A stretch of DNA of 64,000 bases from positions 1-64,000 of the forward strand of contig NZ_CP037422.1 of NCBI RefSeq assembly GCF_007748175.1, written 5' to 3'. Position numbers and translations under genes: made by a program. This DNA comes from Gimesia aquarii (GTDB lineage Bacteria; Planctomycetota; Planctomycetia; Planctomycetales; Planctomycetaceae). The first letter of the stretch is position 1. The number at the start of each line of letters is the position of its first letter. The notes beneath the pieces were generated by a model, which was not told the DNA's origin, made no database searches, and saw only the letters and a list, made by a program, of their open reading frames with translations. This document shows, piece by piece, positions 1 through 64,000 of this stretch.

Positions 1-1035
1 ATGTCAAGAGCCGTAAAACAACAGCAATCCATGTCTGTTAAACCATTTAAGATCTTAAAAGAATACCAATACGCGCACACAGCGATTAGCGAATTATTAC
101 ACGAAATTGATACCCCCGATCCGCAATTAGTTTATCTCTATGGACCTTCCGGGTGTGGAAAAACGGCTCTGATGACAAGCATTTTGCCGGAATTCATCGA
201 ACTTCATCCTGGATTATCGCTCAAACTGATTACTGCCAGCGAGTTTGCCGCTAAGTTTGCTGCTGCTTCTACGAACAATCGTATTCCTGAATTCCAAAGA
301 AAATTCCGTTCACTTGACCTGCTCATTCTTGAAGATATCCAAAGTTTAGCAAATCGTGTTCAAACTCAGCGGGAATTATTGAGTTTGTTAGACGAAATTA
401 TGAAACAGGGTGGAAGAGTCCTGATTTCTTCTACGAATCCACCAGGAGAACTACTTCATTTTCAAAAGAAACTTGTAAACCGATTTCATGGCGGAGTCTG
501 TGCATTAATCAGTCCCTTAAAATATCAAAGCCGGCTGGAATTATTGACCTTCTGGGCTAACTTCGAACAGATTCACATTCAGAAAAAAGAGCTTTCCTCA
601 ATTGCCCATAAAAAAGCGATCTCTCCACGCGAGTTATACGCACTATTAACTCAGCTCCAGACCGTGAGTCATATTAATCAAGAACCAATCAACTCACAGT
701 TTGTGAAACAGTATCTGGAAGGAAACATAGAAACACCCAAAACGAGTATCTCAAAAATATCAAAGGCCGTTTGTCGTGAATTTAAAACCAGCTTGCAAGA
801 AATTCGCTCCGCGAATCGCTCTCAACAAATCGTTATTCCCAGACAGTGCGCCATGTTCTTGTCGAGAGAACTGACTAAGGAATCATTAGCAAAAATTGCT
901 GATTATTTTAATCGAAAGAACCACAGCACGGTTATTCATGCTTACCGTCAAATTCAACGCGATCTTAAAAAATCACCAGGATTACGACAACAAGTATCTC
1001 GCATCAAGCAACGACTTGGGATATACCTTTTTTAA
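1..1035 (+). CDS. dnaA: Chromosomal replication initiator DnaA, short form
   Basis: AAA+ initiator that binds DnaA boxes at oriC and opens the duplex. Visible are Walker A GPSGCGKT (residues 48-55), a Walker B-like LLILED (107-112), a box VII-like NRFHGG and, at about 278-320, the domain IV DNA-binding region with IPRQCAMFLSRELT and the signature NHSTVIHA. Only 47 residues precede Walker A, so the N-terminal DnaB-binding domain I and linker II of a typical 450-residue DnaA are absent. The window opens exactly on this ATG, so an upstream start outside it cannot be excluded; Met11 is a possible internal start. The neighbours (oriC, dnaN, gyrB) support the assignment. Confidence 0.93.
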   Translation: MSRAVKQQQSMSVKPFKILKEYQYAHTAISELLHEIDTPDPQLVYLYGPSGCGKTALMTSILPEFIELHPGLSLKLITASEFAAKFAAASTNNRIPEFQRKFRSLDLLILEDIQSLANRVQTQRELLSLLDEIMKQGGRVLISSTNPPGELLHFQKKLVNRFHGGVCALISPLKYQSRLELLTFWANFEQIHIQKKELSSIAHKKAISPRELYALLTQLQTVSHINQEPINSQFVKQYLEGNIETPKTSISKISKAVCREFKTSLQEIRSANRSQQIVIPRQCAMFLSRELTKESLAKIADYFNRKNHSTVIHAYRQIQRDLKKSPGLRQQVSRIKQRLGIYLF

Positions 1036-1114
1036 CAGTCAGACAAAACTCAAAAACAAGGCCGATCAGATTGCTTTTTCTTCTCTCATTTCTCCTGATT
1101 TGATTATTCCATTT

Positions 1115-1123
1115 TGTGGATAA
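1115..1123 (-). promoter_or_regulatory. DnaA box, perfect consensus
   Basis: TGTGGATAA on the + strand, i.e. TTATCCACA on the - strand; exact match to the DnaA box consensus, 80 bases after the dnaA stop. Confidence 0.8.
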
Positions 1124-1164
1124 CGTGTTCAATCACAGTTGATATTTATCAGTAACTCAAATGT

Positions 1165-1173
1165 TTATTCACA
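1165..1173 (+). promoter_or_regulatory. DnaA box, perfect consensus
   Basis: TTATTCACA, an exact match to TTATNCACA, 41 bases beyond the previous box and in the opposite orientation. Confidence 0.75.
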
Positions 1174-1249
1174 GCACCTATAGCCACTTTCACAAGGGCC
1201 ATTAAAACTCACCATTCATTCCACTCTTCTTCACTGATAAACGAACAAG

Positions 1250-1258
1250 TTATCCACA
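1250..1258 (+). promoter_or_regulatory. DnaA box, perfect consensus
   Basis: TTATCCACA, the strongest form of the DnaA box, in the same orientation as the boxes at 1165 and 1326. Confidence 0.8.
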
Positions 1259-1325
1259 TCGACACATAGAACACATGTATTCATAAGTTGTTTAATATCA
1301 ATTAGATATGCTGCTTATCTTTTCA

Positions 1326-1384
1326 ATATCCACATTGAAATCCCCCTTCTGATACTACTACTACTAAATAAAATCTTTTAATAG
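1326..1384 (+). promoter_or_regulatory. Basal unwinding element: DnaA box, C5 cluster, DnaA-trio run
   Basis: In order: a one-mismatch box ATATCCACA (1326-1334), CCCCC (1342-1346), then TACTACTACTACTAAAT (1353-1369) running into A/T-rich DNA. In Bacillus subtilis the DnaA-trio element has this order on the same strand (box, GC-rich cluster, TAC/CTA triplets that are 3'-GAT-5' on the other strand) and guides DnaA onto single-stranded DNA. The strand, order and spacing agree here; the function is inferred. Confidence 0.72.
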
Positions 1385-1572
1385 TAAAACAAGGTTGAAA
1401 ATCAACTCTGTTGTCGAGATTCGATGCCCCCAGATGATTGTGAAATTCAAAGAAATTCAATAAAATAAGATCATCTCAAAATTCGCTATTTCTGCCTGTC
1501 AAAAGAGCTTTCTAAAATGACATTGGCATTCACATATTTCCAACTCGCAACCTTACAAAAGTTGATTCAAAC

Positions 1573-2703
1573 ATGAAGCTCAGTTGCTCACGGTCCACGC
1601 TGCTCTCTGGTTTCCAAATGATTGGAAGCGTCATTAGTTCCCGTTCGCCGAAAGAAATCTTAAAGTGTGCTAAACTCGAAGCAGGCGATGGTAAAGCAAC
1701 CTTAAGTGGAACTGACTTGGAAGTTAGTATTCGATTTGACTTTGAAGAAGTTGAAGTGATGGTACCCGGCGAGATTTTGCTATCAGTTCACGAATTGGTT
1801 GCTATCTTACGCGAAGCATCAACCGATTCTGTAGAAATTGAGCTGAAAAAGGATGATGGTGCAGATCAGGATTACATCTTGATTCAGGCAGGAAAAAGTG
1901 AGTTTCGCCTTTCAGTGAATGATCCTTCTGAGTTCCCCTCTGTAGAATCATTTAGCGAATCGAACTTTTTCGAACTTCCTATTCAATCATTTCGTGAAAT
2001 GATTCGACGCACGGTATTTGCCACGGATCCGGAAAGCACCAGATATGCCCTGGGAGGTGTATTATTTGATGTTGAAAATGTTAAATTAACGCTCGCTGCT
2101 ACCGATGGTCGTCGACTAGCCATGGTAGAGTCGGCGTGTACTTATCAAGGAGAAGAAGCATACCAGAATAATCGTCCTGTCATTCCTGCTAAAGCGATGT
2201 CACTGATTGAGAAAACCTTAATTGGTGATGAGGGAAGTATTCAGATTGCCATTCGTGCCAATGATGTCATCGTAAAAAGTGGCCGTTCTACAATTTTTGG
2301 CAGACTCGTCGAAGGAAGATTCCCCAAATACCGTGATGTCATTCCACCCGAGCCAACCTACAATATTGATTTGGAAGTGGGGACATTTTATGGGGCCGCA
2401 CGTCAGGCTCAGATCGTAACGGATGTGGAAACACGGGGCGTAGATTTTATTTTTGCTAATGGTTTGTTGACGTTGAAAAGTGTTGCCGCTTCTGTGGGTG
2501 AATCAAAGGTTGAAATTCCCATTCCGTTCGAAGGTGACGAAATCGTGATTACGTTTGATGTGCGTTATCTCGCTGATTTCCTCAAAATCTTAGATTCGGC
2601 AGCTCATATTCGATTGCAATTGATCGATTCAGACAGCGCTGCTGTTCTTAAGACAGACGACGGTTACACATATGTTATCATGCCTCTATCACAAGCACGG
2701 TAA
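1573..2703 (+). CDS. dnaN: DNA polymerase III beta subunit (sliding clamp)
   Basis: Ring-shaped processivity clamp that tethers DNA polymerase III to the template. The 376-residue length is normal for the family, and the sequence shows the three-fold clamp organisation: an N-terminal MKLSCSRSTLLSGFQMIGSV start, a central ATDGRRLAMVES stretch at about 176-187, and the C-terminal YTYVIMPLSQAR ending, close to the family's usual 'VIMPMRL' terminus. It follows the origin and is separated by only three bases from the DUF721 gene, so the two are probably co-transcribed and translationally coupled. No strong Shine-Dalgarno is visible before this ATG. Confidence 0.97.
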   Translation: MKLSCSRSTLLSGFQMIGSVISSRSPKEILKCAKLEAGDGKATLSGTDLEVSIRFDFEEVEVMVPGEILLSVHELVAILREASTDSVEIELKKDDGADQDYILIQAGKSEFRLSVNDPSEFPSVESFSESNFFELPIQSFREMIRRTVFATDPESTRYALGGVLFDVENVKLTLAATDGRRLAMVESACTYQGEEAYQNNRPVIPAKAMSLIEKTLIGDEGSIQIAIRANDVIVKSGRSTIFGRLVEGRFPKYRDVIPPEPTYNIDLEVGTFYGAARQAQIVTDVETRGVDFIFANGLLTLKSVAASVGESKVEIPIPFEGDEIVITFDVRYLADFLKILDSAAHIRLQLIDSDSAAVLKTDDGYTYVIMPLSQAR

Positions 2704-2706
2704 TTT

Positions 2707-3060
2707 ATGTCACAACAGTATGAATTCAAATCGACTCATGCGATTCCCAAAGCGGTTCCTCTATCTAAAGCGTTATCAGAGCTGATTGCGCTAAAGGGAT
2801 TAGGTCGTATCCAAGGGGACCAGCGCTTAAAGGCTGCCTGGGAACAGGCAGCGGGTGAAAAGATTGCCGGTCAAACTGTGGTTCTTGGGATAAAAAATCG
2901 AGTCGTACAGATCGGCGTTGAAAACTCAGCTTTATTAAATGAACTCAATTCATTTCATAAGACATCATTGCTGCAAAAATTACAGACAGAATATGGAAAA
3001 CAGGATGTCCGCGATCTTCGATTTCGGTTGAAATCAAAGGCAAAAAATAATTCAAATTAG
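2707..3060 (+). CDS. dciA: DUF721/DciA-family protein, predicted helicase loader
   Basis: 117 residues with the DUF721 pattern: an AWEQAAGEKIAGQT helix region (about 45-58), then VVQIGVENSALLNELN and a C-terminal VRDLRFRLK. DciA proteins of this family bind the replicative helicase DnaB and help load it in bacteria that lack the phage-derived loaders DnaC or DnaI. The gene starts three bases after the dnaN stop and precedes gyrB, the slot where recF lies in many bacteria; no recF is present in the window. The family call is firm; the loader role is inferred from characterised DciA proteins. Confidence 0.85.
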   Translation: MSQQYEFKSTHAIPKAVPLSKALSELIALKGLGRIQGDQRLKAAWEQAAGEKIAGQTVVLGIKNRVVQIGVENSALLNELNSFHKTSLLQKLQTEYGKQDVRDLRFRLKSKAKNNSN

Positions 3061-3156
3061 TTCGATTCAAGGAATAAGAAAGAACTGATTGAAGCCGACA
3101 ATTAATCGGTCAACGTTTCTCAGAGTAGAAACAATTTTATTAATTCACGGGAGTGA

Positions 3157-5664
<2,508 letters not shown>

Positions 5665-5686
5665 TGTCGTGAGCGACTGAACCAGA

Positions 5687-6205
5687 TCAAACCAAATCTG
5701 AGCCTTCTAAGGAAGCAATAAAAGGCAAGTGACGGTATTCATTGTTGAAATCCAGACCATAACCAACGACGAAATGGTTGGGGATTTTAAAGCAGTGATA
5801 ATCGGGAGTGAGATCGACTTCGGTCGCTTCTTCTTTCCAGAGAAGCACTGCAGATTTCAGTGAGAGTGGTTCGCGTTGACTGACTTGTTCCAACAGTGTT
5901 TCCATTGTTCTTCCGGTATCAAAGATATCGTCAACGAGCAACACATCTCTCCCGGTGATGTCAGGCAAGTAATCTAAATTGATTTTCAGCGAACCAGCCG
6001 TCATCTTATCTCGATAACTGGACGCTTGAATCAGACCGACCTGATGAGGCACATCGATTGCGCGAATCAAGTCTGCCAGTAAGACCAGGCTACCAGTTAA
6101 AATACCAATAATAGTCAGTTGTCTGTTTTGATACTCATTGGCGAGTTCACGTCCCAGGTTAACAACGCGTGAGTTGATCTGATCTTGATCAATGAGAACT
6201 TTCAC
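5687..6205 (-). CDS. hpt: Hypoxanthine phosphoribosyltransferase
   Basis: Purine salvage enzyme that converts hypoxanthine or guanine and PRPP to IMP or GMP in the cytoplasm. The type I PRPP-binding motif VDDIFDTGRT is at residues 91-100, and an SSYRDKMTAG loop precedes it. I start it at the GTG at 6205 because AAAGGTG lies seven bases upstream, giving 172 residues and an N-terminus beginning MKVLIDQDQI. An upstream GTG at 6232 would overlap the end of truD by 14 bases and lacks such a site. The gene lies directly behind truD and is probably in the same transcript. Confidence 0.93.
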   Translation of the reverse strand: MKVLIDQDQINSRVVNLGRELANEYQNRQLTIIGILTGSLVLLADLIRAIDVPHQVGLIQASSYRDKMTAGSLKINLDYLPDITGRDVLLVDDIFDTGRTMETLLEQVSQREPLSLKSAVLLWKEEATEVDLTPDYHCFKIPNHFVVGYGLDFNNEYRHLPFIASLEGSDLV

Positions 6206-6218
6206 AGGAAAACACCTT

Positions 6219-7292
6219 TCAAAGCGAATCACTGGATGGCAATACGGAACTCTCCTGTTTCATAAATTCCCTCAATAACATCGTCGCATACACGCCAGAG
6301 GGCAAAACAAACTGGAATAAAATGCCATCATCTGTCTGCTCTATTTTAAGTTGATCGGGCCAGATAAGAAATGGTCGGCGGGCACCGGAAGTCAGTTTTT
6401 TATAACGCGAAAAATGAGAAAGTTCGAGAGAAAATTCATCAAGAATTTTCTGCTCGCGTTCTAGAACTCCGTGCGTAGGCTGTTTCATCTTAGGACCCAT
6501 AATGGGCCCAGTGATGACGGTCTCATGAAGTGAAAACCGTTCTTGTTCCCGTTCCACATCGTCCACAACAAATACACCGCCCGACTCACAAACCTGCATC
6601 ACGTCTCCCAGCAAAACCATGTGCAGCATGTGATCGGAAATACGATCAGAGAGAACGCGATTAAACAGACAAGACTGTGCCGCCGACAATGCAAGCCGTT
6701 TTAACGATTTGTTACGAACATATTTCCCGGGTACACGTTCATCTCTTAATAGCTTCAACCCCATCAGCAGAGTTTCGTTTTCGCGGCCCATTCGCTGGTT
6801 ACCGTAATAGTTGGGAAAACCCTCTTGTTGAATTTTCTCTTGAATGGCTTTGGCTTTAGGAAATGCTTCCTCACAGGGGTTTCTGATCAGAATCGAAAAG
6901 CGATTTCCTCTAAGGTGACCAGTTTTTAGCTTCCGTTCATGTCGCTGAGCCTCCAGAATCGTGATACCTTCAAAGGCAAATTCAGACAGCAGCGGTTCAC
7001 ATTCCGCCGGCACGGAAACCCATTGGCGTGTCACCGCATAACGATCCTTCATCCCGGCAACGCCAATGTCGCGTGGATTGATTTGTAGTTGCCGGGCTAA
7101 AGTCTGTACGAGAAATTGTGCAGAGTGATTGCGTTTTTCGATCCAGAGAAAAAGATGATCGCCCTCTCCTGACGGAGCATAGACAGGGATTTCCTCAACA
7201 ATAAAATCTTCCGCAATACTTTTTAACGTTCCACCTATTCCCGGTAAGCCTGCTGTGAGGTAAGGGAGCACTTCACTGTTGAATTCAGACAT
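6219..7292 (-). CDS. truD: tRNA pseudouridine(13) synthase TruD
   Basis: Isomerises uridine 13 of certain tRNAs to pseudouridine. The family signature GMKDRYAVTRQ is at residues 80-90, with the catalytic aspartate at 83; GNRFSILIRNP and NYYGNQRMGRENE are further family motifs. The 357-residue length is normal. It sits between a secreted protein gene (18-base gap upstream) and hpt, suggesting one - strand operon, although the functions are not obviously linked. Confidence 0.94.
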   Translation of the reverse strand: MSEFNSEVLPYLTAGLPGIGGTLKSIAEDFIVEEIPVYAPSGEGDHLFLWIEKRNHSAQFLVQTLARQLQINPRDIGVAGMKDRYAVTRQWVSVPAECEPLLSEFAFEGITILEAQRHERKLKTGHLRGNRFSILIRNPCEEAFPKAKAIQEKIQQEGFPNYYGNQRMGRENETLLMGLKLLRDERVPGKYVRNKSLKRLALSAAQSCLFNRVLSDRISDHMLHMVLLGDVMQVCESGGVFVVDDVEREQERFSLHETVITGPIMGPKMKQPTHGVLEREQKILDEFSLELSHFSRYKKLTSGARRPFLIWPDQLKIEQTDDGILFQFVLPSGVYATMLLREFMKQESSVLPSSDSL

Positions 7293-7310
7293 ATCGGAGT
7301 TCGGGTTCTA

Positions 7311-8990
7311 TTAACGGTTTGCAATTGCTAATGAAATGAGCCGTATAAAACCTTCACCCAATTCCAGATTGAGACTGGCTCGATTGGCTGTGATTTTAGG
7401 GTAAAATGTCATCAAGTCGCCACCCGGAGCAAACGCGACTTTCGCAGATTCAATAAATTCCCGGTTTTTAGCAGTGTCCTCGACGAGAGGAATGATCGAG
7501 GCGAATTTTAATGAAAGTAGAAAAGAGGCCCCCGGTTTCTTCTCGCCGGAATGACTTTTTCGATCAGAGATATTTTTCTTTAACAGATCCAGAGACTCTT
7601 CTTCTCCCATTGCCAGCCAGCATTCATCGGGACCACAGCCGATAAATATGACAGGGTTTTCTCCAAAGAAGTCTTTTGCATTTTTCTTTAAATCCTTGGG
7701 AGCGACTTTGTGAATGGTGACTCCTTCCACTTCAGCGACATTACCTTCCATTCCATTTGTATCTTCTGCTTGCGCAATCAGTTCAAAAAAGTCCTGTACG
7801 CCTTTTTTGAACACATCTCCTTCGGAAAGTTTTACGCTGGCAATCAGAGCCGGTTTTTCTTTTGAGGTCTGTAACATCTGAATCTGACTGTCAAGCTTAC
7901 CCGAACGAATGGTGGCTTTGACCGATTCCATGATTTTGTAAACAGGTCCCGGATTCGATTCATCACCCATTAAAACCGGAGGAATATTGACTTGCGATTG
8001 TTCTAATAAATCAATGATCGTTTTCTGTTCGACATCTTTTCTTAATGGAAGCAGACTATACCCCAGAAAGTCTGCCGACTTTGCATTCAGGTATGAATAC
8101 TGACTGGATGCCTGAGAAAGTGTTTTTAATTCATCGCTTAGCTTAGTGCCCGGTTTTGCATCAACTCCCATATTGAGCCGAATCTGCTTTTTATCTTTCG
8201 AAAGCGTATACCCAATCGTCAGGTTATCGCCATCTTGGGCAATCATTTCGAATTGTTTTAAGAGAAACAACGTCGTTTCTTTGCGGCCGCGGTATTGAAT
8301 GTCATTTTCACCTGGCTTACGAGGTAAACTCTCATCCATTTTGGCGTTCAAGAGATCAACGGCCATCATTCGCATCGGTTCAGGAACATTGCTCAACAAC
8401 AGTGATCCTGCGATGTCGTACTCTTTTGCTAAAGCACGTGTGAAATCATCGGGATTGTAAAAATCTCGATCCAGGGCCTCACTTTTCAGTTGGAAGAACG
8501 CATATCCGTGAGCCATTTTGAGATGTACCGAGAAATTCGGTAATGCCAGTGTGTAACGATCTTTGCTTCCCTCAACAGGTGCCAATACAAAACCGACTTC
8601 GTCCAGTGTTGCCGTTAATTCATCCAGATTATTAATCGGAACGAATCCGACCACCGTGGGTTGCGGGGAAACACCCTCGTTGAGAAATACAAAGACTCCC
8701 AGCGGCTTGGTTTTATCCAAACCTTCCAGGTTTCGATACTGAGCAAGAAACCCTTTAATCATGGCAGGATATTCTGGCTTATCCACGGTTCCAAACAAAT
8801 AATCGATGTCTTCCAGTACCCGGTCGATGCTGGCGATCGAAGCCACGGCAATCGGCTTGTTCCAATCCAGTTTTGCTTTGCGGGGTTCTTCAGCAGTACT
8901 TGACTGCAAACAGGCAAATGTGCCTGTCACCAGAACGCAGAGTGTGAGTATCGAACGCTTTAGATAGGAATTGAAAATTGTGATCTGCAC
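7311..8990 (-). CDS. Secreted protein of unknown function
   Basis: A 559-residue protein with a clear signal peptide (hydrophobic core at about 14-28, likely cut before the TAEEPRK region). I do not recognise a catalytic motif. The body alternates hydrophobic strands and charged loops and has a glycine/cysteine spot VIFIGCGPDECWLAMG near residue 450. Large secreted proteins of this kind are common in planctomycetes, but I cannot name the family. It is 18 bases upstream of truD, so it probably leads the truD-hpt transcript. Confidence 0.8.
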   Translation of the reverse strand: MQITIFNSYLKRSILTLCVLVTGTFACLQSSTAEEPRKAKLDWNKPIAVASIASIDRVLEDIDYLFGTVDKPEYPAMIKGFLAQYRNLEGLDKTKPLGVFVFLNEGVSPQPTVVGFVPINNLDELTATLDEVGFVLAPVEGSKDRYTLALPNFSVHLKMAHGYAFFQLKSEALDRDFYNPDDFTRALAKEYDIAGSLLLSNVPEPMRMMAVDLLNAKMDESLPRKPGENDIQYRGRKETTLFLLKQFEMIAQDGDNLTIGYTLSKDKKQIRLNMGVDAKPGTKLSDELKTLSQASSQYSYLNAKSADFLGYSLLPLRKDVEQKTIIDLLEQSQVNIPPVLMGDESNPGPVYKIMESVKATIRSGKLDSQIQMLQTSKEKPALIASVKLSEGDVFKKGVQDFFELIAQAEDTNGMEGNVAEVEGVTIHKVAPKDLKKNAKDFFGENPVIFIGCGPDECWLAMGEEESLDLLKKNISDRKSHSGEKKPGASFLLSLKFASIIPLVEDTAKNREFIESAKVAFAPGGDLMTFYPKITANRASLNLELGEGFIRLISLAIANR

Positions 8991-9043
8991 GAAAAATCCC
9001 CTTCGACTGGAATTTAAGAACGAGTGTTCGTATTACTTGATTG

Positions 9044-9346
9044 ATGATTGGCAAAGTCAGTGTACCAATATTTTACCCGGTATATCAGGTTTACCTGTCT
9101 GAGAGTCATCAAGTTGCAAAATTTTTCAAAATTGACACAAACAATGAAACGGCAATTGTGTTCAGCACAGACGATGCCAGTTTGATGAGAGTACAGCTAA
9201 CCTCCTTGTTTCCAGGTGTTATTGAACAAATCCGTCATCATTCTCATCTTGATTTTACCACTGAAAAAACACCCCTTGACGCCAACACGCCACTCGCGAA
9301 ACTCTCTGATCTGCGTCGCGCGCGCGTAGGAAAAATTTCTTTCTAG
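9044..9346 (+). CDS. Possible small hypothetical protein
   Basis: A 100-residue open frame from an ATG at 9044 (a TTG lies just before it). The composition is plausible for a small soluble alpha/beta protein, for example KIDTNNETAIVFSTDD and MRVQLTSLFPGVIEQIRHH, but no motif is recognisable and no good ribosome binding site is visible. It could be a chance frame in the accessory stretch upstream of the DUF1559 gene. Confidence 0.35.
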   Translation: MIGKVSVPIFYPVYQVYLSESHQVAKFFKIDTNNETAIVFSTDDASLMRVQLTSLFPGVIEQIRHHSHLDFTTEKTPLDANTPLAKLSDLRRARVGKISF

Positions 9347-9837
9347 TGAATACTTTCTCTCCTGTCGATCCTGTCACTATAAAACTCCCTCGTTTGAGCA
9401 ACGTTTCAACCGGCAACACAAAAACCGGTTCCCAATCATCACTACTTTGGGTACCCGATCTGACCCTGCCAGAGCCTGATTTCGCAATCTTCCCGTCACG
9501 AAAGTGCCGACCCCGAGACACTAAGGCGCATAAGTCAAACTTGACCGCACCCTGCCATTCACGATGATGATGACACCACAAACAACATGCCTGATGGAGA
9601 TCAGAAAACAAATGAAACAATTCAAAAACCAGACACCCATTCAGCAACCAAACCAAAGCACCCCAAATTGAGCGGCACGGCGCTAGCCGCCGTTAGTGTC
9701 ATGCGTAGACCCACAAAAGGAGTAGACCACGCAAAACACACCCAAAACGATTCTACCCGATATGATTCAACACACCACAGATGAAAATCCGGCAGTGGTT
9801 CCAAGAGTCTTAGCTAAATAAAAAAGCAGATCTCAGT
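9347..9837. other. Stretch without a credible gene
   Basis: The short open frames here on both strands have low-complexity or threonine/proline/cysteine-rich translations and no ribosome binding site. Apart from one GC-rich imperfect palindrome at 9677-9693 I see nothing that I can name. Confidence 0.5.
9677..9693. repeat. GC-rich imperfect palindrome around CTAG
   Basis: ACGGCGCTAGCCGCCGT, two near-complementary arms around CTAG, standing out in the surrounding AT-rich spacer. It resembles dispersed intergenic palindromes known from planctomycete genomes, but only one copy is seen in this window, so the repeat status is a guess. Confidence 0.35.
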
Positions 9838-9990
9838 CGAATATAAGACAGCGAAACCAGCATCTTTTACATCGCCCCTTTTCATCTTCAGACAGGTTCA
9901 TATTTTGTCAAGTATCAGTTCTCCCCGATTTCGATGTATCGGTTTACGAAATAACGGCAGAAATTCATTCCGTGCTTGATGTCGGGCGTG
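9838..9990 (-). pseudogene. Decayed copy of the zinc-ribbon gene region at 11131-11300
   Basis: Read on the - strand, this stretch aligns by eye with the 3' part and downstream flank of the intact gene at 11176-11382. The intact C-terminus EIEEGWYLTKYEP corresponds here to EIGEN, a TGA stop in place of tryptophan, then YLTKYEPV and a stop. Further upstream the frame shifts, and the CxxC half is no longer recognisable. The similarity includes non-coding DNA beyond the stop codon, so it is a copied DNA segment and not just a related protein. Confidence 0.65.
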
Positions 9991-10116
9991 AGACGTCGTT
10001 AAAATAATTTACGGTCTGATTTAGGATCAGTTCCAGTCTCAAGCCGCATGTGAAATATTGGCTTGGAAATGAATTTTCAGAGGCCACATCAATAGAAAAC
10101 CTTTCTGGAAACAACG

Positions 10117-11094
10117 ATGTCTATCAGCTTTAAATGCAAAAAATGCGGCAAAGGTTACAAAGTCGGAGATGATAAAGCGGGCAAAAAAATCAAATGCCGT
10201 CAGTGTGCTGCGCCCGTTCAAATACCGAAGGCTGAGGTCGATGATTTCAGTGAAGATTGGGAGGAAGAAGCAGAATACACTCCGCCGACACGTCGTCGTG
10301 CCAGGAGTAAACCCAAAAAGCAGAGCAAGAAAAAGTCAGCTTCTGGTTCAAATCAGAGTGTATTAATCGCGTTTTGTATCGTTGGCGTACTGGTCGTGGG
10401 TGGTATTGGGTTTTTCCTGTTCTCTTCAGACAAACCTGGGGGTGGTTTGGCAAAAGCCATGACAGACAAAGCTGATGCCATGGTCAATGGTGATGCACCG
10501 AAAGTGAAAAAATCAGCCGTCGAAAATATGAAGCAAATTGGATTGGCGTTTCATAATTTCCACGATTCATTCACTCGTTTTCCTCCCGCGGACGCTCATT
10601 TGGTCGATGGCAAGCCACTGTTAAGTTGGCGCGTTCACATGCTTCCCTTCCTTGGTCAGGCAGAACTTTACAAACAATTCAACCTGAAAGAACCTTGGGA
10701 CAGCCCACAAAACAAAGCATTGCTCAGTAAGATGCCAGCTATTTATACATGTGATGGAATCAGTAAGCCGGGTTATACTTCGATCATGACTTTTTCCGGT
10801 AAAGACACTCCCTTTACCGGCGGTCAGGGTCCCCAACTGCGGAAATTCACGGACGGTAGCTCTAATACGATTCTCTTTGTCCAAGCGGGTCCAAATAAAG
10901 CAGTGCCCTGGACTCAACCCATTGATCTTCCCTTGAATGCAGCCAACCCGATCAGCGTACTGGGGCAATCTGCCAATGGTGAGTTTCTCTGTACGCTCGC
11001 GGACGGTGCCGTCAAAAAAATCTCGAGTGGAACCCCAGCTCAAATACTCAAAAACGCCATCCAACCGAACGATGGAAACCCAGCACCTCTCTAA
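10117..11094 (+). CDS. Zinc-ribbon, membrane-anchored DUF1559-type protein
   Basis: 325 residues in three parts: an N-terminal CxxC-x16-CxxC zinc-ribbon-like finger (Cys7, Cys10, Cys27, Cys30), a basic linker and one membrane segment (about 81-102), then a DUF1559-like domain with MKQIGLAFHNFHDSFTRFPP and SNTILFVQ and a C-terminal ADGAVKKIS. DUF1559 is a planctomycete-rich domain usually found behind a prepilin signal; here the pilin-like helix is replaced by the finger and membrane anchor. The cytoplasmic side of the finger is inferred. It is flanked by two copies of a small zinc-ribbon gene region. Confidence 0.88.
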   Translation: MSISFKCKKCGKGYKVGDDKAGKKIKCRQCAAPVQIPKAEVDDFSEDWEEEAEYTPPTRRRARSKPKKQSKKKSASGSNQSVLIAFCIVGVLVVGGIGFFLFSSDKPGGGLAKAMTDKADAMVNGDAPKVKKSAVENMKQIGLAFHNFHDSFTRFPPADAHLVDGKPLLSWRVHMLPFLGQAELYKQFNLKEPWDSPQNKALLSKMPAIYTCDGISKPGYTSIMTFSGKDTPFTGGQGPQLRKFTDGSSNTILFVQAGPNKAVPWTQPIDLPLNAANPISVLGQSANGEFLCTLADGAVKKISSGTPAQILKNAIQPNDGNPAPL

Positions 11095-11130
11095 CCAGAC
11101 AGAACAAGGTTATACGAATTTAATGCAAGA

Positions 11131-11300
11131 ATCGAGACACTAAATAGACCAGGTCTTTTTTACACCACTCACTTTTCATCTCAGGACAGGCTCATATTTC
11201 GTCAGGTACCAACCCTCCTCGATTTCGGCTGATCTGACGAGTTGTGACGACCCGGATTTGTTGTGCAGCCGAGTGATCCGTGCCTGTAGTGGAAGGTGCC
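11131..11300 (-). repeat. Second copy of a segment also present at 9838-9990
   Basis: This segment covers the 3' end and downstream flank of the intact zinc-ribbon gene. By eye it matches 9838-9990 in the same orientation over roughly 150 bases with frequent mismatches, placing imperfect direct repeats on either side of the DUF1559-type gene. Confidence 0.6.
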
Positions 11301-11382
11301 CACATTCCTCACAGACATCAGAAACGATCCTAAAAGCTAACACTCGCCGTGTCTGTCCACAGTTTGGGCATTTGGAAGTCAT
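11176..11382 (-). CDS. Small zinc-ribbon protein
   Basis: 68 residues starting at the ATG giving MTSKCPNCGQTRR; the upstream TTG at 11418 adds only 12 unlikely residues. Two cysteine knuckles, CPNC and CEEC, are about 20 residues apart and probably bind one zinc. The C-terminal half is EIEEGWYLTKYEPVLR. Function unknown. A decayed copy lies about 1.3 kb away on the same strand, beyond the DUF1559-type gene. Confidence 0.65.
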   Translation of the reverse strand: MTSKCPNCGQTRRVLAFRIVSDVCEECGHLPLQARITRLHNKSGSSQLVRSAEIEEGWYLTKYEPVLR

Positions 11383-11574
11383 AACTTCGAAAACGAACAG
11401 TTCCCCTCGCCGGGTCAAAGTTTTACAAGATTCTTTTTATCACCCCACAAAAAATAACCTCCAATTTCCCACATAGAAAAGCGCCATAAGAAACGCTATA
11501 ATACCGATTAACGTTCAAATGAATTTCCCCCCCCTACGGCATTCTCTTTCATATAATAAAACAGGAAACGAATC

Positions 11575-11958
11575 ATGAAGTGGACTTGTGCTGTTGTCTT
11601 TACCCTGCTGATCACATCAATGGGTTTCGCCGTGGAGCATACGAAGGATTCTCTGGCGACGATTAAAAAGAACGTCGAAAGTAAAAAAGCCGTGCTCGTC
11701 GATGTCAGAGAAAAAGGCGAATGGGATGCGGGACATGTCAAAGGGGCGATCTTTTTGCCACTGAGCAGCCTGCAGGATGGAATCACAGCCGCAGAACAAA
11801 AAAAGTTACCTCAGGATAAAGTGGTATATCTTCATTGTGCCGTCGGATTTCGTGCCAAAATCGCCGCGAGCCTTCTGAAAAAATATAACGATAAAGTCCG
11901 GCCCCTCCCACAGGGCTACGAAGAACTGATTGAATCCGGTTTTCAAAAATCAAAATGA
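11575..11958 (+). CDS. Exported single-domain rhodanese
   Basis: A 127-residue protein: signal peptide (about 1-19), then one rhodanese domain with VDVREKGEWDAGHVKGA (42-58) and the active-site loop HCAVGFRA, catalytic Cys88 intact. Rhodaneses carry sulfane sulfur as a cysteine persulfide; this one should act in the periplasm. AGGAAACGAATC just before the ATG is a good ribosome binding site. A TATAAT hexamer at 11497-11502 might be a promoter -10, but no matching -35 is seen. Confidence 0.9.
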   Translation: MKWTCAVVFTLLITSMGFAVEHTKDSLATIKKNVESKKAVLVDVREKGEWDAGHVKGAIFLPLSSLQDGITAAEQKKLPQDKVVYLHCAVGFRAKIAASLLKKYNDKVRPLPQGYEELIESGFQKSK

Positions 11959-12023
11959 AAACAGAATCGAAGTCAGCGACGGTCTTGTAATTTCACGAGA
12001 CAATAGACAAGGAACACTCCGAA

Positions 12024-12734
12024 ATGGTCGATCTGGAGACGCGTTCTGACTCCCTGGAACCTGTGTCGCCAGCCCTCGTCGGGCTGGCCGTCGTGGGGAC
12101 GACAGTCTTCTTTGCAATACTGCTTTTTGTTCCCGCGGGTCGACTGGACTGGATACTCGGCTGGATCTATGTAGGTCTCTTTATCATAAACATGATTATC
12201 AACTGGGTCTGCCTGCAACTCTGGAATCCTGAGTTGATCGCGGCACGAATGCGTTTCAGCAAAGGAACGAAGACCTGGGACAAAGTCTGGGCCGCATTGT
12301 TCGCGCCTTTGATCATCGCGATTTATATTGTTGCCGGACTTGAGTTTCGAGACGGTGCCTCAAGACTGACGGAAATGGCATGGCCGTTTGGCCTGGTGCT
12401 CTTCGTTCTCGGCTCGGCACTACTCATGTGGTCGATGGTCGTGAACCCGTTTTTCGAGAAGACGGTACGCATTCAGACGGACCGTGGCCATCGCGTGATC
12501 GACTCGGGTCCCTATGCTTATCTACGTCACCCCGGTTATGTTGGTTTCATGGCCTGGGTACTCTCGACACCACTTCTGCTTGCGTCGGCATGGGCCTTGA
12601 TTCCAGCACTGCTCTCTGTGATCGGAATTGCGATCCGCACGGCTCTTGAAGATCGCACACTCAGAGCAGAACTCCCGGGCTACACAGATTACACAAAGCG
12701 GGTTCGTTTTCGCCTGATCCCGGGCATCTGGTAA
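12024..12734 (+). CDS. Isoprenylcysteine carboxyl methyltransferase-like membrane protein
   Basis: 236 residues with about five hydrophobic segments and the ICMT/PEMT family core: GPYAYLRHPGYVGF at about 165-178 and a C-terminal ALEDRTLRAELPGYTDYTKR, which bind S-adenosylmethionine in this family. In bacteria such proteins methylate membrane lipids or small molecules; the substrate here is unknown. It is followed 21 bases later by a PanE-like reductase in the same direction. Base composition is clearly more GC-rich than that of the dna genes or the lut operon. Confidence 0.85.
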   Translation: MVDLETRSDSLEPVSPALVGLAVVGTTVFFAILLFVPAGRLDWILGWIYVGLFIINMIINWVCLQLWNPELIAARMRFSKGTKTWDKVWAALFAPLIIAIYIVAGLEFRDGASRLTEMAWPFGLVLFVLGSALLMWSMVVNPFFEKTVRIQTDRGHRVIDSGPYAYLRHPGYVGFMAWVLSTPLLLASAWALIPALLSVIGIAIRTALEDRTLRAELPGYTDYTKRVRFRLIPGIW

Positions 12735-12755
12735 CACTGATAAGGGTAAAGCACC

Positions 12756-13727
12756 ATGAATATCCTGGTTTACGGTGCAGGCCATATGGGAAGTCTTTAC
12801 GCGGCACTGCTCAAAGAAGCGGGAGAGGACGTTTCCCTGCTGGCGAGAGGCAAGCATCTGGAAAAGATTCGTGAGCAGGGGATTGTTCTCGAAGAATTCG
12901 GCAGTGGGAGACAGACTACAACACATGTGAAAACGGTCGCGTCTCTTGAACCCGAGGATACCTACGACCTGGTGCTGGTTTTTTTGCCCAGGAATCACGT
13001 TGAGGAAGTGCTGCCGATTCTGGCCAGAAACCAGCAGACACCCAGTGTGATGTTCTTAGGTAACAATGCCGCGGGTGCCGGGAAAATGGTCGAAGCGCTT
13101 GGTCAGGCACGAGTGCTTTTGGGTTTTCCCGGAGCCGCCTCAGTGGCGCACAACAACACTATCCGATACTTCATTCTCGCAAAGCAGGAGCAGCCGACAA
13201 CCATCGGCGAGCTTGACGGCAGCCAGTCACTGCGTATTAAGGCGATCTCCAACACACTTCGATCAGCCGGATTTCCCGTATCGATTTGCACAAATATGGA
13301 TGCGTGGCTCAAGACGCATGTCGCGGAAATCAGTCCCACAGCTAACGCCCTGTACATGGTCCATTTAGACATTCACAAGCTGGCTCACACGCGCGAGGCC
13401 CTCCTACTGATGTTGCGAGCCATTCGCGAGGGTTACAAAGTGCTCTCAAAGATTGGTGTCCCGATCACACCAAAAATACACCTGTTGTTCCAATGGCTTC
13501 CAAAACCCTTGCTCCTCGTATTGATGAGACGTCGACTTGAAGACAGAACAGCGAGCATCAAGATCGGTCATGCCGTTGGAGCACGGGACGAAATGAAGAC
13601 CCTCGCCGATGAGTTCCAAAAATTAATACGGAAAGCAGGCCTCAACACACCATCGATCGACAAACTATACCAGTATCTCGACGAGCAGCCAGAACCCGCC
13701 GCCGATTCGGACAGCCGAGTTAAGTGA
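12756..13727 (+). CDS. Ketopantoate reductase-like (ApbA/PanE family) oxidoreductase
   Basis: 323 residues. The N-terminal Rossmann fold begins MNILVYGAGHMGS (GxGxxG-type at 7-12), and a later stretch DLVLVFLPRNHVEEVLP matches the family's second strand. PanE reduces 2-dehydropantoate to pantoate with NADPH, but this protein departs from canonical PanE in its C-terminal half, and I would not assign it to pantothenate synthesis. It pairs with the preceding methyltransferase gene (21-base gap) in the GC-richer patch. Confidence 0.82.
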   Translation: MNILVYGAGHMGSLYAALLKEAGEDVSLLARGKHLEKIREQGIVLEEFGSGRQTTTHVKTVASLEPEDTYDLVLVFLPRNHVEEVLPILARNQQTPSVMFLGNNAAGAGKMVEALGQARVLLGFPGAASVAHNNTIRYFILAKQEQPTTIGELDGSQSLRIKAISNTLRSAGFPVSICTNMDAWLKTHVAEISPTANALYMVHLDIHKLAHTREALLLMLRAIREGYKVLSKIGVPITPKIHLLFQWLPKPLLLVLMRRRLEDRTASIKIGHAVGARDEMKTLADEFQKLIRKAGLNTPSIDKLYQYLDEQPEPAADSDSRVK

Positions 13728-13734
13728 ATGAGAA

Positions 13735-13905
13735 TCAGAGCTCCTTCTGCCGACCCGAACGCAGGTTCAAAAAGAACGCGAGCATTGTGGTGGCCGCGAG
13801 GACAACCATCAATTCCATCACCAGCCAGGTCACGTCAATCCGGCAAGGGAACGAGGTATAAACGGCGACATGACTCCCTGTGATGATCTTAATGTTCTTT
13901 GTCAT
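13735..13905 (-). CDS. 56-residue single-pass membrane protein
   Basis: Begins MTKNIKIITG and ends RSGRQKEL. One hydrophobic segment (about residues 29-47, LVMELMVVLAATTMLAFFL) is followed by a basic tail, suggesting an inside C-terminus. AAGGA lies six bases before the ATG, a strong ribosome binding site, which is my main reason for calling such a short frame. It sits 63 bases downstream of the broken Tat-type gene on the same strand and converges with the PanE-like gene. No function can be assigned. Confidence 0.55.
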   Translation of the reverse strand: MTKNIKIITGSHVAVYTSFPCRIDVTWLVMELMVVLAATTMLAFFLNLRSGRQKEL

Positions 13906-13968
13906 GGGGCATCCTTCTGTTTGCGAAGATTAAAAAACACATCAACCCACTTGTTTCCATACCGGTTT

Positions 13969-14586
13969 TTATTTCTCTCGATACACGCGTCTGCGTCCTG
14001 CTGCTTGATCCCATTCGGGAGGCAGTGTCGCATTGCCCCAGTTTTTTGGCAGACTTCGCTCTTGCAGTTGCTTCGGCAAACGTCTGCTGATGGCACGACG
14101 CATGAAGAAGGAAAGGGGAAACTCCTGCCAGTCCGACCTGGTCATCTCAGGCGGAAGTGCTTCAATCTCGACACGCGCTTCGTTGCGGTTCCTGCCTTTC
14201 CAGAACCGGAACCGGGGTAAACCGTCAATCAATATTCCTCCGGGAACCGGCTTCCAAGCTACATTGCCCATGTTGTATGCACCGTCTTGCAGGAGAATCA
14301 TCACCGCTTCACCATCGTCTTTGATACTGAAAATCACCGAGTTCGTTCCGGAGATCGTGCTCCACGTGCCTGTGAACTCGGAAACGGCATCCTGTTTAGG
14401 TTTCTGATCTGAGAATTCAGAAAAGAGGACATTGAATCACACCCAAACCTAGCGGTGGTCGTGAAAATCCTGTTTTCAGTTGGTGGGTGAGGCCTCGTTA
14501 TTCGCCAGCAGGAGAGAAGCCGGATAGATCTCACTCAGCGAAAAAGCCAATGAGGATTTAAAAAAGGTGCGACGCGGAATTTGCAT
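13969..14586 (-). pseudogene. Broken gene for a Tat-exported protein
   Basis: The ATG at 14586 opens a Tat-like leader, MQIPRRTFFKSSLAFSLSE, ending at ASPTN and a TGA. Two more in-frame stops follow within about 45 bases (TAG, TGA). The same frame then reopens as a coherent protein part containing SEFTGTWSTISGTNSVIFSI, LLQDGAYNMGNVAW and LPRFRFWKGRNRNEARVEIE, running to a stop at 13969 with no start codon until the internal Met at 14337. This is best read as one gene inactivated by substitution or loss in the middle. The C-terminal part looks like a small beta-rich domain that I cannot name. Confidence 0.65.
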
Positions 14587-14651
14587 GCTGAAAAAACCAC
14601 TTATTTGACATTTTTGACAGTTACTAAAAAAGGGTAGCTAAAAACGCTTTT

Positions 14652-15068
14652 CTATCCGTGACGGGGCTCATTTTCAAGGTCACTAATTTGTCCTTCGAGC
14701 CGGAGCTCAGGCACCTTGTCGCGTTTGCGCCATCTGTTCCAGGGCTTTGTTGAAATGACAAAGGCGACGATGAGCGCTATGTCGATGCTGCGAGCGATGT
14801 TTTGATGCCCTGAATGCTCAAGCCATTTTATTGTCCCAGCATGGCAACAAACGAGAATTCCCATCGCAGAAATCATGCCAGCCAAAGAAACAAATTCGAG
14901 CCAGCCAGAAGGGCTGTGCTGGTTTCGTGCGTTAGCCCTTTGCGCCACATAAAAAAGAATTGCCGCTGGTATGAGAGAGAAGTACCACAATAACCCTAAA
15001 AAGAATCCGAAAATCAATGAGACGCTGATGATTATTATGCGAACGGAATCAGGAAGTTGATTGTTCAT
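14652..15068 (-). CDS. Small integral membrane protein of unknown function
   Basis: 138 residues with three hydrophobic segments: about 9-42 (probably two closely spaced helices, IIIISVSLIFGFFLGLLWYF then AAILFYV), 57-77 and 90-106, followed by a charged tail ending NEPRHG. TGAGGTAG stands about five bases before the ATG and supports the start. No family is recognised. Confidence 0.75.
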   Translation of the reverse strand: MNNQLPDSVRIIIISVSLIFGFFLGLLWYFSLIPAAILFYVAQRANARNQHSPSGWLEFVSLAGMISAMGILVCCHAGTIKWLEHSGHQNIARSIDIALIVAFVISTKPWNRWRKRDKVPELRLEGQISDLENEPRHG

Positions 15069-15129
15069 GATTCTACCTCAGTTGAGTAGTTAAAACGGTT
15101 CAAAAAAATCAGTTCTGCTTTCAAATGTT

Positions 15130-17277
15130 CTACTTCAATTCTAGTGGCTCTCCCAGCACTTGAATACTCAACAGATGATGCGAGGGCATTTTAGTGCCGC
15201 GTTCTACAACGGGGACTTTGCCATTTTTCTCAAGATCGGCTTTGGTTAAGGTCCACAGCACTTGCTTTTGGCGGTTGATTTCAAAGGCCTGTACGTCGTT
15301 ATTCATTCCTTTTTTATGATGATAGTCGGAATTGATGACGACCAGGTTTCCATTTTTGCGCACGTGAACTCCAACAGGGTACAAGAGCTGAAAGCCCAGA
15401 TCGTCTTTCGTATTTAACTCCCAGGTGATCTTGCCCTCAGGGTCGATTTCAATAATCCGGTATGACGTAATGCAGGGTACCAGAGTGCGACCATTCTCTA
15501 AGCGTATGGCTGTGAAGGGGCGGTCGTTTTCCTGAAGCGCGTATTGCCAGATGATTTTGCCTTTCGCATTCAGTTCGAGGATTTTCTTGTTGTCACGGTA
15601 AGAGATCAGATACGTGTCTTGTGGTGTTTTGCGCGCCTGCATATAGCGGTTGTGGGGGTTCTTTCCTCCGTCGGGCAAATCAATGGCTAAGGTTACCTGC
15701 TGCCCGCGGTTGACTTCCAACAGCCTTTGATTGCCGCAGTCGAGAATTAAAACCTTGCCGTCCTCCAGAGGTTGGCAGGAGTTGATTTCCTGCTTCCCTT
15801 TCTCCCGGGGAACTTTGAAGTCCCAGACGGTTTGTTTGGCGGGATTGACCTCGCGCACGCCGAATCGATGGGAAAAAAGGATATTTCCGTTTTCTAATTT
15901 CCAGGCATCATAGACGAGCTCGATTTCGGGATCCTGATAATGCCAGACGATATTGTTCGCTTGGTCTAACTCCATCAAACCTTCACCGTAGCCGATGAGC
16001 AATCGATGTCCGGGACTTTTATTCGCGTGTGCCTTCGAGACACTTTTGTCTTTCAGCAGTGTTCCCGCACGACCGGCGAGTTTGAGATAGTGGTCGCTTG
16101 GCAGACCTTCAAACGTACTAAATTGGGCTCCGTTGGCGGTCGGCGGAGTGTTAGTGCATTTGAAGATCGCGGTGCCTTCATCAACTTCGTCGAACATGGC
16201 GACATAAATCATCTTGCATCCGACGCGCTTCGCGGCACTGACCTGTGACCAGAAGAATTCGCCCTTGAGCCGTGGAATCTGATTCAGTTTCCCGCCGTGC
16301 AGGTTGTGCCAGCTGAATCCGGGAAACACCACAGGCAGAAAGTCGAGTTCCCTCTGTTCGCACCACCGTTGATCGGGTTGCCAGACTCTGGTCGCGTGAC
16401 GAGTTGCTTCTTGGGGCGAACGATAACGACCAATCGTCCACGGGCTGATGACATCAGCGGCTTGAATGATTTCATGCAGTAACGGATCGTTAACGGCATC
16501 GCGGGTCCCCTCGCGCCAGAACGAAGGCACACCCAGCATCACCGTACAACCGCTGGATTTCAGCCACTTCACCAGTTCGAAGCATTCTCCCAGTGAATAG
16601 GGGCGATTGTCACTGAAGCCGATTCCCCAGACCGCCACCAGCGGTTTGCCTTCGTGATGCAGATAGGTTGTATCGCCGGTGATCTTCTCCTGCTCGCACA
16701 GCCGAGTCCAGTCTTCGCGTACGCGCTTGACCTGCCCGGCTTTCAAACCGCTGAGGTCATACATCACTGCAAACGCCCGTCCCGACTGGTTTGCTCCCGC
16801 GCGGACATGAGACAATACCGTGTTATTGTTTCGTAACAGGGCCGGAGCTGATAACCCTGATGCGAAACGCTGCAAAAACGCACCATCGATTCCATAGTCA
16901 CGCATCCAGCGAAAATGTCGCTGGACCGTTTTACGGTTCGCACTGCTGAAGACTTCTGCCGTGCTGCCGTCAGCATGTTTGAAACCTGTCGCGAATCGTT
17001 CATCGGGATCCAACTCCGACACATCGGGCCACAAATCGACGGTGACATTTCCTGGTGCGAATGGTTTCCTGCGATTTCGCGCCCAGTGTTTCCAGCCCAG
17101 ATTGGCTCCATCGTCTGCGCAGTTGAACCAGCCCTGATATCCGACCATGACTTTGCCGGTGAGTGTGCTGCAATCAACGGGAGCAGATGCAGCCTCTGTT
17201 TGTGCGAGAGCGGGATGCAAGCAAAACACCGACGTAATGATGCTAAGCAGTGTAAAAATCAAAGGGTTTCTGATCAT
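15130..17277 (-). CDS. Secreted GH71/99-like glycoside hydrolase fused to a beta-propeller
   Basis: I start at the ATG at 17277, with GGAA seven bases upstream and a clean signal peptide (about 1-26), instead of the TTG ten codons earlier. Residues about 30-400 resemble the GH71/GH99-like barrel of alpha-mannan-active enzymes (VMVGYQGWFNC, HFRWMRDYGIDGAFLQRF, WTIGRYRSP, KMIYVAMFDEVDEGTAIFK). Residues about 410-715 are a propeller of repeated LENG-I/LVPC blades (ENGNILFSHRFG, LEDGKVLILDCGNQR, LENGRTLVPCITSYR). It probably cleaves a polysaccharide outside the cytoplasmic membrane. It is last in a run with an NHL-type propeller and three sulfatases. Confidence 0.85.
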   Translation of the reverse strand: MIRNPLIFTLLSIITSVFCLHPALAQTEAASAPVDCSTLTGKVMVGYQGWFNCADDGANLGWKHWARNRRKPFAPGNVTVDLWPDVSELDPDERFATGFKHADGSTAEVFSSANRKTVQRHFRWMRDYGIDGAFLQRFASGLSAPALLRNNNTVLSHVRAGANQSGRAFAVMYDLSGLKAGQVKRVREDWTRLCEQEKITGDTTYLHHEGKPLVAVWGIGFSDNRPYSLGECFELVKWLKSSGCTVMLGVPSFWREGTRDAVNDPLLHEIIQAADVISPWTIGRYRSPQEATRHATRVWQPDQRWCEQRELDFLPVVFPGFSWHNLHGGKLNQIPRLKGEFFWSQVSAAKRVGCKMIYVAMFDEVDEGTAIFKCTNTPPTANGAQFSTFEGLPSDHYLKLAGRAGTLLKDKSVSKAHANKSPGHRLLIGYGEGLMELDQANNIVWHYQDPEIELVYDAWKLENGNILFSHRFGVREVNPAKQTVWDFKVPREKGKQEINSCQPLEDGKVLILDCGNQRLLEVNRGQQVTLAIDLPDGGKNPHNRYMQARKTPQDTYLISYRDNKKILELNAKGKIIWQYALQENDRPFTAIRLENGRTLVPCITSYRIIEIDPEGKITWELNTKDDLGFQLLYPVGVHVRKNGNLVVINSDYHHKKGMNNDVQAFEINRQKQVLWTLTKADLEKNGKVPVVERGTKMPSHHLLSIQVLGEPLELK

Positions 17278-17313
17278 GGATTGATTCCGCGATGGTGATG
17301 TCGTCAAAGTGAG

Positions 17314-18360
17314 TTACGTCTCGGGGACCAGCTTCACCGGATAGGTGTTTCCGGAAGCGAATTGAGGTACATAGATCGCGCCGTCGGAGGCAACCACCAG
17401 ATCGTGCGGGTGACGGAAAAAGCCCCCTTGTTGTTGCATGGGTTGCAGCTTGCCGTTCACGTAGCGAGGTGCGGAGCCGCCAATGTTGGACACGATTTGA
17501 TAATCGCGATCCAGCACAGAAATGTAACCAAGGCTTTGTCGGTCTTTGGGCCAGTTATCCGCCAGATGTGGCACGAACATATAGTCGCCAACAATCTGAA
17601 TCATACGCGGGTTCGAACCGGGCAGTGAAATTTCTTCCATCAGTTTGCCCTCCAGAGTCAGACGCTTGATCGTCTGCTGATCGCTCATCGCAATGACCAG
17701 CTCCGGTTCACCGGGACCGCGGACATCGATAATGCCTCCATGTGGCCCCCAGTGCGCGATGCCTCCCTCTGGTCCGCCAAAGTAATTTAAAAGCTTGCCG
17801 TCTCGGTTGTAGCGCATGATGTAGTCTTTGCCGTAACCATCGAGAACGAAGAAGTCACCGTTGGGTAAGTGTAGCGTCCATGAAGGACGAAACTCTTTCT
17901 CGCTGGCATATTTTCCGATGGATTTGGGGTAGGTCAGTTCCATCAGGATGTCACCGTCGAGCGTGGTTTTGAAAACTCGATGCCGATTGAGGTCAGTGAT
18001 AAACAGGACCTCACGATTCTCTTCTTGCACGATCTCCAGACCATGCGCACCGGGAAATCGAGTGCCCCACTTATTCAACAGCTGACCGTCTTTGTTATAA
18101 ATGATCACATTGTTCTTGAGATGATCGGTTAACAGGAAGATCCGGCCTTTGGAATCGACGACCATCGCGCTACAGTTCTTCACAGGCGTTTTGGCATCCA
18201 GCACACCCCAACCCGCGACGGGACGATACTGAAATTTACCCTGTCCCAACACAGGCAACCTCTTTTCCTGTGCTGCCAACTCACGGGCTCCCATCGCGCA
18301 AGCTCCAGAGAGCAGCGATTGATATAAAAAGTCGCGTCGATGAAGCCAGTGGTCTGACAT
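17314..18360 (-). CDS. Tat-exported NHL-type beta-propeller protein
   Basis: 348 residues. A Tat leader HRRDFLYQSLLSGACAMG is followed by six-bladed-propeller repeats of NHL type (GRIFLLTDHLKNNVIIYNKD, VLFITDLNRHRVFKTTLDGD, GDFFVLDGYGKDYIMRYNRD) and a final HPHDLVVASDGAIYVPQF. Related proteins include peptidylglycine amidating lyase-like folds, but no active site can be claimed. AGGAAA seven bases before the ATG supports the start. It lies between a sulfatase gene and the glycosidase gene with short gaps. Confidence 0.85.
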   Translation of the reverse strand: MSDHWLHRRDFLYQSLLSGACAMGARELAAQEKRLPVLGQGKFQYRPVAGWGVLDAKTPVKNCSAMVVDSKGRIFLLTDHLKNNVIIYNKDGQLLNKWGTRFPGAHGLEIVQEENREVLFITDLNRHRVFKTTLDGDILMELTYPKSIGKYASEKEFRPSWTLHLPNGDFFVLDGYGKDYIMRYNRDGKLLNYFGGPEGGIAHWGPHGGIIDVRGPGEPELVIAMSDQQTIKRLTLEGKLMEEISLPGSNPRMIQIVGDYMFVPHLADNWPKDRQSLGYISVLDRDYQIVSNIGGSAPRYVNGKLQPMQQQGGFFRHPHDLVVASDGAIYVPQFASGNTYPVKLVPET

Positions 18361-18391
18361 GGAATGTTTCCTGCGAAATAGTGATTGGGAT

Positions 18392-19888
18392 TTATTTGCC
18401 TGCAGCGCGCCAACGCTTCATCAGCTTAATATTCGCTTCCAGGATGGCAGCCTGATCGGGGTTTCTTTTGCGGGACTTCTCGAAGTAGGGAGCCATATCG
18501 CTATCGTACATCGCTTCCGATTCGGGGAAGCGGCCGCGGTCGTCTGTTTCGAGTTCCCAGTTCGCGAGCAATCCTCGAAATTCGGTGAGTTGCTTACCGT
18601 AGGCAGGATCGCTGGCCAGATTATGAATTTCCCAGGGATCTCTGGTGAGGTCATAAAGTTCTTCTTCGGGCCGTGTCTCAGCGAGATGCAACGACTGGGC
18701 GGCGTTCAGTTTTCCAGCGGCGTGTAATTCACGCAATACGGGCATGAAGGGTTTCGCATCCTTGTACTTGCAGGGCTGCAGATAAGGACGTTCGGGAAGG
18801 TAGTTGCGAATGTACTTGAAGTGACCCTTGCGAACGCTACGGATATGATCGACGGTTTCATCGCAACGATCGCGGGCCGAGACCACATATTTGCGGGACC
18901 TGGCCTGCGGTCCGAACAGGGGGCGTCCCTGCATTTTGGCAGGAATCTTTATTCCGGCGAGTGCCAGACTCGTGGCCGAGAGATCAATGTGTGAGATCAG
19001 TTCATCTCGCACTGATCCCACGGGTTCATACTTCAGACCCCAGACCACGAACGGAATCTTCAGCCCCTCTTCGTAGAGAAACTGTTTGCCGCGTGCGTGA
19101 CTGATTCCATGGTCGGTCAGAAAAAAAACGACCGTATTTTCGAGCACATTTTCTGCTTTCAAGCGGGCAATGATCTGCCCGACCTGTCTGTCGGTGTACA
19201 TGACCGAATTGAGGTATTCGGCCCAGTCGTTGCGAATTACGGCATGATCCGGGTAGTAAGGGGGCAGCGTCACTTCTTCTGCCGTGACCAAATGATCCAG
19301 TTCGGCCTTCACTCTTTCGTAAGCCTTTTTCGAATTACGCAGCTTTCCCCCTGACAGTTGGTATTGCGCAAAGAACGGTTGGCCAGCGGCACGTTGAGTC
19401 CAGTCAACACCGTCATAGAGGTCCGATCTCTGATAAACGAAATTGTAATCCTCTTTTCCAGGCCGGGTCCCATCCGCGTTTGCGTTGGTTGTAAAATAAC
19501 CCGCTTCACGAAACAGTTCGGGGATGGTGCGGATTCCTTCAGGTAAGTGAATTTTTAACGCCCCGCGGGAACTACGGTGATGGTGTGCGCCGATCGTGGT
19601 CTGATACATGCCGGTGATCACGGCCGAACGAAATGTAGAACAGACCGGTGCCGTCACGTAGGCGTTGCTGAACGCGACACCCTCCCGTGCGAGCTGATCC
19701 ACGTGGGGCGTCTTGACGAGTTTCTCTCCCTGATAGCCGAAGTGGCTCGACATGTCGTCGACAACAATCCAGACAATGTTCGGTCGCTGCTTTGTATTCG
19801 CAGGTGTCTCTGCCGCCTGTACCCCAGCGGACAGAACCAGCGCTATGGCTAACAAGAGGGTTATTATTTTTAAAAGTGTCTTGTTCAC
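18392..19888 (-). CDS. Secreted sulfatase, N-sulfoglucosamine sulfohydrolase-like
   Basis: 498 residues with a signal peptide (about 1-26) and type I sulfatase fold: metal-binding VDDM near 43-46 and the active-site segment [20 protein letters not shown] from Cys83. The Cys should be converted to formylglycine; the third motif position is Thr, where the classical C-x-P-x-R has Pro. The HHHRS stretch after it is typical of heparan-type N-sulfatase relatives. [13 protein letters not shown] near the middle supplies further catalytic residues. It starts with GTG. It is downstream of two more sulfatases in the same direction. Confidence 0.93.
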
Positions 19889-19924
19889 GTTCTCTTCTTT
19901 CTGATCCGAAGTTCGGGGTGAAGG

Positions 19925-21358
19925 CTAATCGTTGGGATTCACGATATTTTTCCAGTCCGGGTATATGGGACGTGTTTTTTTATCCTTACCACCTTGTACT
20001 GGCGGGGCAGGGGGGATTAAATTAAACGTCTGCTGCAGCATTCGTCGGGCCTGTTCGCCGCTGTTACCGGCTTGTCCCTCAGCCAAATTCTGGCTCTCTT
20101 TGAGATCCTTTGGTACGTTGATAAATCGGCCGTCACGATACAGTTTGAATTGAGCCTGGCGCACAAATTGACTGCCTTTAAAGCGTCCCCAATAAGGTTG
20201 GTAGTGACAAAGCACCCAGTCACGGGGATGGCCTTTTTCCCCATTCAGTTGAGGTAGAAAGCTGCGGCCATCGATGGGATCGTCTTTTCCCAGGTTCACA
20301 CCTGCCATCGCAGCGAACGTGGGATAGAAATCGGTGAAGTCAATCAGGTCATCCAGTACCACGCCTTGAGGCGTGTGTCCTTTCCAGTAGGCAACCAGTG
20401 GCACGTGTGTGCCCATGTCGGTGGTAGAACCTTTGCCCCCACGAATCTTTTGTCCGTTCCATAGCGATGTGATGCCAACATTTGTGCCATTGTCGGCGGT
20501 AAACAGAATGAGCGTGTTATCCAACTGCCCCGCCTGTTCTACTCGTTTCACAATTTTGCCGATGATCTTATCCAGATAGTTGACCATCGCGACAAAGTTG
20601 GCTTTCCTGGCTTTTTTACTTTTCGGTTGTTTGTTGGCATCGTGAGTTCGCGGCGCGGAACCGATGGTGTCGGGCGTCGGCACAAAAGGATTGTGCACCA
20701 GTGTCGTCGGATAGTAAACGAAGAAAGGTTGATCCCGATTCCGTTCAATAAAGTCGCAGAGAAAATCAGACATGATATCCGGACCATATTTCCCCTGGTT
20801 GTGTTCGATCGACAGGAACTTACCATTTTGCTCCAGAGCCGGACTCCAGAAACGCTCGCCGCTACCATCTTTCATGTTCTTGCCGCGGGTCACCTGCCAG
20901 AGGCAATATTCATCAAATCCCGCTTTGAAGGGGCGCGTGTTATCCAGGTATCCCTCCGCTTTGTGATAAATTCCGTTGAGTTGCCACTTACCGGCAACGG
21001 CGGTTTTGTAACCCGCGGCCTGCAGCATCTGGCCGAATGTTTTCTCTTTCGGATCGAGATAGCCGAAATGCGTGTAGTTGCGGAAATTGTATTTCCCCGT
21101 CATCAGCTTCACGCGCGAAGGGGTACAGATGGGGGTCGAGAAACAGTTTTTAAATCGTATGCCCTGTTTTGCCAGCGCGTCGATGTTTGGTGTTTTATAG
21201 TCTTCTGCACCATAGGCACCAAAACATTCCCAACTCACGTCGTCGGCCATGATCAGGATGATGTTCGGCTTGCGAGTCTCTTTTGTTGTTTTCGTTGCGG
21301 CATCGGCCTGAACCATACATGCCGAGAAAACGATTAACAGAATCAATCGTGGAATCAT
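19925..21358 (-). CDS. Secreted sulfatase
   Basis: 477 residues, signal peptide about 1-21. Metal-binding MADD (37-40) and canonical active site CTPSR with Cys78, the formylglycine site. LFTADNGTNVGI carries the later metal-binding Asp/Asn. The start ATG overlaps the stop of the upstream sulfatase by four bases (ATGA), so the two are translationally coupled. The substrate is unknown; a sulfated polysaccharide is likely from the company of a glycosidase. Confidence 0.95.
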   Translation of the reverse strand: MIPRLILLIVFSACMVQADAATKTTKETRKPNIILIMADDVSWECFGAYGAEDYKTPNIDALAKQGIRFKNCFSTPICTPSRVKLMTGKYNFRNYTHFGYLDPKEKTFGQMLQAAGYKTAVAGKWQLNGIYHKAEGYLDNTRPFKAGFDEYCLWQVTRGKNMKDGSGERFWSPALEQNGKFLSIEHNQGKYGPDIMSDFLCDFIERNRDQPFFVYYPTTLVHNPFVPTPDTIGSAPRTHDANKQPKSKKARKANFVAMVNYLDKIIGKIVKRVEQAGQLDNTLILFTADNGTNVGITSLWNGQKIRGGKGSTTDMGTHVPLVAYWKGHTPQGVVLDDLIDFTDFYPTFAAMAGVNLGKDDPIDGRSFLPQLNGEKGHPRDWVLCHYQPYWGRFKGSQFVRQAQFKLYRDGRFINVPKDLKESQNLAEGQAGNSGEQARRMLQQTFNLIPPAPPVQGGKDKKTRPIYPDWKNIVNPND

Positions 21359-22746
21359 AATTGCTTCTTCCTTTTCTTTTTCTTCTTGCCGCCTCTGGTA
21401 TGTTTATCAGCATCAATTTCGGTCTGCTGCCCTTTGTCGCCGCAGTGTTTCATCCAGGCATCCAGTTTCGCTTTCAGCTCAGCCTGCACTTTTGCGTATT
21501 CCGGTTTGTTGGCCAGGTTATTCCACTCGGTCGGATCTTTAGTGATGTCGTAAAGTTCGATTGCAGGTCGATTTTTATAGCGGCGTACCTTTTCGGCAGC
21601 GTCCGCATCACCGGCGGCGGCTTTTGCTTCCCAACTCTTGAACTCGGGCGATTTCATGCAGATGTTGCGAAATTCGATTTCCGGCGTGAAGTTCCAGATG
21701 TACTTGAAGTTTTTGGAACGCACAGAACGGATGCCAAAAGTATCGGAGCCGTTGATGATTCCGCGTGTTGTCATTTCACCAAATACAAATTCCTTGTGTT
21801 CCTGTTTCCCGGCGAAAACAGGCAGCAGGCTCTTGCCGTCGAGTACCGGATCGGGTGTGCCACCTGCGGCCTCGACATAAGTGGGAACCAGGTCGACGTA
21901 TTCAATCATCGCGTGGTTAATGCTTCCTGGCTGGATCTTACCGGGCCAGCGAGCAATCAAGGCGGACTGCAGACCGGAATCATAGCAGGTCCATTTGGCA
22001 AAGGGCATACTGCTGCCCTGTTCGCTGACGACGATAACGAGCGTATTTTCGCGGAGACCGTTCTTATCAAGTGCGGCAAGAATACCGCCGACCTCTCCGT
22101 CGAAATAAGTAATTTCCGCCAGGTATTGTGTCATGACTTCGCGCGTTTTGGGAGTATCAACGAAGTAAGGTGGCAACTTTAGTTGACTCGCATCGTAGCG
22201 GGATGGATCGCCTTTATCCCAGGGTGTGTGCGGTTCTTTTGAGCAAAAGAAAATACAGAAAGAATCATCGTCTGCCTTGCAATCAGAAAAAAAGGATTCA
22301 GCTGCTTCGACAAGGTCTGCCCCTTTTGGTTTTTCAAAGGGAAACACCGACCTGGGTCCCACATGGCTTTTGCCACTGAGTGCCACGCGATAGCCCAGCG
22401 GTTTGAGATAATGCACAATACTTTTGACACCGGGGTTGGCATTCGTGTGATTGGGATAAGCGCCGATCTTAACGGGGTACTGGCCAGTATAAATGTTATG
22501 ACGTGTGGGGGAGCACATCGGCGCCGCCTGAAAGCAGCGCGTAAAACGCATTCCCTCTGTAGCCAGCCGATCAATGTGTGGCGTATGCGCCTGACCGCCG
22601 TAACAACCAATATCGCGGAACGTACAGTCGTCTGCCATGATAAACACAAAATTGGGCTGTTTCGCTTGCACTTGAACTGCGAGTGTGCAACAAACTGTTA
22701 CAACTATTGCCAAAGTTTGAATCCAGTTTCGTATTCCCATGAACAT
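21355..22746 (-). CDS. Secreted sulfatase, first of the cluster
   Basis: 463 residues, signal peptide about 1-28. MADD (37-40) and canonical CSPTR with Cys78. EQGSSMPFAKWTCYDSG in the middle places it with arylsulfatase/heparan-sulfatase-like proteins. The C-terminus is unusually basic (GGKKKKKRKKQ), which may hold it near acidic polysaccharide or membrane. Its stop codon overlaps the start of the next sulfatase. Confidence 0.94.
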   Translation of the reverse strand: MFMGIRNWIQTLAIVVTVCCTLAVQVQAKQPNFVFIMADDCTFRDIGCYGGQAHTPHIDRLATEGMRFTRCFQAAPMCSPTRHNIYTGQYPVKIGAYPNHTNANPGVKSIVHYLKPLGYRVALSGKSHVGPRSVFPFEKPKGADLVEAAESFFSDCKADDDSFCIFFCSKEPHTPWDKGDPSRYDASQLKLPPYFVDTPKTREVMTQYLAEITYFDGEVGGILAALDKNGLRENTLVIVVSEQGSSMPFAKWTCYDSGLQSALIARWPGKIQPGSINHAMIEYVDLVPTYVEAAGGTPDPVLDGKSLLPVFAGKQEHKEFVFGEMTTRGIINGSDTFGIRSVRSKNFKYIWNFTPEIEFRNICMKSPEFKSWEAKAAAGDADAAEKVRRYKNRPAIELYDITKDPTEWNNLANKPEYAKVQAELKAKLDAWMKHCGDKGQQTEIDADKHTRGGKKKKKRKKQL

Positions 22747-22815
22747 GACTTTCTTGATGAGAGCATTAGAGGTTAGATTAACGATTCGTAGTCAGCCCCT
22801 CTTTAAAAACGACGA

Positions 22816-23631
22816 TTACTTATTGTCCAATTTGACGCCACTTTGACGCCACTCTCCTTCACTGGCATGGTAAGTGAAGTATCCTTCATTTGTAATTTCG
22901 ATAAGATGTAAGTAGTTTTTCCGTTTATAATATCGTTTATATTTATTGTCAGGGAGCATAATGGCTCTAAGACGACCTTTGGCAATCATCGGTGCATCGA
23001 CTGCCCGATGTTTTATGATCGGTACATCAGGGAGTTGAACGGACAGGGGTGGCACAACCGTACTAAATCGCCAGGATTGGATGATTGCTTCTGGTGTTTT
23101 GACGAACGGTGCATAGTCTCCATTCGGATATCCAAACTTCATGAGTTCTTGATGCCAGTGTTCATTGTACTTGATCGCGAACTGCATCTTTTTCCAATCG
23201 TAATCTTCGTTGTAAAAGAACAGATCTGGGCCGTTGATCTCCACGAACTCTGTTTTTTCTTCAGAGGATTTACCCGAAATAGAATTCGGTGATTTTCCTC
23301 TGACTTTCAATCGAAGCAGTCGCATACTATAGCGGACTTCTTCGTAGGCTTTTTTGATTTGTTTTGCTAGTTTTCGATTCTGTTTTCCCAATGACAAAGA
23401 ATAGTAACCAGGAAATGTGTAATTCCAATGGGAACGGTTATATTCAAACGCATAATCTGGATTTTCTTCTAGTTTTTTCAGTGTCTTCTCTGTAATGACC
23501 GTATGGAAGAAGGCATCACCGGGTAAATAGTAGGATGCGGGAAACGAGTAGTTGTCAGCAGCACTCGCCCATTCACAATGGATAAAACTAATGATGACTA
23601 TCACTAAGAAAGTAAAAAACCGGACAACCAT
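22816..23631 (-). CDS. Secreted protein of unknown function
   Basis: I start at the ATG at 23631, eight bases after AGGAG; a TTG and an ATG just upstream also stay in frame. That gives 271 residues with a signal peptide (about 1-25) and a mature part rich in tyrosine, lysine and arginine (YSFPASYYLPGDAFFH, NKYKRYYKRKNYLHLIEIT). I recognise no domain. It lies 69 bases upstream-facing of the sulfatase run but has its own start region. Confidence 0.75.
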   Translation of the reverse strand: MVVRFFTFLVIVIISFIHCEWASAADNYSFPASYYLPGDAFFHTVITEKTLKKLEENPDYAFEYNRSHWNYTFPGYYSLSLGKQNRKLAKQIKKAYEEVRYSMRLLRLKVRGKSPNSISGKSSEEKTEFVEINGPDLFFYNEDYDWKKMQFAIKYNEHWHQELMKFGYPNGDYAPFVKTPEAIIQSWRFSTVVPPLSVQLPDVPIIKHRAVDAPMIAKGRLRAIMLPDNKYKRYYKRKNYLHLIEITNEGYFTYHASEGEWRQSGVKLDNK

Positions 23632-23808
23632 GAGGTTTCTCCTGACCATCAATACAACATTGATTTTGAAAAGAACTACATTGGACTTCTACTAATAGCG
23701 ACCAATACAGTTTATGCTATCTAGCTGAACATCTCACGAACAGGATTTTTTGTAGGTTTCGCGTATTTCGTAGTTAGTAAACCTAATCAAGTAGCACGCG
23801 TGCAGGCT

Positions 23809-24381
23809 TTATTCGTAATCCTGGAAAATGACTTTTGTCATCAGATCTCGAAACGAGGTCCAGCGTTTCCAATAATCACCAATTTTTAAATGACATAGTA
23901 TTGCTTCATGTTCAAACTGGATAATTGGGCAATCACGTTGCCGTGACATCGCATTAAGATCGAAGCAGATCGGATCATAGTTGATGGAAGAACGTGCAAA
24001 CGGAATAAACCCAGCCGGAATCAAAACGTCTGCAATAACAGGGTCGTTAAAGATGGCTTGAGTCAGGTCCGTGAAGTCGGGCCCAGGAGGATTCCCAAGT
24101 AATCGAATGACTTTCAAATCTACTTCCAGCCAACGGAATGAAAGCACAAGCTGTTCATACAGAAGAGGGAAGCGGCCAGCAATGCGAGAATAGAGGGGCG
24201 CTAATTTCTCAGGGCTTGTCTCAATAAATTTGGGTTGCCACTTCAGTTCATTGCGCCAACTGTCCCACTCATCCACTTTTTGTTCGATGAGGAGTTCCAC
24301 CGGTGTGCCGTCAGGAGCGAACATCTCATCGAACCGTTGAAATGCTTCTACAAATTGCTGAAGGAGTTTCTGGTCAGACAT
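23809..24381 (-). CDS. SMI1/KNR4 (SUKH)-like protein
   Basis: 190 residues from the ATG at 24381; the TTG at 24417 is less likely. The pattern FPLLYEQLVLSFRWLEVD, then GFIPFARSSINYDPICFDLN, then CPIIQFEHEAILCHLK, fits the SUKH superfamily, whose members include immunity proteins against contact-dependent toxins and general regulatory proteins. No toxin gene is adjacent, so an immunity role is not supported by context. The family call is by eye. Confidence 0.65.
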   Translation of the reverse strand: MSDQKLLQQFVEAFQRFDEMFAPDGTPVELLIEQKVDEWDSWRNELKWQPKFIETSPEKLAPLYSRIAGRFPLLYEQLVLSFRWLEVDLKVIRLLGNPPGPDFTDLTQAIFNDPVIADVLIPAGFIPFARSSINYDPICFDLNAMSRQRDCPIIQFEHEAILCHLKIGDYWKRWTSFRDLMTKVIFQDYE

Positions 24382-24471
24382 AAGGGCATGATACTTAACG
24401 ATTGAAGACGGAATCAAAATATAAAGCGTCTGAAAAGTAATTCAGATTCAATCGTATTCGACACACCAGAT

Positions 24472-25089
24472 TTAAAAAGGTTCTTCAACCAGAAAGACGG
24501 TCAAAGATCTTGCGCCGTGGGCTCCGATGACCAGAGATTGTTCGATGTCGGCGGTTTTGGAGGGGCCCGCCATGAAGGTGCCAAAGCTTCGGTTTTCGAA
24601 ATGGAGCTTTTCATAGGCGGCATGCATGTGCGGTACGACTTCTGAAGCGGGTACCAGCAAGGCCACGTGTTGCGACAGGAAATACAGGGTCCGTAAAGGG
24701 CCGCCATCGTTGGTGATCCAGGTCGCGCCATTTTCGGCCACGCAGAATTCACCCGGCAAAATGGCAAAGTCGATGTCCTTGAAATCATGTGGATCAGTGA
24801 CGTCATCCACATTGACCGTCGGTTGACCACAATCAGGAATCAGTGAGCAGATATTATTTGATTTTTGATAGACGGGTAGTTCTGCCAGTCGCTGATTGAC
24901 TTCTTCGACGTTCTTTACCTGCAGACAGAGACCTTTGATCGAAGCTAACAGGTCAGAAAACTGCTGACGTGGATCGGGGTAGGTGATCCATTGTTGCGTC
25001 AACTCTGGCTGTTGCAGGTCGGGCAATTCGGTTTCTGGAATGGACTGTTTCCGGAGTTTGTTTAAAATAGCTTCTCTACTTGCGGTCAT
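24472..25089 (-). CDS. lutC: LutC/YkgG-type LUD-domain protein
   Basis: 205 residues with the LUD-domain ending GPSKTADIEQSLVIGAHGAR. LutC is the third protein of the LutABC complex, which oxidises L-lactate to pyruvate in Bacillus subtilis. The gene overlaps the end of lutB by 14 bases, so expression is tightly coupled. Confidence 0.93.
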   Translation of the reverse strand: MTASREAILNKLRKQSIPETELPDLQQPELTQQWITYPDPRQQFSDLLASIKGLCLQVKNVEEVNQRLAELPVYQKSNNICSLIPDCGQPTVNVDDVTDPHDFKDIDFAILPGEFCVAENGATWITNDGGPLRTLYFLSQHVALLVPASEVVPHMHAAYEKLHFENRSFGTFMAGPSKTADIEQSLVIGAHGARSLTVFLVEEPF

Positions 25090-26446
25090 GATTTTGTTTC
25101 ATCCACTCTCGGAAACTCTGTTTAGGCATGTCAGGCAGCTCGCGCTGTTTTCCCCAGGCATTAAAGGGATTGTAAACTAAAAACCGTGGTAAATAGGGCA
25201 CAATCTTGCGAGCCATCTTTCCTACGAATTGGTACAGACGCGGTGCCTGCATCATCCAGCTCATCATTTTCATTGAAAGACGTTTTGAAAGCGGAAGGAG
25301 CCCTTTCAGACGAATTTCCTTCCGCCACGTCAACAACTGATGATGCAGATCGATTTTGACAGGACAAACATCGGTGCAGGAAGCACATAAACTGCAGGCG
25401 AACGGCAAACTGGAATTTGCTTTCGTATCATGTGCGGCCCCCAGGATCGAACCAATGGGTCCGGGAACAGTGTTGCTGTAACTATAACCGCCGCTACGTC
25501 GATATACGGGGCAGGTATTCATGCAGGCGCCACAACGTATGCAGTTCAGAGAACGACGGAATTCATCGCTGTCTGCAATTTCACTACGGCCATTATCCAG
25601 CAGAACAATATGTAATTCGCTATCAGGGGCGGGACCGTGAAAGTGGGAGGAATACGTGGTGATCGGCTGCCCTGTAGCCGAGCGTGCCAGGAGTCGCAGG
25701 AAGACGCTCAGATCAGAGGCGCGGGGAATGAGTTTTTCAATCCCCATGCAGGCAATGTGCAGTTTGTTCAGCGACGTTCCCAGGTCGGCGTTGCCTTCGT
25801 TCGTACAAACCACAAATCCGCCTGTATCAGCAATGGCAAAATTCACACCTGTGATGCCGGCGTCCGCTTCAATAAACTTTTGACGTAAGCGTTGTCGGGC
25901 AGATTCCGTCAGATATTGCGGGTCGGAAGCTCCTTTTTCGGTGCCCAGTTTCTCATGAAACAACTCGCCAATTTCTTCTTTTTTAATATGAATCGCGGGC
26001 ATCACAATATGACTGGGGGGTTTGTCCTGCAGTTGAACGATCCATTCGCCGAGGTCAGTGTCAACGATTTCAATTCCATGCCGCTCCAGATACGGATTGA
26101 GATGACATTCTTCGGTGAGCATCGACTTGCTCTTGACGACGCGCTTAACCTGATGCTGCTTTAAAATGCTGTGCACGATTTCGTTATGTTCTTTGGCATC
26201 CCGTGCCCAGTGAACGTGAACGCCTTTGGCTTTCGCATTCTTTTCGAATTCTTCCAGCAGATCAGGTAAATGCGAAACCACATACGATTTGATCTTCGAG
26301 GCTTGCTCGCGCAGCAGTTCCCACTCTGGCAACTGATGGACGGCCTTGTCACGTTTCGAACGTACGAACCAGAGTGACTGGTCATGCCATTTGGCGCGCT
26401 CTTTATCTTTGACAAATTCATTGGCTAATTTTGGATGTGAAGGCAT
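25076..26446 (-). CDS. lutB: LutB/YkgF-type iron-sulfur protein
   Basis: Starting at the ATG one base after the lutA stop gives 456 residues (a TTG six codons earlier would overlap lutA). An N-terminal LUD domain is followed by two ferredoxin-type 4Fe-4S motifs, CIRCGACMNTCP from Cys302 and CSLCASCTDVCP from Cys351. In LutABC it is the electron-transfer subunit for lactate oxidation. Confidence 0.94.
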   Translation of the reverse strand: MPSHPKLANEFVKDKERAKWHDQSLWFVRSKRDKAVHQLPEWELLREQASKIKSYVVSHLPDLLEEFEKNAKAKGVHVHWARDAKEHNEIVHSILKQHQVKRVVKSKSMLTEECHLNPYLERHGIEIVDTDLGEWIVQLQDKPPSHIVMPAIHIKKEEIGELFHEKLGTEKGASDPQYLTESARQRLRQKFIEADAGITGVNFAIADTGGFVVCTNEGNADLGTSLNKLHIACMGIEKLIPRASDLSVFLRLLARSATGQPITTYSSHFHGPAPDSELHIVLLDNGRSEIADSDEFRRSLNCIRCGACMNTCPVYRRSGGYSYSNTVPGPIGSILGAAHDTKANSSLPFACSLCASCTDVCPVKIDLHHQLLTWRKEIRLKGLLPLSKRLSMKMMSWMMQAPRLYQFVGKMARKIVPYLPRFLVYNPFNAWGKQRELPDMPKQSFREWMKQNHDRK

Positions 26447-26447
26447 G

Positions 26448-27194
26448 TTATAAACACTCGGCAAAAATTTCGGAGATATGCATCACCCGAATCGGTTTCT
26501 TTTGTCTGCGGATGATTCCATCCAGATGCATTAAGCAGGACATGTCGAGGGCGGTCAACACTTCTGTTCCCGCTTGTTCATGGTCATGAACGCGGTCTTC
26601 TCCCATCATACAGGAGACGGCTTCCTCCGCGACGGCAAAGGTGCCACCAAAACCACAACATTCATCGGCTCTCTGAAGCTGGGTCACTTCAAGCCCTTCG
26701 ATACTCTCAAGTAATTCCCGTGCGGGACCAAATGGTTCTTTTACAAGTTCGCTGGAACTGGCTAGTCTGAGTTCACGAAGACCGTGGCAACTTTGATGCA
26801 AACCGACTTTGTGCGGAAAGCGTCCTGCTAGTGTTTTGATCTCCAGAACACTGGTCAGATAGTCGCAAAGTTCATAGGTCTTTGCTTTGAGTTCGTCGTA
26901 TTCCTTGTTTTCAGAGAAATATTCATCGTAATGGTGTTTCACCATGGAAACACAACTGCCCGAAGGACAAACAACGGCATCATAGGACTTGAAAATTTCC
27001 AGAAAGCGCTTGGCCAGTGGAACGACTTCATTCGTGCAACCGGTGTTTGCCATGGGTTGTCCACAACAGGTCTGGCTTTCGGGATATTCAACATCGATGC
27101 CAAAGTGTTCCAGAATCTTCAGCGAGGCAATGCCTACCTGCGGGTAGAGCTGATCAACGTAACAGGGAATAAACAGACCGACTTGGGGTGCCAT
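26448..27194 (-). CDS. lutA: LutA/YkgE-type cysteine-rich (CCG-domain) protein
   Basis: 248 residues with two CCG domains: CCGQPMANTGC (about 43-53) and CCGFGGTFAV (about 204-213), which ligate iron-sulfur clusters in LutA and in the heterodisulfide-reductase/GlpC family. First gene of lutABC. The 269-base upstream region contains a GGGGAGG/CCTCTCC pair that could form a hairpin, with no clear operator. Confidence 0.94.
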   Translation of the reverse strand: MAPQVGLFIPCYVDQLYPQVGIASLKILEHFGIDVEYPESQTCCGQPMANTGCTNEVVPLAKRFLEIFKSYDAVVCPSGSCVSMVKHHYDEYFSENKEYDELKAKTYELCDYLTSVLEIKTLAGRFPHKVGLHQSCHGLRELRLASSSELVKEPFGPARELLESIEGLEVTQLQRADECCGFGGTFAVAEEAVSCMMGEDRVHDHEQAGTEVLTALDMSCLMHLDGIIRRQKKPIRVMHISEIFAECL

Positions 27195-27463
27195 TTTCAG
27201 AACTCAAACGGGGTATCAGGGGAGGTATAGAAAAATTGTTATGAACTCCTCTCCTTTATAGTCCGATCAGTTCCGATTGCCAAGCCGACGCCGATAGAAG
27301 AGGCATTGATGTGCACCTAAATGAGTCAGATCCCTAAAAAAAGGAATCGATCACAATACTAAAGTTTGTTGATTTATTAGCGTCTTCTTGGAGAAGCGGT
27401 GGTTGATGGCCTCTCTGAGTCACCAGATTGGAGTCGATCTCGTAAACCACTCAGACGTATGCA

Positions 27464-28234
27464 TTACGCGGCAGGTCTGACAGAAGCGGCGGTTTGCCAG
27501 TTCGTCTGAATATGCTTCAGATTGAGCCCGCCTACGACCAGATTACTGACGCCGGGGTTACTGAGTACGAACGGAATGGCTTCTTCTGGTGGCAGCTGCC
27601 CTGACGCAAGTCCTTTTTTGATGATGACGCCGATTCCCTGTTGTGCTGCCTGATGAATGACATCTTCGAGCGAACGATCCTCAAGATGGTATTCAAGCAT
27701 CAAAACATCCGCCCAGGTGAGTGCCGATGTGACTCCCGAAACCGTTTTTCCCGAAAGACCGATCCAACGAATCTGGCCCGCTTGTTTTGCTGTCTGTAAG
27801 ACTTCGACGGCATCCGAGTCATTTAAAATCGATTCCTCATCGCCGTTGGAATGGATCAGTACGATATCAAGTACATCTGTCTTTAATCGCTGCAGACTTC
27901 TCTCGATGCTGGACTGCAAGCTGGCACGAGAAAAGTCGTAAGTGGATTCCCCGTTTGCGAATGTTTCACCGATTTTGGTCGAAAGTAAAAACTCTTTGCG
28001 ACGATGCGCAAGAAACCGACCAATTCGTTCTTCACTGATTCCATAAGCGGGAGCGGTATCGATATGATTGATTCCGAGATCAAGAATGGAATTCAACAAA
28101 TGGTCGGTTGTTGCATCATCGGGCAGATCGTAGGACTGGCTATATTTGATTTGCTGGTTTCGGCCAATCTTGAAAGCGCCAAAACCCAACGCGCTGATTA
28201 AAAAGCCAGTGTTTCCTAAAGGTCGATATTGCAT
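27464..28234 (-). CDS. Aldo/keto reductase
   Basis: 256 residues of the TIM-barrel aldo/keto reductase family: LGFGAFKIG near the start, DTAPAYG (about 58-64) with the catalytic Asp and Tyr, the Lys-bearing LLSTKIGE, and VLIHSNG for the catalytic His. It is shorter than the usual 310-330 residues, and the tail ends PGVSNLVVGGLNLKHIQTN, as in short galactose-dehydrogenase-like members. It follows the FAD oxidoreductase gene by 33 bases and is probably co-transcribed. Confidence 0.88.
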   Translation of the reverse strand: MQYRPLGNTGFLISALGFGAFKIGRNQQIKYSQSYDLPDDATTDHLLNSILDLGINHIDTAPAYGISEERIGRFLAHRRKEFLLSTKIGETFANGESTYDFSRASLQSSIERSLQRLKTDVLDIVLIHSNGDEESILNDSDAVEVLQTAKQAGQIRWIGLSGKTVSGVTSALTWADVLMLEYHLEDRSLEDVIHQAAQQGIGVIIKKGLASGQLPPEEAIPFVLSNPGVSNLVVGGLNLKHIQTNWQTAASVRPAA

Positions 28235-28267
28235 GTTTCTCGGAGTTTCATTGTGTCGATGGAAAAA

Positions 28268-29512
28268 TCAGGCTACATCTTCTAGAAAGTTAAGATCGTC
28301 AAGCGTCACCCAGTTTTCTGCTGTTTCCCAGAGAGGTTGGGCAACCAGTGGTCGAGGTAAAGCGGAAAAGGATTCCTTCCAGGGTGAATCCTCAAGCGTG
28401 GGTTTCACATTCATCTCATCCAAATGTTGAAAGATGTCTGTCGCCAGACGGGGCGCCAATGCTAATTTTGTCGGCCAGGCTGTCAACAAGTTGCCTTCTT
28501 TCAGTATCTGTGGTGTCTCAGGCCTTAAGCCCGATTTCGTTGCACCTTCTGCCCGGTCTACGGAGTACGTATTCCATTCCAGACCGGATAGATTAATACC
28601 GGGGATCGAAGCCGATAGTTCTCGGGCTGCGTGCTGAATCAGTTCAAGGCGATTCAGTTTGACACCTGTTTCAGAAACTTGACCACCTAGCTGCCAGACA
28701 GTTCGGCCTTGTGAATCCGTATCCGATGTGATCGTGATTCTCGTCTTCGCGCCATCGACGCAGTGTCCATTAAATTGAGGGAGCGCGCCACGCACCAGTG
28801 TCATGTGAAGTGGGCGTTTTTGCATGACCGGATTCTCAGAACCCGGTTGCTGTCGCGCCAGAGTTCTGAGCGGCTCGTTTCCCCTGCCTGCCGTTAATAA
28901 GACAGCCGCCGTTTCAATTGTCAGTGGGTCTCCGTCTGGATCGGGAATCTGAATCGAAGAGATCTGTTTGTCTTCATCCAAATGAAACGAAAGCTGCTCC
29001 GGGTCATATTTAATCATCTGATCTCTCAGAGTAGCAGACAAATTGGCGACGAGGCTTTGTGGCGAGATGACTTGTTCTTCCATTACAGCGATGGAACCGG
29101 GACATTGAGCGAGTAATTCAGGAGTCTCTTCCGCAGAGAGCTTTTGGGGCGCAACCCGTAATCCCATTTTGGCCCCAAACATTCCCAACCGGGAGGAAAC
29201 AGAATCGGTGCGCCAGAGATAACAATGATGGGATCGTATCTCAGTGTCCGATAAGTCAGGCTGCGCTTCGCCCTTTAATGCGTTTCTCCAGATGAGAGGC
29301 ATCTCTCGAATTCCGTGTGCGGATCCGGTCATCATGCCCTGAAGCGTGTATTTTAAACCTCCGTGAATGATTCCTTGAGAGGCAATGGTCTGGCCACTTC
29401 CCAGTTCGAACGCTTCAAGAAGAATGCAACGATATCCCCGCCGGCTGGCCTCGTTTAAAGTCCAGAGTCCGGCAACGCCGCCTCCAAAAATAATCAAATC
29501 GACTTTTGGCAC
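28268..29512 (-). CDS. FAD-dependent oxidoreductase of the DAO/GlpD type
   Basis: 414 residues. The N-terminal FAD-binding Rossmann motif VDLIIFGGGVAGLWTLNEA (about 4-22) is followed by LGSGQTIASQGIIHGGLKYT, the flavin-contact stretch of glycerol-3-phosphate dehydrogenase and D-amino-acid-oxidase relatives. The substrate is unknown. It precedes the aldo/keto reductase in a probable two-gene unit. Confidence 0.87.
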   Translation of the reverse strand: MPKVDLIIFGGGVAGLWTLNEASRRGYRCILLEAFELGSGQTIASQGIIHGGLKYTLQGMMTGSAHGIREMPLIWRNALKGEAQPDLSDTEIRSHHCYLWRTDSVSSRLGMFGAKMGLRVAPQKLSAEETPELLAQCPGSIAVMEEQVISPQSLVANLSATLRDQMIKYDPEQLSFHLDEDKQISSIQIPDPDGDPLTIETAAVLLTAGRGNEPLRTLARQQPGSENPVMQKRPLHMTLVRGALPQFNGHCVDGAKTRITITSDTDSQGRTVWQLGGQVSETGVKLNRLELIQHAARELSASIPGINLSGLEWNTYSVDRAEGATKSGLRPETPQILKEGNLLTAWPTKLALAPRLATDIFQHLDEMNVKPTLEDSPWKESFSALPRPLVAQPLWETAENWVTLDDLNFLEDVA

Positions 29513-29717
29513 TGGGAGAATCCTTCCTCTGATAAAGATTTACATGTATCTTTATCAACCACACATCAAAAAGTAATTTCGAATGACCTCCGGTTTTACT
29601 ATGTCTGACTCGATTCGAATAGACGAATCCAGCCTAAAATACTGATCAGAGTAGCAGTCTAGAAAAAAATGGCCGCAACAGTCTGATTTCCGTTGATTCA
29701 GCGAGAAATCTCCCGAA

Positions 29718-30179
29718 TCAACTTTTGATTTGAACGATGGCCTCGACTTCGACGGCGATGTTGCCGGGAAGTGAGCCCATGCCGACAGCACTTCGAGCGG
29801 CACGACCGTTTTCTCCCAGGATCTGAACGATCAGATTACTAAAACCGTTAATCACTTGTGGGTGTCGTTGAAAATCTGGTGCTGCATTCACCATACCGAG
29901 GACTTTGATAAATCGTTCAATACGATCCAGATCGCCCAGATATTGTTTGAGTGTGGCCAGCATGGTCAGTCCGACCGCTTCGGCGGCTTCAACACCTTGT
30001 TCTTCCGTTAAATCGTCGCCGACACGTCCGGTGTGCATTGTGCCGTCCAATTTGACTGGTCCATGCCCGGAGACATACAGCAAGTCATCCACTTGAACCA
30101 CAGGATTATAAATGCCACCTGGTTTCGGAGCTTCGGGGAGTTCCAACTGCAGTTCCTGAATTTTTGCTTCAACGCTCAT
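29718..30179 (-). CDS. RidA-family protein
   Basis: Starting at the ATG at 30179, with AGGAAA before it, gives 153 residues; the ATG at 30209 adds ten residues that do not look like the family. YVSGHGPVKLDG and the C-terminal VEVEAIVQ match the YjgF/YER057c/UK114 family. Canonical RidA hydrolyses reactive enamines and imines made by PLP enzymes. The family's key Arg is not clearly placed by eye; the related sub-family with the longer GIYNPVVQVDDLLYVSG start is a better match than strict RidA. Confidence 0.88.
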   Translation of the reverse strand: MSVEAKIQELQLELPEAPKPGGIYNPVVQVDDLLYVSGHGPVKLDGTMHTGRVGDDLTEEQGVEAAEAVGLTMLATLKQYLGDLDRIERFIKVLGMVNAAPDFQRHPQVINGFSNLIVQILGENGRAARSAVGMGSLPGNIAVEVEAIVQIKS

Positions 30180-30558
30180 GATGGTTTCCTGATTCTTTGA
30201 TAGTTTCAAAACAAGAGGTAAGGCAGGTCATTAGAAGTTTTACACTGGTTTTCACCAGGCAATTTTACATGGGAAGGTGAAATATGTCTCTATTTACGCA
30301 GCGAACCGCATTTTGGGCCTTTTCGAGCCAAGATGGCCTCTAGAATAAATACAGGAAAAGTGATTTCCAATCGTGGGAACGTCACTCTTTTGAAAAACAG
30401 AATGATCCAAAACGGGACTCGTTTCGTTTTCCTGTTATAATCACAGTGAAAAATACGAAAAGCAGACAAAAATACTTTCGGTTTTTACCCCGAGGTAGTT
30501 ATGATATTCGAGAGGCATTCGTCTCAAAACAAATACTCGTAAGGGAGTTAAGAAGAAT
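30180..30558. other. Spacer upstream of floA with a possible promoter
   Basis: No gene. TGTTATAAT at 30433-30441 is an extended -10 match on the + strand about 118 bases before the floA start; no good -35 is seen at the usual distance. The spacer separates divergent RidA and FloA genes. Confidence 0.35.
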
Positions 30559-31497
30559 ATGGATGAGCTTTGGCCAGTTGCGGCGTTTGCGATCGGCGGG
30601 ATCTGTGTCTTATTAGGCATTGTCTTTCTTGCACTATTCGCCCGGTATTTCAAGCTATGGATTCAGGCGTTTAGTTCGCGTGCCCGAATCGGCCCTTTTT
30701 CCCTGGTATTTATGTCACTGAGAAAAGTGAAGCCCTCGGTCATCGTCGATTCGAAGATCATGGCTGTTCAAGCAGGTCTTACAGATGTCCACACACAAGC
30801 ACTTGAGGCTCATTATCTGGCGGGAGGAAACGTGCATCGTGTCGTCCATGCATTGATTGTTGCTCACAGGGCGGGCATCGATCTGGACTGGGATACCGCA
30901 TCAGCCATTGACCTGGCCGGACGTAATATTATTACTGCTGTCGAAACAAGCGTAGATCCTAAGGTGATCGATTGCCCCGATCCTAAGAAAAGCGGTCGAC
31001 CGACGCTGGATGGTGTCGCAAAAGACGGAATTCAACTCAAAGCACGCGCAAGAGTCACGGTAAGAACCAACTTGAAACAATTAGTCGGGGGCGCGACAGA
31101 GGACACCATTATTGCTCGTGTGGGTGAAGGAATTGTCTCTGCCATTGGTTCGTGTGAAAGCCATAAACAGGTGCTGGCGAATCCCTCAGTCATTGCGCGG
31201 GAGGTATTGAATCGCGGTTTGGACTCACAAACCGCGTTTTCCATTGTATCGATTGATATTGCCGACATTGATGTGGGCGAGAATGTTGGAGCCCGTTTGA
31301 GAGCAGATCAGGCAGAGGCCGATGTGCGTGTTGCTCAGGCCCGAGCAGAAGAACGAAGAGCGGAAGCCGTGGCGTCAGAGCAGGAAATGTTAGCTAGAAC
31401 TCAGGAAAACCAGGCAAAAGTTGTTTTGGCCGAAGCAGAGATTCCGCTGGCAATGGCAGAAGCCTTCTCAGAAGGAAGCCTCCGAGCAGCAAAATAG
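30559..31497 (+). CDS. floA: Flotillin-like membrane-raft scaffold FloA
   Basis: 312 residues: an N-terminal membrane hairpin/segment (about 7-30), an SPFH-like domain with [19 protein letters not shown], then a coiled coil rich in Ala/Glu/Arg ([20 protein letters not shown]). The order matches Bacillus FloA/YqfA, which organises membrane microdomains. The coding sequence is complete and close to the family length. The frequently co-occurring NfeD-type gene is not adjacent here. Confidence 0.93.
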
Positions 31498-31755
31498 ACT
31501 ACTTTTTGTTCAGTGTTCAGAAACCATAGCGGTCGAGTCAATCAATCCGTCTGTAAGGGATTGAACAGCATGAGAAATGCTATCAAAGCTAATTTGTAGC
31601 GTCAGTCGATGATAAAAAAGCCAGACAGGATGTGTTTTTGTAAATACTGGTTGAAATTTTGGTTGGTGATTGACTAATATTATGTCAGTAACAGCAGCAG
31701 GAGGTTGTTGTGGACTGAATTCTCCGGACCACCTCGAGAGAGTTTTTGTTTACTT

Positions 31756-31965
31756 ATGAGTGACTTAGCAACAATAAATATTACGGAAAAACAACTGGAC
31801 CTCCTGTTATCAGGTTTGCGTTACGTACGCAGTGCAGAAAAGTTACGAGTCGAAGAGCCGACTCCCGAATATGTTCGGAGCCGCACAGAGAAACTCAACG
31901 AGATTGAAACCCTGGTTGACACTCTGAATTCTTCACCACGCAAACAAAGTGCTTCTCAGGTTTAA
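31756..31965 (+). CDS. Small soluble protein of unknown function
   Basis: 69 residues from the ATG giving MSDLATINITEKQLDLLLSG. A TTG at 31705 keeps the frame, but the AGGAGG before it abuts the codon with no spacing. The product is largely helical and charged (YVRSAEKLRVEEPTPEY, SRTEKLNEIETLVDTL). I recognise no family. The 258-base gap after floA argues for separate expression. Confidence 0.6.
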   Translation: MSDLATINITEKQLDLLLSGLRYVRSAEKLRVEEPTPEYVRSRTEKLNEIETLVDTLNSSPRKQSASQV

Positions 31966-32097
31966 TATTTTAGAGCGCTTCGGTTGAGTTTGCTTCCCTG
32001 ATTCAATTCAATAGGTGTTTCTTTCTGCGCGCAGATGATTAATTGTCTGTCGATCGCTTAGTTAATATACCTGTTGAATGGGAATATCACGCCATCT

Positions 32098-33144
32098 ATG
32101 CGTTATGAGCATGTTTGTGTTGAAGGTGTGAGTTGTACTCTGCCTCCCAACATCGTTACTTCTGATGAAATCGAAGCGCGTTTAGCTCCCGTCTATGAAC
32201 GGCTCGGTTTGCCTGCTGGTCGATTGGAATTGATGACGGGGATTCAGGAGCGGCGGTTTTTTGATCCCGGGACTCTGCCGGGTACGGTCAGCGCGCAAAC
32301 CGTCAACCAATTACTGGAAGAAAGCCAACTGGATCGTGAATATCTGGGGGCTTTGATTCACGGTTCTGTATGTCGAGATCAACTGGAACCAGCTACTGCC
32401 AGTGGTGTGCATCATGCAGCGGGTCTGCCCCAAGACGCTCTGGTACTTGACATCAGTAATGCCTGTCTTGGTTTATTGAACGGTATGGTGTTTCTGGCAA
32501 ATATGATCGAAATGGGTCAAATTCGTGCTGGAGTGGTAGTCGGTACGGAAGTCGGTCGCGATTTGGTTGAAGGAACAATCGACGATCTGTTACATGACAC
32601 GACGTTAACCCGCAAGTCCATTAAAAATGATTTCGCTTCTCTCACGATTGGGAGTGGATCGGCTGCGATTCTGCTCTGTGATCGGAGTCTGAGTAAAACG
32701 GGTCACCGCTTATTAGGTGGAACTTTTCGAACGGAAACTTCGAGTCACGAACTCTGTGCGGGAGGTGTAGAAGCACAAAAGCATGGGGATCATCGTCCCC
32801 GGATGCAGACAGACTCAGAGTCACTCTTAGTTGCTGGTGTGAATCTGGCGATCCCCACCTGGGAGGCAACAAAAAAAACACTGGGTTGGAACAATGAGGA
32901 CGTCGACCGCGTTTTCACGCATCAGGTTGGAAAAGCCCATCGTAAGTTACTTTTGGAAAAACTGGGGCTTGATCCGGGTCTGGATTATCCAACGGTCGAA
33001 ATGCTTGGTAATACCGGAGCTGCCGCCTTGCCAATGGCCTGGGCGCTGGGTATTCAAAACCAGAAGTTGCAGAAAGATGACCATGCTGCCTTACTGGGAA
33101 TCGGCAGTGGACTCAATTCTTTAATGCTGGGTGTCCAGTGGTAA
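32098..33144 (+). CDS. 3-oxoacyl-ACP synthase III-like (FabH/OleA-type) thiolase-fold enzyme
   Basis: 348 residues from the ATG at 32098 (a TTG lies eight codons upstream). The catalytic triad of the FabH family is intact: Cys123 in [12 protein letters not shown], His275 in THQVGKAH and Asn305 in GNTGAAALP. Such enzymes condense an acyl-CoA with malonyl-ACP (FabH) or join two acyl chains head to head (OleA). No oleBCD or fab genes are adjacent, so the reaction is unresolved. Confidence 0.85.
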
Positions 33145-33505
33145 TTTTGGGATAGACTAAAAAAGTTTATCTCTGAAGCACTCTCTTCTTTCCAACATTT
33201 ACTCCTAAGTCAAGGCTTGATTAGGGGGACTTTGCCGATTGGGTATTTTGGCAAAAAGGTTCGGCTTGCGTTGTCAATTTGGATTTCGACTTAGTTATCA
33301 CTCTCTAGTTCCTAAGTTGAGTCAGTTACTTCAAAACCGAACAAACGGGATGATTATTCTGAGCGCTATAATCCGATCCAAAGGAAAGGTTATCCATCAA
33401 AAGGAGGACTTGTTGCGCGCAGTTCAGAAATTGCTGGTGATTCATTCCAACAATTAATAGAACCTCAAATTCTTCAACTCACTACGTATCAGCAAGGAAT
33501 GCGAA
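33145..33505. other. Spacer with no credible gene
   Basis: One 72-residue frame (33239-33457) lacks a ribosome binding site and looks random. TATAAT at 33367-33372 could be a -10 for the barrel gene at 33506, but no -35 is seen. Nothing else is recognised. Confidence 0.4.
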
Positions 33506-35122
33506 ATGCGTCCAAGCGTCATTTTATCTCTGAGTCTCATTACTTTGTCTGTGACAAAAGGAACGGTATCAGCAGAACCAGTTCAAGCTGAGCTTCCACC
33601 ATCTCCGAACGCGCAAGCGAAATACGATGGAATTGATGCGGAAATCAAAGAGCCTGAAGAGGTCTTTCAACCAGTTTCACAGGAAGAACCGAAAGTAGAT
33701 GTAACAGAGACAGAAGAAGAGATCATCGAAAACGATCCCCTGCCACCGAAGCCGGCAACGAATCCCTACAAGGCACTTTTTTTTGATAACACGTTTGAGG
33801 CGTATATTAACAATCCGTCGAGTCCCCCACTGCTAGGGGAGAGACTGAAAATGATGTGCTTTGGTGATGAATGTGCGCCCCACATCGTATCAGTGGGAGG
33901 TGAGATACGGCATCGCTGGATGCACGAGCAAAACCGTCTCAGACCGGGTGGTCCCGCTTTAACGGATTATAATCTCTGGCGTTGGCGTCAATATGTGGAT
34001 CTGCATCTCAATGAGACACTGCGATTCTATGTGGAATTGTTGGATGGTTCTATCTTTGACAATGACATTGCACCAACGCCCATTGATATCAATCGCTGGA
34101 ATCTACAAAATGCTTTTGTTGATATTAAACTGAATGAGTGGGGTGGGGACCCTGCCTATTTCCGTTATGGTCGACAGGAATTGCTTTATGGTGCGCAGCG
34201 GCTCGTCTCTCCTCTGGACTGGTCAAACACGCGACGCAACTTTGAAGGCTTTAAATATTTTCACCATTCTGATTCCTTGCATATCGATGCATTTGTGACG
34301 AACCCTGTAAATAGTGCTGCAGGAAATGGTCCCTTTACCGAGCTCGACAGCGGAAGAGATAAGCCGGATACCTCGGTCACATTCAGCGGAGTCTATCTCA
34401 CATTTCTATCAGACTCACCACAGTTGCTAGATCTTTATTACCTCTGGTTGCGCGATGAAACAGTAACTCCAAATCGTCCTGATGGTTCGCGGCATACCAT
34501 CGGAACCAGATTTAGAACCACGTCTGAAATTCAGAATGAGTACTGTGAAGTTAGCCGAATCTGGGAATTCGAAACAGAAACCGCCTACCAGTTTGGAAAC
34601 GACAACGGTCAAAGAGTGTCTGCAGGATTCTTTACTTCGGTGTTAGGGCATACATGGAAAACACTCCCCTGGCAGCCACGTTTGAGCGGACTCTTCTACT
34701 GGGGGTCAGGTAACCAGAATCCCAATGGAGGCACCAACAACACCTTCAATACGCTCTTTCCATTAGGACATGCCTATTGGGGGATTATCGATAATCTCTC
34801 GGGACAGAACCTCTATGATTACAGCTTGCAGATGAATTTGAAACCAGCCAAAAAAATCGACTTCGTGGGCGCGTTCCACTGGTTTGAAAAAGCGACCTCC
34901 AACGATTTTCTTTATAACGTAGCTGGTGCTCCTGTCGGAACATTGGGTGGAAGTCGGGATATCGGTCAGGAACTCGACATGATCGCGACTTATACTTTTA
35001 ACCCAAACTTCAATATTCAAGCCGGGTATTCCTGGTTCTGGTATGGATCTTTTGTGGGTACGAACATTCCGCCACGAAATACGGCAACACAGTTTTATGT
35101 GCAGACCACTTTGAGATTTTAG
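33506..35122 (+). CDS. Outer-membrane beta-barrel of the alginate-export type
   Basis: 538 residues: signal peptide (about 1-23), an acidic proline/glutamate-rich linker (to about 85), then a barrel with alternating aromatic strands such as LWRWRQYVDLHLNETLRFYV and AYFRYGRQELLYGAQRLVSP, the latter typical of the alginate_exp domain. It ends in Phe (QTTLRF), as outer-membrane barrels do. It probably forms a porin for anionic sugars or other solutes. AAGGAATGCGAA before the ATG supports the start. Confidence 0.85.
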   Translation: MRPSVILSLSLITLSVTKGTVSAEPVQAELPPSPNAQAKYDGIDAEIKEPEEVFQPVSQEEPKVDVTETEEEIIENDPLPPKPATNPYKALFFDNTFEAYINNPSSPPLLGERLKMMCFGDECAPHIVSVGGEIRHRWMHEQNRLRPGGPALTDYNLWRWRQYVDLHLNETLRFYVELLDGSIFDNDIAPTPIDINRWNLQNAFVDIKLNEWGGDPAYFRYGRQELLYGAQRLVSPLDWSNTRRNFEGFKYFHHSDSLHIDAFVTNPVNSAAGNGPFTELDSGRDKPDTSVTFSGVYLTFLSDSPQLLDLYYLWLRDETVTPNRPDGSRHTIGTRFRTTSEIQNEYCEVSRIWEFETETAYQFGNDNGQRVSAGFFTSVLGHTWKTLPWQPRLSGLFYWGSGNQNPNGGTNNTFNTLFPLGHAYWGIIDNLSGQNLYDYSLQMNLKPAKKIDFVGAFHWFEKATSNDFLYNVAGAPVGTLGGSRDIGQELDMIATYTFNPNFNIQAGYSWFWYGSFVGTNIPPRNTATQFYVQTTLRF

Positions 35123-35172
35123 GATGCGAACCTTCAAAGTGAATCACTCAATGTGAATGGATCAATGTTCGA

Positions 35173-36075
35173 TTATTTTAATTGTTCATCGATCCAGTTC
35201 GCCATTTTTTCTACCTCTTCATGAATGGTCGGCCAGGGGTGGCCACCCCCTTCTTTAACGATTAACGTGACGGGGACATTGGCCTTCTCCAGTGCGGCGA
35301 CCATGGTTCGAGATTGCTGAATGGGAACCATAAAATCGGCTGTTCCATGAATGAAGAGAAAGGGAGGTAATCCTGGTTTCACAAGTCTGGCGGGCGAAAA
35401 GGCTGTCCGCAATTCATCAAGCTTATCTTCGGCGATGGTCTCAGAGCCTTTGGGTGTAATCAGCCGCCGAATGGAATTTGCGAGTGGGTCGTTGCCCCGA
35501 ATGTCGATTTTCAAGCCACCATAATTCATCAGATCGGTGGGCGGGAAAAAGACACCCACTGCTTTCACACGGGTTTTTGCTTGTGGATCATAGGCGGAGA
35601 CTGCCGCCATACATGCCAGATGCCCTCCTGCTGAAGCTCCCAGTAATGCCAGCTTATCGGGATTGATTTGGTATTCTTTGGCATGCTCTTTGACCCAGAG
35701 AATGCCTCGATTCAGATTCTCCAGCATTTCAGGACCATTGAATTTTTTGATCGACCCGGGTCGCACAGCAAAGACCGTGTACCCTCGACTGCAAAAAATA
35801 TCGAACATTTTGGCCCGCTTGTGGTCCCGGATTTTCCCGCGATCAGAATGGTAGGCGCCCGATGCCACATCAACAATGGCTAATCCGTTAGGCTGACTTT
35901 GAGGGGTGAAAATATCCAATAAGAGACCCACGCCATGTACTTCCGCATACACTACATTTTTTTGTTGTTGGTAGGGAAGGTTAGATGCCTCATATGCCGT
36001 AACCGTTTTGACGGAAAGGGTTAAGAGGAACAGGCAAATAAGAGAAAATCTACAGCCAGTCTGCGGAGTCAACAT
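35173..36075 (-). CDS. Secreted alpha/beta-hydrolase (esterase-like)
   Basis: The ATG at 36075, with AGGTG eight bases upstream, gives 300 residues with a signal peptide (about 1-27). The nucleophile elbow GASAGG has Ser148; DFMV at the family's acid position and GGGHPWP near the end supply the likely Asp and His. It resembles acetyl-esterase/BD-FAE type enzymes. It converges with the barrel gene. Confidence 0.87.
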   Translation of the reverse strand: MLTPQTGCRFSLICLFLLTLSVKTVTAYEASNLPYQQQKNVVYAEVHGVGLLLDIFTPQSQPNGLAIVDVASGAYHSDRGKIRDHKRAKMFDIFCSRGYTVFAVRPGSIKKFNGPEMLENLNRGILWVKEHAKEYQINPDKLALLGASAGGHLACMAAVSAYDPQAKTRVKAVGVFFPPTDLMNYGGLKIDIRGNDPLANSIRRLITPKGSETIAEDKLDELRTAFSPARLVKPGLPPFLFIHGTADFMVPIQQSRTMVAALEKANVPVTLIVKEGGGHPWPTIHEEVEKMANWIDEQLK

Positions 36076-36315
36076 GATGTCACACCTGATCTTAGGTTGA
36101 AATCGGCAAAAAAACGATACGAATCGGAATTCATTAAAAAAAATCACAAGCCTGGTAGTATCTTAACGAATAGTTTTTATGAACTGAAATAAAAAAGGAA
36201 AGCGACATGATCATAGTAGGCTTTGATCATGAATTCTTACCAGAAAACTCTCGCAATTGTTTCAAAAATCCATCTAAAATAGGAACAGAGGCACATTTCT
36301 TCAGGGACGCCCGTC

Positions 36316-37674
36316 ATGAGTCGAATAAATAAAAATCGAAATCTATCCCGGCGTGATTTCATGCAGCTTTCTGCATTAGGAGTTCTCGGTACAGGGATGT
36401 CCGGCTGGTTACAACGTCTGGCGGCGGAAACAGCCGATGATCCGCAGAGAAAGCGTGCCTGCATCCTGCTTTGGATGTCGGGGGGTCCCAGTCAGTGTGA
36501 TACGTTTGACTTAAAGCCCGAGCATGAAAACGGGGGACCGTTCAAACCCATTGATACCGATGTGCCGGGCATTCAAATTTCGGAGCACCTGCCCAAATTG
36601 GCGAGCGTGATGAAACACCTGGTTCCCATTCGCTCGATGAGTACCAAAGAGGGGGACCATACCCGTGCGACTTATTTACTGCGCACCGGTTATTTGCCTT
36701 CCGGTCCTCTCAGCTATCCCACGATGGGATCACTGTTGAGTAAAGAGTTGGGCGCTTCCCATTCGGAGCTACCCAATTTTGTCAGCATTGCCCCGAACAG
36801 CACATTGAGTCCGAATGCCTATGGGCCCGGTTTTCTGGGACCGCAATATGCGCCTCTGGTCGTGGGGGAAGGGACCGGCCTGATCCAAACAGATGACCAA
36901 AATGTAGACACCGCTTTGAAAGTGAAGAATCTGGCCTTGCCGCAGGGAATCACACGCAAGCAGGCTGACAGCCGATTATCGATCCTGAAAGATCTGGAAG
37001 ATGATTTTATTGCCACGCATCCGGGCATTCCCACAAACAGCCATCGCAGTGCTTACGAAGCAGCTGTAAGGATGATGCGTTCCAAAGCTATTGAAGCGTT
37101 TCAACTTGATCAGGAATCGGACACGCTGCGAGATGCCTACGGCCGGAATCGGTTTGGTCAAGGCTGCCTTTTGGCACGGCGCTTAATCCAGCAGGGAGTT
37201 CCCTTTGTTGAAGTTTCATTAAATGGAGTGCAGGGAACGAATGCCTTTGGTTGGGATACCCATCAGCAAAACTTTGAAGCGGTCAAAAGTTTAAGTGAAG
37301 TCCTGGACCCTGCCTGGGGAACATTAATGACCGATCTCGAACAACGGGGACTTTTAGATTCAACGTTGATTGTCTGGATGGGTGAATTCGGGCGTACCCC
37401 GAAAATCAATCAGAACACAGGCCGCGATCATTTCCCAGCCGCCTGGACCACCGTATTGGGTGGGGGCGGCATTCGCGGCGGACAAGTCATCGGAAAAACA
37501 AGCGAAGACGGCATGAAAGTCACCGATCAACCCGTTGCAGTTCCCGATTTGATGGCGACCATATGTAAGGCACTGGGCGTTGATCCGGAAAAACAGAATA
37601 TGTCCAACATCGGGCGGCCCATTCCTCTCGCCGATCATGGTGCTAAGCCGATTGAGCAGATATTGAAAAGCTAA
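36316..37674 (+). CDS. Tat-exported DUF1501 protein
   Basis: 452 residues. Tat leader SRRDFMQLSALGVLG, then the DUF1501 opening ACILLWMSGGPSQCDTFDLK and the ending MGEFGRTPKINQNTGRDHFP. The domain is related to the sulfatase/alkaline phosphatase fold and is abundant in planctomycetes, often next to a DUF1553/DUF1549 cytochrome gene, which is absent here. The biochemical role is unknown. Confidence 0.92.
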   Translation: MSRINKNRNLSRRDFMQLSALGVLGTGMSGWLQRLAAETADDPQRKRACILLWMSGGPSQCDTFDLKPEHENGGPFKPIDTDVPGIQISEHLPKLASVMKHLVPIRSMSTKEGDHTRATYLLRTGYLPSGPLSYPTMGSLLSKELGASHSELPNFVSIAPNSTLSPNAYGPGFLGPQYAPLVVGEGTGLIQTDDQNVDTALKVKNLALPQGITRKQADSRLSILKDLEDDFIATHPGIPTNSHRSAYEAAVRMMRSKAIEAFQLDQESDTLRDAYGRNRFGQGCLLARRLIQQGVPFVEVSLNGVQGTNAFGWDTHQQNFEAVKSLSEVLDPAWGTLMTDLEQRGLLDSTLIVWMGEFGRTPKINQNTGRDHFPAAWTTVLGGGGIRGGQVIGKTSEDGMKVTDQPVAVPDLMATICKALGVDPEKQNMSNIGRPIPLADHGAKPIEQILKS

Positions 37675-37675
37675 A

Positions 37676-37906
37676 TCAAAAGACGCTGTAAATCACAATT
37701 TGAATTGCCAGCGCCAGACAAGCCCAGATTTTCAGATTCTGATACCAGTGGGTCGCATTCTCCGGTGTCGTTGTTTCCCGTGGTAACTGTAAGACCCACA
37801 ATAAAACAGCAACCAGCGTTCCGATAAAGAGCAATCTTACGCACCACAGCGGAACCTGAAGTACAAGGTCGCGAATCAAATTACCAATGTGATGTAAGGG
37901 CGTCAT
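37676..37906 (-). CDS. Small two-helix membrane protein coupled to the symporter
   Basis: 76 residues with two hydrophobic segments (VRLLFIGTLVAVLLWVL, about 23-39; LKIWACLALAIQIVIYSVF, about 58-76). Its ATG overlaps the stop of the symporter gene by four bases, so it is translated with it. It may be an accessory subunit of the transporter; this is context only. Confidence 0.75.
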   Translation of the reverse strand: MTPLHHIGNLIRDLVLQVPLWCVRLLFIGTLVAVLLWVLQLPRETTTPENATHWYQNLKIWACLALAIQIVIYSVF

Positions 37907-39501
37907 GCTTGCCTCTTTTGTGATTTGGTTCCGAAGACCAGGCCTTCAATTTTTTCTGCCGGCTCTGGCTTCGTTAAGAAACTGATAATGACAATCAGAG
38001 AGAAAGCGACCACAAAAGCCCAGATCGAGAAATAGAGGAATGGTTCTGAAATCTGGAACAGAGGGTCGATCCCCAGTGAGGTATAGACGACCTCATGGTT
38101 CAGTGTGAATAAGGTAATCGAAAAACAGACGCCGACCACGAAGCCGACAAAGGCGGCAATTCCCGTCGCCCGTTTCCATAAGAGGCCTGTGAGTAAAATG
38201 GCAAAGGCGGGTCCCTGGAAGAACGCCATCAAAGTCTGGAAAATTGTGTAAATACCCTCGCTTCGCGTCATCAGAAAGAAGGAAAAGCCAATGGCCCAGA
38301 GCACGAGAATGAACGTAACGATCCGTCCAATTTTCAGTAAGGATTCATCACTGGCATCTTTGCGAAAAAAACGTTTGTAAAAGTCGTTGGTGACAATTGT
38401 TGATGCCGAATTCAGATAGGAATCGATGCTGGACATCAACGCTGCCAGAAACGCTGCCAGAAATAACCCCTTCAAACCGATGGGGAGCAAATGTGAAATG
38501 AGTTCAGGAAACGCCTGATCTCCGTCGGTCAGCTCAGGAAATTTCACAAACGCAATGAGGCCCGGTACGGCTACGACGACCGGTATCAGGTTCTTTAATA
38601 ACGCGCCCCACACATAAGCGGCTTTGGCATCAAATTCCGTTTTTGCGCCCAATGATCTCTGCACAATGGCCTGATTACCAATCCAGTAAGCGGGGCTCAA
38701 AATCAAAGCCAGTCCGAAGAAGATCCCCGTCCAGGGGAAGGGTGTATCCGCGTCGGCAGGTAAAATCAAAGAAGTATGTAGTTCATCTTGTGCGGCATCA
38801 AGTGTTTGCTCTTCAGCAGCAACTTCTGCTTGTTTCGCTCTTTGGACTTGTTCCTGCTTTTTAATCTCCGCATGGAATTGCTCAACTCCTCCGATGTCAA
38901 TGATGCCTAAGACCAGCACCAGTAAACAACCACCAATCATGATGACGCATTGAATCATGTCGGTATAGACGACGGCTGCTAAACCACCGGAAATCGTATA
39001 AACGCCCACCAGCAATGCGGTCAGATAGATACAGTAGTTTTTGTCGATTTCGAGGAGGGGATGCATCATTTCTGCGGAAGCGAGTAACATGATGCCCAGG
39101 TTGCAGGCCATGAACAATAGCCAGCAAACCGCCAACGCAGAGCGAACGGCGACATTAAATCGACGTTCCATATATTCGGGAATCGTATAAACACCACTCC
39201 GCCAGAAGAAGGGAATGAAAATAAACGCCCCGATGATCATAGCCGGTACACAGCCGATCCACTCGAAATTACCAACGGCCAGCCCATGCGAAAAAGCAGC
39301 ACCTCCGGTTCCCACAATATCAACGGCACCGATGTCGGTTGCCACCAATGACATGCCAATTGCCCACCAGGGAAGTCGTCGTCCAGCCAGAAAGTAATCG
39401 GCACCGGTCTTGATTTTAGAACCGATATAAAGTCCCAGGGCCAACGTCCCAACCAGATAAGCTACAATGACGGCATAATCGAGGGATGCCAAAGTCTGCA
39501 T
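37903..39501 (-). CDS. Sodium:solute symporter (SSS family)
   Basis: The ATG at 39501, with AAGGGTG eight bases upstream, gives 532 residues and starts MQTLASLDYAVIVAYLVGTL. Family features are YFLAGRRLPWWAIGMSLVATDIG and about 13 membrane segments, ending with SLIVIISFLTK. A charged loop near 220-255 (KKQEQVQRAKQAEVAAEEQ) is an unusual coiled-coil insertion. The substrate, such as a sugar or organic acid, is not predictable. Confidence 0.92.
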   Translation of the reverse strand: MQTLASLDYAVIVAYLVGTLALGLYIGSKIKTGADYFLAGRRLPWWAIGMSLVATDIGAVDIVGTGGAAFSHGLAVGNFEWIGCVPAMIIGAFIFIPFFWRSGVYTIPEYMERRFNVAVRSALAVCWLLFMACNLGIMLLASAEMMHPLLEIDKNYCIYLTALLVGVYTISGGLAAVVYTDMIQCVIMIGGCLLVLVLGIIDIGGVEQFHAEIKKQEQVQRAKQAEVAAEEQTLDAAQDELHTSLILPADADTPFPWTGIFFGLALILSPAYWIGNQAIVQRSLGAKTEFDAKAAYVWGALLKNLIPVVVAVPGLIAFVKFPELTDGDQAFPELISHLLPIGLKGLFLAAFLAALMSSIDSYLNSASTIVTNDFYKRFFRKDASDESLLKIGRIVTFILVLWAIGFSFFLMTRSEGIYTIFQTLMAFFQGPAFAILLTGLLWKRATGIAAFVGFVVGVCFSITLFTLNHEVVYTSLGIDPLFQISEPFLYFSIWAFVVAFSLIVIISFLTKPEPAEKIEGLVFGTKSQKRQA

Positions 39502-39694
39502 AGTTGATTCACCCTTGAATGCATCTGAGATCACGAAAGACCGAGAGATCTCTGACAGAAAATAACCAGAACGTCAGAGAGAATTTTCCCTACGATACAA
39601 TCAATGAATCAATAAATCGACTCTTCCCGTCTCGAAATCAAGCCAGACACACTTTTCAGCGATGAGAATGCTACGCATATTCAGATATGGACAA

Positions 39695-40456
39695 TCATTT
39701 TTTCTTTTCGATCAGAATCATTTTTATTTGCGGGATCAGCAGATCAGCCACCATTTTCTGACCTGCTGTATTGGGATGCACGCCATCCAAAAGGAGATCG
39801 TGGGCGGAATGTCCTTCCGCTTTTGCGTAGTTTTCAAAGGCAGCATAGACATCGATCAACGGTACCTTTTCCTCCTTCGCAATAGTTCTGACGATCGCCG
39901 CATACGATTTGAGAAACACGTTAAATCCATCAGGATCGTCGGGATCATAGGGCGGCTTGCCATAGAGTGTTTTCATTTTTTCGTTCCATCGCATCGAATT
40001 GGGTGTCATCAGAATCACTTCAATATTTTTATTTCGAAGTTGTTTGATGAGAGATCGCAGGTTGGCTTCGTACTTTGCTTTTGAGACACGCGACTGCTTT
40101 GCCGGTGGTGTTCGCCAGACATCAACAGAGGAATCATTGATACCATACTGAATGACCACCAGATCAGGTTGGTGCCGCAATACATCATTTTCGAAACGGG
40201 CCATCGCCTGTGAAGTCGTGTTTCCCCCTATTCCGGAATTGATCACATTGACGGGAAAACCCAACTGCGGAAGTTCTTTCGCAAGAATCTTAGAATAGAC
40301 AACCAGCGGACCGCGCGTCGCCGTTGTGGAATCACCGAATGTGACGATGGTGAATTGTTCTGTCGGCTCTTTCTCTGCTGCCTGCAGCGAAGGATAAAGC
40401 AGGCTACCTATAATCAGTGAGAAGCAGAGTATGAAAGATACAGCACGATAAAACAT
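39695..40456 (-). CDS. Secreted SGNH/GDSL hydrolase
   Basis: I start at the ATG at 40456 because it gives a signal peptide (about 1-27); the 44 preceding residues do not look coding. 253 residues with all four SGNH blocks: FGDSTTA (Ser43), SGIGGNTT (Gly78), YGINDSS (Asn107) and DGVHPN with the catalytic His. Such enzymes remove acetyl or other ester groups from carbohydrates or lipids. Confidence 0.91.
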   Translation of the reverse strand: MFYRAVSFILCFSLIIGSLLYPSLQAAEKEPTEQFTIVTFGDSTTATRGPLVVYSKILAKELPQLGFPVNVINSGIGGNTTSQAMARFENDVLRHQPDLVVIQYGINDSSVDVWRTPPAKQSRVSKAKYEANLRSLIKQLRNKNIEVILMTPNSMRWNEKMKTLYGKPPYDPDDPDGFNVFLKSYAAIVRTIAKEEKVPLIDVYAAFENYAKAEGHSAHDLLLDGVHPNTAGQKMVADLLIPQIKMILIEKKK

Positions 40457-40520
40457 GGATAACAGTCCTGTCTGTGATGCAATAATATTGAGTTGTCTAA
40501 CATGCCAGGCAAGCAACTTC

Positions 40521-41006
40521 TTAAAACAGAGCGGCGATGCCACGTTCACGGCGACAGCTGGAGAGTTGCGCCAGATGAAAGCCGACATGGCTGGTTAGTA
40601 TATGCGCCAGCAGTTGCCCGTTCGTTTCAATGGCTGTGCCGTGCAACAGTTCGACCTGATGAGGTTGTGCCATTGCTGCTGCATCCGCGTTGGCTGCCAA
40701 TGTTCTCAATGTTTCGTAAGCACTTGTATTCGCATTGATCAGCGATTCACACGTCAAGCTTGTGTCCGGCTCAACTTCATCACTCGATCCGGGGCCAAAC
40801 TGGGGAGCCCATTTAGGATGCGTCAAGCTCCCTCCCAGGAAAGTTTGTCCCATTTCACCAACAATCGCGAGGTGACCCAGAATCCAGACCGGAGGATGTC
40901 CATGCCCTTGCCCCGGAGTGAAGAGACACTCCTCAGGCAGATCCGCCATCATGGTTGCGAGCAGATCCAAGAGGAACTGGTTGAGTGTGATTTCATTTTC
41001 AAACAC
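40521..41006 (-). CDS. DinB-like four-helix protein
   Basis: 161 residues, GTG start with GGAG about ten bases before it. The pattern WILGHLAIVGEM and LAHILTSHVGFHLAQLS places His residues as in the DinB/YfiT-like metal-binding fold (three-His site). Members include bacillithiol- and mycothiol-dependent transferases; the function here is unknown. It is followed 64 bases later by the SGNH hydrolase gene. Confidence 0.8.
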   Translation of the reverse strand: MFENEITLNQFLLDLLATMMADLPEECLFTPGQGHGHPPVWILGHLAIVGEMGQTFLGGSLTHPKWAPQFGPGSSDEVEPDTSLTCESLINANTSAYETLRTLAANADAAAMAQPHQVELLHGTAIETNGQLLAHILTSHVGFHLAQLSSCRRERGIAALF

Positions 41007-41150
41007 TTATTGAATCTCCATAAGTGATAAGAAATTATCCGTCAATATTTCACTGAATGTTAAAAAATGGATCCATTCTAATCACAGTCGATTGAGTGGA
41101 TTCCGATTTGTATCACTTATCTTGTAAAGGATTCATTTTGGTGAATCAAG

Positions 41151-42611
41151 TTAAAGTTCAGGGATGGGATCTTCGTCCTTGATATCGACTTCTTCCCAGT
41201 TCGCTTTCCCGTTTTCATAACGCAGGATGCGATGTTTACTGCCGGGAGCAGGTTTCTCGTTGATAGTAGGTAGCCAGGCGCGATGTTCTTTGATTAACGC
41301 AGCGAACTTGGGATCGTTACTGAGATTCTTCCATTCATTCGGGTCCTGTTTCATGTCGTAGAATTCTTCCGTACCATCAGCATAACGGATGTAGCGATAA
41401 TTCTCGGAGCGCACTGCCGTATTATTACGATTATGTGAGGTAATGGCGGGCCACTTGCGGGGTGTGTTTGCGTCTTTTAATTGAGGAACCAATGAGTGGC
41501 CTTCCAATCCCGCTTTGGGAGGTAACTTACATAGCTGCAACAATGTGGGATAGATATCCAACAGTTCGACTGGCTTGCTGCAAACAGCGCCTTCCGTAAT
41601 GCCTGGTCCGGCAAAAATTAAGGGCACGCGAGTCGAACGATCCCACAATGTGTTCTTACCGGTGATCAGCTTCTCGCCGAGATGCCAACCATGATCGGAC
41701 CAAATGACAATGATTGTGTTTTCAGCAAGATTGTTTTTCTCCAGCGCATCCACCACACGCCCAACCTGACTGTCGACAAAACTAGTCGACGCGAGATAGG
41801 AACGAACCAGATTTTTCCACTGATTGGCTTCCTGCAGAAACTTGAATCGAGGTTCGGGGAGTTTCCAATGCAGGTACCAGGAAAAGCGAGGTGTGTCATC
41901 GCGGTCGTTTTCGAGGAGCGGTGGCAATTGTAAGGTCTCTTCAGGGTAGAGATCAAACCACTTTTGAGTCGCATAGCAGGGAACGTGAGGCAGGAAAAAA
42001 CCAGCCGAAAGAAAGAACGGTTCTTGCGGTTTTTTATTTAACTGATCGACGGCCCAACTCGCGACTTTCCAGTCTCCTTTGTCTTCATCTTTATGAGGAA
42101 AGGTACCCCAATCGACAAGCGGATGTGGGTTCGGCGTCTTGACCAGTTTTTTCGGAGGTTTGACGCCGACTCCCGCGGGTGGACCCAGCACATTAAATTC
42201 CTGGTCTTTTTTCTTTCGTCCATAACCACCATGATAAATCTTTCCGGTGCTGTATGTTTTATAGCCATGTTGCTGAAGGTATTGAGGGAGCGTGACATGG
42301 TCTTTGAACTTGCCAATCGTACGAAACCAGGGGGCCAGTCCATACACTCCGGTTGTAGAAGGACGTAGCCCTGTCATCAGGCTGGTGCGCGAGGGGTTAC
42401 AAAGCGGTGATTGACAGTGTGCGTTGTTAAACAAGGTACCTCTCGCCGCCACCCGATCAATATGCGGGGTTTTGATTTGAGGATGCCCTTTCAGACAACC
42501 AATCCAGTCGTTCTGGTCATCAATGGCAATAAACAGAATATTTGGCTTCTGTGCCGCCCAGAGCGGCGAACAAACAGACCAGATTACAACCATCGTGAGT
42601 AGCCATCGCAT
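41151..42611 (-). CDS. Secreted sulfatase, iduronate-2-sulfatase-like
   Basis: 486 residues, signal peptide about 1-20. IAIDDQNDW (28-36) binds metal, and the active site is CNPSRTSLMTG with Cys71, the formylglycine site. WSDHGWHLGEKL in the middle is typical of iduronate-2-sulfatase-like S1 sulfatases. It lies about 18 kb from the three-sulfatase run and stands alone between the DinB-like and DUF1501 genes. Confidence 0.94.
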   Translation of the reverse strand: MRWLLTMVVIWSVCSPLWAAQKPNILFIAIDDQNDWIGCLKGHPQIKTPHIDRVAARGTLFNNAHCQSPLCNPSRTSLMTGLRPSTTGVYGLAPWFRTIGKFKDHVTLPQYLQQHGYKTYSTGKIYHGGYGRKKKDQEFNVLGPPAGVGVKPPKKLVKTPNPHPLVDWGTFPHKDEDKGDWKVASWAVDQLNKKPQEPFFLSAGFFLPHVPCYATQKWFDLYPEETLQLPPLLENDRDDTPRFSWYLHWKLPEPRFKFLQEANQWKNLVRSYLASTSFVDSQVGRVVDALEKNNLAENTIIVIWSDHGWHLGEKLITGKNTLWDRSTRVPLIFAGPGITEGAVCSKPVELLDIYPTLLQLCKLPPKAGLEGHSLVPQLKDANTPRKWPAITSHNRNNTAVRSENYRYIRYADGTEEFYDMKQDPNEWKNLSNDPKFAALIKEHRAWLPTINEKPAPGSKHRILRYENGKANWEEVDIKDEDPIPEL

Positions 42612-42814
42612 CAGAAGTACCTTTCAATGAACCTTCGAATATTCAACGCAATTTACTCATTTTCATCATACTGTGTCCCGTAGGAGAATGAAATCACCAG
42701 ATTGATTTTCCATTCGGAGATCGTTTCAACGGCAAATTTTATCTGGATAACATAAACAAATATTGATATATTAGGCGATAATCAAAGCAGACAATATCCT
42801 CAGGCTCAGGTAAA

Positions 42815-44212
42815 ATGATGCTTTCGTTCACCGACCACCACAAGACTCATGGTCGACGCGAGTTCCTCCGGGTGGGAGGCTTGGCGTTAGGTGGGCTGAC
42901 GCTGCCGGAAATCCTGTCGGCAAAAGCACAGGCTGCCGGTTCGGGGACGTTGCTGAAAAATAAATCAGTCATCTTCCTGTTTATGCATGGCGGACCAAGC
43001 CAGATCGAGACGTTTGATCCGAAGATGGATGCCCCCGCAAATATCCGCAGTGCCACTGGTGAAGTGACAACCAAAATTCCTGGTGTGACCTTTGGCGGGA
43101 CTTTTCAGAAGCTGTCTCAACTGGCGGATCGAATGTCAATCGTGCGTTCTTATCGCACGGGCGACAGTCGCCATGACATCAAGCCGATTGTGCATAAAGA
43201 TACGCTCGATGCAAATCTTGGTTCACTCTACTCGCGAGTGGTTGGTGCGAATCATCCCAAGAATGGAATGCCGACCAACGCAGTACTCTTCCCGCGGGCC
43301 ATTGATGAGAAGATGATGCCCGCCATCACGAAGTTCGGTAAATTTGATTCACATGGTTCGATGGGCAGCGCTTATACCCCCTTCGTTCCCGGTGCAGGTG
43401 GTGACCTGCAATCGAACATGAGGCTTTCCATTCCTCAAAATCGGCTCGATGATCGTAAATTGTTATTGTCAAACCTGGATCGTGCTCGCTGGGCAGCAGA
43501 CAAAAGTGAATCCTTTACCGCGTCTTCGCATCTACAGCAACAGGCCTTCGATGTGATCATGGGAGGTGTTTCCAAAGCCTTCGATTTATCTAAGGAAGAT
43601 CCCAAAATCGTCGCACGTTATGATACTGCACCACTGGTCAAGCCAGATCAAATTGACAAACGCTGGAAGAATTACGAACGTTATGTCGTTAATGCGCAAT
43701 CACTGGGAAAACTGTTATTAATGGGACGTCGCCTTTGCGAAGCCGGTTGTAGTTTTGTGACAATCACGACGAACTTTGTGTGGGATATGCACGCTGACAA
43801 AAATAACGCTGGCGTTGCAGAAGGCATGGACTACATGGGGGTTCCCTTCGATCATGCCGTGTCTGCTTTCATGGAAGATGTACATGACCGCGGGCTCAGT
43901 GATGACATTCTGCTGGTCTGTTCCGGGGAAATGGGGCGCACTCCGAAGTTGAACAAAAATGGCGGCCGCGATCACTGGGGTAATTTATCGCCTTTGATGC
44001 TATCAGGCGGTGGTTTAAAGATGGGGCAGGTCATCGGCCAGTCCACGCGTCATGCCGGTGAACCACAGACTGAGCCCATCGAACGTAAAGATCTCGTCAC
44101 GAGTATCATGCATACTCTGTTCGATCTGGGTGAACTTCGCATTACCCGTGGCGTGCCAAATGAAATCATCCAGGTTGCCTCGGCTGGTAAGATCATTCCA
44201 GGACTCTTTTAA
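42815..44212 (+). CDS. Tat-exported DUF1501 protein
   Basis: 465 residues. Tat leader GRREFLRVGGLALGGLTLPE, then VIFLFMHGGPSQIETFDPK and CSGEMGRTPKLNKNGGRDHW as in the other DUF1501 protein at 36316. The two are paralogues, with clear differences between them. It converges with the M56 fusion gene, whose stop is eight bases away. Confidence 0.92.
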   Translation: MMLSFTDHHKTHGRREFLRVGGLALGGLTLPEILSAKAQAAGSGTLLKNKSVIFLFMHGGPSQIETFDPKMDAPANIRSATGEVTTKIPGVTFGGTFQKLSQLADRMSIVRSYRTGDSRHDIKPIVHKDTLDANLGSLYSRVVGANHPKNGMPTNAVLFPRAIDEKMMPAITKFGKFDSHGSMGSAYTPFVPGAGGDLQSNMRLSIPQNRLDDRKLLLSNLDRARWAADKSESFTASSHLQQQAFDVIMGGVSKAFDLSKEDPKIVARYDTAPLVKPDQIDKRWKNYERYVVNAQSLGKLLLMGRRLCEAGCSFVTITTNFVWDMHADKNNAGVAEGMDYMGVPFDHAVSAFMEDVHDRGLSDDILLVCSGEMGRTPKLNKNGGRDHWGNLSPLMLSGGGLKMGQVIGQSTRHAGEPQTEPIERKDLVTSIMHTLFDLGELRITRGVPNEIIQVASAGKIIPGLF

Positions 44213-44220
44213 TAGCCGTG

Positions 44221-47200
44221 CTATTTTTTGAGTACGGCACTCAACTTTTCTTTCATGCCCAGCCATTTTGTATCCGAAGCGACAAGCAGACCATCAGGGC
44301 CGATAAGGAAATACGTGGGGACCGAGCTGATCGCCAGTTGGCGTGCCATGTCAGACTCGTCACCAAGGTAGTTTTGCGACCAGTTCCAACCACCTTGCTC
44401 TACGAGGGTCTTTGCTTTAGAAGAATCTTTGTCGATATTCAATCCTACGAGTGTAATCGGCTTATCTGAGAGGTGGTCTATGGTTGCTTGAATATCTGGC
44501 ATCGTCTTGAGACAGGGAACGCACCAACTTGCCCAGACATGCATCAAGACATAGCGTCCTTCCATATCTTTGATAGAATTCTCGCGCCCCGTTGTGTCTG
44601 TGAATTTATAGATCTGCATGTTCGCACCTACCCGTGGGCCGACCCGGCAGGCCACTTCAATATTTCCAATATCTTTCTTTCCCGAAGCAATATCGGATGA
44701 AGTCACGTTGATCGTGATAACCTTTTCTCCAACCGTTTCAACAAGGCACCCCGCAGGTTGTTCATATAACCTCAGCACAAGATCGTAAACGCCAGGGGGC
44801 ACTCCGCTGATATGAAGTTGGCCATCAGGTGCCAGCTTTACGAAGTAATAGGGCCGAGTTCTCAACCAATCATAACGATTTGGATCCAGGAACCAGGATG
44901 CCTGGGCAGGGCCATTTGGGTTAAAACTGAGAATCGGAAAATCTCTTGGCAGTTTGATACCACCATCACGTCGAATCAGATAATTAAGTGACCAGTTCTT
45001 ATTCAGAGCTGCTTCGCCACGGCCTGTCGCTACAACTTTGCCTGTGACGGTAGTTCCCTTTCCACCTAGAGTGAGCCTTTTATTTTCGCCCGGTTGTAGA
45101 TCGAGAGGAATTGCCTGACTCGATGTTAATGGCGAATCTCGCCAGGGGCCGAGATATGCTTGGATGCTTCCCGCGATTGGGGGTAGACGTTTGAATTCAA
45201 ACCCACCGTCTGCATCTGTAAGAGCACTATAGGAATCCTGGAATCGGGGTTCCCCCAGCTTTCCATCCCGCACTGGACGAAAATAGATCCATTGGTCTGA
45301 GACGGGTTTTCCATCTTGGAATAACCTGCCCGAAACTTTGGCCCAGGGTTGCAACTGAATCGTGCCTATTTTTTCATTTGGTTTTCGAAGCACTTCAGCG
45401 AAACCAATGTCGTGAATGACGCGAACGCGGATCGGTTCGAATGTAGCCGCCAGTTGAAATCGTCCCGCTTTTGATGTCTTGATTTGTTGTCCACTCCATT
45501 CGAGCTTGTTGTTGTTTATGTGAGGTACGATGCTAGGTGTGCCTTGGACCACGACCGCAGAGGGTACGGGTTTTCCATCCTTGTCTAGAACAAGGCCTTC
45601 ATGTGCTTTAGCTGGTTCCAGAGAAAAGTTTTGTGTAACGCGACTATCTCCCAGGGCGAACGAGTTTTCACTCATCGCCGAACGATAACCGTCGGCATCA
45701 ATTCGAATTTGGTGTCGACGATCATACATACCATCATTCAGCTCGATTTCATAAATGCCATTTTCACCTGGAACAGAGCGATTAAACGAGGTAGATAAAA
45801 ATTGGGGACGGAACACGATTACAGGAACAGCTCGAAATTCTTTGATTGGTTTTCCAGTTTCAGCGTCTGTGACTTTACCGGAAGCGATCAGGGGCGGAGC
45901 GAGTTTGATAACATGTTCTGCTTCCGTAGCAACTAGTGTCACAGTTTTTGAAGCAAGTTTCTTGGCATAAATCTCATAAGTTACAGCATCGTCGGGAGCC
46001 CAGTCCCACACATACACACCCTTCTCATCAGAATGGACGGGTATCCGAGAATTGAGAACATTGGGGTGTCGGTGATTATAAAGCGATTCTACACCGCGCC
46101 ACTTCCCCAGGCTGATCCTGGCCTTGGGAACGGGTTTTCCGTTGGAGTCCACGATCTTCAGGGTAAGGCGTTTTCCAGGCTTCATTTCGAAAGAGAGTGG
46201 TTCCATCGCTTTGGTGGCATTGACGATTTGGCGTACTGGCATAAATCCCGGAGCGACGACTGTGATGGGATGTTTTCCTGGTGGGAGCGGGATGGTTTCG
46301 AAATGTCCCTTGTTGTCGATCTCAACTTCGTGAATTGTAGAGCCATAGTAGGGCTCGTCGTGCCAGATAATTAATCCCTTTGTCACAGGGTCACCGGCGG
46401 TGTTGATGACAGTACCACGAATCGCAACACCAGGAGAGAGTACGATTTTGCCACTTCCGTCTCGCAGTAATGGTGTGGTCAATTTTTGCTGGTCCTGCAA
46501 TTCTCCCCATTCTGAATCACTAATGTAATCTTGATGTGTGAATTTGAGGCGGAATTGATAGTCTTCACCGGCGGGTTTTGCTGGTGCATTTTTAATGCTC
46601 CATTTTCCCATTTTATTTGTGATCACCGTTGTCTGTTTAGAATCGTTGTCAGTCAGATATGAACTGATGATGGATTTGGGGTTTACCGTCCACAAGGGTT
46701 CGGGAGATGTTACTTTGACGTCGACGACCACATTGGGTATAGGCTGATTATTCTTATCAACAACAGTGCCACTCAATTTGGTTCCACGTGCCAGTTGAAA
46801 TTTAAATTGCTCTGGTATCCGCTTGCCTTGGTCGTGAGTGCCCTGGGCAAAATTGACAAATTCTGAGACGTATCCTGGCTTACTAGCCCACAGTCGAAGG
46901 ATATGCAGCCGGCGTGGAATTTTGAGAGTCACGAGACCGTCAGAACTCGTAACATGGTCTGAGTTGGGTGAACGTTCCCCCTTGTAATCATCGAGATACC
47001 AGAGAGACCTGTGTAACTTGGCGCCTTTAAGTGGTTTGCCATTTTCGTCACGAATCGAAATGGTCATTGTGCGGGTTTCATCGTTCGTGCTCTCTTGTGG
47101 AGCGGCTTTGTCTACAGCTGACTTTGAGTTGTCTGGTTCGACTTTGGGTATCTCTGCCACTTCGGTTGACGTTTCGTTGTCCACGACGAGGGGATTCTGT

Positions 47201-48432
47201 GATGGTTCATCCTGAGATCGCAGGCGCATTGATCCAATGATCGCAACAACGACCATTGCCGCTACCAAAAGTCTTCGCGCTGCCTTTGGTGAAAGTGAAA
47301 TGTGACTGCGCGCAAGATCAAGGAGTGCCAAGATGCGATGTTCTACATGAGCACGATGTGACATTCCAATGGCCGTAGTGTAATTTTGATTTTGATGCTG
47401 ATAAGATCTTGCGACATCTAACAAAACATCGGCATAGTCTGTTGGTCGCTGTCCACTGGCAAGCACAAGATCATCGCAGGCCAGCTCCTGGAGCTTACGC
47501 ATTTGAAGCAGGCCAATCCAGCAAATGGGGTTAAACCAGAACAGGGTACAGACAACACCCGCGATGGATTGAGTCAGTATGTCATGTCTTTTCGCGTGTG
47601 CTAATTCATGTAACAAAACAAGTCGGCAACGCGCCGAGTTCCAAAGAACGGCATCTTTTGGCAGTAAAACAATCGTGCGAAAGATGCCAGTCACCATTGG
47701 TGATTGTGTAACGTCGAGTCTTCGTAGTTCAATACTTCGGTGGAAGCCGAGAGACTGCGCAGCGTCGGCCGCGGCGCGTGCCCACTCTTGCTTGTCAACC
47801 AGAGTGCTACGACGCAGGGTACGCGCCAGTAACCATTGAAACCAGGCAGTTCTCAACAGACAGAAAAAAATACCGCTAACCCAAACGAGGATCATGACTA
47901 GATTCCAGGAAATTACAAACGTGCCAGATTCATTTACCGTGGTGGGACGATTTTTGTTTTGCAATTCGGTTGAAATTACGGCCTCCTGTGGACGAACCGG
48001 TTCCCACTCCGATGGAGTTGGTGCAGCATGAGGAATTTGAAAATTGTGCGGATTCATCGGTTCATCAGACAGCACAGTGGTATCTCCACTGGTTGGATTT
48101 ACGATACGATTCGAATTGGCGGTGTTGCTGCTGGTCGCGGTTCCATCATAATTCAACTGAGCACCCCAGGAACGCGGCAGAATGGCTAATGACCATGAGG
48201 GTGAAAAAACAGTGATGATGGGGATCACAAGGCATCCGCAAAATGCCAACGTCCATAGTCGATGGAGTACCGCTGCGGATCGTGTTTTCATCAGGTGTGC
48301 AATGACCAGCGTTGCCATGAGTAAGACAAAACACTTGATAGACAAACCGATCAGCAGAAATGAAGCCATACCATCGGTGAATCCAAAAAGAGAAAAGTCA
48401 TCACCAGTCGTTAGGAAGAGACCGTGATTCAT
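44221..48432 (-). CDS. M56 (BlaR1/MecR1-like) peptidase fused to carboxypeptidase-regulatory repeats and a thioredoxin
   Basis: 1403 residues. Membrane segments at about 20-80, 175-205 and 383-400 enclose the zinc-protease motif HELAHAKRHD (His275-Asp284, HExxH form intact). After the last helix about eight CarboxypepD_reg-like beta-sandwich repeats follow (near 457, 554, 670, 760, 850, 947, 1035 and 1127, each with a GxVxDxxGKPV-type start). The tail is a redoxin domain with WCVPC (Trp1303-Cys1307) and a VPTYFLIGPDG cis-Pro loop. BlaR1-type proteases cleave a cognate repressor when the outer domain senses a ligand; here the outer domain is a redox-capable arm and not a penicillin sensor. AAGG eight bases upstream and a one-base gap to the BlaI gene indicate an operon. 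Confidence 0.9.
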   Translation of the reverse strand: MNHGLFLTTGDDFSLFGFTDGMASFLLIGLSIKCFVLLMATLVIAHLMKTRSAAVLHRLWTLAFCGCLVIPIITVFSPSWSLAILPRSWGAQLNYDGTATSSNTANSNRIVNPTSGDTTVLSDEPMNPHNFQIPHAAPTPSEWEPVRPQEAVISTELQNKNRPTTVNESGTFVISWNLVMILVWVSGIFFCLLRTAWFQWLLARTLRRSTLVDKQEWARAAADAAQSLGFHRSIELRRLDVTQSPMVTGIFRTIVLLPKDAVLWNSARCRLVLLHELAHAKRHDILTQSIAGVVCTLFWFNPICWIGLLQMRKLQELACDDLVLASGQRPTDYADVLLDVARSYQHQNQNYTTAIGMSHRAHVEHRILALLDLARSHISLSPKAARRLLVAAMVVVAIIGSMRLRSQDEPSQNPLVVDNETSTEVAEIPKVEPDNSKSAVDKAAPQESTNDETRTMTISIRDENGKPLKGAKLHRSLWYLDDYKGERSPNSDHVTSSDGLVTLKIPRRLHILRLWASKPGYVSEFVNFAQGTHDQGKRIPEQFKFQLARGTKLSGTVVDKNNQPIPNVVVDVKVTSPEPLWTVNPKSIISSYLTDNDSKQTTVITNKMGKWSIKNAPAKPAGEDYQFRLKFTHQDYISDSEWGELQDQQKLTTPLLRDGSGKIVLSPGVAIRGTVINTAGDPVTKGLIIWHDEPYYGSTIHEVEIDNKGHFETIPLPPGKHPITVVAPGFMPVRQIVNATKAMEPLSFEMKPGKRLTLKIVDSNGKPVPKARISLGKWRGVESLYNHRHPNVLNSRIPVHSDEKGVYVWDWAPDDAVTYEIYAKKLASKTVTLVATEAEHVIKLAPPLIASGKVTDAETGKPIKEFRAVPVIVFRPQFLSTSFNRSVPGENGIYEIELNDGMYDRRHQIRIDADGYRSAMSENSFALGDSRVTQNFSLEPAKAHEGLVLDKDGKPVPSAVVVQGTPSIVPHINNNKLEWSGQQIKTSKAGRFQLAATFEPIRVRVIHDIGFAEVLRKPNEKIGTIQLQPWAKVSGRLFQDGKPVSDQWIYFRPVRDGKLGEPRFQDSYSALTDADGGFEFKRLPPIAGSIQAYLGPWRDSPLTSSQAIPLDLQPGENKRLTLGGKGTTVTGKVVATGRGEAALNKNWSLNYLIRRDGGIKLPRDFPILSFNPNGPAQASWFLDPNRYDWLRTRPYYFVKLAPDGQLHISGVPPGVYDLVLRLYEQPAGCLVETVGEKVITINVTSSDIASGKKDIGNIEVACRVGPRVGANMQIYKFTDTTGRENSIKDMEGRYVLMHVWASWCVPCLKTMPDIQATIDHLSDKPITLVGLNIDKDSSKAKTLVEQGGWNWSQNYLGDESDMARQLAISSVPTYFLIGPDGLLVASDTKWLGMKEKLSAVLKK

Positions 48433-48433
48433 A

Positions 48434-48823
48434 TTATCTGCCTTCTTTACGGGCGCGTTTAATGGCCTGCTCTAATCGATCCAGGTCTTCTTCAGTCAGA
48501 GTTTTAGCCGAATCATCAATGAGTGCCGCTAAGGCATTGCCGGGCGACTTCGGAAAGAATGTTTCCATCACACTCCGTAGTGCAGAACGGCTGGCTGTGC
48601 GCTTGGACTTTACAGGAGAATAGATGTGCTTCACACCACTGCGATCACGGTGTACGAAGCCTTTGCGTTCAAGTTGCCCGATCATGGTTCTGACGGCTGA
48701 ATAGCTTGGAGGGTCTGTCAGTTTTTCGCGTACTTCAGCCACAGATGCCTTTTCGAGTTGATATAAAACATCCATGATTTGTTGTTCGCGTGCTGCCAAT
48801 TCGCGTTTTCTCTTCTTTTCCAT
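48434..48823 (-). CDS. BlaI/MecI/CopY-family transcriptional repressor
   Basis: 129 residues from the ATG at 48823 (a TTG four codons upstream is less likely). Winged-helix domain with REQQIMDVLYQLEKASVAEV and SYSAVRTMIGQLERKGFVHRD, the helix-turn-helix and wing of the BlaI family, and a C-terminal dimerisation part. The partner protease is the next gene. Its promoter overlaps TGTCA/TGACA repeats, which suggests autorepression. Confidence 0.92.
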   Translation of the reverse strand: MEKKRKRELAAREQQIMDVLYQLEKASVAEVREKLTDPPSYSAVRTMIGQLERKGFVHRDRSGVKHIYSPVKSKRTASRSALRSVMETFFPKSPGNALAALIDDSAKTLTEEDLDRLEQAIKRARKEGR

Positions 48824-48838
48824 CGTTTTATCCAAATG

Positions 48839-48891
48839 AGTGTCAATTCATTAACATGTGTCATTGTATTGACACTAATTTTACTTGTCAA
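48839..48891 (-). promoter_or_regulatory. Sigma-70 promoter and operator-like repeats of the BlaI/M56 operon
   Basis: On the - strand: TTGACA (48891-48886), a 17-base spacer, then TACAAT (48868-48863), a near-consensus promoter placing the transcript start about 30 bases before the ATG. AGTGTCAAT (48839-48847) and ATTGACACT (48868-48876) form a perfect 9-base inverted repeat. Further TGTCA/TGACA copies lie at 48859-48863 and 48886-48890, and one more at 48932-48936. BlaI-type dimers bind such dyads. The remaining spacer to 49256 holds nothing else I recognise. Confidence 0.7.
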
Positions 48892-49256
48892 GAAAATAAT
48901 TCAATGAAAGCAATATGCGATTAATTTCAGTTGACAAATTATTTTTGTTCACATCATCAAGTTTCTTATTTCAGCTAATGGCTCTGATAAGCGACAGACT
49001 GGATGACGAATGAGCTTCGCCAATATTTCATATTTCGGCAATCACATTTTCACACAAGTGTTGTAAATAACCTTTTGAAAAAAAGTCTAACTCACCAACT
49101 AAGAACATCACTGTGCATACCCAGTACAAATTCGACGGGCCAACCTACTTCGTCACTTGTTTGCAAATAACAAGGGCAACCCACGGCAATCCTTTTAGCG
49201 TTCACATAGTAACCCTGTGACACATTGAAAACTTTATTACTTATGGAGACATAATT

Positions 49257-50147
49257 GTGCTGCGAAGAAACCAAAGGTCTAACGGATTTACCCTGATTGA
49301 ATTATTAGTTGTGATTGCGATTATCGCGATCTTGATTGCATTGTTGCTTCCGGCCGTTCAACAGGCGCGAGAAGCCGCTCGTCGCAGTTCCTGTAAGAAC
49401 AATTTGAAACAGATAGGTATTGCGATGCACAACTATCACGATGTGCATAACACATTGCCTCCCGGTTATTTGGATAATGATCCCATTGCCGACACAGAAA
49501 ATCGTAATCTGCTGGGCTGGGGAACGTTCATATTACCATTCATCGAACAGTCGGCTCTGTACAATTCAATTGGGGAAGTGGGTGGTTTCGATGTCAACTG
49601 GACCTCGATTACAGAGATGACCACTGCCAGTGCCACTGTACCCACACCCTATGCCAAAGTGATTCTCAAGTCGTTCATTTGTCCCTCGGATCCGATGGGG
49701 GGTATTAATACCGATGTATTAAATTATGGAAAATCCAACTACACCGGTGTGGCCGGCAATACGTATCGAACCTCTGCCGCAGGTGTGAAACCGACAGGAA
49801 CTTTTTATGACAACTCGAGTGTCCGTTTTCGTGATATCAGAGATGGTTTAAGTAACACGATCATCATCGGTGAACGGAGCACAGAGGGAACAAAAAACGG
49901 CACCATCTGGATTGGCAATTATTCTAATGGCGCCTATTACACACAAAACGCGATTACATCACCGACGAGTGCCTACTATGGCATCAATGGGAGTGCAGGT
50001 TCCTGGAACTTTACCAGCTCGCATACAGGTGGGGCACACTTTCTCTTGGGAGATGGATCAGTTCGATTCATCAGCGAAAACATTTTTCTGGGTACCTATG
50101 GCGATCTTGGTTATATCGCTGATGGTGATGTAATCCCGGAATTTTAA
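49257..50147 (+). CDS. DUF1559 protein with prepilin-type N-terminus
   Basis: 296 residues, GTG start with GGAG eight bases before. A type IV prepilin-like signal [20 protein letters not shown] (about 10-29), then the DUF1559 opening [20 protein letters not shown] and the ending [19 protein letters not shown]. Planctomycetes carry dozens of these; they are probably processed by a prepilin peptidase and displayed on the cell surface, function unknown. Followed by a hairpin and a small lipoprotein gene. Confidence 0.93.
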
Positions 50148-50183
50148 TTCGTTGTTGCTTTCTGACGAATCAATAAGCTTGTC

Positions 50184-50224
50184 AAACAGAGTACTTCGTT
50201 CTGCTTGGGCGTTGTACTCTGTTT
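50184..50224 (+). terminator. Strong hairpin between DUF1559 gene and lipoprotein gene
   Basis: AAACAGAGTAC (50184-50194) pairs perfectly with GTACTCTGTTT (50214-50224), an 11-base stem with a 19-base loop. There is no long T-tract after it, so it may attenuate or stabilise the transcript and need not terminate it fully. Confidence 0.5.
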
Positions 50225-50266
50225 ATCCCTCGATTTCAGACACTTCACTTTACACGTTTAGGCACT

Positions 50267-50554
50267 ATGAAAAACATTGCGATTCTATTTTTTGTCACGA
50301 TCATGGTCAGTTGCAGCAGTAACGCACCCCAGGCCGAAGTCAGTCCCGGTCTGACAAAAGACCAACTTGCTCCCACACTCAAAAAGATTGCTGAAACGGG
50401 AAAATATGACACCGTTTTGGAAGACTTAACAATCGGGTTAGAAAATGCAGGTCATATGGAAGAAGCAGTCTCAGTCCAAAATTTTCCAGAACTCTCCGAT
50501 CCGGAGGATGTCAAAAAGCTCGCTTCGAAACTTGCTGACTCTCTCTCGAAATAA
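50267..50554 (+). CDS. Small lipoprotein downstream of the DUF1559 gene
   Basis: 95 residues. Signal peptide with lipobox-like VSCSS, lipidated Cys at about 16, then a charged helical body (TKDQLAPTLKKIAETGKYDT). No family is recognised. Gene order DUF1559-hairpin-lipoprotein recurs at 61889-61331 with a different lipoprotein. Confidence 0.78.
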   Translation: MKNIAILFFVTIMVSCSSNAPQAEVSPGLTKDQLAPTLKKIAETGKYDTVLEDLTIGLENAGHMEEAVSVQNFPELSDPEDVKKLASKLADSLSK

Positions 50555-50630
50555 GGTGCAATGTTCTCTGTAGAACACACACGAGTGCTTTGAAGTTGTG
50601 GTTGAGATTTTGTGGGTTCTAAGGAACTCG

Positions 50631-53600
50631 CTATTCTTCGACCACAATTTCGACACCCGATAACAGGGTTCTGTCTTTGATTGCTTTGAGCTCAATGCCA
50701 AGGCTGGTAGAAGCCAGAACGCCTTTGAATTCACGAACAATGGCGCGGTTAGCACCATTGGCTTCTTTGACGACATCCAGTTCCCGGAGTACTGGTTTGC
50801 CTTGCAGGCTGACATCGAAGACACGTTTACCCGGTTGTTTCTCATCTGGTTCCAGAAAGTAGAGACGGACAGTATAGGTTTTTTCTTTTGTTGGTGTTGA
50901 AGAGAGCGTGATTTTCAGAGAAGAGGCTCCCTCAGCTCCCGAAGCGGCGACCCATTTCAGGTCGCCTTCTTCCACAAATGCCGAATGCTTGTGGAAGTAA
51001 CTTGGGCTCTTACCACTCAATTTTATCGAGACCACCGGCGATGAGCCTCCCACATTGGGATAGTCGAGCCAGAGTGTGCCGTTCTCTGCTTGTCTGTCAC
51101 CAGGAGCCCCCAGGTTAACGCCAAGTTTTTGCACTTGGTCTTTCTTTGCGTTAAGAGCCAAGGCGCTGTAACTCCAGACTTCGGATTCCGGCACGTGCGT
51201 CAGTGCCATAGAAGTGAAGAGTGAATAACCACAACTGCAACCATGGGCCATGTTGGGCGAGTTGAGTACACCGTTCGCGGGAATCAGACTGTTTCGGCAC
51301 CCGCTACGGAAACCTTCCAGCCGAGAAGTATTGGTACTGTCAATGTCACAGAATCCCGCGGAGGCCGCACGGAAGGTCATCAAGTGTGGACTGGCAATTG
51401 CATAATTACAGTGATGTCCATCCTTTGTAAATTCCCAGGGAATTGGTTTTCCGGTGATAGGATTGGTGCGGAGAATCGGTTCACCAGTTTCCAGATCGTA
51501 TGACATACCTGGACCTCTCTGATCCAGAATACGATCGTTCCAAACGATGATCTTGTCCCACAATGTTTCGGGGTGTCCGCGAAATCCTCGGCCTTTGGCG
51601 TACTTTTTCCAAAGTTCTGAGCCATCTTTGCCTCGGAACGCTGAGATACTGTCACGATTTGTGATGAGCAGCACGTCTTTCCTGTCGCTATAGGATAACC
51701 AGGTACCCACAACGTCGGTCTGGTGTTTCCATAATTCTTTCCCCGTTTTTACGTCGATGGCTTTGATGTATCGTTCTGACAGCGCTTCAGGAATTTCGCC
51801 TCGTCGCTTCCAGTCGGTATAGAGGTCTTTCAGGGCGCCATCAAAGACATAGATGCGATCGCCACTCAATGAGACCACAGGGAAACTTAAATCGGCCTTG
51901 TGTGTCCAGACAACCTTACCGGTGTGGCGATTCATCGCTACTAATTCCAGTGGTAGCTTACCGTATTTCTCGCCAATTTTTTTGGAAATTCGAAAGGCGG
52001 AGGTCAACATGAGATCTTTATGGATACGAATCCGTCCCCATTGGTCTTCGGGGTTGGGTAGTTTCATCACAGTTAACGTTTTACCGGTTGCCGGATCGAT
52101 TCGCCGGCACGTATTCTGACTGGTCACCAGATAGAGGCCGTCTTTGATAGCAATAAAATGATGGCCGACCACTTTTTTATTGTAACCTTGCCCGCGACGT
52201 CCGGGGTTATCTTCAGGTGTTTCTTCCAATGGAATTTGCCAGAGAATACGACCAGTATAGACATCGACGGCCGTTAATTTTCCGGGACCCTGCAGAAACA
52301 TGCGGCCTTCGATCACCGCCATACTGGGCCCCCAGTCATGACGATTGTAAAACAAATCTCCGTGCCCGGCAGGTCCACCGAACCAAAGTACTCCCAGCGG
52401 CGCTTTGACCAATTCATCGCGCGACATCAGCGTGTTAGATGCATCACCGTACTCGTGTGTCCAATTAGCGGCTCCGGGCAATGCACCGACACGCGACAGG
52501 AGCGCGAACCCATTTGCTCGTTTCAGGTCCGCTTGCGGTAGTTCTTTGTTGGTAACCCTTGTCGAAAGTTGAGTGTAGGCGTTGTCAGCCAACTCAAGAC
52601 ACGCTTTACCACCATAGGGGCGTAGCGATTTAAAGATCGTTTGCCAAACTTTTGAGTCTGGTGTTTTGCCAAGTATGGATAAATCCTCTGAAAGGATTAA
52701 TTCAGCCATATAGGCAGGCAGTTCAAACTTTAAAGGGTCCCCGTGATACACAACGACGCGCGATCCATAAACGCCCGCGGAATCAAATTTGGCTCGTAAT
52801 TGTTCGACTTTGGCTTTATTTGGTTCGACGGCAATGATGGTCAGCTTTGATTGCTGAATCAGTTCCTCTATCAATTGCCCGCTTCCGGTTCCCAGCACGA
52901 GGCAATACCCGTTATCGGGTTTTGTCAGTTGCATTAACTGATTGGTTTTATCAGTCCAATCATTTTGTTTCGTAGCCAACTTATGAATGTCTTTGGGGAA
53001 AGATTGCGGTTCGATCTGTTTGTCGCTGAAACAGAACAAGCCCCCTTCTTGAGTGACAACGACCAGCTTACCATTGGCGGCAATCATCGTGGCGGGTTGG
53101 CCTTTCACAGTCTGACTCCAGCTGACCGTAGCCCCTTTGCCATCCTCAGACAGATCAAGGGCAAAAACCTTGTCGGCTTGATGACCGTAGAGTCGATTAC
53201 CGGCTTTCAAATCGAGCTGCGCTGGGTGTGTTTTGATCCATTCAGCGTATTGTTCTTTCGGAATCTCATGTAACTTTTGTAGAGGTAGATTCCAAAGTTG
53301 TACAAGTACTTTTTTCGTGATGACTTTTCCGCGGCGGTCTTTCGCTTCAACAGTCTTCAGGTTCTTCAAGTCATAGGCAACGACACTCCCACCACGACCA
53401 AAATAGACGGCTTCCTCAGTCAAGACTGGATTGCGGGCAGGAACGGAGAATTCCTTTTTGGCGTCCATCCGGAATGTCGAACCGCCATGAAAAATGTATG
53501 GTCCGATTGACGAGACGTGGTAATTAGTGGCACGGCTGCCATACGAATGTGAGATAAATTGATCGGTCTTAAGGTCGAGACAGGCTGCGATGGAGCGTCC

Positions 53601-54317
53601 ACAAGGGATCAAAAGTCGATCTTGATTCTTGACAAGGTACCCCTGAGGTGTGAGATCCTTAAGCGTCTTGATTTCCGGTTGAGGTGCTTTGATTGCTTTG
53701 CCAGATTGTGCATCCAACGTGTAAAGGAAAGTTCCTTCGAAAGGCCAGACACCACAAGTGAAATAGATCTTACCGTCTGACAGTACGGCACCACCGCGGA
53801 TAGGCCAGACGGAAGAAAGTCGTTCATTTGCCAGGGCTTTGCGGTTGTTGGGAGCGGCACGAAATTTCCACCTCAGCGTGCCATCATCTGCATTGAGGCA
53901 GTAAAAGTGACCATCGTCGGCTGCAAAGTACACGTTTTTTCCGGCGACGATAGGGGCGAATCGAACGGGGCCGTTGGCATAAAAATTCCACTTCTGCTTT
54001 CCATTGGAAAGGTCAAAGGCCCTTACGGAGTCGTTCCGAGATGAGCCGACAAACAATGTCTGACCGACGATGACTGGTTCATAATGTGCGTCAAATTGAA
54101 TACGTGGATCTTCCGGCCAGGCCGGTTTGAGCGGTCCCAGATCCCGTGACCATTGCAGATGCAAGGCATCTGGTAGTTGTTCGGAAGTCACCGCCGTTCG
54201 CTGTGCATTTTTCCGCCAGGTGGGCCAGTCTTCGGCTTGTGCCGGAGCTGTGGTGACGAGAATACTCAAAAAGCAGAACCAAACAAAATGAGTCACACGC
54301 AAAACAGTAGCAGACAT
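50631..54317 (-). CDS. Exported PQQ-type beta-propeller with embedded SAM-methyltransferase and malectin-like domains
   Basis: The ATG at 54317, with GGGAG seven bases upstream, gives 1228 residues. Signal peptide, then PQQ-type blades (residues about 30-440: ADDGTLRWKFRAAP, VFALDLSEDGKGATVSW). A class I methyltransferase-like domain spans about 465-590: LVLGTGSGQ near 473-481, then AVEPNKAKVEQLRAKF. A second set of propeller blades runs to about 980, then a Cys-rich GCRNSLIPANGVLNSPNMAH and a malectin-like carbohydrate-binding domain (about 1080-1228). Such chains occur in planctomycetes; the role of a SAM-binding fold outside the cytoplasm is unexplained. Confidence 0.85.
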   Translation of the reverse strand: MSATVLRVTHFVWFCFLSILVTTAPAQAEDWPTWRKNAQRTAVTSEQLPDALHLQWSRDLGPLKPAWPEDPRIQFDAHYEPVIVGQTLFVGSSRNDSVRAFDLSNGKQKWNFYANGPVRFAPIVAGKNVYFAADDGHFYCLNADDGTLRWKFRAAPNNRKALANERLSSVWPIRGGAVLSDGKIYFTCGVWPFEGTFLYTLDAQSGKAIKAPQPEIKTLKDLTPQGYLVKNQDRLLIPCGRSIAACLDLKTDQFISHSYGSRATNYHVSSIGPYIFHGGSTFRMDAKKEFSVPARNPVLTEEAVYFGRGGSVVAYDLKNLKTVEAKDRRGKVITKKVLVQLWNLPLQKLHEIPKEQYAEWIKTHPAQLDLKAGNRLYGHQADKVFALDLSEDGKGATVSWSQTVKGQPATMIAANGKLVVVTQEGGLFCFSDKQIEPQSFPKDIHKLATKQNDWTDKTNQLMQLTKPDNGYCLVLGTGSGQLIEELIQQSKLTIIAVEPNKAKVEQLRAKFDSAGVYGSRVVVYHGDPLKFELPAYMAELILSEDLSILGKTPDSKVWQTIFKSLRPYGGKACLELADNAYTQLSTRVTNKELPQADLKRANGFALLSRVGALPGAANWTHEYGDASNTLMSRDELVKAPLGVLWFGGPAGHGDLFYNRHDWGPSMAVIEGRMFLQGPGKLTAVDVYTGRILWQIPLEETPEDNPGRRGQGYNKKVVGHHFIAIKDGLYLVTSQNTCRRIDPATGKTLTVMKLPNPEDQWGRIRIHKDLMLTSAFRISKKIGEKYGKLPLELVAMNRHTGKVVWTHKADLSFPVVSLSGDRIYVFDGALKDLYTDWKRRGEIPEALSERYIKAIDVKTGKELWKHQTDVVGTWLSYSDRKDVLLITNRDSISAFRGKDGSELWKKYAKGRGFRGHPETLWDKIIVWNDRILDQRGPGMSYDLETGEPILRTNPITGKPIPWEFTKDGHHCNYAIASPHLMTFRAASAGFCDIDSTNTSRLEGFRSGCRNSLIPANGVLNSPNMAHGCSCGYSLFTSMALTHVPESEVWSYSALALNAKKDQVQKLGVNLGAPGDRQAENGTLWLDYPNVGGSSPVVSIKLSGKSPSYFHKHSAFVEEGDLKWVAASGAEGASSLKITLSSTPTKEKTYTVRLYFLEPDEKQPGKRVFDVSLQGKPVLRELDVVKEANGANRAIVREFKGVLASTSLGIELKAIKDRTLLSGVEIVVEE

Positions 54318-54636
54318 GCACAAACTCCCTTGAAGAAATGATTCGGTCTGTCAATTTTTATAGCAGTTTGAAATACACACGGTGGGAATGCGGTTGAAAT
54401 CGTGGAATTTAAAGCCTGATTAGATCATTACCAATCAGTGACCTCTGATATCTTAGACTACCTGACAAAGAACTGTTTTAACAGGGAAGTTTGCCAACTT
54501 AATCATAAATTCATGAGCGCAGGCAACCCCAATCGTCTCGCCAGTTTTGAGCATCATCAAAATGATGAATTTGGTCTGTTGTTTTCTGAGTCATCCTGAA
54601 AAGTTGCCAGCACAAGACGACAGATTCGACAATCGT
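54318..54636. other. Spacer between two propeller genes
   Basis: No gene. A short CATCATCAAAATGATG hairpin lies near 54550. No promoter was recognised with confidence. Confidence 0.4.
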
Positions 54637-55578
54637 TTAGGGTGTTAATACTGAGAGCTTTTTGCGCACCAAGTCAGATTGACTGTCATCAAGAACTTGC
54701 CAGCAGGCGAGACCATTGCCTACCAGATCATACTCGTCAAATTTCCAGACGATCTTTCTGTTTCTATCGAGCTCAATAATCTGTGGATTGTCTGGCCCCG
54801 CATGGCAGTTGCCAATAATCAGGTTGCCGTTATCCAGCTCCTGCAGGCAAGTCGTCCATTTGAGTTGGACATCGGTCTTTGGTACCCGGCCCCTGATTTC
54901 CCAGACAACCTTTTTTTCGGGAGATACTTCTACCACGCTATTGCCGCTACCCGAGGCGATGAGCGTATTCCCATTTTTTAAGCGGATCGCGCCGTAAACG
55001 CGCGTCTTAATCAAGTAGTCCCAGACGACCTCACCTTTTCGATTGTATTCGGTGACAACACCAGGTTGTTCTGAGCAAACGAGGTAGTTGCCTTGCGGCG
55101 TGATCCGAACCAGCCGTGTCGACTGTGTGCCTCCTTTTTTTAGTGGGAATTGATGCTCGATTTTTCCATTCTGATCGACCTCGATAATTCGTCCGACCCC
55201 ACTCTCAGTGATCATGGTATGACCGTTGGGTAATCTCGCAAACGCGTGGACATCGACGCGTTTCCCTTTGTTCCCATTCATGGTTGCCGAATCGTAGCTC
55301 CAGACGACCTGCTTGTCCAAAGTCATCTCAGTGGTTGTAGTCCAGCTGTCGTGATAAAGGATGTTCCCATTGGGCAGCAGGTGGATGTCATGATGGCCTG
55401 CATGGCCCTTAGAGGGACCAGCGGTTTTGTGAGACCAGATCACGTTGCCTTGCTGATCGCAGATGGCGATAATATTTTTTCCATAGGATGCACTCACCAG
55501 GACCAACCGTTCGGCGTATGCAGATGCATTGACAAGCAGGCATGTGAGAATCATTGCGAAACAGGTAAAGCGTTTCAT
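54637..55578 (-). CDS. Secreted beta-propeller, arylsulfotransferase-like repeats
   Basis: 313 residues, signal peptide about 1-22. Repeats such as HDIHLLPNGNILYHDSWTTT, HAFARLPNGHTMITESGVGR, IRLKNGNTLIASGSGNSVVE and LDNGNLIIGNCHAG form the blades, like those at the end of the GH71/99 fusion at 15130. No catalytic residues of a sulfotransferase are evident, so a binding or scaffold role is more likely. Confidence 0.82.
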   Translation of the reverse strand: MKRFTCFAMILTCLLVNASAYAERLVLVSASYGKNIIAICDQQGNVIWSHKTAGPSKGHAGHHDIHLLPNGNILYHDSWTTTTEMTLDKQVVWSYDSATMNGNKGKRVDVHAFARLPNGHTMITESGVGRIIEVDQNGKIEHQFPLKKGGTQSTRLVRITPQGNYLVCSEQPGVVTEYNRKGEVVWDYLIKTRVYGAIRLKNGNTLIASGSGNSVVEVSPEKKVVWEIRGRVPKTDVQLKWTTCLQELDNGNLIIGNCHAGPDNPQIIELDRNRKIVWKFDEYDLVGNGLACWQVLDDSQSDLVRKKLSVLTP

Positions 55579-55856
55579 AGTTTGTTCAAATTTCTAATAG
55601 ATGTAAATTCGATTGTGAAAGGACACCGATCTCTGACATTCGTATCATGATATCGTCGGATTTCGTTGGATGAAACTTAAAAACGTGTGTTAGTTACGGT
55701 GATAGACGTGTATCGTGCAACGTGATATCATGATGGAGTGGCATATTTGAGTTGTTTTCCTTTAATCGCCTGCCCTTAGAGACTCCCTCCTGATTCACGA
55801 ACTGAGCGACAATAGACATTGGTCGGCAGTTTTATTTCCACCGAGGTTTGACATCA

Positions 55857-56720
55857 ATGAAACTGAAGACCGTACTATTCGAATTGTTGTTACTGCTACT
55901 GATCAGTTCGTCTACCAGCGCTCAAAATCGACCAGAGCCCGACTCTCAATCCAGCACAGGAGTCACCTTTTATGTGATGGGCGATGTACCCTACAAACCA
56001 CATGAAGATGCGCGGCTTCCACAACAGATTGCTGCCATTCCGAAAGATGCCGAGTTTGTGGTTCACCTGGGTGACATTAAAGGGGGGAGTGCTCCTTGTG
56101 ACGAAGCCGTTTATAACAAAGTGTTTGGCATGCTAAGCAAGTCTGTTGTGCCGGTATTTATCATTCCCGGGGATAATGAGTGGAATGACTGCACACATCC
56201 GGAGCAGGCCTGGAAGCTTTGGGAAAAATACTTTATGCGATTTGATCGTCGCTGGCAGCATTCCCTGCCTGTCTTCCGACAATTGAAACGCGAAGAGAAC
56301 TTTTCATTTGTGAAAAGCAACGTTCTGTTTATCGGACTGAATATCGTTGGTGGCCGCGTTCACGATCCAAAAGAGTGGAAACAACGGCATGTAGACAACC
56401 TCGACTGGGTCCGTCGCAACCTGCGTCGCTTCGGGGCGGATGTGAACAGTCTGGTTATTTTTGGACATGCCAAACCGATTGCAGTTCATAACGATTTTTT
56501 TTGCCCTTTCAGTAAAGAGGCGAACGATTTCAAAAAGCCGATTCTCTACATTCACGGCGACGGACATGTTTGGATCTACGATCGCCCCTTTAAAGCGAAG
56601 AACATTTTGCGAGTCGAAGTTGACCAGGGTGGTATTGCTCCACCTCTCAAGATCACTGTTACCGATGACAAAACAAACCCATTCCAATTTGATCGACGCA
56701 ACGGCAAGCCGTTGAAATAA
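55857..56720 (+). CDS. Secreted metallophosphoesterase
   Basis: 287 residues from the ATG at 55857; the TTG three codons earlier is less likely. Signal peptide about 1-22, then the calcineurin-like motif series MGDVPYKPH (Asp43), LGDIKGG (Asp73), PGDNEWND (Asp106, Asn107) and a C-terminal GDGHVW with a metal-binding His. It is predicted to hydrolyse phosphomonoesters or diesters outside the cytoplasmic membrane. Confidence 0.88.
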   Translation: MKLKTVLFELLLLLLISSSTSAQNRPEPDSQSSTGVTFYVMGDVPYKPHEDARLPQQIAAIPKDAEFVVHLGDIKGGSAPCDEAVYNKVFGMLSKSVVPVFIIPGDNEWNDCTHPEQAWKLWEKYFMRFDRRWQHSLPVFRQLKREENFSFVKSNVLFIGLNIVGGRVHDPKEWKQRHVDNLDWVRRNLRRFGADVNSLVIFGHAKPIAVHNDFFCPFSKEANDFKKPILYIHGDGHVWIYDRPFKAKNILRVEVDQGGIAPPLKITVTDDKTNPFQFDRRNGKPLK

Positions 56721-56877
56721 AACAGGTAATCCAAAGTAGATCCTGGCAAATGTGTTCCTGCTGACTGATATGAAGGACCGAAGATCGTCTCTTGCAAGAC
56801 TATTGCTTCCTCATCAGTCGTTTTGTACTATTTGCCAACGACTGTCACCAACTTTTTTTACAGGAGGTAATTGAGCC

Positions 56878-57162
56878 ATGATCACTGTTGGCATGAATTA
56901 TCACGTTATTGAAGGTAAGCAACAATCATTCGAAGACAAATTTGCCGGCGTGATTGACGCACTCAAGGCTGCTGAAGGTCACGACAGTTCGACTTTGTGG
57001 AAAGATGTCAGCGACGGTGCTTCATATTTGATTACCAGCGAATGGTCTGACGAGCAGGCATTTAAAGACTTCATCCAGAGTGATGCCTTCCGGGCTGTCA
57101 CCAACTGGGGAAAAGAAGAAATCCTTTCCGGCCGACCACAGCATAAGGTTTATAAGCATTAG
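56878..57162 (+). CDS. ABM-family (antibiotic biosynthesis monooxygenase-like) protein
   Basis: 94 residues beginning MITVGMNYHVIEGKQQSFED with the ferredoxin-like ABM fold pattern and a YLITSEWSDEQAFKDFIQS middle. CAGGAGGT stands eight bases before the ATG, a very strong ribosome binding site. Members range from heme-degrading to quinol-oxidising enzymes; the function here is unknown. Confidence 0.87.
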   Translation: MITVGMNYHVIEGKQQSFEDKFAGVIDALKAAEGHDSSTLWKDVSDGASYLITSEWSDEQAFKDFIQSDAFRAVTNWGKEEILSGRPQHKVYKH

Positions 57163-57288
57163 AGCACACTTTACGAAGCTGTATGGCCTATATTCTCAGT
57201 TCGACTGGTTCTGAAATTTCTATGTGAAATCCGAGTTCGGCAAGAGATAATAAAAGTGTCACTGATAAGATTATTGTAGATAGTGAAG

Positions 57289-57768
57289 TTATTTTCGTCG
57301 ACGAAAAATCATTTCATATTCCGCGGTCCCTGCGTAATTTGTGGCACGTCTTGCAAACACAAGCTCCCATCCAGATTCGCCCCATGAGTTAAGGTCTTCT
57401 TCTAAGGCAGAATCTTTAGGAGATCGGATTGCGTATTCCCATTCCTTCTGACCTTCTAGTTGAACGAGCTGAGCTGTAAGGATGGCTCCAAGCAGCACAA
57501 ATAACGTGACCACATGCCATGATTTGATTTCTCTGCTTCTATGAGTGACATTTATTGATTTTCGTTCATCATTCGAAAATTCGTCTCGAGGCGGTGAGGG
57601 ATTCATTTTGTTTGAAGCCGGTGTCTTAGGCAGTGCTTTAGGAGTTTTTGTTTCTTTTTCTGTGATCGTACTAAGTGTTTGGCACTTTAAGCAACGTGCT
57701 TTTTTCCCAAGAAACTCATCAGGAGTTTCCTCGGTATGGGAACAGTTTGAGCAAATGAAAATCGCCAT
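57289..57768 (-). CDS. Zinc-finger membrane protein with DUF4177-like tail
   Basis: 159 residues: a CxxC-x16-CxxC finger (Cys6, Cys9, Cys26, Cys29), a polar linker, one membrane segment (about 83-103), and a C-terminal WEYAIRSPKDSALEEDLNSW, GESGWELVF part like the short DUF4177 domain. The same finger spacing is found in the DUF1559-type protein at 10117, suggesting a shared, shuffled module. Function unknown. Confidence 0.78.
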   Translation of the reverse strand: MAIFICSNCSHTEETPDEFLGKKARCLKCQTLSTITEKETKTPKALPKTPASNKMNPSPPRDEFSNDERKSINVTHRSREIKSWHVVTLFVLLGAILTAQLVQLEGQKEWEYAIRSPKDSALEEDLNSWGESGWELVFARRATNYAGTAEYEMIFRRRK

Positions 57769-57962
57769 GAATAGGCCCCTTTAGTTCTTGAGTGTGTAGA
57801 GTTAATGATAGCGATTTTATACAAATATATACTATCAATCAATGAGCCATAATCCAAAAAATCGTGCGTAATAAATTTTTTTATTTCAGCCACAATCAAG
57901 AATGTTTTTCATTTATTAAGTCAGAAATCGCAGAAGCGAAATTGGTAAGAAAATAGACTTTG

Positions 57963-57994
57963 AATGGCCAATATCTCGTAGCCATTTTTTATTT
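57963..57994 (+). terminator. Hairpin followed by a T-tract
   Basis: AATGGC (57963-57968) pairs with GCCATT (57981-57986), followed by TTTTATTT on the + strand: the form of an intrinsic terminator. The nearest + strand gene ends at 57162; on the - strand the hairpin lies downstream of the aminotransferase gene but lacks the T-tract. The rest of 57769-58077 is AT-rich with nothing recognised. Confidence 0.4.
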
Positions 57995-58077
57995 GAGGTA
58001 CGCAATAACGAACAAACGGTGGTTACTTCTTGGGTCGTACTTAATCAGACCTGATTGACCTCCCATTGATTTTATGA

Positions 58078-59298
58078 CTAAGAGGAATCAGTAGTGAAGT
58101 CCAGAATCAGCGCACACATGCGGTTGATTGCGGCGCCCGGTATCTCTGTGTAACAAGGAAGAAACACGGTTTGCTTCAACAGTTCTGTTGCTGTCGGGCT
58201 ATTGAGTTCTGGATGATCAGGCGGTGGCGAGACAATCTCTAATCGACCACGTTGTGTCGTGTCAAAGCTATGTTTTCTTAAGAAATTAATGAGTGCTTCA
58301 GGTCGATCAGTGATATAGGGGAACAACCAGAAAGAGTGTTGGTTATTGAGTAGTTCCGGTTGTAAGTTCTCGAGTCCCAGCTTTGCGACGATAAGTTGCG
58401 CGTGTTTGATACGTCGAGCGATGCGTTGAGAATCGTAGGTCTCCAGGCGGCGTTTTAGAAGTCTGAGTGTTCCTGTAGTTGGCTGTTGTCGCAATTGGGG
58501 TAACAGACTGTCGTCTGAGAAGCCGCGCGTCATTCCGCCGAGAATATCATTGACATTTTTTCTAAATCGCTTGCCGATCTTGACGATTGCACCAAACAGA
58601 ATTCTCATAGAAATGATTTTGAGAAAAGCGACTTTAAAACAATCTAATGCCAACTTCCTGGCAGGATATACAGGCTCCTGGCTCTGAATGTCGCGCATCC
58701 GCGTCAGAATTGTTAAGTCTTTTATGCGGCAGAGCGCGCCTCCTAATGCTGTGGCTGTTTTAATGGTTCCGAAGCTGAACAGGCTGGCGTCTGCCTGTTC
58801 GTTGCCCCGCCAATCTGGTTCACACCAGGCTTCTGCGCAGTCTTCAACTACAAACAAATTGTGCTCATGAGCAAAGTTCAGCACTTCCTGCATGTCGGGA
58901 CGCGCACCAAACAGATGAGCGATTACTAGAATCCGCGACTTGGAAGTAACCGCTTGCTGGAGAGAATCTATGTCAATGTGATAGTCACTGCCGCAGACAT
59001 CGACTGGTACAGCGACAAGGTTATGAGCTTTCGCAATGCGTGGCATGTCTCGAATCGTGATAGCAGAGAAGAGAACCTCCGATCTCTCAGGTAGCGCGAG
59101 CGCCTGTAGCAGCAGGTCGAATCCGCTCCGAACTGAGAGACATGCCAAGGCATCGTTTTGGCCTTCCGACCAGAGATCTTCTAACTTCTCTTGTACTGTT
59201 TCTCTTTTTCCAGGTGCGAACGAGCCGAAGAAGCCATAGCATAAATCTCGCCAGCCAATATCAAGTCTTAAGCGTATCCACATTTCCTTATCGTACAT
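58078..59298 (-). CDS. DegT/DnrJ/EryC1/StrS-type PLP aminotransferase
   Basis: 406 residues from the ATG at 59298; GTG at 59349 would reach into the pseudogene behind it, and ATG at 59283 is also possible. The PLP-binding pattern of the family is present: VVEDCAEAW with Asp153, and the likely Schiff-base Lys180 in FSFGTIKTATALGGAL. Such enzymes aminate keto-sugars for surface glycans. It is isolated here, with no sugar-nucleotide genes nearby, so it may act on a sugar made elsewhere or be a diverged relative. The start is uncertain. Confidence 0.82.
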   Translation of the reverse strand: MYDKEMWIRLRLDIGWRDLCYGFFGSFAPGKRETVQEKLEDLWSEGQNDALACLSVRSGFDLLLQALALPERSEVLFSAITIRDMPRIAKAHNLVAVPVDVCGSDYHIDIDSLQQAVTSKSRILVIAHLFGARPDMQEVLNFAHEHNLFVVEDCAEAWCEPDWRGNEQADASLFSFGTIKTATALGGALCRIKDLTILTRMRDIQSQEPVYPARKLALDCFKVAFLKIISMRILFGAIVKIGKRFRKNVNDILGGMTRGFSDDSLLPQLRQQPTTGTLRLLKRRLETYDSQRIARRIKHAQLIVAKLGLENLQPELLNNQHSFWLFPYITDRPEALINFLRKHSFDTTQRGRLEIVSPPPDHPELNSPTATELLKQTVFLPCYTEIPGAAINRMCALILDFTTDSS

Positions 59299-59338
59299 AA
59301 ACTGAAATATAATATAGCCATGAACAAGATTGTCCTCT

Positions 59339-59566
59339 TCAATATTCACCCACAGTTTTACCGTCGGCGGGAGTATTGAGTGCCTGGAGCAATCCAGGGC
59401 CGATCTTCTCTAAAATGAAACGCACGCTCCCATCGCCAATTAAAAAGTGTGCCCCACCGGTGAATGGACTCCCAAATCCATGTTGGCTTTCGCGAAAGTT
59501 ACGCGGATCTCCTCAGGGTTTAATGTTGGATTTGATTTCACTCACTCGGATTGTATTCAGAATTCC
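59339..59566 (-). pseudogene. C-terminal remnant of a DUF1559 gene
   Basis: The - strand encodes DGILNTIRVSEIKSNIKP, a TGA stop where the family has tryptophan (kPWgDP), then [37 protein letters not shown] and a family-typical ending VGEY before its stop. The N-terminal two thirds, including the prepilin signal, are missing: the sequence begins directly behind the ceramidase-like gene. Both the truncation and the nonsense codon mark it as dead. Confidence 0.82.
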
Positions 59567-59567
59567 A

Positions 59568-61115
59568 TCATTCGAGCCGTTTAATGATATCTTGGGCTCT
59601 GGTTTCAAAAATAGCCTGCCATTCGGGGGCCAGCATGCAGTCGCTGTCTTCCTGGGCGCCACCCACATTTTTGAGTTGTGCGGCGGTGGGGGCGTAGTAG
59701 ATGTAGCCGTTGGTGTAGCCGGCTACGAACGTATTTTCGTGTGGTGATTTTTTCTTGATGTTGAGGCCGATTCCGACGGTTAGTTCAGCCGGGAAGGTAA
59801 TCATCCGGAAGTCACCCACTTTGATTCCCAGCACTTCGACATCCACCGTTTTCTTCTTGGCGGCGGTATTGCGGGCTTGATGTTTGTTTAACAATCTCAG
59901 GTTGGTTTGACTGATGGAGAGTTTTTCCATTGTGTAGATATTGCGAATGTAGCGCTCCAGATTTGCCCGATTTTCTGCATCGAGTTGCTTCAGGTCATCG
60001 CGGCCCAGTTTTTCTTCCAGCAGATAGCGATGTGAATAATAGGAGGGAAAATCTTTGTGCAGATTGTATTTCACAACCAACGGAATAAAGGTCTTCAGAT
60101 TAAGACTCGTTCCTCGTAACGATTTCATCAGTTTTTCCTGTTCGGCTTCCAGGGCTTTGATGCGTTTTGCGTTGTTGGAACGGGGTAATGCCAGTGTTTC
60201 GTTGATGACTTTCAAATCGCCCGCATCAGTGCATTTGATTTTTCGCACTGCCTTCAATGTGCTGAGTCCGAGCATGTTACCTAAGGTTTCGGCATCACGG
60301 GGGTTGTCGACATCTTTATACATCACCGGGTTAATATCACCACCACAGCCTTGCACGAACAGGGCGATTGTACCGTCGCTCAGGTTGTCTTCAATCACTT
60401 GTGAAGCAAAGCCGGACATATCCGCAGTGTTTCCCTTGTTGGGAACCCCCTGAATGGGATGGCAGGCGAAGTTATACACAACTGCCAGAGTCTCTCCATT
60501 TTTTTTGTCGAGTTTCAAAATGCCGATTTCCGGATCAATGGGACCAACTTTAGCGACTTCTTCATCGGGCGGCAGTGAATAAGCATGACGCACGTCTGCT
60601 TCCTTGCCACTTTTCAGAATGAGCCTGCGGTTTTCCATGACGCGGTCTTCATGTCCGGTACCGACACCGACATTGACGGGGACCAGTTTTTTTGCGGCTT
60701 CTTTTACAGCTTGAACAGTCCGTTGCTCCACGTCAGCGCAGACGACTCCATGACAGTGGCTGGCATTGATCATGACATTGGCGGGTTTGATCTTGAGGTC
60801 TTTCTCCAATTGAGTCCGCACATTGTCCAGATATTCGTTGCGGATCGAACCAATTTCGGCGATGGCGACAGCATCGACGGTTACGATCGCGGCAGTGGTA
60901 TCACCGTCTTTGATAACCAATGCTTTCACATACAAGGGGTCATTCACCAGCTTGACATTGCGATTCGTAATATCAACTTTCGCAGCTCCCGCCATCAGTT
61001 GGCCTGCTTTGGCAGTCGTTTGATGTAATGAACCGAGGACAGTGAGCAGGAATACGTAACTTATCAGTTTGAGGTTTGATCGAGAATTTGTTGATGCAGC
61101 TAAGAGTGAATTCAT
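59568..61115 (-). CDS. Neutral-ceramidase-like secreted protein
   Basis: 515 residues with a signal peptide (about 15-38), then the ceramidase-family N-terminal domain: AGAAKVDITNRN, INASHCHG (His120, His122), FACHPIQG and QGCGGDINP. Neutral ceramidases have a zinc site made of such His residues and split the ceramide amide bond. At 515 residues it lacks the C-terminal Ig-like domain of the 700-residue enzymes. Proteins of this type are frequent in planctomycetes, and the real substrate is unknown. Confidence 0.87.
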   Translation of the reverse strand: MNSLLAASTNSRSNLKLISYVFLLTVLGSLHQTTAKAGQLMAGAAKVDITNRNVKLVNDPLYVKALVIKDGDTTAAIVTVDAVAIAEIGSIRNEYLDNVRTQLEKDLKIKPANVMINASHCHGVVCADVEQRTVQAVKEAAKKLVPVNVGVGTGHEDRVMENRRLILKSGKEADVRHAYSLPPDEEVAKVGPIDPEIGILKLDKKNGETLAVVYNFACHPIQGVPNKGNTADMSGFASQVIEDNLSDGTIALFVQGCGGDINPVMYKDVDNPRDAETLGNMLGLSTLKAVRKIKCTDAGDLKVINETLALPRSNNAKRIKALEAEQEKLMKSLRGTSLNLKTFIPLVVKYNLHKDFPSYYSHRYLLEEKLGRDDLKQLDAENRANLERYIRNIYTMEKLSISQTNLRLLNKHQARNTAAKKKTVDVEVLGIKVGDFRMITFPAELTVGIGLNIKKKSPHENTFVAGYTNGYIYYAPTAAQLKNVGGAQEDSDCMLAPEWQAIFETRAQDIIKRLE

Positions 61116-61330
61116 GGTGTTTGATCTTTGTATATCTGGTGATCGTTGTCGCGGAAAATATTGTACTTTTAGACAATGAAAAAAATTTTATGATCGTTTC
61201 AGTTTACCTGAGCCGATGATGTTCAAGCATCTGTTCTTTTGGAAAAAAGTCGGATTAAAACAAAACTTCCCAAGTGACGGTCGAGAAAAGTTCACAAGAA
61301 TTTCCTATGGTCTGTGCTGCTGCATGAAGA

Positions 61331-61774
61331 CTACTTCAAATCGAAATTATATTCGCTCTCGCCTTCTTTGACTTTCGCGGTGAGACCACTGGTTGCTTCG
61401 CCACGGTACTTTGCCGGCACATTGGTCAAGCCACTTTGAGTCTGGGCTTTGGCTGGAGTGAAATCACTGGGAGGCGTGATGAATAGTGTGTAATCACCGA
61501 CGGGAAGAGAACCTTCCAGGGTATAAGATCCATCTTCTTTCAAGTCTCCTCCAGCACCGACTCCGGTTTTAGCGGAATTAAAATTGATGCGACAATCGGT
61601 TAACGGTTTTCCATTGAGCGTAATTTTTCCAGAGGCGGTACCCATTTTGGGGGTATCGGCATTACTGCCTGTACAACCGACGAAGGTAGTCAATGCGAAT
61701 AGAGTGAGAAAGCAGAGTTTCCAGCAACAGAATCGGGTTAATGCAATATCAGAACTGCGAATCATAGGCAACAT
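61331..61774 (-). CDS. Lipoprotein with carboxypeptidase-regulatory-like domain
   Basis: 147 residues; AGGAG eight bases before the ATG supports the start. Lipobox-type FVGC with Cys34, then a beta-sandwich with GKITLNGKPLTDCRINFNS and LPVGDYTLFITP and the ending SEYNFDLK. It follows a DUF1559 gene across a hairpin, a common planctomycete pair, and probably sits in a membrane near that pilin-like protein. Confidence 0.87.
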   Translation of the reverse strand: MLPMIRSSDIALTRFCCWKLCFLTLFALTTFVGCTGSNADTPKMGTASGKITLNGKPLTDCRINFNSAKTGVGAGGDLKEDGSYTLEGSLPVGDYTLFITPPSDFTPAKAQTQSGLTNVPAKYRGEATSGLTAKVKEGESEYNFDLK

Positions 61775-61833
61775 GTAAGCTTCTCCTGGTGGTTCATAAC
61801 GTTAACTGAACACAGTCTCTAGTTTAAAAGCAG

Positions 61834-61866
61834 ACACACACAATCGGTCGTTATCCGCCTGTGTGT
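61834..61866 (-). terminator. Hairpin between DUF1559 gene and lipoprotein gene
   Basis: ACACACA pairs with TGTGTGT (seven bases or more, 61834-61842 with 61860-61866) around a loop of about 18 bases, within the 114-base spacer. It has the same position in its gene pair as the hairpin at 50184-50224 but no shared sequence. Confidence 0.45.
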
Positions 61867-61888
61867 ATTTGGGTTGAAACAACATCAT

Positions 61889-62884
61889 TTAGAACTCACC
61901 GACAACCAGTCCGTCATTCAATGTGCCCAATGAGAGTAGGGTCGTGAAATTGAGGTTATCCGAAATGAATCGCACCGCTCCATCAGCCAGCAGCACATGC
62001 ACGCCTCCTACGTGATATGACGTTAGAGGACCGTTATTAAATCCTGCGCCCGTATAGGCAGGTGCAGTTTTGGGATTCGAGGCATAGCGAATCGTAACGA
62101 TTCCCCCACCTCCATAACCATTGCCCCCGGAAGTGCCTGGAAATCTGAAGCCGGACCAACCACCGGATAGATTCTTACGGCGGTCGTCTCCTGCAATTGA
62201 GCCAGAGTCTTCGCCTACGATGATTGTGTTTGATGTTCCATCGGTACAGTCTCGTATCCGCATGACGTTTCCAATTTGTAACATACCATTCTGAGCCATC
62301 GTTCCATAAAACGTATTCACTTGAGCCCTGGTATTACTGGCCGCATCAAAAGGAGCAATGGTCTCGCTAAACGCCCCCCCGATGCCGACGTAGTCCATTG
62401 TCATTCCGACTTGCGAGCCGCTTGGAGTTGGATGCCGACCTCCTACCGTTCCCACATAAAAAGAATCTAATGGACTGGAAGGGCATTTATACACATTCAC
62501 GAATGCTTTATCTAACGCTTCATTGGATCCCGGTCCGGTACCATATCCACCGCCGCCCGTCCAGGTATTCGTTGTGTTATAGCCGCGACCATCGGCAGGT
62601 GTCTGAGTCAGTTGATTGTAAAGGGGAGACTGGTCGATGTATGGCAGGATGGATGATCTCCAGTTCGCTTGCCACATATTGTATTGAGAACCTATCGGGA
62701 ATGTCGTAAATGCATCATGGTAATTATGCATTGCCAAACCGATTTGTTTCATGTTGTTCTTGCAGGCACTCCGTCGTGCAGCTTCACGTGCTTGTTGAAC
62801 GGCGGGAAGCAGTAATGCGATGAGTATGGCTATGATCGCTATCACAACCAGCAATTCTATCAATGTGAATGCTTTACGATTCAT
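61889..62884 (-). CDS. DUF1559 protein with prepilin-type N-terminus
   Basis: 331 residues. Prepilin signal [20 protein letters not shown] at about 5-24, then [20 protein letters not shown], a glycine-rich middle, [10 protein letters not shown] and the terminal [14 protein letters not shown] and VVGEF. It is a paralogue of the gene at 49257. Expected to be assembled at the surface after prepilin cleavage; the role is unknown. Confidence 0.93.
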
Positions 62885-63387
62885 GAGGGATTTCCTTTTA
62901 CTTAAGCTAAGAAAACAATTAATCGATTAAAAAATATATGGTCCACAAGCCGTTTTTAGAGCACATGGCTTGGAGAATTTTTTTGTTTGTCGCTGGTGAG
63001 CGATTGAGTTTGGTTTGTCCTATATGGAAACCAGTTCTGGCCAAAGTTTTCGACGGTCATCTTTACTCGTATGGTGTTCAGGAAAGGATTTGTGTTTTTG
63101 GAATTGAAAAGACAAACTCGATAACCCTCTAATTTACAAGTAGTTATCGAATCAGAAATGCCTTTTTAGACCTAAATTCAGCACTATCGGACATTCTGAG
63201 GGTAAAGCTGGTATTATGGCTTAAGGAATCGATGTCATATTTTTAATGTGGATGAGTCAAGGTCAGCATGTTCAAAAAGTCATGTTCTGTTTTTGGATTT
63301 CCGCTGATCTAAGATCAGTAAGAAACTTCAAGCTTATTGAGAACGCGCTCGTGAAATTTAAAACCAAAATTTTCAAGCCGGACAAAA
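62885..63387. other. Divergent spacer between DUF1559 and cupin-regulator genes
   Basis: A 503-base AT-rich spacer. A 64-residue frame at 62938-63132 looks random. CTGATC-TAA-GATCAG (63304-63318), a perfect 6-base inverted repeat, could be an operator for the cupin gene. No clear promoter was found. Confidence 0.4.
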
Positions 63388-64000
63388 ATGAGTCGTAAAA
63401 TCTCACTCAATCAACAAGAAGAGTCGGACCATCTCATCCATCCTGTGAATAACGTGGATGCCAATAAGATCGATCTCTCATACTATTTGCCCTCTTCCCA
63501 ACCTCAGAAGACTTCTTCGCTGAAACAGAGCTGGAACTATCTCTCTTATTATCATCCCACGCCGGGACCGTTTGCCCGGTTTACTTCCGGACATTTTCCT
63601 CCTGGAACTCGCACTCAGAAGCACAACCATTCTGTCATTGCCATGCATGGTAGTTTGCAGGGACCGATGACGTTGTTGACGCCCGAGGGAGGTTTTGAGT
63701 TAGATTCCGGAGACTTTTGTATGATTGGACCGGGAGTAGATCATCATTGGTCCAACAAAGGTCCGCATACGGCATCGACGATTGCATTTGTCGTCGATCT
63801 GGATCGTTTAGGTCACTGGCCTGAAGAATCTGGGATCGCCGACGCGTGCCATGAATTGCAGACGTTGGTTAAAGGAGTGCAGCGTGTCAGCTCAGCAGAA
63901 AATCCGGATCTGCAACATGCCTTTTGGAGAATGGCGGACCAGTTGATCTCAGAACACCCCCATCGCATGCTGGATGTAACGAGTCGGCTATTAGTGTTTC
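63388..64000 (+). CDS. Cupin-domain protein, probable AraC-type regulator (partial)
   Basis: 204 codons are open to the window end with no stop, beginning MSRKISLNQQEESDHLIHPV. A cupin barrel is visible: TQKHNHSVIAMHGSLQGPM, then LDSGDFCMIGPGVDHHWSNK, with His pairs that could bind metal or ligand. After it comes a helical part (LQHAFWRMADQLISEHP) as in AraC-type regulators before their DNA-binding domain, which would lie beyond the window. A cupin enzyme cannot be ruled out. Confidence 0.7.
   Translation, partial: MSRKISLNQQEESDHLIHPVNNVDANKIDLSYYLPSSQPQKTSSLKQSWNYLSYYHPTPGPFARFTSGHFPPGTRTQKHNHSVIAMHGSLQGPMTLLTPEGGFELDSGDFCMIGPGVDHHWSNKGPHTASTIAFVVDLDRLGHWPEESGIADACHELQTLVKGVQRVSSAENPDLQHAFWRMADQLISEHPHRMLDVTSRLLVF

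Follow-up and report, generated by a model that had tools for sequence, protein, structure and literature searches.

What does a BlaR1-type protease sense, and to which genes does it report, when its outer arm ends in a thioredoxin? The established role of BlaR1/BlaI is to sense antibiotics. The question is raised by two minus-strand genes in a 64,000-nucleotide stretch of the Gimesia aquarii genome (hereafter, the window), where a BlaI-type repressor gene lies directly ahead of the gene of a long M56 protease (Table 1). An earlier note on this DNA had read the pair as a membrane system reporting the extracytoplasmic thiol/disulfide state, or a bound partner, to a transcription repressor.

The repressor, the protease and its outer arm

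The pairing of a BlaI repressor with an M56 protease was as described in the earlier note, including reading frames, coordinates and motifs. The blaI stop codon and the m56 ATG are separated by 1 nt, and an alternative TTG start at 48835 would give a repressor of 133 aa. The Penicillinase_R winged helix of BlaI scores 93.6 bits (cut-off 22.6), and together with the adjacent M56 gene this places the protein in the BlaI family; its PDB relatives are MecI structures (1sd6/1okr, E 0.0025), and dN/dS of blaI against its counterpart in genome G038 is 0.025. A PADLOC model for a CARF protein also matched BlaI (26 bits, residues 7-69), which was taken as winged-helix similarity instead of a defence role, and no PADLOC model matched the M56 protein.

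In the latter, Peptidase_M56 (PF05569) covers residues 137-369 (E 5e-32, 111.6 bits against a cut-off of 31), and H275, E276, H279, E316, D320 and R366 are invariant in the 14 M56 proteins aligned, as befits a member of the family. The HELAH motif noted earlier is intact at position 275 and the catalytic residues of BlaR1 are all present, with a spacing close to that of BlaR1 (His201/His205, Glu242, Asp246, Arg294). The cited excerpt of PMC9834060 gives His201/His205, Asp246 and Arg294 as catalytic in BlaR1. Hydropathy and positive-inside loops agree on four predicted helices, a cytosolic protease loop and a C-terminal domain outside, a predicted N-out/C-out topology that would put the thioredoxin outside; the first predicted helix (14-32, 1.50) is barely at threshold, and an extra hydrophobic stretch (290-308) falls inside the protease. 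Pfam matched no class D-like penicillin-binding sensor domain, and by this measure the protein is not a beta-lactam sensor of the BlaR1/MecR1 kind. The NCBIfam BlaR1 model (blaR1_generic) covers only residues 177-407 and falls short of its cut-off (106.5 bits; 400 needed).

For the stalk, CarboxypepD_reg matches the full protein with an E of 5e-29. When the stalk is split into eight segments, six match this model, four of them weakly (E 0.003-0.03), and the first and last segments give weak matches to sandwich models only; the earlier count of "about eight" repeats is fair, but not exact. The terminal thioredoxin with its WCVPC motif is present where it had been reported, with AhpC-TSA matching residues 1273-1384 of the full protein (E 1e-10) and 2lja, 3fkf, ResA (4nmu) and TlpA (1jfu) as the best PDB matches. 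The WCxxC motif and cis-Pro would place this domain with ResA/TlpA, and the arm may be an active oxidoreductase; its scores lie below the NCBIfam cut-offs for ResA (53.5 against 170) and TlpA (58.8 against 230).

Table 1. Features of the repressor-protease locus (positions in the window)
Feature	Position	Strand	Basis
BlaI/MecI/CopY-family repressor, 129 aa from ATG	48434-48823	-	Pfam Penicillinase_R, E 1.3e-26
M56 (BlaR1-type) membrane protease with CarboxypepD-type repeats and C-terminal thioredoxin, 1403 aa	44221-48432	-	ORF, Pfam, motifs
Catalytic set HELAH 275-279, Glu316, Asp320, Arg366	47335-47610	-	Invariant columns, 14 M56 proteins
Predicted outer stalk, ~8 carboxypeptidase-regulatory-like beta-sandwich repeats (aa 440-1262)	44647-47115	-	Pfam CarboxypepD_reg
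ResA/TlpA-like thioredoxin domain (aa 1267-1403)	44224-44634	-	Pfam AhpC-TSA, E 5e-12 on slice
WCVPC active-site motif (aa 1303-1307; Cys1304/Cys1307)	44512-44526	-	Sequence; WCxPC kept in relatives
Sigma70-like promoter TTGACA-N17-TACAAT	48863-48891	-	Both hexamers conserved, slightly altered, in G038 and G047
Candidate operator array, four alternating half-sites TGTCAAT/ATTGACA, 9-bp steps, over the -10	48841-48874	.	Conservation

Thioredoxin arms with and without a protease

The same fusion beside BlaI was found elsewhere: G038 and G047 carry an M56-thioredoxin protein next to BlaI, and this lineage (window, G038 and G047) keeps WCxPC and cis-Pro. Ten M56 proteins with thioredoxin-like domains were seen; two others among them, L157 and L209, have WCGPC, and CxxC is absent in five (G096b, L156, L087, L083 and, from the window's own genome, L028). 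On the protease tree the thioredoxin label needs at least five changes, and thioredoxin-like tails have thus joined M56 proteases repeatedly.

In six relatives (G119, G136, G146, G076, G096a and G140) the arm is unfused to the protease, which suggests that it has work of its own. These free-standing planctomycete proteins have the same CarboxypepD repeats and thioredoxin domain, with 42-65% identity to the window arm over ~960 aa, but have no protease domain and no adjacent BlaI, and a window-type dyad lies upstream of none of the six. As WCxPC is kept in four of them (G119, G136, G146 and G076), its conservation is no argument for signalling. The thioredoxin domain is under purifying selection (dN/dS 0.07-0.12). 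In the same four species, which have only the free arm, a different BlaI-M56 pair lies ~6-13 kb from it, and BlaI may still control arms so placed; in the three species tested, the operator words of the nearby pair were not found before the unfused arm (at least 5 of 16 positions mismatched).

Fission by truncation was considered as the origin of the free arms and set aside. The N-terminus of the G119 arm scores 46 against the fourth helix of the window protein (68 control helices, at most 40) and looks like an ordinary signal peptide, the likeness is weak in G136 (3 of 68 controls equally good), and G146 and G076 show none above controls. The arm tree, whose outgroups (L156, L157 and L209) were drawn from an M56-based sample, needs two changes, with key forks of 90/100 and 86/97 that are not starred, and does not distinguish fusion from fission.

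These patterns bear on the possibility that the thioredoxin fold is a binding module, in which case the arm would bind a glycan or some partner in the envelope and relay occupancy or tension to the protease, with thiol chemistry incidental. Such a role would fit the absence of CxxC from half of the M56-thioredoxin proteins, the presence of HEAT, PD40/WD40, DUF1559 and secretin-like (below cut-off) arms on a like protease in other pairs of the genome, and the occurrence of CarboxypepD repeats in 14 of 60 sampled arms. However, the window lineage keeps the full WCxPC and cis-Pro with a dN/dS of about 0.1, and we regard this explanation as rather doubtful.

The operator and the search for further targets

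The near-consensus promoter with overlapping dyads that had been described before the repressor gene was found, and it is backed by conservation in other genomes. It is the sole exact instance of TTGACA-N17-TAYAAT in the 64 kb (0.01 expected); promoter-like sites in the 600-base region number 2, against 1.8 expected. The operator array has two mismatches to a consensus that was derived from the window promoter and that of a relative, with 0 such arrays expected in shuffles, while the window promoter by itself does not reach significance in a generic two-dyad score (p 0.11). Over 56 bases of the operator region, 50 are identical in G038 and 41 in G047, a Fuerstiella sp. of another genus (maximum of 60 shuffles, 31), and the flanks have diverged. 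This cross-genome conservation is, at the level of sequence, stronger evidence for an operator than the single-promoter scores, and the conserved inverted repeats at the gene's own promoter form a putative operator of the BlaI/MecI type. A weaker promoter-like site on the plus strand overlaps it, and a divergent DUF1559 gene (49257, +), missing beside BlaI in G038, shares the intergenic region with blaI.

No second four-half-site array was found in the 7.2-Mb genome. Dyads with up to two mismatches are commoner than in a reversed-pattern control (53 versus 11 and 42 versus 17 for the two patterns); among the 92 sites listed (50 of the 53 first-pattern and all 42 second-pattern sites), the only neighbours less than 100 bp apart are those of the pair's own promoter. 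The four other one-mismatch TGTCAAT dyads are all within frames, and 7 of the 44 two-mismatch ones are outside (4/40 and 3/4, the regions of the 40 having a background of 14.5% non-coding), as are 2 of the 18 second-pattern sites checked. Intergenic enrichment was not found among the checked sites, which fall outside frames at about the background rate.

The genome (G000) encodes 11 BlaI and 11 M56 proteins, all in adjacent pairs. At least six different operator words occur among the eight pairs with plain dyads, two couples of pairs having words in common (L024/L032 and L026/L029), within which there could be cross-talk. Exact matches to the words of six other pairs lie in BlaI promoters only (ACGACANNTGTCGT at 3 sites, ACTACANNTGTAGT at 1, CTAATTAATTAG at 2 and ACGAAAGAATTCGT at 2); the words were derived from promoters, and exact searches may miss degenerate targets. 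Taken together, the lack of a second array and of intergenic enrichment and the restriction of the words to BlaI promoters suggest self-contained loops and not a redox regulon.

This bears directly on the reading of the arm as a dedicated thiol/disulfide sensor, whose redox state would drive M56 cleavage of BlaI with a redox-response regulon following. The WCxPC and cis-Pro of the window lineage, WCGPC in L157 and L209, and ResA and TlpA among the closest solved relatives all argue for it, and redox sensing by the window arm is possible; set against the five of ten proteins that do without CxxC, the WCxPC of free-standing arms and the regulon operator that was not found, the reading as a whole is improbable. 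Of the sensor proposed earlier as reporting to a repressor, the protease, the predicted topology, the BlaI partner and the operator-like dyads have stood; thiol/disulfide control of other genes is not supported, with CxxC missing in five of the ten proteins, unfused arms in six relatives and a genome search that turned up no further promoter-type operator.

If BlaI/M56 regulated neighbours or genes dispersed over the genome, with sites so degenerate that our patterns miss them, this would account for the excess of dyads over the control and for the divergent DUF1559 gene with its overlapping promoter-like site. Yet most of the sites checked fall within coding frames, no neighbour of BlaI except M56 is common to the window, G038 and G047, and, in the cited part of PMC8457756, BlaI targets in Clostridium thermocellum are concluded to need two inverted-repeat pairs (four protomers), which leaves this alternative distinctly improbable. 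That the exported protein, fused or free, has mainly a structural or enzymatic role and its M56/BlaI part no longer signals would suit the arms that occur without that part, but is very hard to reconcile with intact catalytic residues, a BlaI dN/dS of 0.025 and a conserved operator.

A proposed closed loop and its relation to known systems

The explanation that we favour, and which we rate as a little less likely than not, is a closed-loop BlaI/M56 module fused to the exported protein under its control. BlaI would bind all four half-sites across the -10 of the promoter that drives it, and repress the blaI-m56 operon only. The M56 part would be a zinc protease of the BlaR1 type, held in the membrane by four helices, and the arm an extracytoplasmic beta-sandwich stalk bearing a ResA/TlpA-like thiol oxidoreductase. 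A change in the state of the arm (a partner or substrate bound, or the active-site disulfide made or reduced) would lead the cytosolic protease to cleave BlaI, giving more BlaI and M56-arm protein until the state of the arm is restored. The output would be the amount of arm, making it both sensor and effector. The sequence itself shows the two adjacent genes, the intact catalytic residues, an operator kept in relatives, the free arms, a topology by prediction and, in the genome search, no second array; BlaI binding, BlaI cleavage, the nature of the signal and oxidoreductase activity of the arm are inferences.

Like BlaI-BlaR1 and MecI-MecR1 of Staphylococcus and Bacillus, the pair combines a repressor with an M56 protease of matching catalytic residues and spacing, a predicted four-helix N-out/C-out layout and dyads over the promoter; unlike them, it has no match to a beta-lactam-binding sensor, and neither a beta-lactamase nor a PBP2a gene adjoins it. 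A single-operon BlaI has already been described: according to the cited part of PMC8457756, BlaI_1845 of C. thermocellum controls one operon, its own, with a four-protomer operator, as proposed here. That operon holds extra response genes, unlike ours, and the same part of the source mentions no thioredoxin arm. With ResA, TlpA and StoA the window arm shares domain family, WCxPC and, by prediction, extracytoplasmic location, but its thioredoxin ends a long stalk on a protease and scores far below their NCBIfam cut-offs. In open-licence PubMed Central full texts, we recognised no description of planctomycete BlaI/M56 pairs or of a thioredoxin-armed BlaR1.

More broadly, and more tentatively, planctomycete BlaI/M56 may be a portable closed-loop expression controller, with operators at its own promoter, a different exported protein in each case and a protease reading the state of that protein. 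If so, the eleven pairs would act side by side as homeostats of surface proteins and would not be regulon sensors. The BlaR1/BlaI machine would then serve many times over in one cell to control exported proteins, each copy self-contained, with an outer arm that can be exchanged and operators that are for the most part its own, and this would be a common planctomycete signalling layout. It would also supply modular protease switches in the membrane, and the arm in its fused and free states would offer a natural experiment on its role without signalling.

The protease, its arm and the eleven pairs of the genome

The BlaI gene and the M56 reading frame of the window are separated by 1 nt. The protease has BlaR1 as its nearest PDB entry (8exs, E 5e-6), and in an alignment of 14 M56 proteins its residues H275, E276, H279, E316, D320 and R366 are invariant. 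Glu242 of BlaR1, which we take to be a further residue of the catalytic set, has a close spacing in the window protein. Close spacings are likewise seen for His201, His205, Asp246 and Arg294, as named in the BlaR1 cryo-EM paper (PMC9834060). Hydropathy gave helices at 14-32 (just at threshold; the first helix of the G038 relative is called at 30-48), 59-77, 178-196 and 384-402, with one extra hydrophobic stretch within the protease (290-308). As the cytosol-side loops are positive (+3, +2, +3) and the stretch past the last helix carries -6, the arm is predicted to lie outside the cytoplasm, like the C-terminal domain of BlaR1.

The earlier note had counted about eight carboxypeptidase-regulatory-like repeats in the stalk; with the stalk cut in eight, CarboxypepD_reg matches were obtained for six pieces (four of them weak), while the first and last gave just weak sandwich matches. 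The nearest PDB entries of the thioredoxin are ResA/TlpA-type thiol-disulfide oxidoreductases (2lja, E 1.4e-12; ResA 4nmu, E 5e-12).

The 7.2 Mb genome holds 11 BlaI and 11 M56 genes, each one paired and adjacent, and the outer arms differ: HEAT repeats (locus L026), PD40/WD40 (L027, L030), CarboxypepD (L032), DUF1559 (L033), a secretin match below cut-off (L025) or no assigned domain (L024, L029, L031). Among these eleven M56 proteins, CxxC is found only in that of the window; the C-terminal end of L028 has an AhpC-TSA match below cut-off (19.4 vs 26 bits), without CxxC. Beyond the pair itself, no further gene beside BlaI is common to the window, G038 and G047.

Features of the window and of loci from this and related genomes
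Feature	Location	Strand	Description
BlaI	window 48434-48823	-	129 aa
M56-arm ORF	window 44221-48432	-	1403 aa; Peptidase_M56 (E 5e-32), CarboxypepD-type repeats, C-terminal AhpC-TSA/thioredoxin
DUF1559 prepilin-like gene and small ORF	window 49257-50554		between BlaI and PQQ-repeat gene
PQQ-propeller/malectin protein	window 50631-54323		weak RrnaAD methyltransferase-like stretch between propeller parts (residues 477-567, E 0.003)
BlaI to PQQ gene, G038	L069 11272-11578		~300 bases; DUF1559 gene and small ORF missing
M56 protease, window genome	L033 6945-9845		terminal DUF1559 (SBP_bac_10), same family as the prepilin-like gene beside window BlaI
Downstream of free arm, G119	L070 10432-13108		PadR regulator, 325-aa protein (CarboxypepD match just below cut-off), hydrolase; neighbours of similar size by free arms of G136 and G076
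BlaI-linked M56, G030 (arm search)	L083 6125-10006		CarboxypepD, mid-arm AhpC-TSA (45.8 bits) without CxxC, then weak NHL match
BlaI-linked M56 homologue, G076 C1 (~70-73 kb)	L075 4722-8394		two frames, overlapping tblastn pieces -3 and -1; a frameshifted or broken copy

The arm with and without a protease

Among 170 genomes of the family, 11 whole-arm matches running through the thioredoxin and one partial match (G159) were obtained. Four arms are joined to M56 (the window genome, G038, G047 and G096 C20). Six others are free-standing (G119, G136, G146, G076, G096 C19 and G140), and their N-termini are hydrophobic or resemble signal peptides, least so in G146; the G152 arm (contig of L084) starts at a contig edge and was counted in neither group. 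WCxPC is present in four of the six free-standing arms, G140 having SCSTC and G096 C19 none. The coding sequences show purifying selection on the thioredoxin in both states (dN/dS 0.12 for window-G038, 0.11 for G119-G136 and 0.07 for window-G119, the last with saturated dS).

BlaI was not found adjoining any of the six free-standing copies, and the best BlaI match in G119, G136 and G146 is 48% identical and lies elsewhere in the genome, compared to 99% for G038 in the genus comparison. A different BlaI-M56 pair lies ~6-13 kb from the free arm in G119, G136, G146 and G076; in the three of these genomes tested, its operator words were not found before the arm, nor was a window-type dyad found upstream of any of the six.

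Operators of the pairs

TTGAC occurs within 150 nt of the start in all 11 BlaI promoters of the window genome (13% of shuffles), and dyads that are plainly BlaI-like by eye, comprising six different words, in eight of them (L028, L031 and L033 giving no clear picture). The window promoter has four half-sites (TGTCAAT/ATTGACA, in 9-bp steps) over the -10. This operator stretch is identical at 50/56 positions to G038 and at 41/56 to G047 (Fuerstiella sp., contig of L085), with unconserved flanks, whereas 60 base shuffles gave at most 31/56. A two-dyad score reached p <0.05 in 25 of 68 BlaI promoters (11 from the window genome, 57 from the phylum-wide M56 sample; ~3 expected), the window, at p 0.11, not being among these.

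In a genome-wide search with the words of six other pairs (L025, L028, L031 and L033 lying outside the search), exact matches fell only in BlaI promoters: ACGACANNTGTCGT in those of L024 and L032, ACTACANNTGTAGT in that of L027, CTAATTAATTAG in those of L029 and L026, and ACGAAAGAATTCGT in that of L030. Allowing one mismatch, ACGAAAGAATTCGT has three such sites, all in frames. As a word is shared within two couples of pairs, L024/L032 and L026/L029, cross-regulation between these channels is possible.

At two mismatches or fewer, the genome has 53 dyads of the first window pattern (reversed control 11) and 42 of the second (control 17), 5 and 2.5 times commoner than the controls and mostly inside genes, an excess for which we have no explanation. 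Among the dyads listed (50 of 53; 42 of 42), only those of the window promoter lie less than 100 bp apart. For the first pattern, all four other one-mismatch sites are in frames, and 7 of 44 listed two-mismatch sites lie outside called frames, against 14.5% non-coding in 40 of the regions; for the second, 2 of 18 checked sites (of 41 others) lie outside. The checked off-promoter dyads are thus found outside frames at about the non-coding share, and the frame check of listed sites gives no intergenic excess.

Thioredoxin-like tails in the phylum and a model

From the matches listed in a phylum-wide search of 118 genomes, 60 M56 genes were sampled (all 52 listed from other genera whose frame reached 780 aa or more, plus 8 from G076). 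BlaI lay upstream in the fetched stretch in 56, within 250 nt in 55. CarboxypepD_reg was found on 14 arms and thioredoxin-like tails on three, namely L157 and L209, with WCGPC, and L156, with an AhpC-TSA tail below cut-off and no CxxC. Arm searches added two, L083 (see the table) and L087, the latter from a Pirellulaceae MAG (BlaI-linked, CarboxypepD stalk, Thioredoxin_8 just over cut-off in a slice, one Cys in the motif). Altogether, five of ten M56 proteins with a thioredoxin-like domain have CxxC (window, G038, G047, L157, L209) and five do not (G096 C20, L156, L087, L083, L028). On a tree of 75 protease domains, the nine thioredoxin rows (L083 left out) versus 66 others need 7 changes, gains or losses, at least five of them forced by well-supported branches; label shuffles were as low in 16/500, as expected with three near-copies (window, G038 and G047) among the rows. 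We read this as thioredoxin-like tails having been joined to M56 proteases repeatedly.

Since the arm has a function apart from the protease, and the operon of the window BlaI appears to be its main target, the simplest model has a protease/repressor pair that would set the amount of a tethered protein, with M56 and BlaI adjusting how much of the arm is made. Candidate triggers of the M56 protein would be thiol state, a bound partner or tension, and thiol chemistry is plausible in the window lineage because WCxPC and the cis-Pro are kept. A published study of Clostridium thermocellum concluded that binding by two of its BlaI proteins requires two inverted-repeat pairs, and that one of these proteins regulates no operon but its own (PMC8457756). 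A closed BlaI loop is common to that study and to our model, and is therefore not new in kind; what is new here is that the loop is repeated in one genome, with exchangeable arms, and as BlaI-M56 without a further shared gene in the window, G038 and G047.
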